From Ceratodon purpureus (taxonomy: Eukaryota; Streptophyta; Bryopsida; Pseudoditrichales; Ditrichaceae), in the NCBI GenBank assembly GCA_014871385.1, contig CM026429.1, positions 17,154,751 to 17,218,750 of the forward strand: a stretch of DNA of 64,000 nucleotides, read 5' to 3'. Shown piece after piece: positions 1 through 64,000 of the stretch (within the stretch, counting starts at the first letter, position 1; the number at the start of each line of letters is the position of its first letter). A program made the translations under genes and the position numbers. The notes below the pieces were generated by a model. It did no database searches. It saw only the letters and a program-made list of their open reading frames with translations, and was not told where the DNA came from.

Positions 1-1430
1 AACTGATGTTCTTAAGAATTATTTTTTTTACATAGAAAATCAAGAATCAACCATAACAAATACGTAATGTATTGTGTTTGATTTTGTGGTGCGATACATT
101 CTATTGATATGTGAAGAAGCCTTTGATGATTGCTAATTGTTTCTGGAGTAGGATGAAAAAGAAAATCCGAGGTTTCAATAGTTTGATCTCTATGTCGGCC
201 TTCAAGACATCCTTTAAACAATATGTTGAGTCCCATGGGAGTTACTCCTCCAAATTCAAGCAATATCACCAGTGCTTTAGCATTTGGATCAAGGCTTATG
301 TGGTGAAGAGTTGTATCTGATGGCTCCAATTGAGGTCATACTCTGTGATGCTCAAATCCTTCGGCTTCATCTTGCAAAACTTGTGTAGATGCACTTAAAA
401 CCTACGTTGCAGGTTAGTCTATTGAGTCTTCTTTTTCTAAATCCTTCAATACTAAAAGATTTGGCATTCTAACAAAGAACAAAAACTTTTACCTATCTTT
501 TAACAATGATTGCATACTAATAACAGTTTTGGTTTGGCTTTACCACCTTTATACATAGTTTTGAGCCTTCAACCAAAAGTTATCGTTGAATAGGTCTAAG
601 TTTATTTGGATAGCTCTAGAATGTAAAAAGTGTAAATTAAAGTATGATTAGTTCAAGATATTAAGATGCATAGAACAAAATAAATTATTTAATATGGAAT
701 ATAAATATAAAGATCATGAGAATCTAAATCTGAATATTATATAGAAGTATTAATTTTTGGATATGCCCTCTTTGTAGCTGGTTTGATATTTATTTCTATA
801 AATTTGAAAACTTACTTAGTGTTTAAGTAAATTAGACAAAGGATCCGTGGAGATGGGACGCACCAATGACACTGCCAAGGACAATGATCTTGAGAGCTAG
901 CAAGGCTAACAGAGACAACACAGAATTGGAACCTCGGTCGCATATTAGCTTCTTCACCTGCATATATATTTCATTGGGTTGCAGGTCTTTTTATGCTTTG
1001 TATCAATAGGCCCTCAACTTGCCAGTGCCAAGGTATCTCACCCTTGAACAATTTAGACTGCAAGTCTTGTAGTTTCCCCTCTTTACAGAAGCCATCTTGT
1101 TAGCCGAGAAGGATTCCATCGTGGTTGCTGACGATGCATGACGATGACGATGGAATTACTGTTGAAGATTTGAAGTAAATAACGATTTGATTTTAGCAGT
1201 CGCATGGCCCACGGTTGTGCTGGTAGTAGCGGCAATTCTGATATGAATGTTCTGAATCTCTCTAGTTTTATATTTTGACACAACATATATTGATGCTGTT
1301 ACGCCTGCCTGCGCGTTTTCTCTAAAGGGGCAGCCACAATTAGCAGATGCATTGTCATTTACGTCTTCGATATTCAAGGCATTGGACTCGCATATATATG
1401 GTCTAGCATTTGCATATGCACCACTGGCAT
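1..1430. other. AT-rich intergenic DNA, no supported gene
   Basis: Only short open frames with no recognisable family are present on either strand. The most open one (12-329, minus) has no partner exon. The first 850 bases are strongly AT-rich, like the transposon-derived intergenic DNA elsewhere in the window. I see no terminal repeats, tRNA or other structured feature here. Confidence 0.5.
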
Positions 1431-1879
1431 ATATAAGTTGCTTACTTGCTTGCTTGCTTCAATTGTGTGCTTCATTCACATAATTTCCAGTCGGGGCAAA
1501 GCATATACTACTTCTACCAGCACTGAAACTCGCCAACCTCGTTGGATTGATGTTTATTGTGTTTGGCCCAAATTATGTTTATGTGCTGCACTCCGACTGT
1601 ATACCACGGATTGGAGTGATGGGGATGTAACCTATAAATTTTACATTTACATCCTTGCACTCCATGGGACAACTGAAGCATTTCTGCCGGCAGGCATGCA
1701 GTGGTGACGAAAGGAAAGCTTTCAAATTGGCAGTCCAACCGAAGGCTCTTTCTCTCGTCTGTAGCAGACATATGCCTCAGCAGGGTACTTATATGTGCTG
1801 CCTCCACGACTGGTGTGCTCTTGGCTAAGTCCGTCATTATGGGCATGCGAATCTTCTACTCGCTGACCTTCATCAGAGA

Positions 1880-3775
1880 TTTTTCAGGCAATCCCAGTCA
1901 TTTTCATTGTGGCAGGCACTCCCTAATTGGAGAGTATTGGGACTCGTGTCTATAACCTCTGTCCCTGTCATGATCACCTTCTTGTTTATAACATTTTTGC
2001 TGGGTTACGAAAACTTTAGTTTAACTGCAGCCATGCACATTGTGGGAGCTGGTGCTGCTTACCTTGGTGGAGCAGTTGATGTCTTGTACAAACACGAGGG
2101 ATCATTTCTAAATGAGATTACCGCCTTCCAAAGTGAGGATATTAGTTTAACCACTTATAAAAGTGATTGACAGGTCCGATCATAAGCCTGAATAATTGTG
2201 AGACGCTTAATTCGATTTTGACGAGGTTTAGAGAAAAGCATATGCTCTCATGGCTGGCTGCAGCGATAGATGCTTCAGGATCTCTTTTTATTTGTTATGA
2301 AGATATCACATGTAAGTCGACATGTATGTATATACTTATTATGATTCCGATGATTCTTTCGGTTGAATCCATGTTGCAGCAGCACTGGGACAGTGGACGC
2401 CTTTCAAACGTGGTGAAACTGACCTCTTAAATTATGAAGAAGAAACGCAACGATGGCAACAGTGTGAAGAGTCAACCATCGGCGGATCAACGGCCGCCTG
2501 CATCATCTGTGCTCTCCCAAAGTGACTTGGCGATCGTTGAGGACACTACAAGCAAGTGTGTCGTTTCTCACTCCGAATTCTAAGGACAGTGTCGCCTTTG
2601 ACTCTTCGATGTACAACGATGGACTATCCCTGTGATCAAGCCGAGTTTCTCGAGTTTGGGCGGACCTTTTCTTAAGGCCAGCGAATCACATCGCAGAGGC
2701 GTAGTGGAGTTACCCGGGTATAATCCACGTTGGCTGCCGAAGCTTTTTCCTTTGCCATTTCTTCAATATTTTACCGGGACACTTGAGAGGATTCAACTGC
2801 GGGGTTAAATCCAGGTGTGCTCCCTGGGGGGCTCGGGGCGTTGCGTTTTGTGTTTGTGGCAATCGACTTTGGACATCGGTTTGAGACCTCCATTTTGAAA
2901 TATTTCACTACCCTTCTCAAAAGGCCGGTAGTTGAAGCAGTATGTGTCCACTCCAAAGTTCACCACCGCGGAGCACAGTAGACGGTGGCATCTTGCTAAA
3001 GATATTTGGAGACAGGTAAGCGTTTGGTGAAGCGTCGCATCTGTGCTGTAGTACCTTGACTGAATCCTTCATGGTTGTGTTTGTGTAAATTACCGAGGGG
3101 GGGTGGGCAAGGTTTAGGGTTTGCTTTGATGGTGTTCTGGGATTGTTCTGGCACCTGCTTTGACTCTCTTCTCTTCATTTTGGTGTGTAGATGTCGACAA
3201 CAAAGTCAAGTAGTTTTTACTAGAAAGGTTTATGTTCTCGCAAGGAACTCTAACCTTGATGTGGTGTGTGCAGAATCTGCTTTCAATGCCCTTATCCGAA
3301 TGAGAACACTACCATCTGCAGGTGAAGAACACACAGCTGCATCTCAACGCCATTTTCTGCATTTGTGTAATCCGGTTTCAGGTGATGCTCTTTGTGTTTA
3401 AATCCTGCTTGTTTTGGAGTGTGTCTTGGAGTTTCAAGTTTTTGTGGTTTGTGCTGTTTTGACCTATGTTTTCGGTTTTGTTTCTGGTTTTTGTTCTTGC
3501 TGTGGTGAAGGAGATGAGTATTGGTGTCTGATTTTGGTGTGGAGTCTGTACGTAAACAAGTTTGCTATGTGGTGGGATGTGGTGGAAGGCTGCAAGAGCT
3601 GAATTCGTCCAAGCATCGGCACACTGCTTGGTTCATCAGGAACTCCGTTGGTGCTGGCGGGGACTACGAACACCGCCGTCAAGCTGCCACAAAACTTCAC
3701 GCTTTTTACACTGTATGGATCAGGTTATCTGGCTGCAAACATATCCTCCGCAAAAACGAAGAAGACGAAACCTAA
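1880..3775 (+). pseudogene. Frame-disrupted remnant of an unrecognised multi-exon gene
   Basis: Several stretches read like conserved protein but fall in different frames. 1930-2160 encodes two hydrophobic segments followed by a VDVLYKHEG motif. 2370-2500 reads GQWTPFKRGETDLL. 2602-2808 reads PFLKASESHRRGVVELPGYN then NPRWLPKLFPLPF. 2805-2985 reads FVFVAIDFGHRFETSILKYF. 3200-3342 reads VYVLARNSNLDVVCAESAFN. 3600-3775 holds a further open segment. In-frame stops lie at 2581 and 2599, and the frame must shift near 2806. A plausible donor (GACAG|GTAAGC, about 3015) and acceptor (GTGTAG, about 3190) show it was a spliced gene rather than a retrocopy. I do not recognise the family. It is most likely a decayed membrane-protein gene. 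A living gene with splice sites I misplaced is possible but less likely. Confidence 0.35.
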
Positions 3776-3785
3776 ACCCTAAACC
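3767..3785 (+). repeat. Short telomere-like motif (CCTAAACCCTAAACC)
   Basis: About two units of the plant telomere repeat CCCTAAA occur just after the remnant gene above. This is too short for an interstitial telomere. It matches the telo-box element common in plant promoters and introns. No other copies cluster here. Confidence 0.5.
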
Positions 3786-3855
3786 ACCCCAAAATTGGAA
3801 AAGCCATCGAGAGGAACCCTCCACAGCAAACCCTACCGTGAAAATTGAGAATTGA

Positions 3856-4783
3856 GACAGTCGCCTGATTGGCACACGTGTGTGTATCTCCTAGTCTCTC
3901 ATATGACCAACGAGATGCTAATATCTAACATCAAAAACTCGGCACCTCATATGAAGGGTCCTAAAATCAAACTCTCTTCTCATCGGACGGTTGTCAATAG
4001 TTACCAAACCTGAGCCTTGAAGCGGTAAAAAAAACATTCAATGGGCCCAGCGGTATCCGGCCGCGAGGGCCTCTGATATGGAGCCATCCAAGAGTAGTGA
4101 TACTATAGATTGGCAGGCCCCACCGTTTGTATTTTAGTGACCCGACGCACTCATCGACCTGCAACTTTGAGCTTGGTTTGCGGAAGCTGCTGGTGAGTCA
4201 GTTCTATGTCGCTTGGGTACCTTTTTTGCTATATTTGCAAGTGAGGAACGACACACTTGCTTGTAGTGGGAACGTGGGGAAGGTGGTTCAGCTGAAGGTT
4301 TATGGCAGGCATTGCGACATGCACGTTTTATCAAACCTCCTACTCCACCCACAAAATCAATGCACCACTCACTCTCAGCTCGCTCGATCGGAAGTTGAGT
4401 TGAGTTGAGTGAATTCCGATCCCAGCCTCGCAATAGGAAATATATTACGCTTCGTCAGATCATGGCTTATTGGATCAGTGTTACATTTATTGCCCTCACT
4501 CTCCCCAAGTGCCTGCTCTAGAAATCTGCGCATGCATGCAAGGCTAATTGAGAGTACAAATGCGCTGCCAGGCAATAACAGTAATTTGCGCTGGTCCAGC
4601 TCAATGTAGGTCAATACCATGATCTGCTATGCTTTCGGAGGATATCGCTGCTGCTCTTGTTGCAGATGATCAACCTCATTAGAAACGTTCTTGCTGGGCA
4701 TGTTTGAGAGGTGGTCGTTGAAGACCAGGTAGGAGCTTTGCCATTGTAGTTTGGAGACAGCAGGATTTGTTTGAGTTGTCAGA
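3856..4783. other. Intergenic; probable promoter and leader of the RLCK gene
   Basis: No credible coding frame is seen; the overlapping open frames at 4127-4433 on both strands lack homology. The stretch lies directly upstream of the kinase-like gene starting at 4784 and probably holds its promoter and 5' leader. I could not identify a TATA box or other site with confidence. Confidence 0.4.
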
Positions 4784-6876
4784 ATGATGAGGAGTTGCCT
4801 TTCGTCCCAGAGGTTAAAGAAGGACGTAATTGACTCCCTGCGGCCGTCGCGACGAAATGGCGTTAGGAATGCCATTCCCGAGAAGAGGAAGGTCGTGCAG
4901 CCGAGCTGCGGGGTCCAGCTTCTCCCGCTTCCCAAACCTGAAGACACCATTGGAGAGCATGACGCCAATCAGCCACCGTTGTACTTGCATCGAAGCTCCA
5001 GGTACTTCGAAGAAGACGACCAGCTCGTGTTTGCGAGGACGACAAGGACGCCTACACTCTGTCTTCCGCCTCCGCCCGTTTCGTCCCCTTCATCATCGGG
5101 CAAATGCTCGCCAACAGCTTCGACAGGGGTTGTGTGCAAGGACGTGGTAGCGCAGGACCATCCATCGCCGGCACAGAACGGCGTCCCGCCTCCTCCTCCG
5201 TGGTCCTCCTCCTCGTCCTTATCACTTAACGACTCATCGTCGCCGCCAATGTCTCCACCCGCCGTCCTTGAAATCACTACTCCTCTCTTGCCTGCCGAAT
5301 CGCCGTTGACATATCTCGGAAACGACAGCTGTTCTCTGCAGTCATCCTCATTCACATCGTCTTCCTCATCGTCTCGACGGAAGTGCTCCGAAGTTCCAGT
5401 GGACTCTGTTGCAGACATAAGGAACGAAGTGAGGGTGTTCGGCTTGGATGAGATAGAGAGAACTTGCAGCGATGCCAACAGGGAGCACGGAATTGTAATT
5501 GTAGGCGACGTGAGCGTCATCACAGGATGGATTGGGGAAGATGACGGCGAATCGAAGCGGAAATTGGTGTCCGTCGTCTGTAAACACCGACATAGCCGTC
5601 AGGTGAGCGCAGAGCAATTGATCCTGAAAATCGTCACAATAATGAGTCTTGGGGAGCATGTGGTGTTCACATTTCAATGGATGTCGACGTAACACCGTCG
5701 TGATAATGATGCGATAATCAGATGGGTATCCAGTGAATTGGACGTTGCAAATCTGTCTGGGTATATTTGTCAATGCATCTTTCCCTGTTCGTACAGAAAT
5801 GCGCGTGTTTATTAGAGATGATGGTTGCAAACGCAGGGGTGGAAGGATTGGGCAGCGAAGGTGAACCTCATTTCTCGGGTCGATGACCCGCACATTTGCA
5901 AGCTTCAGGGCTACTGCCCCAGTGACGGGGAGCAGATTTTGGTGTACGAGAATATGTGCAGTGGCAGCCTCAGTGACTACTTGTTCGGAAGCTTATGCAA
6001 GGCTCTCTTGGACTGGAGATCGAGAGTGAGGATCGCTCTTGGTGCCGCTCGCGCCTTGGCGTACATCCATGACATTGCTCCCATAGAGGTGAGACTCTCT
6101 CGGATCTGCACAATATAATGCCGCTGCCAGTTCTGCTCTGTCACTGCTTTCAAGCTGGTTATGGAAAGGAATTTAGCCATCTGGTGGAGACATTATGCAG
6201 GTGGTTTACAACAACTTCAAGAGCTCCAGCATATTGCTGGACTTGGACTTTTCAGTGAAGCTCGCTGGGCACGGGTTGGATGTGATCGCCTGGCAAGCTG
6301 ACAAGCTCAACAAAGCTGCATCTATGGTTAGTATGCCAAGTTTCCAAAGAAACCGATGTCAATCTTACAAAGAGCACTAGATGAAATCTATTTAGAATCT
6401 CAAATCGTTGTGCTTACAAGCCCTGGATTCCGTTTCTTGTGCAGGTGTTGAGAAAAAGTGAAGCATCAAGTAAGAGCAACATTCGCAGCTACGGGGTGTT
6501 CCTTTTGGAGCTTCTCACAGGCAAGTCCATTACCAGCGAGGAGTTTCTCAACGACGAGAAGCTCTTCACACAGTGGGCTAAGCCTTACCTTCGGGACCAG
6601 GAGCAGCTCGCGACCGTCCTTGATCCCCAGTTGAGGCGGCAGTTTCCCTGCCCGGGTTTGAAGAAAGTAGCGGCATTGACGTTGCAGTGCTTGAGGAAGG
6701 ATCCGAACAAGAGACCGAGCATTGTTGAGGTTGTGGACATCCTCGACACCGCCATGGATCTTCAGCCCGCCGGCAGAATCCTGAACCGTTCTATGAACAA
6801 GTGCATGTCCCTTCCAAAATTCCAACCTAATCCACTGAAGGGCTGCTCTAGGACACTCTCCAATAAACAGTTTTAG
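4784..6876 (+). CDS. Receptor-like cytoplasmic kinase homologue, predicted pseudokinase
   Basis: Four exons (4784-5602, 5837-6088, 6201-6326, 6445-6876) join in phase 0 with GT-AG borders and give 542 residues. The first roughly 210 residues are Ser/Pro-rich and likely disordered. The rest has an RLCK VII (PBS1/PBL)-type kinase fold: CKLQGYC and ILVYE in the N-lobe and hinge, LDWRSRVRIALGAARALAYI in helices D and E, SYGVFLLELLTG in helix F, and a final CLRKDPNKRPS. The ATP-site lysine (VVCK, K267) is present. The helix-C glutamate is Lys (WAAKV, K281). The HRD-type YRDFK motif is YNNFK, so the catalytic Asp is Asn362. The metal-binding Asn is Ser367 (FKSSSILL). DFG is replaced by GHG (KLAGHGL). 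Phosphotransfer is therefore very unlikely, and a scaffold or regulatory role is inferred. It is not a broken gene, since all frames and splice sites are intact. No signal peptide or transmembrane segment is seen, as expected for an RLCK. Confidence 0.8.
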
Positions 6877-7724
6877 TGATCATCGGTTGCTATCTGATGA
6901 GAAGCTTAGAAGCTGATTGTACATTTTGCACTTGAAGGTGCTAATAGCCTGCTCAGATGCTCTTCCAACTCTCTGTAAAAAATTGCTCATGTTTCAAATC
7001 AATTAATTTATCAAATGAGCCGATATTCAGTTCGCACCAGAGTCTGTAAATCCTTTGGATTAACAACCATAATTTGTTACCACGGCAAGATTCTCAATAG
7101 AAACAGCATCTTTAGTAAGCAACAATCAAGCAGGCACATAACAACGTCACGTTCTATGCTCAACGACGTATATGTATCACTTTTACTTGCATTCACCAAT
7201 TACAAAATCTCACGAAAAATCCTAAAACTAAATAATACGGTAAACTCAAAATTAAGTTCCTGACCAGAAGCAACAATGTAGTGCCCAGTCCCACAAGCCC
7301 TGCCTCGTGTGCCACCAAAAAGAAAAGACAAGAATACATGGTTACACAATCACCTCTGACCAATGCTAAAGAGGCACACAATCATGTGTAAAGTAGAACT
7401 ACTACTGTGTCAAAATGTTGTACCTTCGAACACTACACCTAGAAGGAAGCTTCAGACACTCCCTATGAAGGAACCTACATGTAAGCTTACGTGTTGTAAC
7501 TACGTGCTCAGTTCTGGTATATCCAGAACGTGCTAAATTTATCAACCCCTCGTTGAGTGCTCCCTGTAAATATTAATGGAAAGAATTCCCCTTCTCACTT
7601 GAATTTCACAGACAAGAAACATGCATGGGTATCCCTCGGGGTCAAAATGCCTAATGCGGTCCTCTAATCATTTACAAGTGAAGGCGGGGGGTTTCCTTTC
7701 GGACGAGAAAATGCAGATTAAAAG
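6877..7724. other. Convergent 3' region between two genes
   Basis: This stretch separates the stop codon of the plus-strand pseudokinase from the stop of the minus-strand Golgi-family gene, and should contain both 3' UTRs. The open frames here (7015-7263, 7193-7381) are short, of low complexity and without homology. Confidence 0.5.
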
Positions 7725-9466
7725 TTACTCTGCCAGATGTTTGGCCGTCCTCTTTTGAAGCCCATTCGCATTCGCGTACACAAGGCTTTCACCACTCGTC
7801 GGTTTTCCCCAATCTAGCGCAATCAAGCAAAAGGGGTTGTCAGAGTGGCCTGAACAAAGAACTCAGTACTTTACGCTCCAAAGATTAGGCAGCGTCAGCA
7901 CAAGCACACATTTCAAAGGAAGATCACAAGCACATCACAGATAATATAAAATCGAATTAGAATCCTTCAGAAATTTGTATAGTACAAACTAAAATGACAC
8001 AATAACAGTCACTGAACCAAACAAGATTTACTTCGTGTACAAATTCCAGGTCAATCAAGTGCATGCTAATCCAGCCACATTACTTGGCCATGATACCGAC
8101 TGCTGTAAGAGCAATTTCATAAAGACGAAGACACTCTCGTGGTCCTTAAACATGGTAACCAGATGAATGACAAACTCTAACTAAAATAAAGGTTTATTTG
8201 TGAAATATGAAATAATCACAGAATGATTAAGAGTTTGATAATTTCAGGCAGAGCTTCAACATTATTATTAGTTACATGTAGTACACTGTATTCAATCACA
8301 AGTAACAGTAACTGACCTTGATCCTTCCCACCAATTTTCTCTTTGGTGGTTGCTGAAGAATCATCACCTGAACCAAACTCGCTGGCTGTTGCATATTTCT
8401 TGATTCTCCACGTGATCATTACACTTGAAAGAATTCCGATGGCAGGGAGAACGTAGGGCAATATACCGGATTTGGCGTGATTGGTACCGTCAGCTCCAAG
8501 ATGCGTGGCAGCACTAGTTAGACTCCCAATCGAAGTGTTCTGGATAATCATAGGCAGCCCTCCTGCGATTGTGGGAAGAAGGAAGTCGACGAAGAAGCCA
8601 ACATCCGTTGCTGCGAGCCCATAGTTGATTATGTAGGATGGGACAGGCGAAAATCGTGCCAGAAGGACGAACTTCCAGCCATCTCGTGCAACACCTTTGC
8701 ATAAAATATTAAAATATTTGTTCTTCTTCACCACATTGCTCGCCCAGTCAGAGTTCCGGAATAAAGCCCTGCAATAAAACGTACATGACCAACGTATTGA
8801 CTTCGTCAAACAAGCTCACATAAAGACATTATCAACCCCATCCTTCCAATTTCGATGTCAAATCGATCATGCCATACAAAGAAAAATCTTAAGTCTGTCA
8901 TGAATAAAACCGGAAATTAGGGTTTTCGCTATGCAGAAGATAACCAATCCTACGAAATCAGTGAATCGGGCGATGCAACTTAAGTACCACAACTTCAGTG
9001 CCAGGAATTATTCATACAAAACCAGCTCTTGAGGAGTACAAGACTGTAAGACTTCGCCTGAAAGAGGATAGGCAACTAACTGTATGTTACAGCGATCTGA
9101 ATACAAGATAGGAGCAAAGAGCAAGGAAAGTCAATTAAAGGGACAAGGAGCAGACCTGCCAAGCCAAAACGCAAGAGCTGCGCCCATGACTTTGGCAGAG
9201 AAAACGCAGAGAACACCTCGAAGGAAACCAAACAGAAAGGATGCGGCGGCTTCGAAGACGATGGCGTAAGGGAAACACAAGGCAATGGCAACGGTATGCA
9301 CAAAAATAAACACAGGCATCGCAGACGCCCCCAGCCTCTCCGCCAGCACATGAAACCCATCCATCATGGCCTGCTTATCGCCTCCATAGGCATTGCTCAC
9401 CGCAACATACAGCCCCCCCGTCGTCACCAGCAGCCCCAGCAACCCTAATTTGGCCCCGTTGCCCAT
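7725..9466 (-). CDS. SNARE-associated Golgi (TVP38/TMEM64, VTT-domain) membrane protein
   Basis: Three exons on the minus strand (9466-9156, 8768-8317, 7813-7725) splice in frame to 283 residues. The terminal exon was found from phase: a donor CAAG|GTCAGT at 8317 joins an acceptor GCGCTAG before 7813, giving DWGKPTSGESL and ending HLAE-stop. The start MGNGAKLG precedes a first hydrophobic segment. The core motif RFSPVPSYIINYGLAATDV and the following DFLLPTIAGGLPMIIQN are typical of the plant SNARE-associated Golgi protein family (Arabidopsis At1g71940 type). Members are multipass proteins of the Golgi and endosomes related to bacterial DedA proteins, thought to act in vesicle traffic or lipid scrambling. 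The hydrophobic segments fit about five or six membrane spans. The C-terminal tail is polar. It is convergent with the upstream pseudokinase and divergent from the RELCH-like gene. Confidence 0.88.
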
Positions 9467-9871
9467 CCGTCTGTCGCCCCTCTCTGAGGGATCCTGACCG
9501 CCGTCCCCCTAAACCCAAGCTCCGAAAACCTCCAACTAATTTCACACCAATGATCTCAACTGCAAGAATCCAATCCAAAGTCCCCTCCCCCGCAGCAGCA
9601 GCAGCAGCTGCTCATGCTTATGCTTGACGAAAGCTCATCACCCCCGCTAACAAAGCACAAAGTCGTCCCTGGCCCTGGCCCAGTCAGAAGAGAGGGGGGC
9701 TGTGACACCCAGTGTGAGATATATGCATCGATGGATGATGTGGGTTCCTCGATATATATGCGCATATGCTCTCACACTGAGGGTCGAACACGACGACTAA
9801 GTTACTCAGGGTTGAAGGCTAGAATTAGGCTTGAGTGGAGAGGAGAGCGAGGAGAGCAAGAGAGCGAGAGC

Positions 9872-9902
<31 letters not shown>

Positions 9903-10139
9903 GAGAGCGAGACAGACAGACAGACAGACAGACAGAGATAAATCAAGCAACTGGGAGAGAAGAGAAGAGATTGTATGAAGAGAAGAGATTGTATGGTTCC
10001 TGAATGGTTCCTGTAATCTCAGAAACGTACCTTTGGCAATTGAAAGAGACCCAGTGAGTCGGCTATCTTATGTAACTTAACCCAATACAGTACTTGCAAT
10101 TGCAATACAGCTCATTGGCCCCAGTCAATTATCACTTGG
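9467..10139. other. Divergent promoter region with GA/GACA microsatellites
   Basis: The stretch lies upstream of the minus-strand Golgi-family gene. A CAG run at 9593-9610 falls in its probable leader. From about 9840 to 9935 there is purine-rich GA repeat followed by GACA repeats. GA/CT-rich tracts are common in plant core promoters. The open frame at 9614-10003 is a product of the repeats and is not a gene. Confidence 0.5.
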
Positions 10140-10472
10140 GACAATGGTGCAAAAAGTTTATAACTTTTTGATGGACTGCAAAGCTAGTGCAAAGCCATTC
10201 CCCCAAAAAAAACATTTTTAGAGTCAGTTTATAATTTCCTATGATTTTTTGAGTGTTCAGTCCTAGGGGCCAATACCTGACCATAGATTTCAGGTTAATA
10301 TGACTAATTGGATTCTGAAATTAGAACGTTTCTACACGAATCAAAAACACTTAAGTTTGGCAGACATAGACAGAATTAGAGCACATTTGCATACTTTCAA
10401 GAAATAGGCTAAATGAGACTCTGTGACCTAGCTTAGAAGCCTATTAGGCGGTTATTGGACCTAGGTTCAATC
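10140..10472 (+). repeat. Truncated copy of the 21.2-22.7 kb TA-type repeat, with an empty TTAA site
   Basis: The halves 10150-10294 and 10299-10460 align respectively with 21300-21441 and 22526-22680. Shared text includes GCAAAGCTAGTGCAAAGCCA, a TTTCCTATGA stretch before the TTAA, and TTAATATGAC afterwards. Here the halves meet at a single TTAA (10295-10298). In the other copy a 1,076-bp element sits between two TTAAs. The terminal inverted repeats of this copy are gone, so it is a decayed remnant. Confidence 0.75.
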
Positions 10473-10699
10473 TTGGCCATCCATGGAACAAATCCTAGGG
10501 CCTTCAATCTTATGGGAGGCTATCCATGGCTGGGTACATAGCGACGAGGACAGGAAGCTCTTGTCGTCTTCTTGGGCCATCTTCTCATCCGCGCCATTCC
10601 TTGTGCACAAGGATCTATGTTGTGTTGTACTCGCAATTGTTTGTACATTTATTTTGTGGACTCTTCATGGCCCTATTATGCGTTGCTTCAATGCTAATG

Positions 10700-11275
10700 A
10701 GTTGCTTTTTTTTTTTTTCTTTTTCTTTTTTTCTTTTTTTTTAATTTTATATTTTTATTATTATTATTTTATACAGGGGAAATTGAAGTACTGAAAGACA
10801 ATCATATTTTCAGTATGCAAATCTGCATATGTTCACGGATGCTGGTTCATGGGCTATCCGTCGGCAGTTCCGGCAGGGTGGAGGGATGGCACCAGAGCAG
10901 TGAGCAGAGCAGTGGGGGGGGGGGGGGAGGGGAGCACAGGACGCACTGCACGGAAATGATTGGAGCGGGCAGCGGGCAGCGCGGGGAGGGGAGGGGGCCA
11001 GCATTCATGCATTCATTCATTCGTTCATGCATGCATTTATTCATTCGTTCGGGAAGGACCTGTCACCTGAGCCTGAGCCTGGGAGAGAGAGAACAACTTG
11101 GAAGTGACCCAGGTACGGTAGCCTAGTAGGGTAGGTACCTTGGAAGTGAGGGAGGGAGGGAGGGAGACCGAGGACGGGCCAGGGCCCACGGCACAAAGGA
11201 AGGACAACTTAACTTACAAGCACAGCACAAGCACAAGCTTCACAGCGGAGCGGAGCGCCTGGACTTCCAACTTGT
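10700..11275. other. Probable promoter of the RELCH-like gene, with simple repeats
   Basis: There is a T-rich tract at 10707-10770, a run of 13 G at about 10913-10925, CATT/CATG repeats at about 11000-11050, and GGGA repeats at about 11148-11164. The region lies just upstream of the RELCH-like start. Open frames here are repeat-derived. Confidence 0.45.
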
Positions 11276-11285
11276 CCCCCCCCCA

Positions 11286-11339
<54 letters not shown>
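11276..11339 (+). repeat. Poly-C tract (C9-AT-C53) just upstream of a start codon
   Basis: Nine C are followed by AT and then 53 uninterrupted C (11287-11339), ending 26 bases before the ATG at 11366. It gives a spurious polyproline frame on plus and a polyglycine frame on minus. Such a tract could form an i-motif or G-quadruplex. Its exact length is at the limit of sequencing accuracy. Confidence 0.9.
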
Positions 11340-11341
<2 letters not shown>

Positions 11342-11343
11342 CT

Positions 11344-11436
11344 ATGGTCGCCACCGCCCCTGGCCATGGCAACTCCGGCTCGCTCCTCTTTCTCACCCCC
11401 GCCTCCGCATTCGCCCCCCACTCCTACTCCTCTTGA
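11344..11436 (+). promoter_or_regulatory. Out-of-frame upstream ORF overlapping the RELCH-like start
   Basis: An ATG at 11344 opens a 30-codon frame ending TGA at 11434-11436. It overlaps the ATG at 11366 in another frame and stops 25 bases before ATG 11462. If transcripts begin upstream of 11344, scanning ribosomes would meet it first. That would favour use of 11462, right before the LisH domain, and could damp translation. No transcript evidence is available. Confidence 0.35.
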
Positions 11437-14400
11437 GCGCGCCTCCGCCCATGTCGTCGCCATGGACACGCGCCGCAAGGCCTGCATCGATTTCCTCCTG
11501 CAGGAGAACTACCTCCTTACCGCCTTCGAGCTCCTCCACGAGCTCCAAGAGGATGGCCTCGTCGAGTCGGCCACCAAATTGCAGCTCTTCTTCGCCAATT
11601 CTGACCTCTTCCCGCCCGACGACCTCGCTAAAATGCACGCCTTAAAAGGTTCCGATTGGATTGCCCTTCTCTTTCTCATTGTATTCCCCTTGTGTGCCTG
11701 GGGTTTGCGATCACGATTATCTGTTTTGACTGCGGCATCGATCATCGATGATCGATGATCATTGATCGTCGATGATGATAATGATGATGCCGCACAGACC
11801 TTGTGTTTTCGATTTTGGTAGAAATTCTACTATTCGTGCCATTTCGGGAGATTGCGGAGTCATGCTTGGCTCTAATATCTTGAGCTTTGCATAATTGCTC
11901 ACAGAATTGTATTCCGGGAATGATGACTATTCCCTCACCTTTTGTTTTAGACAAATCTCCATGTTGCGTGCATTGGTAAGAAGATTGCTGTTCAGGAACG
12001 TCAACCTAGGGCATCTCACAGAATTTGATAAGATCCCCTGCGCTTGGCCTTAGAATCCAAGAGTTCAGTCACAAACCTGATCCGTTTTGTCTTTCTCCGG
12101 TCTAGCATCCATTTCGAGGTAGGGAGAATTAATGCCCTTGGTACTTTTACCCGAGCTTTTTCCGAGGCTTCCGAGATTCAGGCTCACGTCGCTTGGGAAT
12201 TCTTTTGGAAGACAATATGCGCCAAGTATGCGTTATTCGTAAATAGCGTTCACTCTGAAGCTAGACAACCTTGTAGGTCTTATTGGTTTTGTCACTTCGA
12301 TTGGTCTTCTTAAGTGCGACTCTACTGTTTGGAGTACTTGTTATCTTCTCCGAATCATTTATTGATCAATTGCTAGTCTCTAATCAGTTGTTCGTCAAGC
12401 GATGTGTGTGAACCGTTGATTCTCTACGGTCACACGAAGTAAATTCTTTCTATGGAGGGTTCGAAAATTTGGTTATTGAAGCGGACCGCTCAGAGGTCGC
12501 AGTTCACAATAAATTTATCCTAATCAAACCCAAGCCTATGTGTATTCAGGCATCGATGCTGTACAGCTTGCCGATGAGAGAGAGTTGGCTGCTGAAAAAG
12601 CAGCTGTATGTGAATATGAACTACGCCTTGCTCGAGAGGACATAAAGAGCTTACAGGAGAAGTTGGCAACTCCTGTGGAAGTTGCTGAAGACTTGTCTGA
12701 GCCCGGTGAGCGCCTCTTTCGTTAACTGGTTTAAATACAATGTCCTTACATTCTTACAAAAAACGCAATGTGCTACATCATTTATACTATTCTCGCTTGC
12801 CGGAGTCAAATCTCCTTTCACATTTCTCTGGGATTTGTAATCATTGCTTCAAAACATCTCAGCTACGACATGGGCTGGTGGTGGCAGATGTTAGTTTGAT
12901 GGACGTGGAAACAAACGGTGAGAAGTCGTTGACCGGTAACGGGAATGCCAAGGTGCTCGGGAAGCTTGGCGAGAAGGAGAAACTAGACATAAATTGTGCA
13001 GTCAAGGAATATCTGATGGCTGCTGGCTACAAGATTTCTGCAATGACATTTCAAGAGGAGGTATCGAAAAGGGCGTGAAAAATCAGAATCTGATATTATT
13101 TGGTCTTAGGAGAACTACGTCTTTGTGAGTCTGCGTCCAATGTATGACGTGCTTCAATAGTAGGGTGTCATCATGATGAACTGAACTCACTTAAAGAGCA
13201 TGACTTAGAATGACTGTTATGCTCGATGATTTGAAGTATGGTATTTCTTCTGTGGTTTCCACAAAGACGGACAAGGCAGTCGTAACTTGTAAGATTTGTC
13301 TCTTCATAGATTAATTCTCATAATTGGTGGTTCTACACGACAGTCACCGTCTTAAGCAGGAGGAGAGTAAGAGTAGGAAGAGGTGCATTATAGTGAATCT
13401 CATCTTTCAGAGGATAGTGATTGCAGATTTTTATTCATGAATGCGGCCCTGGCTCCTTTCTGTTTTCCTTGTGCGCGTTGACATTTTCAGATTGTATTTA
13501 TAAAATAAGTTTAAGGTTTGCAAACTGCTGAAAATTATTACAATGTTTTTTGCAGGTGAATCTTGATTTGGACGACTGGCCTGATACTGCAGCACGTGTT
13601 CCTGATGCTATTCGTCGTTACTATTATACATTTCTTTGTTCCACGGTTGAAGCGGTACAGGTGTGTTGACATATTTCTAAGCTTTTAATGAACGATTGCT
13701 AGTGGTTTTATCCAAGTCTCCTTTTTATAATACTTCCGTTATTTGCAATGGAGTTCATTTCAGGGATATTCTTCTCTTTGTCGTTTGGTAAATTTCAGGA
13801 TAGAGAGGCACTTGTAAAGGTGAAAGATATGCTTCTTGAAGACAAGGAAGCCCTTGAAGCTGAGAGACTTTCCTTGGCCAAAACTGTGGAAATACTTGGA
13901 AAAGATGTGAAAGAGAGGGAAAAGCAGGTGAGTACTTGTGCTTTGCCTAGACCGTCAATATGTATGAACTATTTAAGCGTACGTGGCATTTTTTATTCTG
14001 ATGGTGTATTCCAGATTCTCGAGTAGTCAATTTTTATTAGGGAGATTGTTTCTTGATCTGTTATATGATTGGTAACCTGGATTAATGACCATGCTGCTCT
14101 TCCTTTGGATGTTTTTACATTTGAGGTGTCGCATTAGTTTGCTGATTCTCTTCTCTCTTCCGATAGTCTCAGCAGATGAAAGAGACTATAGAGCATTCAA
14201 CCAGGCTTCTAAACGAGTCCAGAGCTGAGATTACTTCATTGAAGTTGGAGCTTGAGAGCTTGATGGCGAATAGGACGCTCAGAAGTATGCAGAACATACA
14301 GGCGGAGGCAACAGGTCCACAACTGGAGTCCGTTTTAATTTCAGCGGTAGCAAACTCAGCGACAGAGTCAACAGTTGTACAGCTTGATTCTACTTCAAAT

Positions 14401-17400
14401 GCAGCATTGAAAAGCCCAGAGGAAAATTCGGAGTCAGAAGTTGGAACTGCAGTGTCGGAGGATGTAATTGCAGTTGGGAAGATGAAGATACCACCCATTG
14501 AAAGTGGTGGTGCAATTGAGGACTTCAATTTCGTGGAAGATATATTAGCAGTTATATTAGAGAACAGTATGATTCTCATAGATAGCAATGGACGTATAAC
14601 TTCAGGAGGACATGACAGTAGGGAGGATACACTTTATGCCAACGCGCCTGTAAGCTCGATAGAGTCGGAGAATCAAAACGAACCAGTATGTTCCTTTATT
14701 CTATGCTGTTACGCTTCGTTTGCTGAGGCTGTTATTCTTTCTATCTTCTCAGGCATGGGTAGCAAATCTAATATTTGCTGCATGTAACTACTGAAGGTTC
14801 TGCACTTTCTGTGAAAATGACGACACAGGATGCAAAGCTAACTTTGTGCCTTCTTTGTTAGCAGGAAGTTGAAACTGTGCAGATATTGGCAGATGCTTTG
14901 CCCAAAATAGTCCCTTATGTGCTTATTAACCACAGAGAGGTTTTTCCTTTACCCATTCTCTAAACGATGATACTTACGGTTTCACACATGATAGATGAAT
15001 TTATTTTCTAGTTACCTTCGTGCAAATCTGTGTTATTAACCACTTAGCCGTAACCTGTTTTATTAAACACGAGATTCACGTTCTACTCACGTTTGCAGGA
15101 ACTTCTGCCACTGATTATGTGTGCTATTGAGAGGCATCCGGAGAGCACGGTCCGAGATTCGCTTACGCACCTCCTCTTCAATTTGATCAAGCGACCGGAT
15201 GAAGGGCAACGGCGAATCATTATGGATGTAAGAATTTTTTTTTTCCCCTGAATAATTGTTGTTACTTCTTTGGTGCAGGCAGAATTGATAATCAGGAGCA
15301 GTGAGCGTTCCTCGATCAACTAAGCTTCCAAGTGTTCAGAGTCCAGTCTTTCATGCCTTGTCTCGATCTTGTTCTGATTTCGGCATGATTCTGCTTAAGT
15401 TCCTTTAATTTGACTTTTTTTGGCTCTTGCTGTTATTGAAAGTAAAGCTTTTAATGTTCATTTGTTAAGCGATGTGGTTCTTTTACAAAAATTTCTAATA
15501 CGGTATACAGATATGTGAGAAATTACATCTGTTAACATGCAATACTTTCTGTGAAATGCAGTAGAAACTGAAAACAATTGTATCACGTTTCAGGCATGTG
15601 TAGAGCTTTCCAAGAATGTTGGTCAATTGCGGACAGAAACAGAGTTACTACCGCAATGCTGGGAGCAGGTATGTACTCCAGCCTCCATTCTTTATTACAG
15701 TCGGCAAAATGTTGATTTCCTTTTGGATTGTTAAGCACCTGCGAGTGTGACGAACCGTTGGTTCGTTGTTACCTCCTTTGCTCTATGGGTTCTGATTATA
15801 TGATGGGTTGCCGACAGATTGATCATAAATATGAGGAACGGAGACTGCTGGTAGCGCAATCGTGTGGGGAGTTGGGCCAGCTAGTGGGATCCGAAATGCG
15901 AACATCTCTAATCTTATCGATCATACAGCAATTAGTCAGCGATCCGGCTTCGGTAGTGCGGGAAGCTGCGGCTCATAATTTGGCTTTACTGCTGCCTCTC
16001 TTCTCCAACATGGACAAGTATTCCAAGGTCAGCCTTGCCATGGTGCCAATCTACGGAGCTGCATTTTGACCTCCTGGCTCGCTGGGGGCACAAAGTAAGC
16101 ACTGTAGTTTGGGTTCCTGTAGAGTTTTAGTGTAGACCCTTTTGTGTCATATTGAATATGACAAAACTTAGCGATCTTCCACATTCAATATATCAAACTC
16201 CTAGATCAGTCGACTGCTATGTTCTCAGTAGGACATGTAAGAACTGAAGTGGTGACATGTTCTCGTCGCATAGTTTGAGGTGAGATAGTATATAAGCTTG
16301 AAGGTTGTGGAGATTCATCGAAGGATCCAGTTCGTTATTGTTTCTGCACTCTATCCTATAATATATTATTGCTTCTGCTATGCATTTGTCATTAAATTAT
16401 CTTCCTTGGTGAGGGTACTGACAGTGACGCTGTTTTGCACAATCACAGGTGGAGGATTTAATGTTTGCCTTGGTTTGCGACCCTATGGGCCCTGTTGTTG
16501 ATACATCATTGAGGGAGCTTGTTCCTGCATTGCTGGCCTGGAAGAAACGTGAACATCAATCTCTTTCTCAACTTTATAAGGGACTCCTCTCGAGGCTTCT
16601 AATGGCTGCTCAGGTGAATCACTTATTTTCTTAGAATGCCATTGTGATTGTTGTTTTGTGATGTTGTAGAATTTGCATTCAGCTATTTCGGAAGCCGAGA
16701 GTAATCTCCACGTTCCTCTGTTCTCATTACATGATTTTGGATATTTGTTTTACGAACTATGAGGGCTGCTGAGGTCTGACATCTTAGTTCCACGATTATT
16801 AATGCGGCTATTATTTACTAGTGATTATAATTACATCGTTCCGACTCTGCAGCGATGTCCGCCCGTATCAGGAGTTGAAGGTACTGCAGAGGCACACCTT
16901 CGCACGCTGGGGGAGAGAGAACGGTGGAATATCGATGTCTTGCTTCGCTTGCTCACTCAGCTACTTCCAGAGGTGCAAGAAGCTGCTATTGAGGCATATC
17001 CACTTCTTAGTAAAATACCTGACGCAGTGGAAGGTGGAGCCTTCTTCACTCAAGACGTTGTCAAGGCGTACGTTGGGTAAGCATTTGTTTGTTGTTCTGC
17101 CGGTAGTGGTGATGCAGGGCGTAACCATGATCTATTTCTACTCTAGAATAGCAATTGAAGTTCACGCATACCATAGGTTCAGACTTTGAAGTACTTTGTA
17201 ATATATGATTAATTTTATCTATTTCACTTTTTCTTTGTTGTATTTATGATGTTTTCTTGCTTGCTATGGGTTAAAATTTTATACTCTGTGGGGATGGAAC
17301 TCCAGATCCAACATGGATTGGCCAGCATTTGATTGGCTAGTTACAGACTGCTTACAGACAGTTCTCCAGCTTGCACGTATGCTTCCTCCTCGAGAGGAAA

Positions 17401-20227
17401 GCCTTCGAACTCGCCTCTGCAAGGTATTTGAATTGCTGATTGCTGAAGGTTTGCAGCCAGATGTTGCTTGATTGGGCTTGCATCTTGATGCTGTTGTAAA
17501 TAGATCATGAAAATGTTTTGCAACTTTATCATGGTTTGACTATTTTCTGTTACCAGCAGGTTCTTTTAAGGATTAGTGAGTGTTTTGGTGGCAACACTCT
17601 CACCCTTGTTGTGCTGCCGATATTTCGGTCAGCCAGTGGTGACGACTTTGATGATGCGCACATGTCATTCAGATTCTCTAACCGCGTTAAAGGTACATGT
17701 TCCAAAGTGCATGACCTGTTTTTGAGAAATTTATTCTAATTTTCGTCTGTAAATTGTTGGCTTTTTCTACTATCATCCCGCTAGCTTTTGTGGTGAATAC
17801 CTTGTTCGTCTTATTCATTTGATCTCTGGTCGATGCCATTTCCATTTGGAACGCGTGGAAGCTCCTTTGATGACCTGAGCACCGATCTTTGCTTTGTGCG
17901 ACGTGGATATTTTTGTTTTGTGTCTTCTTCTTCACTGTAACATAATACAAGAGAACGTGGAAGTACTCCTTGCGTAAAGTATGAGTTATCTGGCATGTGG
18001 TAGGTTTCAAGCCAAGGACACCAATGGAGGAGCGTCTAGCAAGTATGTGTGTACTTCCACTGCTTTTGGCTGGAGTGTTGGGTGCTCCAAATATGGGAAC
18101 TGAGGAATTGGCTGTTTACCTCAGGGAGCTCATCTTGCAGTCCAGCCTTAAGTCTGGTGCTTGGACACCCATCAAAAATTCTGAACTAATTGATTCTGTT
18201 CGTTTTCTTTGGTATGGTCTCTGACGTCATTCAAATATTTTGGACAAAATTTCTGTTATGAGTATGAGAATTGGGGAGCGTACAGTAGTGAGCTTCAATC
18301 TCTATTGTGCATTTACTTACTATTGTGTTGTGCTCCTGATTATACAAGTATAGAAAATTAAAATTAAATAGAAAATCAAAATCAAAATAAATAAAAGCAA
18401 ACAATAAAATTCAAGATGGCCGGTTTTTCGTTGTTGGAAGGACTAGAGCAAGGTGCCTAGCGTATGATGCTTTCTGAGTTGTTTAGCACTGGCATTTTTT
18501 TGGGAGCTATGAGCAAGTATATAAGAATGGTCTTGATGCATGGAATAGACTTACCAGCACATTGGGTCTCGAGATGCAGTACATTTGAGCAGCAGCATGC
18601 AGTTATCCTTGGCGTCTTATGGGAGCTCGTTGTAAACTCCAACGCTGATGTTAAAATTAGTGCAGCTGTACTTTCCAAAGCGCTGGTTAGTGACCACTGT
18701 ATTTATGCATTTATTCGAAGAGCGTAAATTTTAGAACGCAGGGAAATGGTTTGGTTTGGGTTATTTTGATGTTAATCTCTGTTGTTGTCAAACGCGGTGT
18801 TCTTCGATCTCACACAAGTTATAGTGCTGAGATATGTATCGGTATGTCGCAGGTTGGAAATGTAGATTTGAAATCTGCCACGCAACAGGTTATTCCAGCT
18901 CTTGTGACGCTGGGTTCGGATCCAAATGCTGATGTCAAACACGCCACCATTGAAGCATTTGGTGCCGTAGCGCAGCATTTTAAGGATGAAGAGGTACGCA
19001 ACACAAAAGCTATTGAGGTTTGAAGGATGGAGTCCTCCTATAGTCTTAGTGCTATTTATGACATAACTGCGGTGCAATGGGTTCCATTTTAATTGCTGTG
19101 CATATCAGATCATGATGTTACCGTCCAAAATGGTATTATCGAACTAAGATGAGTTTCTGCGCCGACTGCAGGTGGTAGACAAGGTCAAAATGCAAATGGA
19201 CTCGTTTCTTGAGGATGGGTCGCATGAAGCAACTGTGGCAGTGATCCGTGCCTTATCTGTGGCAATCCCACTCACAACATCGACCTTGCGAGATTATATC
19301 CTTTGCCAATTCTACCCTGTGCGCACCTGAAAGTTTGTTCATCGCAATTTTGTCGTCGCATGTAGTTTAGATCGACAGTATTAGGGGGATTTTGTTGATA
19401 TAAGTTTCCTTTATTATCTTGAGCTTTGTTTATATATTATATATATACATATATAGACACACACACACACACACACAATCCGTTTGAGTGACTTAACTCT
19501 CCACACATTTGCTAAACAAGCTTGTCATATTGTCGGGTACACCAATGCCCAATGCCAAACTAGCTCGGCGACGTGAGAGGGCTGACGTGATCTGTGAAGC
19601 AGTGCGAGCACTCGACGCAACTGGTATGATTCTGACTTTTTTAGCTAAAAGTCGTTGGAATCATGACTTTGGTTTGAGGTAGTTGTTGAATGGCATGTAG
19701 AGAGTCGACATGAGTGCGTAACATCTATTATCGGAGGGTTTCTTTAAGGTCGCACTTCTCCTTGAAGTCCTGAGCCACGTAGTAACATCCTGGTTATGCG
19801 CTCTTGGTTAGATTCAAAATTTAGAATACGGTAGTGCTCAGAAATAAGGTCTAGTAATTTTGCATATGCGTTCGATGTTCTTACCTTCCCTCCTTCATTG
19901 CTAGATTTGTCGTCAACAAGCATAAGCAATCTTTTAGTACCAACAATCCAGAATTTACTTAAAGACGTGGAGGCCTTGGACCCAGCCCACAAGGAGGCTT
20001 TGGAGGTCATACTGAGAGACAGGGGTGGCATCAGAATCTCAGAGGTTCTTACGAAGGCTGTTGGTGGCTCTATTGGAAGCTTGTTTGGAGAAGGTGGTTA
20101 CTTAAGAGACCCAGGTTACTTGAACCGAACGACTTCAGAGGCTGCTGCTGTTGAGACTCCTCCAGCACCGCCTCCTCAGGAGGAAAGTGGGATTAAACGG
20201 ATGATGCGAGGATGGGGGAGATCGTAA
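11366..20227 (+). CDS. RELCH-like protein (LisH domain plus HEAT repeats)
   Basis: Twenty exons splice in frame to about 1,170 residues: 11366-11648, 12550-12705, 12888-13060, 13556-13660, 13799-13927, 14167-14685 (or from 14173), 14865-14939, 15099-15227, 15594-15668, 15818-16027, 16449-16613, 16853-17076, 17306-17423, 17560-17692, 18004-18211, 18580-18685, 18853-18993, 19172-19295, 19507-19623, 19905-20227. The N-terminus holds a LisH dimerisation motif (CIDFLLQENYLLTAFELLHE), followed by Glu/Lys-rich coiled coil (exons 2-6) and HEAT-type helices to the C-terminus, including RRRERADVICEAVRALDAT and LLKDVEALDPAHKEALEV. Length and order match plant homologues of human RELCH/KIAA1468 (Arabidopsis At5g16210). 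Human RELCH links Rab11 endosomes to OSBP at the trans-Golgi for sterol transfer; the plant role is less known. Start: ATG 11366 has a strong context (GCCATGG), but ATG 11462, immediately before the LisH, is equally good and would give about 1,138 residues. Intron 18 is U12-type. Confidence 0.9.
11730..11797 (+). repeat. Imperfect hairpin in intron 1 of the RELCH-like gene
   Basis: A perfect 9-bp base (TGCGGCATC ... GATGCCGCA) encloses repeats of ATCGATGATC that pair further. The whole is about 68 bases inside intron 1. It could be a small foldback or simple-repeat expansion. No function is implied. Confidence 0.5.
19296..19506 (+). other. U12-type AT-AC intron in the RELCH-like gene
   Basis: The 5' end reads ATATCCTTT, the exact U12 5' splice-site consensus. 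A GACTTAACT branch element (19490-19498) lies about 10 bases before the 3' end, which reads CCACAC. Splicing AT...AC joins codon halves to give RDY-LLNKLVILSG, continuing to RRRERADV, which matches plant homologues (RDYLLSK...RRRERA). No GT-AG choice in this interval restores the frame so well. A TA/CA microsatellite (19430-19478) lies inside the intron. Confidence 0.9.
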
Positions 20228-21235
20228 ATTTCTTCTTAAAACTATAGATTCTCCTATTCTTCAAGAGGCGGGCTTATGTATACAGAGCCAGTGTGGATAT
20301 TGATTAAAAAGTCCCTCTATCTAGAGTATTCTTAAACTTATGCTGTCTTTCGTAGACGATTCTTACAGCGATTAAGTGGTTGACATAGAAAAGAACTTTG
20401 GTGGACATCGTGAGCATGTTTTCTATTTCTTTGAAGAGATTACCTCGCAAGGCGCCAGCTTGCTGTATCGGTCGCCTACGGTTCCCCCTCCCTCATGGCG
20501 ATCTGCTGTAAAGGATTTGTAGAGGGTGTGATTTTCGGTGGCATCGGATCGCCATCTTCGAATACAACTTCGAACACTGTCAATTGTCCTGTAGGATTGC
20601 GTTCACTTTCTGCCTCTCGTGTCGCCACTGATAAAGTGAGATGTGGAACAGTTCTTGTTACACCAAATAAACAATCAAATTTGCAGTTTATAGGATGTTC
20701 TGGTCCTGCCATTGAGTAATCACAATGGCTTTAGCCACTGACTTCAGTTACAAAAGCCATGCCCTGGAGTCCGCATTGTATCCTGTTGAGTGGTACCCGC
20801 TGGTGTACAGTACAGTACAGTACAGTACAGGGTTGTTTCACATATCAGAAAAGAATGTCTGGACTGCAGGCTGGCCACGGCCTACTTCAAACTAGGGGTA
20901 GCAGGAGGGAGCAGGGCATGTCTATGGGGTTTTTTTGGTTTGATCTACCTGTATGCACGCTGCCCAATAGCATCTCTACTTCTTGTAAGTGTGGAATTTT
21001 TGCAATTAGATTTGACTTATTCAACCTGGTCAAATCCCTTAGGGTAAAACACGGACGATGGAGGATGCGAGAAATAATGATCTGCTAATGTCGGATTGGC
21101 TATGCGATGGACCAGAGGTGGAATTGAGAAACTGGTATCCCATTATCGTTCAACTGAAAGTGCGGAAGGTACAGGTACTGCACAGAATCCAGAATCAATA
21201 TGATAGAATTGGTCGCGGTTATGAATGGGTGCTTC
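20228..21235. other. Intergenic after the RELCH-like gene
   Basis: The start should be the 3' UTR of the RELCH-like gene. An open frame at 20495-20719 (plus, 74 residues) has no recognised motif. A short (TACAG)n tandem repeat lies at about 20808-20830. No gene is supported. Confidence 0.45.
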
Positions 21236-22694
21236 TAAGGTAATGCGCTCAGAAACCGTCAGAATTTCAGGTTTGCTCATTTGGAATAGTGGTGGAATTT
21301 TTTTATAATTTTTGGATGAAGTGCAAAGCTAGTGCAAAGCCATCCCAAAAAAAAAATCATTTTTTGAGTAAGTCTACAATTTCCTATGAATTTTTGAATG
21401 TTCAGCCCTAGGTGCTCCACTAACCGTCCCTAGAGTCATGGTTAACCCCTAAAGCATTTGGCCATAAAATCCCAAATTCTGCCTCAATTCTGCCCTGTTT
21501 TAGTTCAAGGTAGAATTATGAAAATTTAAACGTAATTAGAAGAATCTAACCGTAGGATCTAGTACCTAACTTGTACATGTATGTGTACACAAAATTTTAG
21601 ACTGTAACTCCTCACCGTTTGGAAGATCGTAAGGTTTGAACTTGAGTGAAAAGTTTTTTTTGGTCCTGCCCGGCAGGGACAGCCACACTTCGGGGAGTAA
21701 AACAGCCAATTTTTTGAGATCATGTGGTTGGATGCTCTTCAGTTTTGGATTCTAAAGTGAGTTGGGAGTATGCTCAAAAAAATTGAAGAGAATACAACAC
21801 AGAGAAGCATTGGAAAACCACATTTCTAGTGACGGGAGTCAAATGAAATGCATATACACTGGCTCTTTTTCCACACTACAAATGCCTACGAAGATCATCT
21901 ATTTTTTCAAATCCGAACGGTGTATATATGCATTTGTATGGAAAAGAAATTGTGGAGGAAAAAAATCCAAAAAATAAACAAATCCGAAATAGATATGAAT
22001 TTTATAGTGGTTTAGGAGGAGATAATGGTGAAGGAAAAATGGGTGATGAAGGTGACCCAATCACTGTAGATCTGTTTGACAGTTTTTATAAAACTTGGAA
22101 CTTTGACTGAATATATCTCAAGATCCGTACGGTCAAAATTTACAAAATTTGTTAAGCAGACTAATTTGATGGCTTTGAACAAGATCCTACGGTTGGATTT
22201 TTCAAAATCAAGTTTTAGAAAAATTTGTAAAACGATTTCAGAAAGGATCATTTGGAAGTCACTGTAGATTGTCATAGATTTGGTACACCACTTGCATCGG
22301 CCACAAACCTGCCCGAGCTGCCCTGAATTGAATTTTGATCTTTAAACACGATTTATTTCTTAACTACGGGCCCGATGAAAGTGAAATTTGGTCTTGTTAG
22401 AAAGATATGACAATTTCCCATGTTGTGCCAAAGTTACAGCCACATCCGGTAAAATTTGACTCATAGGGAGCCTGACCGGACCCTAAATCATACCAAAACT
22501 GTTGAGTTGATGCTTTAGGGGTTAATATGACCACTTGGATTCTGTGAATAGGACGTTTCTGCACCAATCACAAGCACTCAATTTCTGCAGCCATAGACGG
22601 AATTAGAATGATTTTGCACAGTTTCAGGAACAGCCTATGTCTAAGCCTATGGGACGGTTTTTGGGCCGGGACGGTTTTTGAGCGCATTACCTTA
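21236..22694 (+). mobile_element. Non-autonomous TA-flanked inverted-repeat transposon carrying a nested insertion
   Basis: The ends are near-perfect inverted repeats: left AAGGTAATGCGCTCAGAAAC (from 21237) and its complement at the right, ending GAGCGCATTACCTT (22693), with further CCGTC/GACGG pairing. Reading the outermost TA as the duplicated target gives a Tc1/mariner-like (Stowaway-type) target. Without the 1,076-bp insert the element is about 380 bp, a typical MITE size. It has no coding capacity. A decayed copy lies at 10140-10472. Confidence 0.7.
21446..22521 (+). mobile_element. TTAA-flanked piggyBac-like non-autonomous element (copy A, nested)
   Basis: The 1,076-bp element begins CCCCTAAAGCAT (21446) and ends with the perfect complement ATGCTTTAGGGG (22521). 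It is flanked by TTAA on both sides (21442-21445 and 22522-22525). TTAA duplication with CCC-starting inverted repeats is the hallmark of the piggyBac superfamily. There is no transposase frame. The related repeat at 10.3 kb has one TTAA and no insert, which fixes both boundaries. Confidence 0.82.
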
Positions 22695-22726
22695 CTTAAG
22701 CTTATGGGGATCCTGGGATGTATTAG

Positions 22727-22817
22727 GTAACCGGCGGGAGGAGCCTGGTTACTGGGGGAGGACGAGTCGCGGAGCGACGAGTCCTTCCCCAGTAACCAGG
22801 CTCCTCCCGCCGGTTAC
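22727..22817 (+). repeat. Perfect 31-bp-arm hairpin (GTAACCGG family)
   Basis: Arms 22727-22757 and 22787-22817 are exact reverse complements (outer part GTAACCGGCGGGAGGAGCC). The 29-base loop contains GACGAGTC twice. It adjoins the TA-type element and another element whose ends also read GTAACCGG, so the two may be related foldback elements. Confidence 0.85.
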
Positions 22818-22821
22818 TGTA

Positions 22822-23034
22822 CGTAACCGGTAGCAGGCCGACCCTCGGATTCCGCTCGGGGCCCACAAGCAAAAGGATCCAACGGTTAAAACAAAGATAA
22901 TCATTGCATCTTTTACGTCATCATTACAGGATTCTGCTCGGGGCCCACAGCAGCAGGTTACCGCGTGTAGCAGGGCTGCTCTCAGCCACTCAAGTCCCGA
23001 CACGTTAGCTCGAAAGGGCCTGCTGCCGGTTACG
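22822..23034 (+). mobile_element. 213-bp MITE-like element with 18-bp inverted ends
   Basis: The left end CGTAACCGGTAGCAGGCC and right end GGCCTGCTGCCGGTTACG are complementary with one mismatch. Inside, CTCGGGGCCCACA occurs twice (about 22855 and 22936). There is no coding frame and no clear target duplication. The left end pairs with the right arm of the preceding hairpin (CCGGTTAC-TGTAC-GTAACCGG). Confidence 0.6.
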
Positions 23035-23314
23035 ATGTGAGGAGTCAGGACTCAGGACTGTCGCTTGAGTCTTGAGCGACGTGGTCTGTCTGGACTCTGG
23101 ACTCTGGACTCTGGATGTGACACGTGAGAAGGGAGTACCTCAATTGGGGTCCGGTCTTGGAAGCACCTCACCCTAATCCTAATCCTAATCCTCGTCCTAA
23201 TGCTCAGGGGAAATCCAGACTCTGATGCATATTCATCGACAACTTAGGCACACTCAGCGGTTGTGAGGAACTTGTCTGTAATACAATTTGGTTGACAAGC
23301 TTTGCCATCCCACA

Positions 23315-26203
23315 ATGCTTGTGCTCGATTACCACCAACTCGTTGCACTTTCGCGACACGGTTCAAATCCTCACCAGCGGAATAATGGGGCGTTGCTGTC
23401 GGTACAAGAGCCGGGGGACGATGGCAGAGCGGAGCCGGATTGGGGAGTGGCAGACTCATGTATGGAAGCCATGGGACCGAATGGGGACGGCTTTGTGGCT
23501 GTGAGGGGAATGCGAGATTATGCTAGTCTGCGGAGTCGGCTGCTACGCCTCGCTCAGACGCTTGCCCTCATGCCCACATCAGAACGTGCGGCAGTGTTGA
23601 AGGTAATATACCGCGTCAAAACCTTCTCACGACTTGAGCTTTATGAGTATCTGCCCCTCTCCCTCACCGAAATTGGAATTCTTTCTGGGTTCTGAGAGTT
23701 TGGGTTAAGTTTCGGCCGTAGAGTCTGTATTTTCTTTCGCGTCAAGAAGAAAAGCGTTTTCCGACAATTGCCATACATGTGTAGGTGCAAACATCTTGTG
23801 CTGATCTGTCTACAGAGTATCCCTCGTCGCAGATCTGTGTTTGTCGTAGCCAATTCTAGTACACAGATCAATGATTATGCGATCGCCTTATTCGAAATTT
23901 CTGGAAGATGATCGTATTGCCTTGCGTACTCAATCAGTCAATTGTACCAGAACGCAATTGGGTCCCTGTATTTACCGCAGTCCTCTGTTCTAGGGCAATG
24001 AATGTTATCTGCGCTGCATCAGTGTCATACCAGATCTCCTATCTCAATCATCATCTCGAAGTTATACAATCATTGTGAAATCTCAGAGAGTCGTCAGCAG
24101 ACGGGCTTTGATAACATTATCATTCGCAGGAACATGGGCTAGGAACGGACGTGCCATTGAAGGATCCAGGTCGACCAGTTTCTTCATTTGCAGCGCAACT
24201 TTGGTTTGGAAGTCTACGAGGTATAAAGAAAATGAAAACGTACTTCGAATCTCTCCTCGTGTGAATTAGACGAGCTTTTTCTTAATTACCTCTCTTAAGT
24301 TTCGTTTGCATCATAGCGGTCTCGCCGCTTCGCGGCTCGATTCGCTACCATGTTTGTTTTGTTTCAACAAATTTTCCTCTGTTTTGTCAAGTACCAGTAT
24401 TGTTCGAGCGACCACATCTGCTGTGTAAGGCTCCATGATGCTTCCTAGGATATTTGTAAACTTCACATCTTGATCGGAAGTATTGTATGCCGCAGAGTTC
24501 AAACAAAGTGAACCGACTTTGATTGATGATTGTGGCGGTCTGAATGCCCACTGGAGCTCAGATGGGGATAGTCTTAGTGACCTTGGAAGCTTGTTTAAGC
24601 AGTTGGGCATGTGCATGGTAGAGGTGGGGCTACTGATTGCTCGACTCTGCGATGCTGCTCGATCTCAGGGAAGCATGCGGTGAGCTCATCAAAACAGTCT
24701 CGATTCTTAACTTCGCTGATTAGTGATCATACTTGGATACCTGAATTTTAGGCAGATGAAACTATGATTGACTTTCAGAGGGGGGAAGGCCATGATGGCT
24801 TATGAGTTGCGGTATCTCGTCCTAAACATGGCTAATTTATGATGTTTGGCATCAGCGTTATTCGACTCTCGTAACATCGTTATGGATCTACTTTCTAACT
24901 GGAGACCTTCGGGGTGATGTCATATTTTGTCTAGTGAAGCAAGGCTTGAGCAAGCCATTCTGGAGTCTGGCACTGCGAAGGGCCGACTCATCCATTACCA
25001 TTCTTCTTTGGAGCAGGAAATTATGTCCTCCCTCCGGAAGGATTTTCGGAAAGGGCACAAGCAAAACGTGAGTACGCATCGGTTCACATATTCTGTTTAT
25101 TCAGTTGTATAATTGGGACTTTTTTAATTGTTGAATCCATGTCACTTTGAGAGCTTATCCTCCTTGACTACTGTATATGTGAAGCTCTAGGCAACTTCGT
25201 GTTTGGTCTCAGCTCGACAGAGGCTCCGATACTTGACTCTGACAGTCGTCTAATTTGAAAGGTGAAACTTCAGGAGACAGTTTTTCTTCAATATTTCTAA
25301 GATCTATGCCCGTATTATACAGATGACGTATAGTTAGTCTTCTAAATACTTAGACACCTGTAGACACGTGTACATATTTGTAATTTTTTAATATTTCTTC
25401 CATTGACGTGATTGCAGAAAAGTGGCGATGGAGGGAGAAAAACAGACATTTCGAACCTGGCCACAGATTTTGCAGGCTCAGCCCCCACTTGGTGGCAGCA
25501 GTGGCATTGTGACTACGGCATCTTTACTGTTCTTACATCACCTCTGTTCCTTAGACCGACACGAGTTATTCCTGTGAATTCCAATGTTGGAATGGAGCGA
25601 AGCTGCTGTCTGAAGGATGTACCGATGAGTGCCGGTATTCAGCTTCAGGCCAATCTTGAACTACCAAAGCTAAATTCCAGTCGGGTCATTCATCAAGGTA
25701 AGATGGAAGGGAAATCTCCGCGAACAAGATCACCACAACTTTCTTCATCGCCACCTCGCCTTGTGGACTTGAATTCTAGTGTACAGGAGTGCTTATCTCC
25801 GGACGGGCACTCATTGTTAGTAGTAATGGACAGTCATGGCCGAACCACTTCGTTGGTGATACCGTCAGACTACCTGATAGTTCAAGTGGGTGAAGCAGCT
25901 CAGCTGCTTTGTGGGGGAGAACTTGTTGCAAGAGCACATTGTGTGATGCGACCCACTTCAGCCAAAGATGTAAGCCGAGAAACAATGGCAGTGTTCCTGC
26001 AACCTGCTTGGGATAGGCGCATGACTCTGCCACTTGGGGTTCCGCAAGAACAGGCGCTTGAAGCTGGAGGAAATGCCACAAACTTGGAGACTCACATTCC
26101 CCAGTTGGCTTCTCGCTGGAAGGATGGTTGTACATTTGCAGAATTGTCGAAAGAAACCACAAGGCAGTACTATGGTGCAGATGGTTACCAATCGAGAAGA
26201 TAG
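23315..26203 (+). CDS. 2-oxoglutarate/Fe(II)-dependent oxygenase (isopenicillin N synthase-like)
   Basis: Five exons (23315-23602, 24130-24220, 24496-24679, 24935-25067, 25418-26203) splice in frame to 493 residues. The N-terminus resembles a DIOX_N-type region (YASLRSRLLRLAQTLALMP). The iron facial triad is visible: HCD at residues 166-168 (WHCDYGIFTVLTSP) and the distal His at about 310 (ARAHCVMRP). The 2-oxoglutarate-binding Arg follows at about 323 (SRETMAVFLQPAW). The C-terminus (FAELSKETTRQYYGADGYQS) matches a plant subgroup annotated as uncharacterised 2OG oxygenases (Arabidopsis At3g63290 type). About 90 Ser/Pro-rich residues lie between HxD and the core strand before the distal His, longer than I expect. 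All key residues are present, so an active enzyme is likely; the substrate is unknown. ATG 23315 is the first in-frame ATG; the frame is open upstream only through a TTG. Confidence 0.82.
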
Positions 26204-26690
26204 CCATTCTGATTCTAGCGGTGAATTGGTAGCATTCTCCTCTGGGTTAAGTTGACGAAAGTACATACAAAGGAAATCCTTGCTGTTGCCTTCCATAAAG
26301 CTAGCACATGCATGACACCCTGTGCACCCTTAGACCTAATCAAGGCAGCATTGTGAGGATGAAGACTACATTCAACGACGAAGCATCCAATGGTTATTCC
26401 TTCCGTCATTGTAACATTGTGTTGAATTTACACCTAATTTGCATTGCAGTGCGCCCCTATTCTGAAGTAGAATTTTCTCGCCCTTGAGGCTCCGTGTGAT
26501 TTTGGAATCCTCAAACTCATGGTAGGAAGCCAAGTCCTGTGGTTTGAGATGCACATATGACAGCACCTTGCACTGGAAATCATGAATTCGCGCACCGAAG
26601 TCACTCCTAGGCTGGCAAACCTCCGTCGGGCCAGAAGTCTGCGCACCTGTGGCATGAGACCGCGGGCGATGGGGTGGGGTGGGGTGGGTG
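26204..26690. other. Intergenic between the oxygenase and the left duplication arm
   Basis: The stretch contains the 3' UTR of the oxygenase gene. Open frames on the minus strand (26215-27037) are products of GC-rich low-complexity sequence. No gene is supported. Confidence 0.45.
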
Positions 26691-26699
26691 GGGCGGGGG

Positions 26700-28586
26700 G
26701 GCAGAAGGCGCAGGGCGAATGGCAAAGCACGATGAGGCAAAGCAGGGTGAGGCAAAGTGCTGATGAGGCGATCAGGCGGGCCAGTAGGGCGGTGCCAGGC
26801 GGCACGGCAGGGAGGGGGGCAGGCCAGGCGGACCGCCACGTGGGGTGGGAGAGGAGGTGGCTGGCAGGGCAGGGCAATGGCCCGATGGATCGATGTGGGT
26901 AAAAGCCTAAGGGAAGGGCAAGGACACAAGAGAAGCCAATTAGGGAAGGGAAGGGAAGGGAAGGGAAGAGAAGAGAAGAGAAGGAAGTTATCATCGAGTG
27001 AAAACGTCGAGAGCCTGAGTGGAGAGGAGTGGGTCACGGAAGGAACGGGAGCCTGGTCGGGAACGGGATTTGGCCATTTGCACTGACTGGCACACTAAGA
27101 GAGTCACTGCAGTGCACTCAACTGCCATTGCCAGCAACTAACTTAAGTTAAGGGGACTCACGCCATTTGCGCACAACCCTCCCTCTCCCTCCCTCCCTCC
27201 CTCCGCACTGCACTGCACTGCACTGCACTGCACTGCACTGCACTGCACCTGCCTCACTCACTCACTCACTCACTCGGGCGGGCGGGCGTTCGTCCGTTCG
27301 TTGGGTCATTCATTCGTTCATTCCTTCTCCCTGCCCTGCCCTGCCCTGCCCTGCCCTGCCCTGCCCTGCCCTGCCCCCTCCCTCCGCGCTGTGCGCTCCG
27401 CCTCTCTCCCTCTCTCTCTCTCACTCTCACTGTCTCTCTCTCTCTCTCTCTCTCGCTCGCACTCGCACTCGCAGAGACCATCTCTCTCCCTCCCTCCCTC
27501 CGCTGTCTCTCGTTCCTCTCCCTCCAGCCGTGCCGTGCCGTGCCGTGCCGTGCGTCTGTCTGCGCCTCTCCCTTCCTTCATCCCCACCCCCCCACCTGGT
27601 GAGCTTCGTTCCATCCCCCTTTGGTCGCCTCCGTTGTCCTTTCACTCCTGTGTGCTCTTGGCTGCACGGATCCTTTGCCCTTGTTGCTTAATGCTTCTTG
27701 CTCTTCACTTGATGGGCGGACGGGGCTTTCGAGGACGATGGCTATTTCGCCAAGTGCACTCATTGTTGGGGTCTGTTGTTGATTCCCGGAACTGCTGGAG
27801 GCTCATTTGCTTTTCTTGGGACATCTCTGTCAACCTTCTTTTTCTCTTTATCGGCGCTGTATGAAATCTTGGTCGCCAGTCAAGTTGGGGCGTTTGGTGC
27901 TCACATTGCAGCCTTTGTTGCTGTTGACTGGAGTTTCCGTGGAAATCTTGGAGAGGATGGAATGGGTGTGTTCATGGTGTAGAATTGGGTTCCAATGATC
28001 AAAGAAGTTTCATAGTGTGAATGGATTTGGTTCTGGGAAGAGTCTGGAGTTGACATGCCAAAGATGCTGAGTGTACATTTTGCTTTGGACGAAGTTGTAA
28101 TTCGAGGAATAGAGTAGAGTACTTTCCTCGAATGGTGTGAGTAAATGTATGTTAGCAGCAGCTTTCAAGCCTTAAGATGAATGAAACTCTGGTGTCTACC
28201 AACCTATTTAACTCGCTGTTCTCCGTCCTATTTAACAAGCTAGAGGAATACAGCCCTTGGGTAGTGCGTTAGAGCATATATCTGTAAAGACCATAGGATG
28301 TGCTCATCTCCTTAGCTTTAGAAACACAACAGCTCTTTCATTCTTTTCTACTTCGTACGAGCTCTGCGTCACACATAGGCCTGTTGAGGATTGTATAACT
28401 CACTTCTCCAGCTGAGGTCGTTCCCTGAATGTTGGCCTTGCTCGAACCATGTTCGTGACAATAAATGTCTTGCATTCTGCTTGTCGTTATGTATTTCGTA
28501 ATTCACGAGTTTTCGAAGTATTGCTACACGTGCAAGGCAAGAAAAATCCTAAAGCCGTGTGCTGCATTTGAATTGCAGACGTTAAA
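26700..28586 (+). promoter_or_regulatory. Promoter and spliced 5' leader of the left LEA-LysM gene (diverged outer arm)
   Basis: The region holds dense microsatellites: CCCT, TGCAC, CTCA, CCCTG, CT and CGTGC repeats (27180-27560). A donor CACCTG|GTGAGC at about 27598 and an acceptor GAATTGCAG at 28578 outline a 5'-UTR intron of about 980 bases ending 8 bases before the ATG. Parts match the reverse complement of the region upstream of the right-hand copy (48.5-47.0 kb). Examples are the GC-rich block at 26757-26830 against 48320-48390, and CTTGATGGGCGGACGG against ACTTAATGGGTGGACGG. There are many substitutions and length differences. Confidence 0.6.
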
Positions 28587-29968
28587 ATGTCGGGTACTGC
28601 GCCGACCGGGGGCTCCAAGGGGGTTTCCAAGTCCGACAAGGGCGGCAAGAAGGGCGATGACAAGATAATCGTGAAAGTTGCTGGTGTTGTTGTGGCAACC
28701 GGCATTGCGTGGAGTTTGTTCAAGACATTCAGCAGACCCGACCACCCCCTCGTAAATACTGAGAAAGGAATTAAGAAGGATGCCTCGAATGCATTGGACA
28801 GCACCAAGGTAACTCTATTGATATGCACCGTAACAGAACTTGGTCTATTGTCAGCGTGGTCACAGAGAGTTGATTAACTTCCATGTGCCACTCATGCATG
28901 ATTAGGGAATTTGCTTAGATAAATGTTGCTCGGATGTGCTTACTTTCTGTGCCTACCTGGTGTGCAGAGCAAGTCTCAGGAGGCCAAGGATGCTGCGGAC
29001 TACAGGGCAAATCAGGCAAAGGGAGGAATCAGGGATGCCGCTGGCAACTTGGTTCACAAGCTTGAGGATGTGGGTCACAAGGTGCAGGGCACCTTCCAGA
29101 GGGGTGCCCACGTGACTGAGGACAAGGCCCAGGAAGGGAAGGAGTACATCAAGGACAAGGCCCAGGAAGGAAAGGCGTACATCAAGGAGAAGGCGGATCA
29201 GGTGGATGACAAAGCTCGGTCAGCCAAGTACGACGTAGAGGATAAGAGTTGGGGGGCTAAGAAGGAAGCCGAGAACAAGGGGTGGGGAGCGAAGAATGAG
29301 GTGGAGAGCAAGGCGAAGGAAGCGAAGAATGCTGTAGAGAACAAGGCAGAGGAGGCGAAGCAGCAGTCGAGGGGCTTCTGGGGTAGGCTGAAGGGTGAGT
29401 CGGAGGACACGAAGGGCGCCGTTGAGGACAAGAGCAAGAGTGCGAAGGGCGCTGTCGAGGAGAAGAGCAGAAATGCGAAGGGCGCCATCGAGGAAAAGGG
29501 CAGAGAGGCGAAGGGGGCGTTGAAGGATGCTGGCAGCAACATCAAGGGATTCGCGCAGGAGAAGAAGGAGAAGGTGCAGGACGCCGGGAACCGTGCTTAC
29601 GAGAAGGGCGCGGAAGCAAAGAAGCGTCTGGATGGCAAGCAGGTCACCATCCAGAAGGGCGACACGCTGTGGGGGTTGTCCCGGAAGTACAACGTACGTA
29701 GTGTCTTGGAACCTTGTGCGATGTCTAGGATCACATTGCTGCCCATGTGGACACTGTGCTGTGTCGTGGCTGTATAGAGATGTGGATAAGACTTGTGAGT
29801 TGGTGCAGAATGAGAACGGAGTTGGATTGGGAATTCTGACAGTGTTTGGACGGTGTAATGCAGGTGTCGGTTGAGTCGTTGAAGGCTGCTAATGGGATTA
29901 TTGTGGGCGACGCGCTGGACGCTGGCGACATCATCACCATCCCATCCCCACCTCCGTACAACAAGTGA
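28587..29968 (+). CDS. Membrane-anchored LEA-like protein with C-terminal LysM domain (left copy)
   Basis: Three phase-0 exons (28587-28808, 28968-29693, 29864-29968) encode 350 residues. After a Lys/Gly-rich start a single hydrophobic segment lies at residues 27-45 (KVAGVVVATGIAW). About 220 residues of Lys/Ala/Glu-rich 11-mer-like repeats follow (AKGAVEEKSRNAKGAIEEKG), typical of group 3 LEA proteins, which are unfolded when hydrated and helical on drying. The C-terminus is one LysM domain (residues about 300-343: VTIQKGDTLWGLSRKYNVSV, then LKAANGI and DIITIP), split by the last intron. LysM usually binds N-acetylglucosamine polymers. With no cleavable signal, the topology of the LysM is uncertain. 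A role at a membrane during desiccation is inferred. It is nearly identical to the gene at 45604-46985. Confidence 0.88.
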
Positions 29969-31650
29969 AGGGGTGATTGAATTTCTGTAGGCGGTAGTAT
30001 TCTTTGCGCTTTGTTTTCCATTCTGGCCAGTACCCGCAGGCGATGGAGTCGTTGGAGGCGATTGTAATGAAGGATATGCAGAGTTGAGTGGCGTGCGGTG
30101 GTGCGAGGTATCTGGTTTCGGGGCAATGCTGCACGTCTGAGCTGTAATTTGATTTGAGGTGTAGAGTTTTTGTAAGAGCGGCTGGTGAGGGAAACTCATG
30201 AGTCATGAGGTCCTGATCAGTGGGGGAGAGATCGAGTGAATATCTGTCCACATCCATGTAAAAAGCTGAAGCGGGTTTGAAAGCTGCACATAGGAATTTG
30301 TGAAATGATCAATATATGCAATCGTGTTTGCTTATTTGGCTCCCAAGTTGAGGATTGTATATGCTTGTTTCTTCTCATCGTATCGTTGTCTGCCTGCCGT
30401 GGAAGGACCAAAGAAACAATGTGACGAAACACTGATGAGTTTTGGAATGATGTGTTAACTACAGTACAGAGGGAAGGGAGAGTTTTGGAAGAGTAGAAAA
30501 GGCGTTTATTGTGTGCGAGATAATCTTAAGTTACAGAGTTGAAACAACTCAATAGTGTTTTGAGAGGACGTATGGAGAAAGTCTGAATTTCAGCATGGAA
30601 CAAACTTGTGAACTAGAGCCTTGTCGCCACTCAAAAAGGACACGTCGGATTAAATTCTATTTTCAAAGTGATGCTAACCCAGGAATATCACTGAGTTAAA
30701 AACAGTGAGATTCAATCCCAGAATTGAATAAACGCTCTGAGCTCAAGAGATCAATGTGGAAGCTGCAATGCCTCTCCTCTTACTTTCGATACTCCATTCG
30801 TGGAATCTTAACTCCTAAATGTCGGTGATAATTTCTCACCAAAACACTCTAAAAACTGCTACTAAAAACTGCCATTTTTGAATCAAGAGTGGAAGTCAAC
30901 ATTAAAGTCTTTTGCATCTCCAATTGTAGGATCTTATCTAAGACTTCTAAAGATTATGATTAAAAAAATTCAACAAATTTAATGATATTGATTAAAAGAT
31001 TCTAAAATTTGAAGCATAAAACATTGTTTTTTTCTATCTTTTCAAAATATGATCAATTGACTTTAAATTCTCTTTGTATAAATTTTGTCCACTACATAAG
31101 TTGAGGGTTTTGTTCTAATATGGAGTACAGATGTTGGTTAAAAAGGTACCAAAGTTAGTTAAAAGATACTTGTGCACCAAGTTTTAGAGGTAGTAAAAAG
31201 GTGTAGTATTGTGGAAAATTTGTGAAAGGAGCATGGATTCTAATAATCATTTTATTTTTTGATAATCCATCTTTTATTAGAATATGGACCCATGCAGTCA
31301 AAACAAAGGTTTGTATGTACATTTGAAGTAGGAAGAAAAAGAAAAAGAAAACAAAGTCTTTATCTTTTATACAATAAAGGAGAAGTTTTTTGTGTCTTTG
31401 ACCAAAAAGGGTGAGAAACTTTGACTCTTCATAGAATGGAATTTTTCCACTGTAGGAGATTTTTTTTGGATCATCTCAAAGGCCATCATGTGAGTTACTT
31501 GTATAAAAAGTCTCAAAGGTAGTTGAAGGGTGTAGCAAAAAATTGGGAGTTGCCCTAAAAGTATAAAATTTGCTTTGGGCACCATAAACATTTTTTCTAA
31601 TGTTTGGTGTATAAAACAATTATATCCCTCGAAAGCTCTTGGAATTGTCT
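29969..31650. other. 3' flank of the left LEA-LysM gene inside the duplication arm
   Basis: Non-coding AT-rich DNA, identical in every stretch I compared to the flank of the right-hand gene. The open frames here (for example 29934-30257 and 31367-31591, minus) recur in the other arm only because the DNA is duplicated. They show no homology or codon structure. Confidence 0.6.
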
Positions 31651-32498
31651 GTGTCTAGCAAAATTTCAAAAAATCAGGTCAAAATTTGCCATACCAAGAA
31701 TGTGCTTAAATTCTCAATGAGCGCATTCTTGGAGAATGACCAAATATGGACTAAATAATCATAATTCATAAAAAAGTTCTAATACATGTTTTAAAAGTTA
31801 TGATGGAGGACTTTAATTTTTTTTCAAATTGTGTTATTAATGAGATATTTTTCCTGCTTGTTCCTCTTTGATTCCTTTTAGAAATTGCCATTTTAAAAAA
31901 TTGCACTAGTTTGATTGAACGATGTTCAATAGAATGATTTTATAAATTTTTTATGTAGCAAAGATGTCAAAGTTAATCCCTCCCCTTAAGCAATACTTTT
32001 TACCTATTACATAATTGAAGTTTCTCAAAAGGCTTAGTTGTATCCATAGTTGAGAAATGCAACATCAATGCTAGCGAATGGTGTTTTTATATAACTAATA
32101 TATTAAAAAAATATGTAATTCTTGGATTGTTTCACTACTATACAATTGCATGGGCATTGTTTGTTTTGAAGTGTACATGTGCTTGGAACTCTATTTTGTA
32201 CTATAATTCAACATCAAAGGCTTGGTGTGGTAATCTTACTACCTGATTCTAAGTTTGTATAATATATGATCTTAGTCACATAATCAAATCGTGTTCTTTG
32301 AAATCAAAATAAGGCTTCTCAGAAGTCTTCAATATGGTCCTTGTAACTACATTTCTATTGTTTCTAAATGCTTGCATCCAAAGAGTCCGGAAAACATTGT
32401 GCAATATCATGGCTTGATAGTATCCTAGCAATTGAATATGAAGCATGTGTTTTGCCCATGTAAGAAATATTCTTGAATATTGTGACTTATGAAGTTAA
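31651..32498. other. AT-rich spacer, nothing recognised
   Basis: Unique AT-rich sequence between the duplication boundary and the TTAA element. No open frame of note and no repeats that I could pair. Confidence 0.4.
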
Positions 32499-33415
32499 CT
32501 TATGCACTGGCGACCAAAATGTGGTCGCAGCCTATTTTGGGCAGGCTGCTACGGCGTCAAAAATAATTATTAAGTTTTGAAATTTTGTATGTAGATTCTT
32601 TCAGTCATTACGTACATGTCAAGCTTTGTTTCATATGATTCTGATATGTAATGCAAAAGTTATGAAGGATTAAAGGTTCAAAATCTCAACGCGGGCAGCA
32701 TAAAAAAAACTCAAATCTTTTTTTTTAAAATAAATTAAAATATCATCATTTTCTACTGATTTGTATGCACATAGGAAGCTTTGAGCCATGCCAATCCAAT
32801 AAGTGAGGTAAGAGATATGAGAAGTCATATTATGCGGGCAGTTCGGTCAACTCTTCATCAAAAATAACTTCGACTATTGATTTTGAACTCGATTTTAGCA
32901 ATTTTTCAAAATTAAAAATTGGAAAAGTTTTTGGTTACTTGTTACATCATTTTCACCGTTGGAATTGACAATATCTACTTTTATGTGGACAAAATTAGTA
33001 GTTTAGTTTTTCCCTCTATTCTACATCTTATTCTAATTATTTATGGTTTGAAGATGAAAATTAAGGTTTAATGTTTTGAAATTTTTTGTGAAGAATCTCA
33101 AGTCATTCTTTGAATAGAATATGCAATTTTCCATTCTAAAACTTCAAAGCATATTTTCTGAAAATTCGTGGAAGCCAAGATTTTAGTTTTTTGAAGGATT
33201 GGAAATAACTTGTCTTGGAAGTTTAAACATCATGATCTTGTGATTGGTTTGGTTTCTGACTCTAAGAATTTGAGAAATAGTTTTTTGATGAGTTATTTAT
33301 AAGATCCTACGGTTGAAATTGCAAAAGAATGTTATGAAATTAAAAAAATCAGCTTGCTTTACAAAGAGGTATCAAAAGACAGTTTGAGCTTGAAATTTTC
33401 AAGAGCATTTAAGGG
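32499..33415 (+). mobile_element. TTAA-flanked piggyBac-like element (copy B, older)
   Basis: Flanked by TTAA at 32495-32498 and 33416-33419. The interior aligns along its length with copy D at 54.9-55.8 kb. Shared text includes GGTCGCAGCCTATTTTGGGC (against GGTCGCCGGCTATTTTGGGT), ATGTAATGCAAAAGTTATGA (against ATGTAATGCAAAAGTTATGA) and AAGATCCTACGGTTGAAATT (same in D). Its terminal repeats are eroded (CTTATGCA ... CATTTAAGGG), so it is older than copies A, C and D. No coding capacity. Confidence 0.68.
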
Positions 33416-33419
33416 TTAA

Positions 33420-36400
33420 ATATATTTGGAGGCTTTAGAATATCTATTTTCAAAATCAGAACAAAATGTTAGGTTTTATTTGTATTTCATTTGATTGATG
33501 TGTTTGTATAGATGGAATCAAGTCATGTACTCAAAGACTAAAATGAAAATCATCAAAAACACTAAGCGTAACTTCTAAGGTTTGCCACTACATGGATGTT
33601 GGTGCCTTCCCCTTGAAATATTCAAAAGCCAATTCTTTCTTCAACACACAAGCGATACTTGATTTTTTGGATCCAAGTCGTACCTTGAAAAGCAACATTG
33701 AAAATGAAACTTTAGATCTAGTAATCTTGAATCAAATCAACTTATTATGGACACTTAGATTGAATACAACCTTGGTGTTATAGACATACAATGAACATTA
33801 ATTTCTACAAGCTTCTATAGACTTTTGTAACTTTTTATAGTCTCTTAGAACTTATCATAGTCTTTTTGGTTTTTTTTGTCGTTGATTTTTTTGTTTAATT
33901 AACTATTGCATCTAGTTATATAAAGCACACATGTGCAATAATAATGGCTTGGGAATAAATTAGGAAATTTAAGAGCTATTGGATGTTTATTAGATTAAAT
34001 TTATATACGTATACAATTGTGGTTTTGAAGAAGACTCTACGAAAGATATTACAATCAAGAGATGCAAAGATGAAGGAAGTTAACAAACATTGCAATAAGC
34101 TCTTAGAAGAATATACACAACTTTTATTGAAGAAATTAAATAGAATCATTCCAAGAAGTTCGAGAGAACATGATCAAAGTTTTATAGTTTTGTACAAGTT
34201 TAAATTTTTCTTACGCCCACATCCTTTTTATTATGTGAAAGGCAATACCCTAGTGAAACTTGTAGGCACTCTCTTGTCTAGTACTGTATAATTGTGGTTT
34301 GCACCATCAATGAAAATAAATCATAACATTTACATGATTTGAATGTAATTATGGAGGTATTTTCTACTTTATTTTGTGACAATTATTGGAAAAGAGTTTT
34401 ATAGGCAAATATCCAAGCCTTGGGATTAGGCATAGTGCACTTAATTGCACTTAGTGGTGCTAAATTTCAACGACTCAAATGTTCTTTAGATTAGAATGAC
34501 TAGGCTCTTATCAATAAATTATGATACAACTTAAAGAACAACACAAAGGATTTTATTGCTTAGAATGCTTGTGACAATTAGCTATTTGAAATATGCCAAG
34601 ATCAACTCTGAGGATGGAAATAAATACATCAAAATATGACAAAAATTGCTTCAAGGGTACTATAAAACCATTCAACAATATTGGAACCTTTGCAAATTGA
34701 TATAATTAGATTCTATGAAGTAACAAAAAAAAAATCTTAATGTGGCAAACTAAATCACAGCACACAAGATTGTTGATGTAAATTCCAAAAACTCTGGATG
34801 TTATATACTTGTAAATGTAGGAAAACACCAAAATTGATTATAAAATAATAATGTCTTACCATGGCTCCTTCCATACACATACAATATACAAAAGGTGCTA
34901 ATGTAAAGCACAACTTAGACATTATAAGGTAACATTCCAAACACTTACATTATGGTGTACCTTCTGACAATTTAATCTAATTTTTTGTATACAATTTGTA
35001 CAATTCATTTGATACATTCATATGAATATATTCATGCTACACCATACTACAACAAAAAAAGACGAATGGCCCTTCACATTTGATACACCAGGGAAAGACA
35101 GTATCAAATTTTTAGAAAAGTAAATTATCAAATATGATTGGAAAAAAAAAAACTAGAAAAATCATGGCCATACAAATCCATAGTATTTGTAAATAGACAA
35201 ACAATAAAAAAATATTGACGAAAAACTCTTTAATGAATTTAGGAGCATCCCTAATATTACAGTTATACAAAAATGACATGTCTTATCAAATTCCGCACTA
35301 AAACATACATGGGCCAAGCTTGAAAATAACTTTGTTACAGAAGAGAAAGATATTTTTTCATAACTTGCCCTATTTTAACCCATTTGATCCACATTTATGG
35401 CTACATATACTACTTATATATAGACAATAATACATACATGCACTCATGTTTAAAGACCTAAAACAATTGTATGAAAAAATGGAAAACTAATAGTCTTACA
35501 AAATCCAAACACTATATCTTTTTGAAAGTAAACACCTTCAACAAGAACCCACAAAAAATATTGTCCTTAATTGGTTTCTTTCCTACACATGTGATACCCA
35601 AAGATGTCATATAACACCAAATTTTGACCAGATATATTCCATGACAAAGGATTATCTTATCAAAACAATCCATCAATAAATTTTGAGCACAATCTTACTA
35701 TACAATTCATTGAATTCATATATTATAACCATAAATCTTCACCAAAAAATCCTTGAAGCGAAAATCAATTAATACAAACCACTAATTGAAAGCATTGCCA
35801 CTAGAGGTTGGAAAATAGACCTCCTCATTGTTATTACTGCTCACAAAAACATTTGGTAGCTATAGCAACTTTATTTTTTTAGCTAAGAATAGCATTATCT
35901 TAGGTCACCTATGTAGTAGGCCATTGGTTGGCACAATTCTTTTCTTATCTACAAGTGCTTAATGAGTAGTCCCAATTTACCACATATTCCATACATACTC
36001 AAACAACTTCATCGGGATTCAAACCTGGAGTAGTTATATGAAATAAACACTCTTTTCAACCAACAATAAGTTCATGGCTTGACGGACACCAAATCCAAAT
36101 TATACACAATTATACTACAAAATACTTGGTGTTAACAAATCTGTTATGAAGAGGGAGAAGGGATTTTTGTGCATTGATCATCTTTGTTCTCTCTATCATA
36201 CTTTAGAATTGCCTCATCACTTTGCTCCTCCCTTGTCTCTATCTTCCACCTTTTGTTGTTTCTTTTTTTTACTAATCTTTAATGTGTTTTTTTGTAGTTT
36301 TGATGTCTTATTGTGAATCTTTGTGAGTTATCTTTTTACCTTAGAGTAAGCTTTTAGCATTGGCAATGATCTCCTTCATCTTGTTATGAAGTTAAAGACC

Positions 36401-36765
36401 CTTGTTCATTTTCCTTTGTTTATGAAGAATGGAATACTATACATCTTATCTATTTAAGTTTGCAACAAGGACTTTTGGCGATATCTAGGAGTGCGAATTC
36501 TCCATTGTAATTGACTTAGTCATTAGAAGTAGTGTTCAAAGGTGGATGTTGACCAAACCAGTGATAAAAATGTTCAAGGTGATAACAAAAGCGTTCAACT
36601 AGGTATTTAAAAGACTACATTGTAGTAAGTGGAGTTATGAACTATCCATTACATGCGCTTCCATGTTTATTGGAGAATCGGTCCAAAAGGCCACATTCTT
36701 CCACCTAACATATAATATGCTAAGGTAACAATAGGTTGATTCCATGGGTTTGTAAGGAGGTCTCA
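33420..36765. other. AT-rich intergenic DNA without supported genes
   Basis: Long AT-rich stretch with only short random frames, such as 33592-33783 and 33983-34291 on plus. It may be decayed transposon sequence, but I cannot assign a family or pair any terminal repeats. Confidence 0.45.
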
Positions 36766-36771
36766 TTATAT

Positions 36772-37409
36772 TCCCCCATCGAGCGTGGCTCAGTTGCCAG
36801 ATTCAGTGGGGGCCAAAATTTTGCCCCTCCCTGTTTTGGGGTTATAGGGTCTTTTTTTGGGTTTTTTTTTTTTGTTTATAAATTCGGGGTTGGAGGCCCC
36901 AAATTACCCTGTGGAGGTTGGAGCACACTAACTAATACCCATCGAACTCTTGGAGAACCCTTTTTTAGCATGTAGAACACTGTTCATGTTCTAAATGCTA
37001 AAACACTATTCTACATGCTAAAATTACAAATACGGGGTTCATTGTATGTTCATTGTATGTATGCTAAAATTACAAATGCGGGGTTCTACATGCTAAAATT
37101 TCAATGAGCACTGAAATTACAAATGCGGGGTTCTACAGTCTTTTTTTAGATTTTTTTTTTTTTCAAATTCGGGTTTTACACCCCAAATTTAGTTTAGGAA
37201 CCCCTCCCGCCGACCGTAGAACCAATAACCTGCAAGTTGGAAGGTTCTACATGGGCCCACCCGGGAAGTTTGATGGGTATTAGTTAGTGTACCGCGAGGA
37301 CTCAGGAGGTCCACTTGAGATCACTAGGACCCCGCTCAAGGCAAATAATAGGGGCAGAGATTTGCGCCCACCCCCGAACCTGGCCTCGGAGCCATGCTCG
37401 ATGGGGGGA
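36772..37409 (+). mobile_element. 638-bp foldback-type element with two nested inverted repeats
   Basis: Outer ends TCCCCCATCGAGCGTGGCTC (36772-36791) and GAGCCATGCTCGATGGGGGG (37389-37408) are complementary with one mismatch. A second, perfect 19-bp pair lies inside: ACACTAACTAATACCCATC at 36925-36943 and its complement at 37272-37290. The centre carries three partial tandem copies of an ATTACAAATGCGGGGTTC unit (37022-37135). No transposase frame and no clear target duplication. Confidence 0.65.
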
Positions 37410-37580
37410 TTTAGACACACCCTATCTATTCAGGGGTTGATTCTGCGGAGTCCGTGGGCCGTGGCCAGTGGCCAGTGGCCACTGGAGTGGGGCAAGTGGC
37501 AGTACCCGGTGACGAGAAGCAGGTGACAGCAGTCACCAAGATAAGTTACTTCAGGTGTCGCTCAAGCCACTTGGCCTCTC

Positions 37581-38049
37581 CTACTTTGGTGCACTGCCGT
37601 CAATTGCTTTGACCGAGTAACTTAAGTTATCTGCACTGCGCATCTCTTCTTTTGTGACTCTTTCGTGGCAGACAAGCCTGGTTCCGGAGAACGAGGGAAT
37701 CGAGAATGATGGCCCGACTGTCACGTTGAAGTCATCACTTTGACGGAGACGCTTCATCCAGACCCGCAGTGCCAGTTGCATTTCATGACGCAAATCACTA
37801 CTCTGAAAATTGATCGACTACTACAGTATCGCAATTAGTCATCATGCGATCTATCAGCAAAATTGGGACCCAATGGAATCGCTTCGCTTCGATCCCCGTC
37901 AGAACCGAGATATTCCAGTCGGGGCATGCTCTCTTGCCACGAGACTCGAGAGTAAAAGTGGTAGCCTCTATTGTGCTGAGAAGCAGTGATAGTGTGATTA
38001 ATCCAACAATGTGACATTGCATTGTCAATGCCAATGCATCACCAGCCAT
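37581..38049 (-). other. Two short minus-strand open frames, possibly an unrecognised small gene
   Basis: The frame 38049-37798 starts with ATG. It encodes 83 residues with a hydrophobic start resembling a signal peptide (MQCHIVGLITLSLLLSTIEA). The frame 37793-37581 follows closely with no convincing splice link. No family is recognised. It lies downstream of the CPR5-like gene on the same strand, so it could equally be chance or a decayed exon pair. Confidence 0.2.
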
Positions 38050-38895
38050 TTCAGACCAGTAATACTCCTGCCCTACTGCTAAGTCGACTCTTCAGAGTCA
38101 TGTGCCTCATTCTTCGTGCGATTCAAAATTTCTTTCTTCCAACGCGTGATTTAAAGCTGACGACACAAACTTGGACCAAATCTCATGTCGAGCGGATGTT
38201 TGGGAAAGATGACGAAGCGAAGAGCCTTGAAATTGATTCAACAAAAAGAGCTGAGTGCCGTACCACGGTGCACTGCAAAAGGCCTCCATCATCAAGAACA
38301 GGATGGTCCCACTCGGAGCACATCATCAGTCCAGTGGGCAGCTTCTCTGAGGATCCAGGCAGACCCATAACGCAGGCGATCGGAGCCAAAAAAAAGCACA
38401 ACAGAGAAGTGAGTGCAGGTCGACAAGCCGTTGAGAAGATCCTCTCCATAGAATAATTACACATGAACAAGTTCCAACCTTGTAACCCTACGTAATTTTC
38501 ATGGTCATTTCTTACTAAGAACATGCGGGTCTCAACGCAACAGCTCTGGGCAGGAGCATTGATTAAATTACATCTCACCATCAGTAAGGATTGTGTATGT
38601 GCGTTTGCGGTAGCAAAGAATTGCCCTTGCTGCCACTAATATCTTCTACTAAGATCACTGAACACGAAAAAATCTATGGTATCCATAGGAGACGCTTGTG
38701 AAGCTGTCAAACTAATTCACTCTCCCAACTATCAAACTGGATGCTAGACAACAGGTTTTTGAACTCAAGGATTCATGAACTCTTGGATTCAAAAGCAAGG
38801 TGCAGGCGTTCGTTCTTACTTGGTGCAAACCCCTGCCTAGACCAATCCGGCTGAAATCCTTCCATGAATAAGAGCCACTCTAAGACCTGTCTAAA
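38050..38895. other. 3' flank of the CPR5-like gene
   Basis: Overlapping open frames on both strands (38022-38456 plus, 38183-38581 minus) have no recognisable domains. The stretch probably includes the 3' UTR of the minus-strand gene ending at 38896. Confidence 0.4.
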
Positions 38896-41800
38896 CTAGA
38901 GGAACGAGAATTGGTAAGTTTTCCTCAGATACGACTCTAAAGGTGAGTACGTGAGGTTCCAGAGATTAGAACCAAGCATCTCCATAATCTCCCGAACGTG
39001 CGCGAATGGGAGAAGCCCCGCCAGGATTGGTAACACTAGCACCGTGGTAACGTGAAACCAAAAGACGCGTAGCCACGGCTGTATTAAATACGGCTGCCGG
39101 TGCCTTTTCCCAGTGGCACTTGGCGGTGCTCCGTTCAGAATTCGATACAGGGTCGCCGTGAAGCACGTTGCTGCTGTGTGCACAAGGCAAAATATTTCCC
39201 AGAGAAGCAGCCAATAGTACCCGGAACCTCCCATACTGTCCACAGCAAATTTTCCTGCAAATCCGCAAATACCGCCTAAAACCACAATGAGAATGGTTGT
39301 GGGCATTGCCTGGCTGTTGCTCGCCACACTCTTGCGCAGCAACGATGCCGCAACAACGGAGATGATACCCAGACCCAAGAACATCCGGCTGGCCACCGTC
39401 ACCTCACACGCGAACATATGTAGTTTCGAAGTCATAAGGTTAAGTGAGTTTATAACCTTGTTGAATCCTGGAACGTACGAGTTACTTGGCTCCTGCAAAA
39501 AAGTAACCACTCAACCATATCAGAAAAATTCGACTTGAACGTCGAAGTCCAAAGCTTGCCAATTAAATGGAGGCACGAACTAGACAATGAAGCATCATAA
39601 CGAAACAGGGTTTCTGCGTGTTTACGTAAAGAGTGGGTTGACAAGCGGAGACCACATCCACAAGCCGGTCGTAGGAATATTTCCAGGCACCAAAGAAGAG
39701 AGCGCACAGCATCACACACAACCCTGCCACCATTTCATCTGCGCATCTTTTCGCGAAGACTGTGTAGGCAGCTGTCAACTTCCGCTCTTGGTACTCCACT
39801 TCTTTAAACTCTGCCTTGTTGCGACTAAGATCCACATTCTCTTTCATCAGACTGTTAGTCTCAGACGAAAGGTGCAAACTGGCCTCCTTCAGGTTGAGAT
39901 CGCGAAACTTGTAGGCGAGCTCCATCTTCCTTAAATGCATCTCCTGTTCCATCAGCACAATCTTCCGCTGCTTATAGTGTGTCTCGCTTTCATAATGCGA
40001 AAGACCTGAATCTGCTGCAGCCACAAGTTGTCCCGGCGGTATAACCCCATATGGTTGCATGACAAGGTCGAGGTCACCTGATTCAAGCGAGCTAATACCT
40101 TGATCTCTACCGATTTTCTCACTTTCCGATTGAGAAGTCACGCCTTCTGTACCCCATACATTGGCCAGTTGTTCTAACCCACCCCTACCCCACCTACTTC
40201 GAATACCATTATGGTGGACCTGTGATCCACCGTCACCCGGACCTTTCTCTGACAGCCCTTCAGATACGTCACGCCTCAGGGGTGAGCTCACATCGTCAAA
40301 TTCTCCATATACTATTTGATCGATGTGGCTAGAATTTTCACCATCAAAGGGATCATCCTTTGCTACTGTACTCGAGTGTCTACTCTTAGACCCTGTATCA
40401 AGTCCCTTTGCTGAGACTGTCAACTTGCTTAATTGGTCCGCAAGCTCCGCTTCGGAGTCAGGATCCCCACGACTCAGGAGTCTGGAATCTGATTCAGACA
40501 CTGGGTCTAAATAGACACCTCTAGACGAACTCGTTAAGCCGCCATAATCATCCTCTTCACCGTCTGTTCGTCTGCTATATCTTCTCGAGGGTCCAACGCC
40601 ACGACGTTGCGAGAAGCCTCGACTGTTGTATGGAAAAGCAGGGGCCGCGCAATTCCTGCCAGCATTACGTACACTGCCGAGAAGTCGATATGTGCTCCTG
40701 AATGATTGCTTGAACTGCTCCACAAATCCTGGACACTCACTGCCCATCACCTGCATGTGACCAGAACTGAAGTGGATGAGAGTATTATATTGAGAATCTT
40801 CTCGACCAACTGGTCTCAAATAATACGATAACCATTCCTACACATCAACCAAGAGCTCAACCTTTGCACATCAGAAATCTCTTGTTCCAACTCTAGGAAA
40901 ATGGATGAATGTGCCTGGCAATATGCGCCTAATAACAGTTATATGAGCTTAAAGATTTCTAGAGACAACGGAAACCTGGGCAGTTGTCTTACCGGCGAAA
41001 GTGATTCAGTCATTGCGGCCTCAAGGAGCTGCACAGAAAATAGAGCCAGTGTTATGAGGACACTGAATCCACAGAAGACCAGACAGTATAACTTGGACGA
41101 CAATACTGCTGGCTGATGCAATAAGTGTGCATCAATGACCACATAACTCAAAACATTGCAAAATCTGGTCTTATAGTATTATCAAAGTTTCGTCACACCC
41201 TCTTAAACATTAGGTCAGAAGGAGAACCACGGCAAATATTGTACCAATCAACGTTTGGCTATTTGATGTTGCATACCTTAGATAACTCATCTGCCGTTCG
41301 AGGCGCCCTTTCACTATGCTCTTGCTCCAGCGCCTGCTGATAAACCAAGACTGTGGTTTCAGTTCGGAGAAACATGCTAAAAATTAAAGTCTTATCGTTG
41401 AATGAACAGTATGCTGTTTCAAACCGGTCGGATCCATCTACCATAAATGGGAACGGAAATTAATAATGTCGCAATGCTAGAGCAAGCATTCAATACCAAG
41501 GAACAGGATGATTTCACCTCAGCCATGACAGTCGCTATCGCCATTCCAAGGGGCGTTGACAAACTTCCGGCTTTCACGTTACGATAACCAATGTCGGTGT
41601 TTGACGAGGAAAGTCCAGTCACTGAAAAGCATGTACCAGACGGGGAAGGGTACTCCGTAGTCTGCTCACTAAGAGCAGGCTGTTTCCCTTTTCCACCACT
41701 TATTAAGCGGTCTTTCTTCCTCCACATAAGTGTTACGGCAGCACCAAGACAAGCAGCCAACTTCAAAGCGTCCAGTAGGTTTTGCGACCTCTTAGTGCTT

Positions 41801-43157
41801 TCCGTGGAACTATGTGTCGCTTTGGGTACTTCCAAGCATCTAACATCATCATTACAGGCGCTGCGAAGTCAAATCAGAAATTAGCATCTAAACGTGCAAA
41901 ATACAACTATACTGATGAGATGCACAACACACAGGACCCAATATGCACAGCGTACAGCCATATTCATAGGCTGCGCCAAATGCTGACTATGAACTTGGCC
42001 AAAGTTCCATCAGCAACAGCTGGAATTACAATCTCAATGCACGAGAACCAGTAAGGTAATTTCTGAAAACTAACCTGTTCGTATATTAAACCTCATGTAC
42101 TAAAAATTCCCTACTACATCCTTCAATAGCAGATCCCAAGACAGGACAAAAACTTGGATTGCCGATTTAAGAGTACCGTTCTTGCTCCCTTCTGAAATTG
42201 ATCAGAACTGAAGAACAGAACACACGAAGAATATCCAACTTCAATTTCTTACCTGCTTGGAAGGGACCGCGAATCATCAGAACCTCTAGAAATATCGGCG
42301 CCCCGTTTCGAACTCAATCCCCTGATATCTGATGCGCCTCGAGTGTCACCTTCAACAGACAATCTGATGATGCCCGAAGAGATCCGAGAAGAGGACATCT
42401 CTGTATATTCTAACATCTCAGTCTCAGAAGGTGCCGGAGAATGTCGAAATTGAGCAACCCCCTCAATCTCACCACCATGCCCAATCGTTGTCACCGTGGC
42501 AAATCCTTGATCCTCGGACACATCAGCAGCTTCCAACTCCTGCGTCGCACCCGAGGAATGCTCCTGAACTGTCCTGTCCGTCGTGTCCTCCCGAACAGAC
42601 CCTAAATCCTCTATCGCTTCAGAATTACCATCAGAGCTGCCGAAACTCTTGGATTTCGGAGATCCTTCCAACAACGGATCAAATGCCCCCATCGTGCCCT
42701 CACTCAGCTGAGGCAAACCATACACCTCCGCATCATTCCTAATCCCATCCGCGCGAACCCGCAATTGCTGGGATTCCGCAGTTTCCAAGGGTTTAAGCGC
42801 AGGGACCTCCTCCAGCGACTCTAAACAATCCAACCACCTCTCAATCGCATTTCCAGTCTCACTTCCCCGGATGCACCGCGTCAGCTCGTCCCACTCCAAC
42901 ACCTGCTCATTCCACGTGGACACCACCTCATCCGCTGAACCCCCAACCTCACTCCACCCCGAATTCCCACCCCCGTGACCCCCCTCCCCTCCTCGCTCCG
43001 ACGCTGAAGCGGCCTCGGGTTTTAGGTCTAATCCCGGATGCTGCAACTCAATGGCAACCCCGACATCAGGATGCGAGAGTGCCAGCAGAGGAGCGAAATC
43101 GGCAACAAGGCACACAAAAAAGAAGACGAGCAAAGGTGTGAGAATGGATTGCTGCAT
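38896..43157 (-). CDS. Large multipass membrane protein with CPR5-like C-terminus
   Basis: Six minus-strand exons (43157-42253, 41860-41442, 41350-41277, 41112-40993, 40750-39626, 39492-38896) splice in frame to 1,079 residues. The N-terminus looks like a signal peptide (ILTPLLVFFFVCLVADFAPL) followed by about 270 acidic, Ser-rich residues. Three hydrophobic segments follow in exons 2-4 (for example LVLNACSSIATLLISVPIYV and YCLVFCGFSVLITLALFSV). A roughly 300-residue polar region (exon 5) ends in a coiled coil. The C-terminal 230 residues carry about five spans with GGICGFAGKFAVDSMGGSGY, YWLLLWEIFCLVHT and LPILAGLLPFAHV. This end resembles plant CPR5, a membrane nucleoporin-like regulator of immunity and cell cycle. 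CPR5 is about half this length, so the N-terminal half is unexplained. The intron 2 borders (TTATG|GTAGAT to CCACAG|TC) were chosen to keep frame. A second gene wrongly joined at the front cannot be excluded. Confidence 0.65.
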
Positions 43158-43921
43158 CTTTCTTCTGCACAAGCACAATCTGCCGGATGCCTCCAACGCC
43201 CACCACCAGGTGCAGGTGCCGCCCCTTGGGAGTGAAACCACGACCCAAAGCGCCCTGCCTCATCCTCCCTCCGCGGCTTGCGCAGTCGCTACTAGTACTC
43301 CATCATCATGATCGTCCTCGTCATCGTCATCGTCATCGTGACCGCCATAGCCATGGGGGCCACCATCACCGACAGATGGCGCTCCTCTTGTCGCCCTTCC
43401 GCGTCTCCGGGATCAACACCACGTCCACTGCCTGCGACAGAACCAGCAGCAGCAGCAGCAGCCCAACCACAACAGACAGAGACAGCAACAGCAACAAGGA
43501 GGGAGGGAGGGCGGGAGGGAGGGAGGGAGGGCCTGAGCAGTGCAGCTGTGCCAGTTTCAAACCAGTCTTGCACCAGGCAGGCAGGCAGGCAGGCTCATCG
43601 GTCATGTCCAACATTAGCTAACTTCACTTAGCCTCCAGCCTGCCTCTCAGTCACTTCTTGTAAATTCTGTCTGTCTGTCTGCCTGTCTGTCCACACTCTA
43701 CCCCAAGGGCCATCGCCCATGGGCCATCCGGCTTTCCTCTGTCCTCCCTCCCTACATTTCTTCTCTCTCAACCCTCTTACCCTGCCATCCATGCTTCCCC
43801 CAACCAGGGCTCCCATTGCACGGGGCAAAAACCTCCTCTCAATAATTTGTTCATGAACAAAAATTTATAATTTGAAACATAAATAAATCAACTCTCTACA
43901 TTTCCCCCTATAACTACATAT
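43158..43921. promoter_or_regulatory. Upstream region of the CPR5-like gene with microsatellites
   Basis: GC-rich sequence with CGTCAT (about 43315-43340), CAG (about 43441-43461), GGGA (about 43498-43533), GCAG (about 43576-43592) and TCTG (about 43667-43690) repeats. It is the likely promoter and leader of the minus-strand gene. Open frames on both strands are repeat products. The right duplication arm begins at 43922. Confidence 0.5.
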
Positions 43922-46900
43922 AGACAATTCCAAGAGCTTTCGAGGGATATAATTGTTTTATACACCAAACATTAGAAAAAATGTTTATGGTGCCCAAAGC
44001 AAATTTTATACTTTTAGGGCAACTCCCAATTTTTTGCTACACCCTTCAACTACCTTTGAGACTTTTTATACAAGTAACTCACATGATGGCCTTTGAGATG
44101 ATCCAAAAAAAATCTCCTACAGTGGAAAAATTCCATTCTATGAAGAGTCAAAGTTTCTCACCCTTTTTGGTCAAAGACACAAAAAACTTCTCCTTTATTG
44201 TATAAAAGATAAAGACTTTGTTTTCTTTTTCTTTTTCTTCCTACTTCAAATGTACATACAAACCTTTGTTTTGACTGCATGGGTCCATATTCTAATAAAA
44301 GATGGATTATCAAAAAATAAAATGATTATTAGAATCCATGCTCCTTTCACAAATTTTCCACAATACTACACCTTTTTACTACCTCTAAAACTTGGTGCAC
44401 AAGTATCTTTTAACTAACTTTGGTACCTTTTTAACCAACATCTGTACTCCATATTAGAACAAAACCCTCAACTTATGTAGTGGACAAAATTTATACAAAG
44501 AGAATTTAAAGTCAATTGATCATATTTTGAAAAGATAGAAAAAAACAATGTTTTATGCTTCAAATTTTAGAATCTTTTAATCAATATCATTAAATTTGTT
44601 GAATTTTTTTAATCATAATCTTTAGAAGTCTTAGATAAGATCCTACAATTGGAGATGCAAAAGACTTTAATGTTGACTTCCACTCTTGATTCAAAAATGG
44701 CAGTTTTTAGTAGCAGTTTTTAGAGTGTTTTGGTGAGAAATTATCACCGACATTTAGGAGTTAAGATTCCACGAATGGAGTATCGAAAGTAAGAGGAGAG
44801 GCATTGCAGCTTCCACATTGATCTCTTGAGCTCAGAGCGTTTATTCAATTCTGGGATTGAATCTCACTGTTTTTAACTCAGTGATATTCCTGGGTTAGCA
44901 TCACTTTGAAAATAGAATTTAATCCGACGTGTCCTTTTTGAGTGGCGACAAGGCTCTAGTTCACAAGTTTGTTCCATGCTGAAATTCAGACTTTCTCCAT
45001 ACGTCCTCTCAAAACACTATTGAGTTGTTTCAACTCTGTAACTTAAGATTATCTCGCACACAATAAACGCCTTTTCTACTCTTCCAAAACTCTCCCTTCC
45101 CTCTGTACTGTAGTTAACACATCATTCCAAAACTCATCAGTGTTTCGTCACATTGTTTCTTTGGTCCTTCCACGGCAGGCAGACAACGATACGATGAGAA
45201 GAAACAAGCATATACAATCCTCAACTTGGGAGCCAAATAAGCAAACACGATTGCATATATTGATCATTTCACAAATTCCTATGTGCAGCTTTCAAACCCG
45301 CTTCAGCTTTTTACATGGATGTGGACAGATATTCACTCGATCTCTCCCCCACTGATCAGGACCTCATGACTCATGAGTTTCCCTCACCAGCCGCTCTTAC
45401 AAAAACTCTACACCTCAAATCAAATTACAGCTCAGACGTGCAGCATTGCCCCGAAACCAGATACCTCGCACCACCGCACGCCACTCAACTCTGCATATCC
45501 TTCATTACAATCGCCTCCAACGACTCCATCGCCTGCGGGTACTGGCCAGAATGGAAAACAAAGCGCAAAGAATACTACCGCCTACAGAAATTCAATCACC
45601 CCTTCACTTGTTGTACGGAGGTGGGGATGGGATGGTGATGATGTCGCCAGCGTCCAGCGCGTCGCCCACAATAATCCCATTAGCAGCCTTCAACGACTCA
45701 ACCGACACCTGCATTACACCGTCCAAACACTGTCAGAATTCCCAATCCAACTCCGTTCTCATTCTGCACCAACTCACAAGTCTTATCCACATCTCTATAC
45801 AGCCACGACACAGCACAGTGTCCACATGGGCAGCAATGTGATCCTAGACATCGCACAAGGTTCCAAGACACTACGTACGTTGTACTTCCGGGACAACCCC
45901 CACAGCGTGTCGCCCTTCTGGATGGTGACCTGCTTGCCATCCAGACGCTTCTTTGCTTCCGCGCCCTTCTCGTAAGCACGGTTCCCGGCGTCCTGCACCT
46001 TCTCCTTCTTCTCCTGCGCGAATCCCTTGATGTTGCTGCCAGCATCCTTCAACGCCCCCTTCGCCTCTCTGCCCTTTTCCTCGATGGCGCCCTTCGCATT
46101 TCTGCTCTTCTCCTCGACAGCGCCCTTCGCACTCTTGCTCTTGTCCTCAACGGCGCCCTTCGTGTCCTCCGACTCACCCTTCAGCCTACCCCAGAAGCCC
46201 CTCGACTGCTGCTTCGCCTCCTCTGCCTTGTTCTCTACAGCATTCTTCGCTTCCTTCGCCTTGCTCTCCACCTCATTCTTCGCTCCCCACCCCTTGTTCT
46301 CGGCTTCCTTCTTAGCCCCCCAACTCTTATCCTCTACGTCGTACTTGGCTGACCGAGCTTTGTCATCCACCTGATCCGCCTTCTCCTTGATGTACGCCTT
46401 TCCTTCCTGGGCCTTGTCCTTGATGTACTCCTTCCCTTCCTGGGCCTTGTCCTCAGTCACGTGGGCACCCCTCTGGAAGGTGCCCTGCACCTTGTGACCC
46501 ACATCCTCAAGCTTGTGAACCAAGTTGCCAGCGGCATCCCTGATTCCTCCCTTTGCCTGATTTGCCCTGTAGTCCGCAGCATCCTTGGCCTCCTGAGACT
46601 TGCTCTGCACACCAGGTAGGCACAGAAAGTAAGCACATCCGAGCAACATTTATCTAAGCAAATTCCCTAATCATGCATGAGTGGCACATGGAAGTTAATC
46701 AACTCTCTGTGACCACGCTGACAATAAACCAAGTTCTGTTACGGTGCATATCAATAGAGTTACCTTGGTGCTGTCCAATGCATTCGAGGCATCCTTCTTA
46801 ATTCCTTTCTCAGTATTTACGAGGGGGTGGTCGGGTCTGCTGAATGTCTTGAACAAACCCCACGCGATGCCGGTTGCCACAACAACACCAGCAACTTTCA

Positions 46901-46985
46901 GGATTATCTTGTCATCGCCCTTCTTGCCGCCCTTGTCGGACTTTGAAACCCCCTTGGAGCCCCCGTTCGGTGCAGTGCCCGACAT
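43922..46985 (-). repeat. Right inner arm of the large inverted duplication
   Basis: Reverse complement of 28587-31650, same length to the base. The boundary at 43922 is abrupt: AGACAATTCC is shared and the preceding base differs. The two arms are separated by 12,271 bp of unrelated sequence. Confidence 0.9.
45604..46985 (-). CDS. Membrane-anchored LEA-like protein with C-terminal LysM domain (right copy)
   Basis: Minus-strand exons 46985-46764, 46604-45879 and 45708-45604 encode 350 residues with the same layout as the left copy: one hydrophobic segment (27-45), LEA-type repeats, and a LysM domain split by the last intron. It differs from the left copy by only three residues, all near the start: T7N (APNGG), V29L (KIILKV) and S43G (AWGLF). 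Exons 2 and 3 look the same. The 5' leader and promoter are clearly diverged from the left copy, so the two genes may be expressed differently while making almost the same protein. Confidence 0.88.
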
Positions 46986-48480
46986 ACTGACGAGTGCACG
47001 TCATGGTGCATTAGAAAGATGCTCATAAGTTCAAAATGTGCAGAGCAAGACGAGACTCATGAGCCATGGGTCAGCATTTGGATAGACAGATTTCAAGGTC
47101 TGGACAACATTAGAAGCAGCGGAAAGGTTTATCTAGTACCCGCACGTCGTTTATGATTGGAATATCAAATCATCTATAATTTGTAGCCTCAAGATCTGAA
47201 ACGCAATTGATCTTTGCCATGTTTACATTGTAGGAGTTCGACCCATTCTACGGTGCCTAACAGACATGTTCACTATGTGGTCTGTCCAAGGGGGAGTTGA
47301 ATAATGCTTGCATGAAGGTTTGTGATGCGTCTGTTAAGCAGGAGGTCTCTATGATCCGGGGGACTAAGATATTCATTGATTCATATCGATCGCTTCCAGC
47401 AAGTCTTCTATCCTATTGCTCCTAGCCCTCACTCACAGCATTCGAGGACAGTACTTAACGCATCTCCCCAAATTACAACATTGTGCGAAATGAGATAACA
47501 TTGCGCATCTCGACAGAAACATCAGCCCCGCTCAAGCACCAATTCACTCAGACAAGTTAACATGGTCGTTTGTGGGACCCAATTCTAACGCACGAACACA
47601 CCCATCCCGTCCTTTCCAAGATACTAACAAAACCGCCATGAAACAGCAACAAAGATTAGAATGTGATTTCGAAAGACAACGCTCCAACCTGACTGGCGGC
47701 TAAGATTTCACATGGCGCTGACAGAGAACAGAAATGACTGCCAAAGACATACCCATGAATTGCTTAAGAACCCAGAGAGCATTGCCTCAGATCAACAAAA
47801 GAATCTCACAATATAAGTGGGGGTTTGGCCAAACAGCCTTTCATCCTCAACAAACTCCGTCCACCCATTAAGTGAACCAAGAAGCGTCGACCAACAAAGC
47901 GAAAAGATCCTTGCACCCAATCACACACATGACCAAAAGGTAATAGACGCGAAAGAAACGACCTGGGATGTAAGCGAGCAAACCTGATGGGACCAGGACG
48001 GGAGTAGGGGGGCAGACGGACGCACGGGACGGCGGGCAGGGAGAGGAGAGACGGGGTGACGGCAGGTGAGGGACGAGGGAGGGGGGGAGTAGGAGAGAGG
48101 CAATGGAGACAGTGAAGAATGGGGGAATGGGGAAGGGGGAATGATGCGGGAGCCCTGGATGCGTTGAGAAGGAAGTAAGTTTGTGCAGGAAGGGTGGTCT
48201 CGGTGGTGCTGATAACTTGGGAGTGGACTCCCTTCCGGGGGGGCCCCCCTGCCTCCGCTCCGTGCCTCCTCTCCCCCCGCACCCACGTGGCGCCCTCCTC
48301 CTGGGCTGGCCCCCTCCCTGCCATGCCATGCCGCCTGGCACCGCCCTACTGGCCCGGCTGATCCCCCATCAGCTCCCTCATCAGCCTCTCTCATCGTGCT
48401 TTGCCACAGCCCACCCTCTGCCCTCCGCCCCGACTCCGGCCTGGCCTGCGGACCACATCCTCTTCTCACTCTCTCTCTCC
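46986..48480 (-). promoter_or_regulatory. Promoter and leader of the right LEA-LysM gene (diverged outer arm)
   Basis: On the minus strand the order mirrors 26.7-28.6 kb: a GC-rich block (48320-48390), a CACTTAATGGGTGGACGG-like motif, GTGAAATCTTAGCCGCCAGT (left copy ATGAAATCTTGGTCGCCAGT), then the ATG. I estimate roughly 70-80% identity by eye, with indels. TCCC repeats lie at about 48502-48522 and a CATG repeat at about 48557-48575. Open frames here (47806-48523) come from low-complexity sequence. Confidence 0.55.
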
Positions 48481-48639
48481 CCTCTCTCACAGATCCCACA
48501 CCCTCCCTCCCTCCCTCCCTCACGCGCGCCTACTCACCGTTCGATTGTCAGCGGAGTGCATGCATGCATGCATGCAGCATTGCGGCCTTCGGAAGTTCGG
48601 CGGGCCTAATTCCTGATTCTCGTTATGCCCATTTTGTCT

Positions 48640-51600
48640 GCAATATCTACCATGTTGTCAATGAAAGCTAAGGTGTCCGTCTTGTGTACGTGCTTATCAC
48701 AGAGACCATTCTTCTGATTCATTGTTGATCATCTACCTTAGTTACAATGCTTCCATCCCAAGTACGAATTTCGCGCCAAGTGACTTGCAACATTATAGTA
48801 TGCCACATACATATCAGGCAACGTATCAGCAAGTTTGTTCGAATGCATGACATGCCTTCATCATCTTTTCCCAGAGAAAGTCACCAGACATAATAAACTG
48901 TGTCTTTCACGTTGACGAGGGTTCACACAGACTTGTTGCAGCTATGATCTCAAATATGAGTCCTACATTAGTACTGAATCTACTGACAGTTTGGGCACGT
49001 GGGTTTCCATACACGAGCTAGTTTCAGTGAAGCTCGGGTTGTCGAAAGTTCGAAACAATGCTTCGTTGCGTCCTCCGCCCCCTCTCAGCCTTCAGGGTGC
49101 ACTTAGCACTACTGTATGCCCCATGTTCATTCCCATGATTACAATTTCAACTTCTATCAAAAATATCGAGCATTAATCTTCTTGATCTTATCAGACCAAA
49201 AATTGCCTTTCAATAGCTCTTTGTAAAGCAAGCTAATTTCATCACATTCTTTGGCTCATTCAACCATAGGATCTTATAATCAACTTACTGAAACATTTTT
49301 TTTCCAAAATTTAGAACGAGAAACACAACCAATTGCAAGTTATAATGTTTAAAACTCATATATAAGTTTTTTTCAATCCTTCAAATGGCTTGGCATGAAC
49401 ATAACGAAGTATATATATTTTTTATTTTATTTTATTTTTCTCAAAGTTTAATAATTATTTTTCCCTTTCAAGAATCCTATCTAAAATAGCTTGTCACCAC
49501 ATTTTGGTTAAGAATGCAACCACTTTCGGTTGCAAATGCATTCAGAGATGTCGTTGCCAATTGATTACATATATTGATCATCACGGACCATGACTTTAGC
49601 GACCAATTTCCGGGATAGAACTAATGGATTCTAAAATATCGCTCTATTATCCACTACATTCTCAACTCTATCACCAAGATAATAATTCCAGAAGATAAAC
49701 TAGAATGCTCAAAGAGACTTAATAATTGTTGACTGGGATTTTGCCATGTAGGTTGATTTCTCAGGGTTGTCTCCACATTTCCACTTCCTCGTACTAACTA
49801 CTACTCCCTTCTACTGGCATTTTGATGGTGGCGGTCCTCCCTGGAAAATCCGTCCTACTTAGATCACATGCTACTCCTACTAAAATGGGAAAAGACTAGG
49901 AATTTTTAGGTCCACCGGACCAGCCAAATCTAATTTATGCCATGACATTGTTTCCACAATGCAACACCCTGAAGCTAGATCCTTATCCCGAGAAGGATAC
50001 AAATGCAAGATTTGAACTCCTAGTCTCACTATAGGTAGAATATTCTATTCCATAGGTCACATAGAGTAGGACATAGATTCCGCTTTTCCGGTATTGCGTG
50101 GCTAACTTAGAATTTGGGCTATTACTTATATCATCCACCATAGGAACTAGACGTTAGGTCGAGGAAAGTGCATGAGTATTCTAGACCAACCACTTACAGC
50201 TCAGAGGTATGTCTACCTCGAATTGACGTCAAGTAGAAGGTGGAATCATCCCCCTACTATTGACAAGTCGATCCACGGATGCTCTATGTTGGTCCGTAGT
50301 TTGGAAAGAGGGAATGGTGATAGCCTACCTTGTGCATGGAGATACCCTCTTCTCAACAACCGCCAAGATGGTATGCTTCTGATTCCTCCTTTCCGTACTT
50401 ACTATTCCTCCATCTTCCACAAAGTTCGCATCGGGGCGCTTTGACCACATTCTACATGGAAACACGTACACTACACTTAGTACAAAGACATGTACACCAC
50501 GCCTAAGACATTGGCGTTTTAAATCACAGTAAACTCCCCACAGTATATACACTACGCCTAAAGCATGGGCGTTTTCAACCATGCCTAGTCTAGGGGCGTT
50601 ACTGATCCTTTGACTTACTACAGAATACTAACCTTATTAATCTAAAAAAGAGATAGGAGAAAGGTGGAAAACTCAAAAACAACAAGAATAGAAAGAAGGG
50701 ACCACTCGCTTTGCCCATGCACTCAAGATTCAATACAAATCCAAAGTGGAGTAAAACTTAAAGTCTGGATTAAACACAACAACATTTGCATAACAAAATG
50801 GTGAAAGAAACATCCAAGTGTTCTTCCTTTTGAAGCTACTACGCCACGACATCCGCGATCCTAATCACGAGCCATGTGGTTGCCTTGACTTTTTGCTAGT
50901 CGAAGAAGCAAGACCAAAAGCTAAGAAAACAACAAAACTCACCGTCCAAGTTCACCTATCTACTTACCTAAAGCAACTCGCATCAAAATCTATCTAAGAA
51001 TCTACTCCTAATCCGTCCTCTTCTTCAACTTAGCGTCCCTCTTCTTATGTTTTGCTTTTTGCTACGGCCTGACTTGTCATGAGCCGCGAGTAGAGCAAGT
51101 GGAGGCGCCACTCTCAGCTCCTCGCCTCATAGTCCGGGAATATCTCCAGTCCAGCCAACGATCTCCTTAAACTCCGGTGCCACTAGCGTAACCAGTTGGA
51201 TATCTAGCATAAATTCCAAAACAAGTGGTTTAAGTGACGGCGCCACCAAGCCACTGTCCAAGAAATGTGCCGGTTGAAATATTAAGTGGAAGGTCCTCGG
51301 AGGGATCACTAGGCGTAAAAAGTACACATATAGGTGAGAACAAATATAGAGTGCCTTAAATTTGTTCCAAATAAAAAATAGATTTTTTTTTACTTATACC
51401 TTAGAGGGCATAGAAAGTGTTGTGGGGCATTATAAATGAAATAGGGTGTAGGTAATGTGGTCATATTTGAGTTTAGTCAATTATAATATACCCCTCACTT
51501 TTAAAAAAATTTATCCCAAAGTATAAGTATCATGAAGTCCATACATTGCCACGTCAGCATGAAAGGATAAGGTCATGTTCAATCAACTTATTGTAATGGT

Positions 51601-53200
51601 TTCATTACCCGCCACTTCTAGGTGACCCGTAAGTCCAAGATACTTGAACATGGACCGTGGATCAGACCACAAATCAACGGCTAGGCTTTGAAGAGGTCGG
51701 TTTAGATGTTTCTCTTGGCGGCATTAAGGTTTTTTGTTTCCTGGGGTTCCACTCTCTTTGGGCTAAGTTCTTCTGATCATCGAGTTTTTTGCTGGGTACC
51801 CTCTTCTACAAAGCCGTTGCAAATGATTGTGCTTAGGGTGGATTCGGGTGCGATGTTGGTGCTTCAATCGAGGTAGATACGGTCCTTGCGCATAAGGTGT
51901 GCAACTTTGATTCAGGTGAGATTGAGGATTTGCGCCTGTTGGAGTTGTTTTGAGATTTGTGGGTTTAGTTTAGGATTTCTTTTGTTGCTCTGCCATGAGA
52001 TCTTTGTATTAGTTGTTGCTTAGATCATTTGGGGATCACGTTCCTTTGCTAACCTCGGTTGATGTGGGTGGTTTTGAGTTTGTAGGGGTTGGAACACTAG
52101 TTTTTTGGTGTGTTTATGAATACTAGTTTTTTCATAAACCATGTTATTCTGCTTATCCAACTTCCATACATTGTACATTTGAATTTGTAGCAAACTTAAA
52201 TTTTGTTTTTAAACCTTAAGTGAGGAGTAATCAATGAAGTGGTGTATTTGTGTGTTGTCTTGTAAAGAGTGTCGGTGAGTGGAGAAATTGATCCAAAACC
52301 TACCGTTTCTTGTCGTTATCGATACTAAACCCGCCACTTCAGAGTGCTTTCAACTTCTTTTTTTTGATGTTCATGTATTCTGGTTGATGCTGAACAATTG
52401 TGGTTCTTGTATGGCACCTTAGACCTAAACTTCCTTCCATTGTTGTTGTGATTTCAGTAACCATGTGATATTGTTCTTATAGAAAGAGCACGGTGTTAGA
52501 AATGCTCAAAGAAAAAATTCACATACTTATTATAAGTAATATAGGGTGCCATAAAACACCTTAACCCGAAACTTATACTTATCTATAGCCCCCACTTTAA
52601 AAACACAGATTATAAAATTATCTAATAATAGTCCCTTCAAAAAATAGTGGAGAGTAAGTAATAGCCCTCTATAAAATATTCCATGTTCGCACCTATCCCC
52701 TTGATTTTTATGAACAGTGACCCTCTCGAGGAAAGGTCGATAGGAGGTTAGGCCCTTAAATCCTAGGCGCCTTGAGCGAATGGGGTCAAGGTCATAGATG
52801 TAAAGTTAGAAACTTGCCTCCACCCGGATATCAAATTCACGAATCCACTTTCCGGGATTCCACTACTTCCCCTGCTAAGGTTTCCACCTTCAAGGGATTT
52901 CTAACACAACATTAGTTAAGGGTTTTCAAGTAACCTAACACTTTATCTTTTTATTTTATTTTCATTTCATAACAACCAACATAATGTCTACGCAAAAAGT
53001 CGAAACATGACACTCCTAAACCTAACCCATTTGGTAAATTTTGGGGATAATATGTTTTGAAGCATTATTCCAGACATTGCTTAATTTGACATTTTTTTTT
53101 TGACAAATAAGAACAATCTAACTAGTGGTCTTCCATCATCATTATTACAAAGTAGAAACTTAAATAGCCTTGATTTTATTTTAATGACTCAAATGTAGAT
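48640..53200. other. Gene-poor, repeat-derived DNA
   Basis: No supported coding frame was found. Sequence composition and scattered stop-ridden stretches (for example 49800-50600 and 51560-52100) suggest old transposon DNA that I cannot classify. An open frame at 51127-51327 (minus) has no motif. The recognisable item is the partial TTAA-family copy annotated separately. Confidence 0.45.
49190..49500 (-). mobile_element. Degraded fragment of the TTAA (piggyBac-like) family
   Basis: Read on the minus strand, this stretch follows the 3' third of copies B and D: TTGAAGGATTGAAAAAAACT, then TATAAGATCCTATGGTTGAA, then AGCTTGCTTTACAAAGAGCT. These match TTGAAGGATTGGAAATAACT, TATAAGATCCTACGGTTGAA and AGCTTGCTTTACAAAGAGGT in copy B. 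Ends are not preserved. Confidence 0.6.
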
Positions 53201-53203
53201 CTT

Positions 53204-53377
53204 CAAGAGGCTATGAAGCTACAAGATTGTTTGATTTACCTTGATCTTTCCTTTAACTAAATAGACAGAGAGATTCCCTCTTCATTTGGTAATCTAACAC
53301 TTTTCACTTCTCTCTATCTTGATAAAAACAATTTGAGTGGAAGTATTCTCTTTGAGTTAGGAAATTCCAAACTTATC
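53204..53377 (+). pseudogene. Leucine-rich-repeat gene fragment with an in-frame stop
   Basis: The translation gives two to three plant-type LRR units: LIYLDLSFN, stop, IDREIPSSFGNLTLFTSLYL, DKNNLSGSILFELGN. This is the LxxLxLxxNxxxGxIP pattern of LRR receptor kinases. A TAA interrupts the first unit, and no kinase or further repeats surround it. It is a captured or relic fragment. Confidence 0.7.
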
Positions 53378-53691
53378 ATTGGCAAACATTAGCACTACAC
53401 CTATGATGGCCAAAAATAAATAGAATTTTGGTTTGTCACAACAATGAATAATTTTCAATCAGTCATAACTTTGTCATAACAATGAATCTATTACTATCGT
53501 TATTTTACATATTTTTTATTAGTTTTTAGATCTCCTGTTTTTTTCAGAATTTTTTAATTTGTTTTTAATTCTCTATAAATTTTCATACATTTGAATCATA
53601 AGTCTTGGCCTATGGACATGGACTTTGGAGCCTCACACTATGACCAGCAAAGTCCATGACCACTATTCACTGCAACAATCACGTCAATTAA

Positions 53692-54617
53692 CCCCTAAAG
53701 GTTCTGGAAATCCAAAATGGCTCTCGGCTGTTTCGGGCCGTCTAGATGAAGGGGTTAAAAGAAATATTTTTGCCTAAGAATTTTACTGGATGCTCGTTAT
53801 ACAGCAAAGTGTATGTGGTAAAAATTTCAATGCCAAATTTCACTTTTAGAACCTTCATCTAGGAATTTTAGGTTTCAAGTCCAAAACGGGCAGTTTAAAA
53901 TTAGGTTTTTTTAGATTTTTTTTTTGGAAATGTGTTCATAACCAATTCACTACTCAAAATCCAAAGTGGCCTATGTCAAAAAGCTTACCAATTTTACAAG
54001 GGCAGCCTCCAAAAATCACAGAAACAACCTTCTCAGTTTTTGGTAATTTTACAATTTTTTCTTTCAAAATTTGTCAAAATTTGAGATTTAGGAATTTTTC
54101 AAAATTTTTTTTTTCAATAATTCAAAAAATCATGGACATAACTTTTAACTGTTTACTTTTTTAAAAAACCAAAAGCATTTCACGTCATTTAGGTTTTACC
54201 ATATTGTGGTTTTTGCACCTTCTTGTGGAAATTAATTTGCATGAAGGCCAAAAAACTGTAATGAGACTCCAAAATTTTGCATAGAGGTGCTCAACTTAGT
54301 TACCTACATGGAAAAAATTATGAGCAAAATATTTGAGGTAACAATAATCAAGTCTCCCTTGGCACCATTTAGAGTATGCCTTTCCCGCAAAGCCAAAAAA
54401 AAAAACAGTAAACTTTGAACGTTATAATCTCTCAAATGGTAAAGATCCAACCGTTGAAATTTAACATGGTATTAGTGCAGGTAGTTAGGTTTAAGATCTT
54501 ACGGTTGGATGTATCAAAAAAATAAAAAATTAAGAATCATACATCAACTTCTACAAGGTCGTCAAAAATCACAGTTTTTGGTTTTGGAGGTCCAAAAACG
54601 GCTTGAACCTTTAGGGG
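53692..54617 (+). mobile_element. TTAA-flanked piggyBac-like element (copy C)
   Basis: The 926-bp element begins CCCCTAAAGGTTC and ends with the perfect complement GAACCTTTAGGGG. It is flanked by TTAA at 53688-53691 and 54618-54621. The interior is AT-rich with no transposase. It shares the AAGATCTTACGGTTGGA-type motif with the other copies. Confidence 0.82.
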
Positions 54618-54899
54618 TTAAGGATTGGCAGGACCCGTCTTTGTAAAGTTGCCATTGGGGTCCCGCCAACTCTAATAATTAGGCCGGTCACTCCAAATGA
54701 GCCCCTTTGGACGGTAGCTTGGAATGACAATTTACGGAATGTTATATTTTGACATTTACACACTCACACTTCTTAGAAATTGTTTATTGTTGGCAGTCGA
54801 AGGCAAAAGGCTTCTGCAAAATGTTTTTCACAATTTTGAGGTTTATTTTTTGGGGAGGTATTCAAAACTTTCTGAAATGGTATCAAATGAATACATTAA

Positions 54900-55821
54900 C
54901 CCCTAAACTCCCAGGCAACCAAACTATGGTCGCCGGCTATTTTGGGTAGAGTCCTACAGTGTCAAAAAGAACTTTCAACTTTTGAGATTTTGCATGTAGA
55001 TTCTCTAGGTCATTGTGTACATGCAAAGCTTTGTTTGATAAGATTTGGTTATGTAATGCAAAAGTTATGAATGGTTGAAGATAAAACATCTCAACACGGG
55101 CAGCCACAAAAAATTTCAAATATATTTTTTAAAAATAATTAAAAATGTCATCATTTTGTAGAGATTCATATTTAAATAGAACGCTTTGATTCAGTCCATT
55201 CCAACAAGTGAGGTAAAAGATATGACAAGTCATGTTATGTGGGCAGTATAATCAAGTTTTCATGAAAAAAACTTCAAGAACTCATTTTAAAAACAATTTT
55301 AACAATTTTTCAAAAATAAAAATTGTAGATTTTTTTTGTTATGTATCACGTCATTTTTACCATTGAAAGTGACGTTATCCACTTTAATATGGATGTAATA
55401 AGCAATTTAGTTTTTCCTTGTATTCTACATTGTATTTAGATTTACATATCTTTTGAAGATGAAATCTAGGTTTTTTTTCTTGATATTTTTTATGTAGATT
55501 TTCAAAGTCATTTTTGAATTAGAATATGGCGTTGCCCATTTCAAATTTGTAAAACATATTTTTTGAAAACTCATTGAAAGTGAGATTTCAGCTTTTTGAA
55601 GGATTGAAAAGAACTTGTTTCTTAACTTTGAACACTATGATCTTACAATTGGTGTTGTATTTATCTTTAAAATTTTGGGGAAGAATGTCTCAATAAGTTA
55701 GCTATAAGATCCTACGGTTGAAATTGCAAAAAAAAATCATAAAATTGGAAAAACTAACATGCTTCACAAAGGAGTGTTGAAGGGCAGTTTTTGATGTGAA
55801 TTCATGGTGGTCATTTAGGGG
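54900..55821 (+). mobile_element. TTAA-flanked piggyBac-like element (copy D)
   Basis: The 922-bp element begins CCCCTAAA and ends TTTAGGGG, flanked by TTAA at 54896-54899 and 55822-55825. It aligns along its length with copy B at 32.5 kb. It lies only 280 bp from copy C. No coding capacity. Confidence 0.8.
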
Positions 55822-55967
55822 TTAACATTAATGATCTTCTATTGGTACTAAATGGATACATTAACATATATAATTGGATAATTTGCGCTTTACATTCCAA
55901 ATATTAAAAATTCTAAGTAATGTTGAAGTATTTGCGCTCAAATTAAACACCATCTCCATAAAATTAG

Positions 55968-56031
55968 AAGTAAAAGCGTATTGAGGCAGGTTTGAGGTAC
56001 ATTTCAAGCTTACCTCAACACGCTTTTACTT
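55968..56031 (+). repeat. 64-base hairpin with 19-bp arms
   Basis: Arms AAGTAAAAGCGTATTGAGG (55968-55986) and CCTCAACACGCTTTTACTT (56013-56031) are complementary with one mismatch. The inner part pairs further (AGGT...ACCT) with a bulge. Size and shape would suit a tiny foldback element or a small-RNA precursor. Nothing distinguishes these by sequence alone. Confidence 0.6.
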
Positions 56032-56049
56032 TTTAAGAACACAATTTTA

Positions 56050-57671
56050 AATCAAACTAAAATTAGAAAAATAAATGTTATATAATAGAAAATTCAGATA
56101 AGAAAGCATTCATTTCTAATACACAACTTTGAAAAAATAATTTGGAAAAACAGTTGCGGTCCATATGCATTGTTGTTATGACTAAATATATTATATGAAC
56201 TTGTTATTTTTTCTTATTTATTTACATTCCTTTACATTTGATTTTTTATTTATTTTTAAATACATTCGTTTTATATGTGAAATTAAATTATAAACTAAAT
56301 TCAAAGTAAAAGAGCTTAGAGGAAAAGGTGGGAAGGAGGAGAAAGAAAGTGGAAAGGATGAGCGGAGAAGCTGGAAGGAATAGAGGGCCACCCCCCACCC
56401 CCCACTCCCCTCTGGCAGTTTAACAATGAGTGCTCACGGTGATGAGTCCAAGGCTATCCAAGGCCTCCAACCGCCGGCCCCCATTGCTGGTCATGCCCTT
56501 TAGGTTTGAAGTGAACTATTTTTTTGCATTTTTCCAACAAAAAAACTTTGGACTCTCATCTTAGTTCAATCTGAATTTTTGATAGTTGATAGTGTGTTTT
56601 ATTTTTGGCAACAGGCTCTGTGGCAGAGCCAACATAGTACGTTCCCTCCAAAAATGGACCAATCTCATGCAATCCCTCCCGCAGTTTGTAGCTACACTAG
56701 TGCAAACTGCTGTTTAATACACCAGAACCTACACCCATTTTCGGAGTGCATCCAGGCAGCAGGCTTCGGTGTGCTCAGAATTTGTTTGGTGTAATAGTGC
56801 ATACTTTGTTTCCATTCAGAGCCGGCCCATGTTTGGCCCGCTTCAGACTACCCGGCCCCACTCTGACATTGTCGCCCCGGCACTTTTCCCATGCGCGGTG
56901 ACAGCTCACGACCGGAGTGAAAGTGGTTTTCAATTGTTACTTGTCCTGGATGTACTTCTCCTTCCATTCATCGGAGAAAAGTAAGGGGTAAATGTAAGTG
57001 AACGTAGATAAAACCAAGCCGCGGTTATTACTTTTACATGAATAAGACCGGCCCGATGCTGTCACCCGGGTATGGCTTATACGAAGGGCTGATATTTATG
57101 TCCAGTACATGACCTATGGAGTAGATTGATAACCGTCGACGACCACTTACGAGACAATCTCCACTTCATAACCGGGGATCGGGTTTATACCCGGGGTCGA
57201 TTGAGGTCCACGAAAAGGATTTCAAGATCGGATATTATGCTCAATGATCGGATACTTCATATGCGGGGGTCGGCCTATTTGGGTCGGTTACGTGGCGCTG
57301 CTACATTGCACAGGCTTGCCAAATTAGGCAATTATTTATTTGGAGGGATCCAGCAGTTGATCCGAATATTCTGATTCGGAATGCACAGTTAGACATGCGG
57401 TTACGGCGGAGATTTATGAAATTGCAGAGGTGGCGCAATGTACGCTGTAGGGTATCAATGGGCAATACATAATCCATAAAAGTAGCATCCGAACGAAACA
57501 AAGATGACACTGAATATCCACGAATATCCCAAATTTTATAAAATCACGAGATTAAATGTCTGAAATGATACCGACAGACATTACAGAAACGCTGAAAGGA
57601 ATCACCGACGCCTACTCTGCGTGGGCTGATCTATGCAATCGATGGAAACTAACAACACCTTCTGCGTTCTA
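56050..57671. other. Intergenic; possible CACTA-type element end at 56695
   Basis: No supported gene. A CACTAGTGCAAACTGC motif at 56695 resembles the start of a plant CACTA (En/Spm) transposon, and AGTGCA recurs at about 56746 and 56797. The region 56820-57300 is richer in GC than its surroundings. The matching other end would lie beyond the window, so this is only a suggestion. Confidence 0.25.
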
Positions 57672-59220
57672 TTACGTTGTGTTCCGGACTAGATATCTCG
57701 TATTCCACTTCACAAAGATTGATGACCCAGATTTTTTGACAACCGCGTCTCCCAGTACTGCAAACGGTTGTCTCTCTTCGATGTGCATTAATTTGCACCC
57801 CGGTTCTGAAACAGAGTGCACTTGGACCATTTGCTCTCCCTGGCTGCACAAATGGCCCAATCTCTGTGTTCTGCATTTCCATGAACCACCACTCTTCCCC
57901 TCTGCAACTACCTTGTCGGGAAAATCAGGATGGAGAATATAAACCGGCTTGTTACAAGCAATAGGGTCCGTTGTCAACCGAGGAAGCATCAAAAGACCAT
58001 GTCGAATGCGTTCACGAGCAGGACGTCTCAACGTACCTTCCTCGGCCTTAGTCGTGGGCTTTTGCCTGGTGGCTACTCTGGAGCCTCCGCTAGGTGATGA
58101 CGGAATTCCCTCGGTCCCTGCAGTTGTCCCCGCGTCAACGGCACCCAATATCCTTTCACCTCTCCAGTCTTCGTTGCGATCGAAGTACCCGTCCAAGAAA
58201 GGTTTAATCGGACCCGCAGTCGGAGAGGGTGCACGGATGGAATGAGAAACAGAGGTGGAGATTACACTTGGAGAGTGAGGGCGTGGAAAATTAGGATTCC
58301 GCAGGTCCATACTCGGGGTTATAAGTACAGTAGATCCTGACATCCACGACGAGGGTGGTTGAGCAGGAGACAGCGGGTCTGTTAATTTGGTAGGAGGAAC
58401 GTGTTCGGCTGGTGGCTCAACACTTGGAGTCATTTGCTCTGGAATCGAGGGCGGTGTGGCTTCTCTAGAGAGGGACGCATGCACAGTTTCTTCAGGGACA
58501 GAAAAGTCACCAACTCCGCCCATTGCAGGAGGAGCCGTCGGCTGCAGTGCAGCATCCACGGTGTCCTCTGGTGAACTAAGATTGCGGGTTAAATGCGGGA
58601 CTAGGGAGGGAGGGATACTGACCGGGAGAGTGTTGCCAGATTCACCCTTGAGGCATCGCATGAGAAGTTCTGTGACGAGGTTTTGTCCGTCGAGTACTTG
58701 CTTTAGGGACTGCTCGTTGCTCGTCACCTGAGTTGAAATTTTAGCGACAACTGATTCCAATGCGTGTATACGACTTGAATTTTGAGAATGCGCATTCGAG
58801 TGGGAGGACATCGTACCCCGTGGTCGAGTATAATCCGGAGTTGCTGACTGCCACATATTCGAGTAAATAAGCATGGTTAATGTATGATATGTGACTGTGG
58901 TGGACTGTGAAAGCACTACACGCTCCAGTAATACACTTAAAGCATCATACAACTTAAGCAACAACACGGTTTGAATAGTATACCAAAACGGACCAATTTG
59001 ATGGTAAGGCATAGAGGAATCTTACCATTGGGTACAATGGGTGGCCTCCAGGACATGCTGCTGCGGTAACAGATGCAGTGGTCACTGGAGTTAGTCGAGG
59101 AGAGTCTTCACTGTCGGTGAAGAGTGATGACATGCTCCTTTCTGTAGTCGGAGTCGCTCCAGTTCGAGCCTCGATGTGCACTGGTTCTCCCCCGCTTGGC
59201 TTTGCACAATCCGATGACAT
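57672..59220 (-). CDS. Coiled-coil protein with DUF8039-like C-terminus, probably transposon-encoded
   Basis: Two minus-strand exons (59220-59026 and 58847-57672) join in phase 0 to 456 residues, starting at ATG 59220 (MSSDCAKPSGGEP). A short coiled coil lies at about residues 90-135 (ALESVVAKISTQVTSNEQSL). Then come about 200 Pro/Ser/Thr-rich residues and a folded C-terminal module of about 90 residues (KPVYILHPDFPDKVVAEGKS, QPFAVLGDAVVKK, FVKWNTRYLV). That module recalls the DUF8039-type domain found at the ends of plant transposon proteins. The resemblance is from memory of the pattern, not a search. No catalytic motif is seen. It follows the ParB-methyltransferase gene on the same strand 1.2 kb away, so both may belong to one mobile element. 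Confidence 0.6.
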
Positions 59221-60381
59221 AAACGTGGAAGTCAGTAGAATTAAAGTACATTTTTGTGAAGAACTTTGTTTTAGGTTGAACCCAATGTGAATTACTTGTT
59301 TGTCTCAGAAAGATTGCCTTGTCATGGAGATAGTCATCTTCTTAACTCGCAAAACCCATTACAAAACAAAATGAAAAAAAAGATAAAAAACGACGCCTCC
59401 GCTATGTACCCTTTTAGGAGCTCCAGTTAGGACTTCAAGGAAATTTAAAACAGGAGGGAGTCTTGCTCCGAAGTGTCCACTGTTGATATAACGGTAATTA
59501 CAAGCACAGATATGTTGTACGACAAAGAAAGGCACGGTAGAGAAGAGGGCTTTTAAGCGAAAAAAATACATTTAAAACACACTGAAGCTGTGACCATGTA
59601 CCCCTCCCAACCCCGGGAGGCCCATCTGCGCTACTCAGAGGACAACACAGTTGACGTCGCAAAAAAAGAAAGTTGAACTGGGGCAACAGAAGAAGACTCG
59701 TTTCTTGACGGGGAAAGTTAGCATGTGAGCGGAGAGCGGAGAGCGGAGAGCAGAGAGCAGAGAATGGAGAGCAGAGATTTGACATTTAGCCAAATTTTTT
59801 AAAGCAAAGTAAACCCTATAACCGTGGAAAAAAACTAAAAAAAGGTATGGTTTTTTTACTTTTTTTAGTAAAGGAGCGTATTCCCGTGGAATTCAGGGAT
59901 ATGTCTGGTAAAAATTTTCTTACGTTTTATTTTTTTGGTACAAATTAGGGCTGATGTCATGATGACGTCATCCATTCAATCCTTTAGATTTGGTACCTTA
60001 TTGGATCTAGATAGGAGTATTCCAGCATCATGTTCTTAGATCAGAACATTAAATATTGAATAGAAAAGTAAAGGAAAAAAGAAATCACAAAAGCTAAAAT
60101 TTATGGTCTAAAACCTGAAACTTTATGGTCTGAAAGCTAAAGTTTATGGTCTGAAACACTAAATTTTGAGCATTTATTTTATAATATTTCACTCTTCGTG
60201 TTATATTTTGAGCTTCACAGTTGGCGTTTCATCCTTTACATAACCCGAGACGAATTGGAAATGAGAAACATAACTACTTTAAGATGTTTGGAGTATAGTA
60301 GACGAAGGAATAGGCAATGAACTCCAATTCAATCAAATCAAATCAAATGCAAACAATGAAAGACCGAAGCCTCGTTCAAAC
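59221..60381. other. Spacer between two co-oriented genes with short tandem repeats
   Basis: No gene is supported. A GGAGAGC-type heptad array lies at 59728-59775. A roughly 20-base unit (TTTATGGTCTGAAAGCTAAA) is repeated about three times at 60096-60170. The stretch should include the promoter of the 57.7-59.2 kb gene and the 3' UTR of the methyltransferase-like gene. Confidence 0.5.
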
Positions 60382-63300
60382 TCACAATATGCTAGAATCA
60401 CTACTTCCATCCTCAGAACTAGATGACTCGGAATCTCCTTCTACCGCCTCGTCATCGACGAATATCACAGCCCTAGGATCAAAAGTAGTTGGCCGACTAG
60501 GAACATATGTGAGGGCTCCAGATTGAAACGCCTGTGCTAAGTCCTCCGCGTACTCCGGAAGTATGAAAGGCTGAATCGGGCTGGAATGAAGACGCCACGA
60601 TGGAGTGGACACTGATGTTGGCCCACGTGGCGGTGTTGCCGAAACTACTCTGCAATAGAAAACCGATTGTGGTTAGATTGAATACGTAGAGGTGCAAAGA
60701 GAAGAAATGCTTGGAGAATTTGAACAAAGAATAGAAGACTTACACCACTTATCAGGTCTTCTTGCTCTCTTTGGAGGCGCTTCGTCTGCTGCTGCCGGCC
60801 TAGGATGTTTAGGAGGGCCCATGGCAGATGACGTAGCCATATACGGTTTGAGAAGTGCGTTGAAGATGGCTTCGTCCTCCTCACAAGCTATAATATGACG
60901 ACCAATACTCTGGCAAGCCTTGAGGGAGGCACCTGAAAACACGTAGCATAGATAAGTAGTGAGTTCCGGTGGAGAAAATCAGAGGATTGGAAATGCAGAA
61001 ACTGTTATTGGAGGATTACCTGTTCCCGCCGACCACTCGAAGACTATGTCACCGGGCTTGGTCATCTCCTCAATGATGCCCTGCATCATCTCAGGGGCTT
61101 TCTCCCTCGGGCCTCTCCACGGTACCTCTCCATTCATAAGCTGCGAGTTTAGCTGGGTGAAGTTAAGAATGGCATCACTCTCGGTAATGTGGAGGTCGTT
61201 GTGAACGACATCGGATTTCTTCGTTTGAAAAGAAAACTTGGATGGGGGGGTACCACCACGAATGAAGACGCGCACCCAGAATCGAAGAGACTGCGAGAAA
61301 CAACAATGTGTAAGTTCAATTAAGAAGATAACTTAGTAGAATTCAAAGACAAGCACAGATTATGATGTACATACCAAGGAGCCGGGCATCGTTGGGTGAG
61401 CCAAGCCTAGTCCATTGAAGCCCCACCAGTCTCGGTGCTGCACGAAGCCATCCTCAGCAGCAACTTCGGAAATCTTCGAAGCGAGACGTTGGTCGTTGTT
61501 GTGGATGATGCAGAGAGCACCATCAAACTGCAAGAAATGTCTTGCGAATTCGAAGAGGTCATCCAAATAATCCTTGCCGCGTTTGTTCCAAGGCGGAGGG
61601 ACGTAGGCGGGATTGGATATGGTGGGGACCGGAAGATTCTCAGGAATGTCGGCAATGATCAAGTCGAATCCCAAGTGATTCTCCAGTTGGCATCTCTCAG
61701 GAACTCGGCTGTCGCGGCCTCCTCCAAACTTGAATAAACAAGAAATCAGAGTTAGAAAATATAAGGATTACAGAATATCAGGATTCAAGGGAAAGAATGA
61801 AATAACGAATCATACCATTCGAATGATGTCTAGAGCCTTGTTCCATTCGGGATCGCCACCAACGTCTTCAAGTTCCTTGTGTCGGGATAGAACCAAAGGC
61901 ACAGAGGAGTTGATGACATAAACCTGAGAGGAATTGAGAGTTCCAGCCGAAGAGGTACTCTGTGGGAATGTCTTGGCTTTCCTCTGCTCGAGGAGACTTC
62001 TCGTGACCTCGGAAGCACTGATCGAGGAAGGAGCCGGCGAAGAAGCTGGCTTCGTAACGACAATACCTGGAGAGGGCTCTGGTTCCTTCTGTTTTGGCTG
62101 GGAAGACGCCGCACCGGTTTGCTGTGATGCCTCCGACTTAGAACGAAGAGATTTCAGTCGCCTCCCTCTCCCTTTCTTTGGTGGAGGAGCGGAAGATTGA
62201 TCCTCCTGTCCTTCGTCTTCGTCTGCACCATCGAAGGAGGCTTCCACCACCACCTCACCGGCATCGTGTAGCATCTTGACGTCCGCCTCCGAGTCAATAG
62301 TGAAACCACCAATACAATCAAGATACCAGCATCCAGCATCCAGGTGAGCAGCTTTGTACCTTTTAATCTGCTGGGGAGAGTACATACATTGGTCCGATGT
62401 TGTCTGCGTCCAAAGCTTGAAGTACTTGGGGAGCTGCTGAACGCTGATGGCTCCCTTCAAAATAAGCTCTCGCTTGAAGTACCTAAGGTAAGACATATAG
62501 AAGGTAAGTATTTGCAATGAAAATTATGAAATGGAAATGCGATTAAGTTACTTCACGTACCGGTAAGTAACCCGCTTCACAACTTCAGCGGTTCCAGGGA
62601 ATTTTGCGAAGTCGGACTTTTTGTCGAAGTGGTTAACAGCCTTTTTTCCAATGAACGTAGGGAAGGCCTTGTCCCACAAGAGAATACGTGAACTCTTGAC
62701 AAAATCGCCCGGCTGTTGGACATCAGGAAATGCCATCCAATTGATGTCGAGGTTCTCCCTTTTGATTACGTCCTCGACTTCGTAAATGACGGCTTCCTCC
62801 AACTGTAATACAAAAATCATATAAGTTGCAACCAAGAAGGTATACGGTAAAAAAACAAGGGAATAATGAAACGAAGAGGATTTTGTATGGAAAGTACCCC
62901 AGCCCAGAATGAAGCCTTGTTCAACCATGGGTCCAGTTCGGTGTCTTTGAATTCAGATGGCAGAAATCTGTAAGACGTTCGAGCAGTCGGGGATGAGTTC
63001 CACCACTTCAACCAACGAGCCTTGTATTTGGCCTCAACGGCGGCTGGAACAAACCTCTGAAGCTTTTCGAGCGACATCTCAGGCTTATTATTGAGACTGT
63101 AATGGCGATTGATCTGCAAGAAGCACCGAAGATTTTAAAAGGATTAGTATAGAAATTATTGAAGACAACCGAAACAGTGAATGGAACAATGTCCAGTGAG
63201 TCACCTCATTGAGGAAGTCGTCACCATTCTTGGGATTTGCGATAGCCAAGTACTTGGTAAAGTCCTTCTTCTTGATGGCTTCGACCATTCTATCCATTGC

Positions 63301-64000
63301 CTCATTCATGACATCCCAAATTGCACTTGCAGACTGCTCATTCTCGGGTGTCTTCTTGCGATAGGCATTGGCTGCTTCATCGGAGGCCGCAGCAAGTTCC
63401 CGCTGTAGAAAGATAATTAAGGCTTAGGAAATTCCATGGGTATTGAATAATAAGAAGCAAATAGAGAGAGGAGGTAGGACTTACTCGGTACAGAAAAGCG
63501 ATGAACACTTTAGTTGTCAAGGGAAACCATGAGGGATTAGGTGGCTTGTTCTTCAGACATGCGTCATACTCCTGAGGACTGAGGAGGTCTTTAAATTCCT
63601 CCAGCTTCATCATTCCGAAAGAGCGGATTCGAAATAGTTTGGCGGGGAGATTACTCTTCACGTAGTCATTCTCAGTCGACCTGAAAACAAACCACATTAC
63701 GTATGATGAATAATGGAGATGAGATAAAGTAACAAATGGAATAAGAGGAACAAATGGAACAAGTACTTACCAGTTGATGTCATGCATTGCGTGAAGAAGA
63801 CTGCCAACATGGCCACGGGGGTCGAGGACTATGCAGTGCACAGATATGTGCCATGACGGGTCGTCTGCATGATGCTTGTTGATATGACGAAGCCATGCTG
63901 AGAGGCGATGGTTACCTTCCCAGACAAAAAACATCTTCCCCGAGAATTGCGACCACTCCTCGTCACTTTGAAGCTCAGATTCAAAGGCATCATTCGCGTC
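60382..64000 (-). CDS. ParB-like plus DNA-methyltransferase-like protein (5' end beyond window)
   Basis: Ten minus-strand exons (64000-63771 partial, 63680-63485, 63402-63205, 63113-62898, 62802-62561, 62482-61816, 61728-61375, 61290-61020, 60932-60744, 60647-60382) stay in frame and give 942 residues up to the stop. The first exon carries a ParB/sulfiredoxin-like signature (FFVWEGNHRLSAWLRHI). About 470 residues of unknown fold and a Ser/Pro/Lys-rich linker follow. The C-terminus looks like a permuted beta-class N6/N4 methyltransferase. First comes a motif IV region (FDLIIADIPENLP, then LFEFARHFLQFDGALCII). Then follow PWRGPREKAPEMM and a motif I (GDIVFEWSAGTGASLKACQS, RHIIACEEDEAIF). The usual DPPY-type catalytic motif reads DIPE, so activity is doubtful. 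An acidic Ser-rich tail ends the protein. Such multi-exon genes in plants are probably derived from mobile elements. The last junction (TGGT|GTAAGT to GCAGAG|TA) was chosen to avoid a stop. Confidence 0.7.

What the first reader, a model, noticed from the sequence alone, without database searches (positions are those of the whole stretch)
60382..64000. Plant gene joining a ParB-like domain to a permuted DNA-methyltransferase module
The N-terminal FVWEGNHRLSAW signature and C-terminal FEWSAGTG motif I with RHIIACEEDEAIF resemble bacterial or phage ParB-methylase proteins, yet the gene has at least ten exons with plant splice sites. It suggests a domesticated or mobile eukaryotic adenine- or cytosine-N4-methylase-like system.
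Basis: partly seen in the sequence, partly recalled or inferred. Interest (0 to 1): 0.75.

Follow-up and report, generated by a model that had tools for sequence, protein, structure and literature searches.

The report
Moss jumping gene's altered DNA-methylase protein
The gene is a cargo gene of a large, high-copy and apparently recently active transposon in what looks like a moss genome; it makes a bacterial-type DNA-methylase-like protein whose key active-site residues appear to have been replaced, so it probably binds DNA for the transposon rather than methylating it.

Summary
Ten exons (nine GT..AG introns) at window 60382-64000, minus strand, the first continuing past the window, encode about 1,010-1,060 residues. 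It is not a domesticated single gene: at least 40 loci in the same 362-Mb genome carry it (85-100% identity). It lies in a 15.5-kb DNA transposon (window 59710 to about 75210) with exact 10-bp target duplications in 4 of 4 copies testable. An opposite-strand gene looks like a Mutator-type transposase. The C-terminal domain is a permuted beta-class amino-methyltransferase (Pfam N6_N4_Mtase above cut-off; solved-structure hits). But where the catalytic (D/N/S)PP(Y/F/W) is expected, 12 of 12 copies (four lineages) read D(I/V)PE, while the gene is under purifying selection. I favour a catalytically altered, DNA-binding accessory protein over an active methylase; motif placement rests partly on a weak alignment. 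The ParB-like call rests on a conserved GNHR signature; HMM and profile tests found nothing and the fold prediction failed. ParB-methyltransferase genes published in algal transposons are close precedents. Apparently new: a moss-type, Mutator-like carrier; the changed motif; and a neighbouring small ORF with RNA-polymerase-II-tail-like heptads under strong constraint.

The parts
59710..64000 (-). Gene-side part of a 15,501-bp DNA transposon; the rest lies beyond the window (to extended coordinate 75210, loci L009/L010)
   Evidence: Ends read from copies with different flanks; element lengths 15,167-15,501 in 4 copies
59700..59709 (.). 10-bp target-site duplication (the other copy lies just past the far end of the element)
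   Evidence: Identical 10-mers flank 4 of 4 copies with both ends in hand: window copy, L002, L003, L007 (window letters)
59710..59780 (-). Element terminus with GGAGAGC-type subterminal repeats, inverted relative to the other end
   Evidence: About 45 bp inverted match between the ends, score 68 against a maximum of 34 in 300 single-base shuffles; the sequence is repeat-like, so that control is weak
63771..64000 (-). First ParB-methyltransferase exon (continues to about 64354 outside the window); holds the GNHR ParB/Srx-like signature at 63893-63931
   Evidence: Open frame, donor GTAAGT; signature kept in a 32%-identical relative
63485..63680 (-). Exon 2
   Evidence: Spliced frame; flanking introns GT..AG in 10 of 10 copies
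63205..63402 (-). Exon 3
62898..63113 (-). Exon 4
62561..62802 (-). Exon 5
61816..62482 (-). Exon 6, includes a basic low-complexity linker
61375..61728 (-). Exon 7: expected motif IV region of the methyltransferase, reads DIPE (within 61627-61665) where catalytic enzymes have (D/N/S)PP(Y/F/W)
   Evidence: A weak alignment segment (3.5 bits) to a solved DpnA-type methylase puts DPPYNISV opposite it; non-canonical in 12 of 12 copies
61020..61290 (-). Exon 8: motif X and motif I (GDIVFEWSAGTG)
   Evidence: PF01555 and PHROG matches
60744..60932 (-). Exon 9: post-motif-I region (GRHIIACEEDEAIF)
60382..60647 (-). Exon 10, acidic/serine C-terminus and stop

Best explanation
The gene is an accessory gene of a high-copy, apparently recently mobile 15.5-kb Mutator-like DNA transposon in a moss-type genome. 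Its protein combines a ParB/Srx-like N-terminal region with a permuted beta-class amino-methyltransferase domain whose catalytic motif appears replaced by D(I/V)PE. Most likely it is a sequence-specific DNA-binding protein of the transposon: the former methylase domain (and possibly the ParB-like region) recognises the element's own repeats, and the bound protein keeps the element accessible, either by countering host silencing, as VANC proteins do for VANDAL Mutator-like elements, or by assisting the transposase. Shown: copies, ends, target duplications, gene structure, methyltransferase relationship, D(I/V)PE at the expected motif IV place, purifying selection, pairing with a transposase-like gene in divergent element families. 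Inferred: loss of catalysis, DNA binding, anti-silencing or cofactor role.
For: At least 40 loci at 85-100% identity (where 40 of 964 first-look candidates were scored), 7 of them, the window copy included, at 99-100%. 10-bp target duplications in 4 of 4 testable copies. Opposite-strand gene in two ORFs with a CxCP..CKH SWIM-like finger and conserved GFMAD(S/N)AQANW and CxFHW, also in a 44-59%-identical relative and in relatives at 65-78%; Pfam SWIM E 0.015, below cut-off. Methyltransferase relationship. D(I/V)PE in 12 of 12 copies, and motif I further altered in the distant relative. dN/dS window copy against the 85% copy: 0.16 in the first part, 0.24 over the whole gene. The same two-gene layout in the distant relative L032/L022. 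Precedent for anti-silencing accessory proteins in Mutator-like elements: PMC13317346 passages, PMC5735166 and PMC10398659 (start of abstract in the listing).
Against: No expression, binding or methylation data. Motif IV was placed by position, conservation and a weak alignment segment (3.5 bits, not significant by itself); the local profile-profile match covers only the motif X-I part. The window copy has NPAY a little downstream, which resembles NPPY, though it is NPTY in the 85% copy and absent from L032 and L024. Nine of the 12 copies are at least 97% identical, and the distant relative L032 has an in-frame stop, so it is a decayed copy. Selection is weaker in the methyltransferase part (ratio 0.44, codons 700 on). 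No sequence or fold proof of a ParB domain. No Pfam MULE match; transposase model poor (pLDDT 45). An unusual motif IV need not mean no activity.
Confidence: 0.45

Rival explanations
1. It is an active DNA N6-adenine or N4-cytosine methylase that tags the transposon's own DNA despite the unusual motif IV, as suggested for algal ParB-methyltransferase transposon proteins.
For: Domain and motif order fit; the gene is conserved; the Ectocarpus paper proposes self-modification (PMC12477816 passage). The first, acidic residue of motif IV is kept, and motif IV placement is not proven.
Against: The second residue and the aromatic last residue of motif IV are changed in 12 of 12 copies, P to I/V and aromatic to E; the distant relative also departs in motif I.
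Confidence: 0.22
2. A transposition cofactor only: the protein bridges, clamps or nicks the element ends for the transposase, with no role in silencing.
For: Both ends carry GGAGAGC-type repeats; bacterial ParB-methylase Bce_0392 is described as having nonspecific nicking activity (PMC5512222 passage).
Against: ParB domain not established; no nuclease or binding data.
Confidence: 0.2
3. A captured passenger gene with no function for the transposon, carried by hitch-hiking.
For: Plant transposable elements capture host sequence (PMC13317346, title and start of abstract in the listing).
Against: Purifying selection between families, introns kept in 10 of 10 and frame in 8 of 10 copies, and the same layout beside a 44-59%-identical transposase gene.
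Confidence: 0.08

Closest known systems
ParB-methyltransferase accessory proteins of algal DNA transposons (Ectocarpus Sola1-1_Ec32; green and red algal cases cited there)
   Same: Large DNA transposon; long protein with ParB-like plus amino-methyltransferase domains; gene on the strand opposite the transposase (PMC12477816 passages)
   Different: Carrier there is Sola-1 in Ectocarpus; here an element with 10-bp duplications and a SWIM-like finger in a moss-type genome, with a non-canonical motif IV. Whether the algal proteins keep DPPY was not checked: I had no sequences of them
Bacterial ParB-methylase Bce_0392 and phage/plasmid amino-methyltransferases
   Same: ParB plus adenine methylase in one chain (PMC5512222 passage); methyltransferase domain related to phage enzymes
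   Different: The 3 phage enzymes printed here keep DPPY (3 of 3); the moss protein has nine introns and a long central region with no family match
VANDAL elements and VANC anti-silencing proteins of Arabidopsis
   Same: Mutator-like element with an accessory protein; functional analogy only (PMC13317346 passages)
   Different: No sequence relationship shown; VANC was not compared
Catalytically inactive methyltransferase partners such as METTL14 (recalled, no call)
   Same: Methyltransferase fold kept with a changed motif IV
   Different: Different class and context; analogy only

Membership tests
Beta-class amino (N6A/N4C) DNA methyltransferase, PF01555 | Profile match above curated cut-off | tested here: met
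   28 against 26.7 bits for the window protein, over the C-terminal 56 residues of the profile; distant relative 26.1, just below
Beta-class amino (N6A/N4C) DNA methyltransferase, PF01555 | Permuted order: motif IV before motif X/I | tested here: inconclusive
   Motif X/I and what follows are well aligned; the segment holding motif IV aligns upstream as expected but only at 3.5 bits
Beta-class amino (N6A/N4C) DNA methyltransferase, PF01555 | Catalytic motif (D/N/S)PP(Y/F/W) | tested here: not met
   D(I/V)PE at the expected place in 12 of 12 copies
ParB/Srx superfamily | Profile similarity to ParB | tested here: inconclusive
   No ParB match in Pfam, PHROGs, NCBIfam or PDB sequences; hhalign with five SopB-type ParB sequences 1.0%. 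Three-row alignment, only one ParB subtype tried, no positive control
ParB/Srx superfamily | GxxR-type signature in an N-terminal domain | tested here: met
   FVWEGNHRLSAW or FVFDGNHRTRAW found in 12 distinct copies; that this is a ParB/Srx signature is recalled, not from a model
ParB/Srx superfamily | ParB/Srx fold | tested here: inconclusive
   AlphaFold2 with 3 rows gave pLDDT 34
Mutator-like elements (MULE) | 8-11-bp target-site duplication | tested here: met
   10 bp in 4 of 4; range from PMC6446971 passage
Mutator-like elements (MULE) | Transposase with DDE/MULE domain | tested here: inconclusive
   No Pfam MULE match; conserved acidic and CxFH motifs, whose reading as MULE-like is recalled; poor fold model
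Mutator-like elements (MULE) | Zinc finger, commonly SWIM | tested here: inconclusive
   CxCP start in 3 lineages, CKH seen in the window copy and L022; Pfam SWIM E 0.015, below cut-off
ParB-methyltransferase transposon accessory proteins | Encoded in a large DNA transposon opposite the transposase | tested here: met
   transposase identity itself not proven
VANC-type anti-silencing proteins | Binding to element motifs and loss of methylation there | not testable with these tools
   No methylome or binding data

The most novel reading that the evidence does not exclude
The transposon carries a coordinated expression kit: a ParB-like/pseudo-methyltransferase protein that marks the element's own DNA by binding rather than by methylating, plus a separate small protein imitating the RNA polymerase II tail, which recruits or diverts transcription factors so that marked copies stay transcribed in a methylating plant genome. 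This would be an anti-silencing system built from a dead bacterial methylase.
Probability: 0.12. Interest if true: 0.87.

Novelty: new variant of a known kind. Interest (0 to 1): 0.6.

Why it matters
Transposons in brown, green and red algae (by report) and now a moss-type genome carry ParB-methyltransferase-like proteins, which suggests a recurrent transposon strategy. If the moss version is non-catalytic yet conserved, the shared function may be recognition of the element's own DNA rather than a new DNA mark, a testable question that also cautions against reading such genes as evidence of 6mA or 4mC in plants.

Tried and rejected
Domesticated host gene: rejected, at least 40 loci. Bacterial contamination: rejected, nine introns with GT..AG in 10 of 10 copies and copies across many large contigs. 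Close relatives in viruses or prokaryotes: peptide-pattern scans gave no confirmed relative in viral contigs (0 of 54 matching stretches; 0 of 73) or genome contigs (0 of 139); they reach close relatives only. ParB by fold and by profile: no support. Transposase fold: failed; no fold search was run on these poor models. The CTD-like ORF as first exon of the ParB gene: not favoured, because its constrained frame runs past a possible in-phase donor to a stop of its own in the 85% copy; RNA data are needed. Literature: 10 full-text searches showed the algal precedent but no moss or Mutator-type case. Iyer 2011 was seen only as a citation; Petroll 2025 and a BioEssays review recalled by DOI are not held; no preprints are held. 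A 6mA survey across eukaryotes (PMC12695648, passages) names neither moss nor land plants nor ParB in its main text. Genome-wide census of divergent relatives: not possible, the protein query got no answer in 17 tries.

Full report
What is there. On the minus strand of window 60382-64000 ten exons splice into one frame. The last acceptor as first chosen broke the frame; a site two bases further in restores it (exon 10 = 60382-60647). This model has GT..AG introns in 10 of 10 aligned copies and no internal stop in 8 of 10 (L008 and the C13 copy each have one stop near the N-terminus). The first exon continues to about 64354 in locus L009. From the methionine just before the ParB-like core the protein has 1,009 residues; the frame is open for 1,060. 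The true start is not known.

It is one of many copies. A DNA search of the window's own assembly (362,488,568 bases, 151 contigs; window = C9:17154751-17218750) returned 42 matches, which I read as 40 loci plus a second piece of one locus and one 41-bp fragment. Twenty-five loci are near full length at 91-100% identity, 13 are about 85% identical, and two are partial or split. Only 40 of 964 first-look candidates were scored, so this is a lower bound. Contig sizes (one of 110.5 Mb, others of 16-29 Mb where shown) resemble the moss Ceratodon purpureus as I recall it; a review table gives 358 and 349.5 Mb for its two assemblies (PMC13120521 passages). The species is an inference.

It lies in a transposon. 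Aligning copies with flanks shows homology that starts and stops at fixed points. The element is 15,501 bp in the window copy (59710 to extended coordinate 75210) and 15,167-15,420 bp in three others. Exact 10-bp duplications flank 4 of 4 copies for which both ends were fetched; for the other four of the eight copies assembled with flanks the far end was not fetched. The two ends share about 45 bp of GGAGAGC-type inverted repeats (score 68, at most 34 in 300 single-base shuffles; a weak control for repeat-like sequence). Three of these eight copies sit in or next to related elements: L007 inside a relative's transposase gene, L008 at the broken end of exon 7 of a relative's ParB-methyltransferase gene, and L005 about 0.6 kb from a relative's transposase reading frame (with my arithmetic).

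The partner gene. On the opposite strand of the element two long ORFs of 777 and 505 residues (element 5108-2778 and 2756-1242) look like a Mutator-type transposase: GFMAD(S/N)AQANW, CxFHW and a CxCP...CKH finger are shared with a 44-59%-identical relative. SWIM is the only Pfam hint (E 0.015, below cut-off); no MULE match was found, and the fold model failed. With a 10-bp duplication, inside the 8-11 bp given for Mutator-like elements (PMC6446971 passage), Mutator-like is the best label but not proven. The same pairing occurs in the distant relative at L032/L022, whose transposase gene is split by the L007 insertion and which carries stops.

The methyltransferase domain. Pfam N6_N4_Mtase matches above its cut-off (28 against 26.7 bits); PHROG 3008 E 4.6e-11; 98 of 50,697 phage records match by tblastn at E up to 0.01, the best listed 5e-7; a profile search of solved structures finds a DpnA-type adenine methylase (5hfj, E 7.5e-7) and CcrM (6pbd, E 2.4e-4). 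Nearly all this score comes from the motif X-I region. A second, weak segment (3.5 bits, not significant alone) places DPPYNISV of the bacterial enzyme opposite D(I/V)PENLPV; the CcrM alignment starts just after it; the local profile-profile match with five phage and plasmid enzymes (97.9%) covers only motif X-I. So D(I/V)PE is motif IV by position, by the hydrophobic strand before it and by conservation, not by a strong alignment. In 12 of 12 distinct copies with this exon in hand it is DIPE (10) or DVPE (2, L033 and L032), never DPPY-like. Nine of the 12 are at least 97% identical, so this is about four lineages; the most distant (L032) is 38% identical over the domain, is a decayed copy with a stop, and reads VDVTAATG at motif I instead of FEWSAGTG. 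NPAY slightly downstream in the window copy is not kept in L024 or L032. The three phage enzymes printed keep DPPY (3 of 3). Selection, window copy against the 85% copy: dN/dS 0.16 over the first 477 codons compared, 0.34 in the middle, 0.44 in the last third (dS only 0.10 there, where exons 7-10 are 93-99% and introns 6-9 86-99% identical, as if exchanged between families), 0.24 overall.

The ParB-like region. Independent support is missing: no Pfam, PHROG, NCBIfam or PDB-sequence match, 1% in a profile comparison with five SopB-type ParB sequences, one tblastn hit in phages at chance level (E 9; the reading frame was not identified further), and a failed AlphaFold model from three rows (pLDDT 34). 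I treat ParB as plausible but undecided.

A third ORF. Between the 211-bp tandem array and the ParB exon lies an ORF of about 143 codons with five YxPTSPx heptads like the RNA polymerase II tail, a proline/serine stretch and an arginine-rich end. Window copy against the 85% copy: dN 0.026, dS 0.435 over 138 codons, a lower ratio than any part of the ParB gene in the same pair. The window copy has an in-frame stop; intact copies exist. The heptads were found in 11 copies of the window's family (window, L002-L008, one on C12, two on C1) and in the one 85% copy fetched, with fewer unbroken heptads in some, and nowhere else in the loci then fetched, the relative at L032 included.

Interpretation. 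A long conserved protein whose expected methylase motif is changed in every lineage seen is better explained by binding than by catalysis. Accessory proteins that recognise their own element and relieve silencing are known for Mutator-like VANDAL elements (PMC13317346 passages; PMC5735166 and PMC10398659, start of abstract in the listing), so I rank self-recognition with anti-silencing or cofactor function first. Active methylation is the main rival.

Known precedent. Dinatale and co-authors (PMC12477816; [quoted passage not shown] The kind is therefore known. The moss-type host, Mutator-like carrier, changed motif and heptad partner are what I did not find in print in the ten searches named in Tried and rejected.

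Noticed in passing
L009:1500-1931, minus strand (extended window coordinates 64500-64931): Small ORF with five RNA polymerase II tail-like heptads (YMPTSPV x3, YEPTSPG, YMPTSPP) and a basic end, dN 0.026 / dS 0.435 against the 85% copy; the window copy has an in-frame stop, other copies are intact.
   Followed up: partly
L007/L022/L032, L008/L024, L005/L018: Three of the eight copies assembled with flanks are inserted in or beside related elements, suggesting possible self-targeted insertion; the background density of relatives is unknown and four far flanks were not fetched.
   Followed up: partly
Window exons 7-10 against L033: The 3' third of the gene is far more alike between families (exons 93-99%, introns 6-9 86-99%) than the 5' part, pointing to exchange between element families.
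   Followed up: partly
L009:2362-4631; L032:5790-6779 and 6973-8099: Tandem arrays with different units in the two element families (211 bp x 10.7; 150 bp x 6.6 and 149 bp x 7.6); candidate binding sites.
   Followed up: no
window 60090-60160 and L024:9709-9786: Short repeats of about 21 bp (TTTATGGTCTGAAAGCTAAA type) at the gene-side end of the window element and in a related element.
   Followed up: no
G000:C1:18488176-18501016: Two copies of the gene in the same orientation 9.2 kb apart.
   Followed up: no
window 57672-59021, minus strand: A 449-codon open frame just outside the element, not identified.
   Followed up: no
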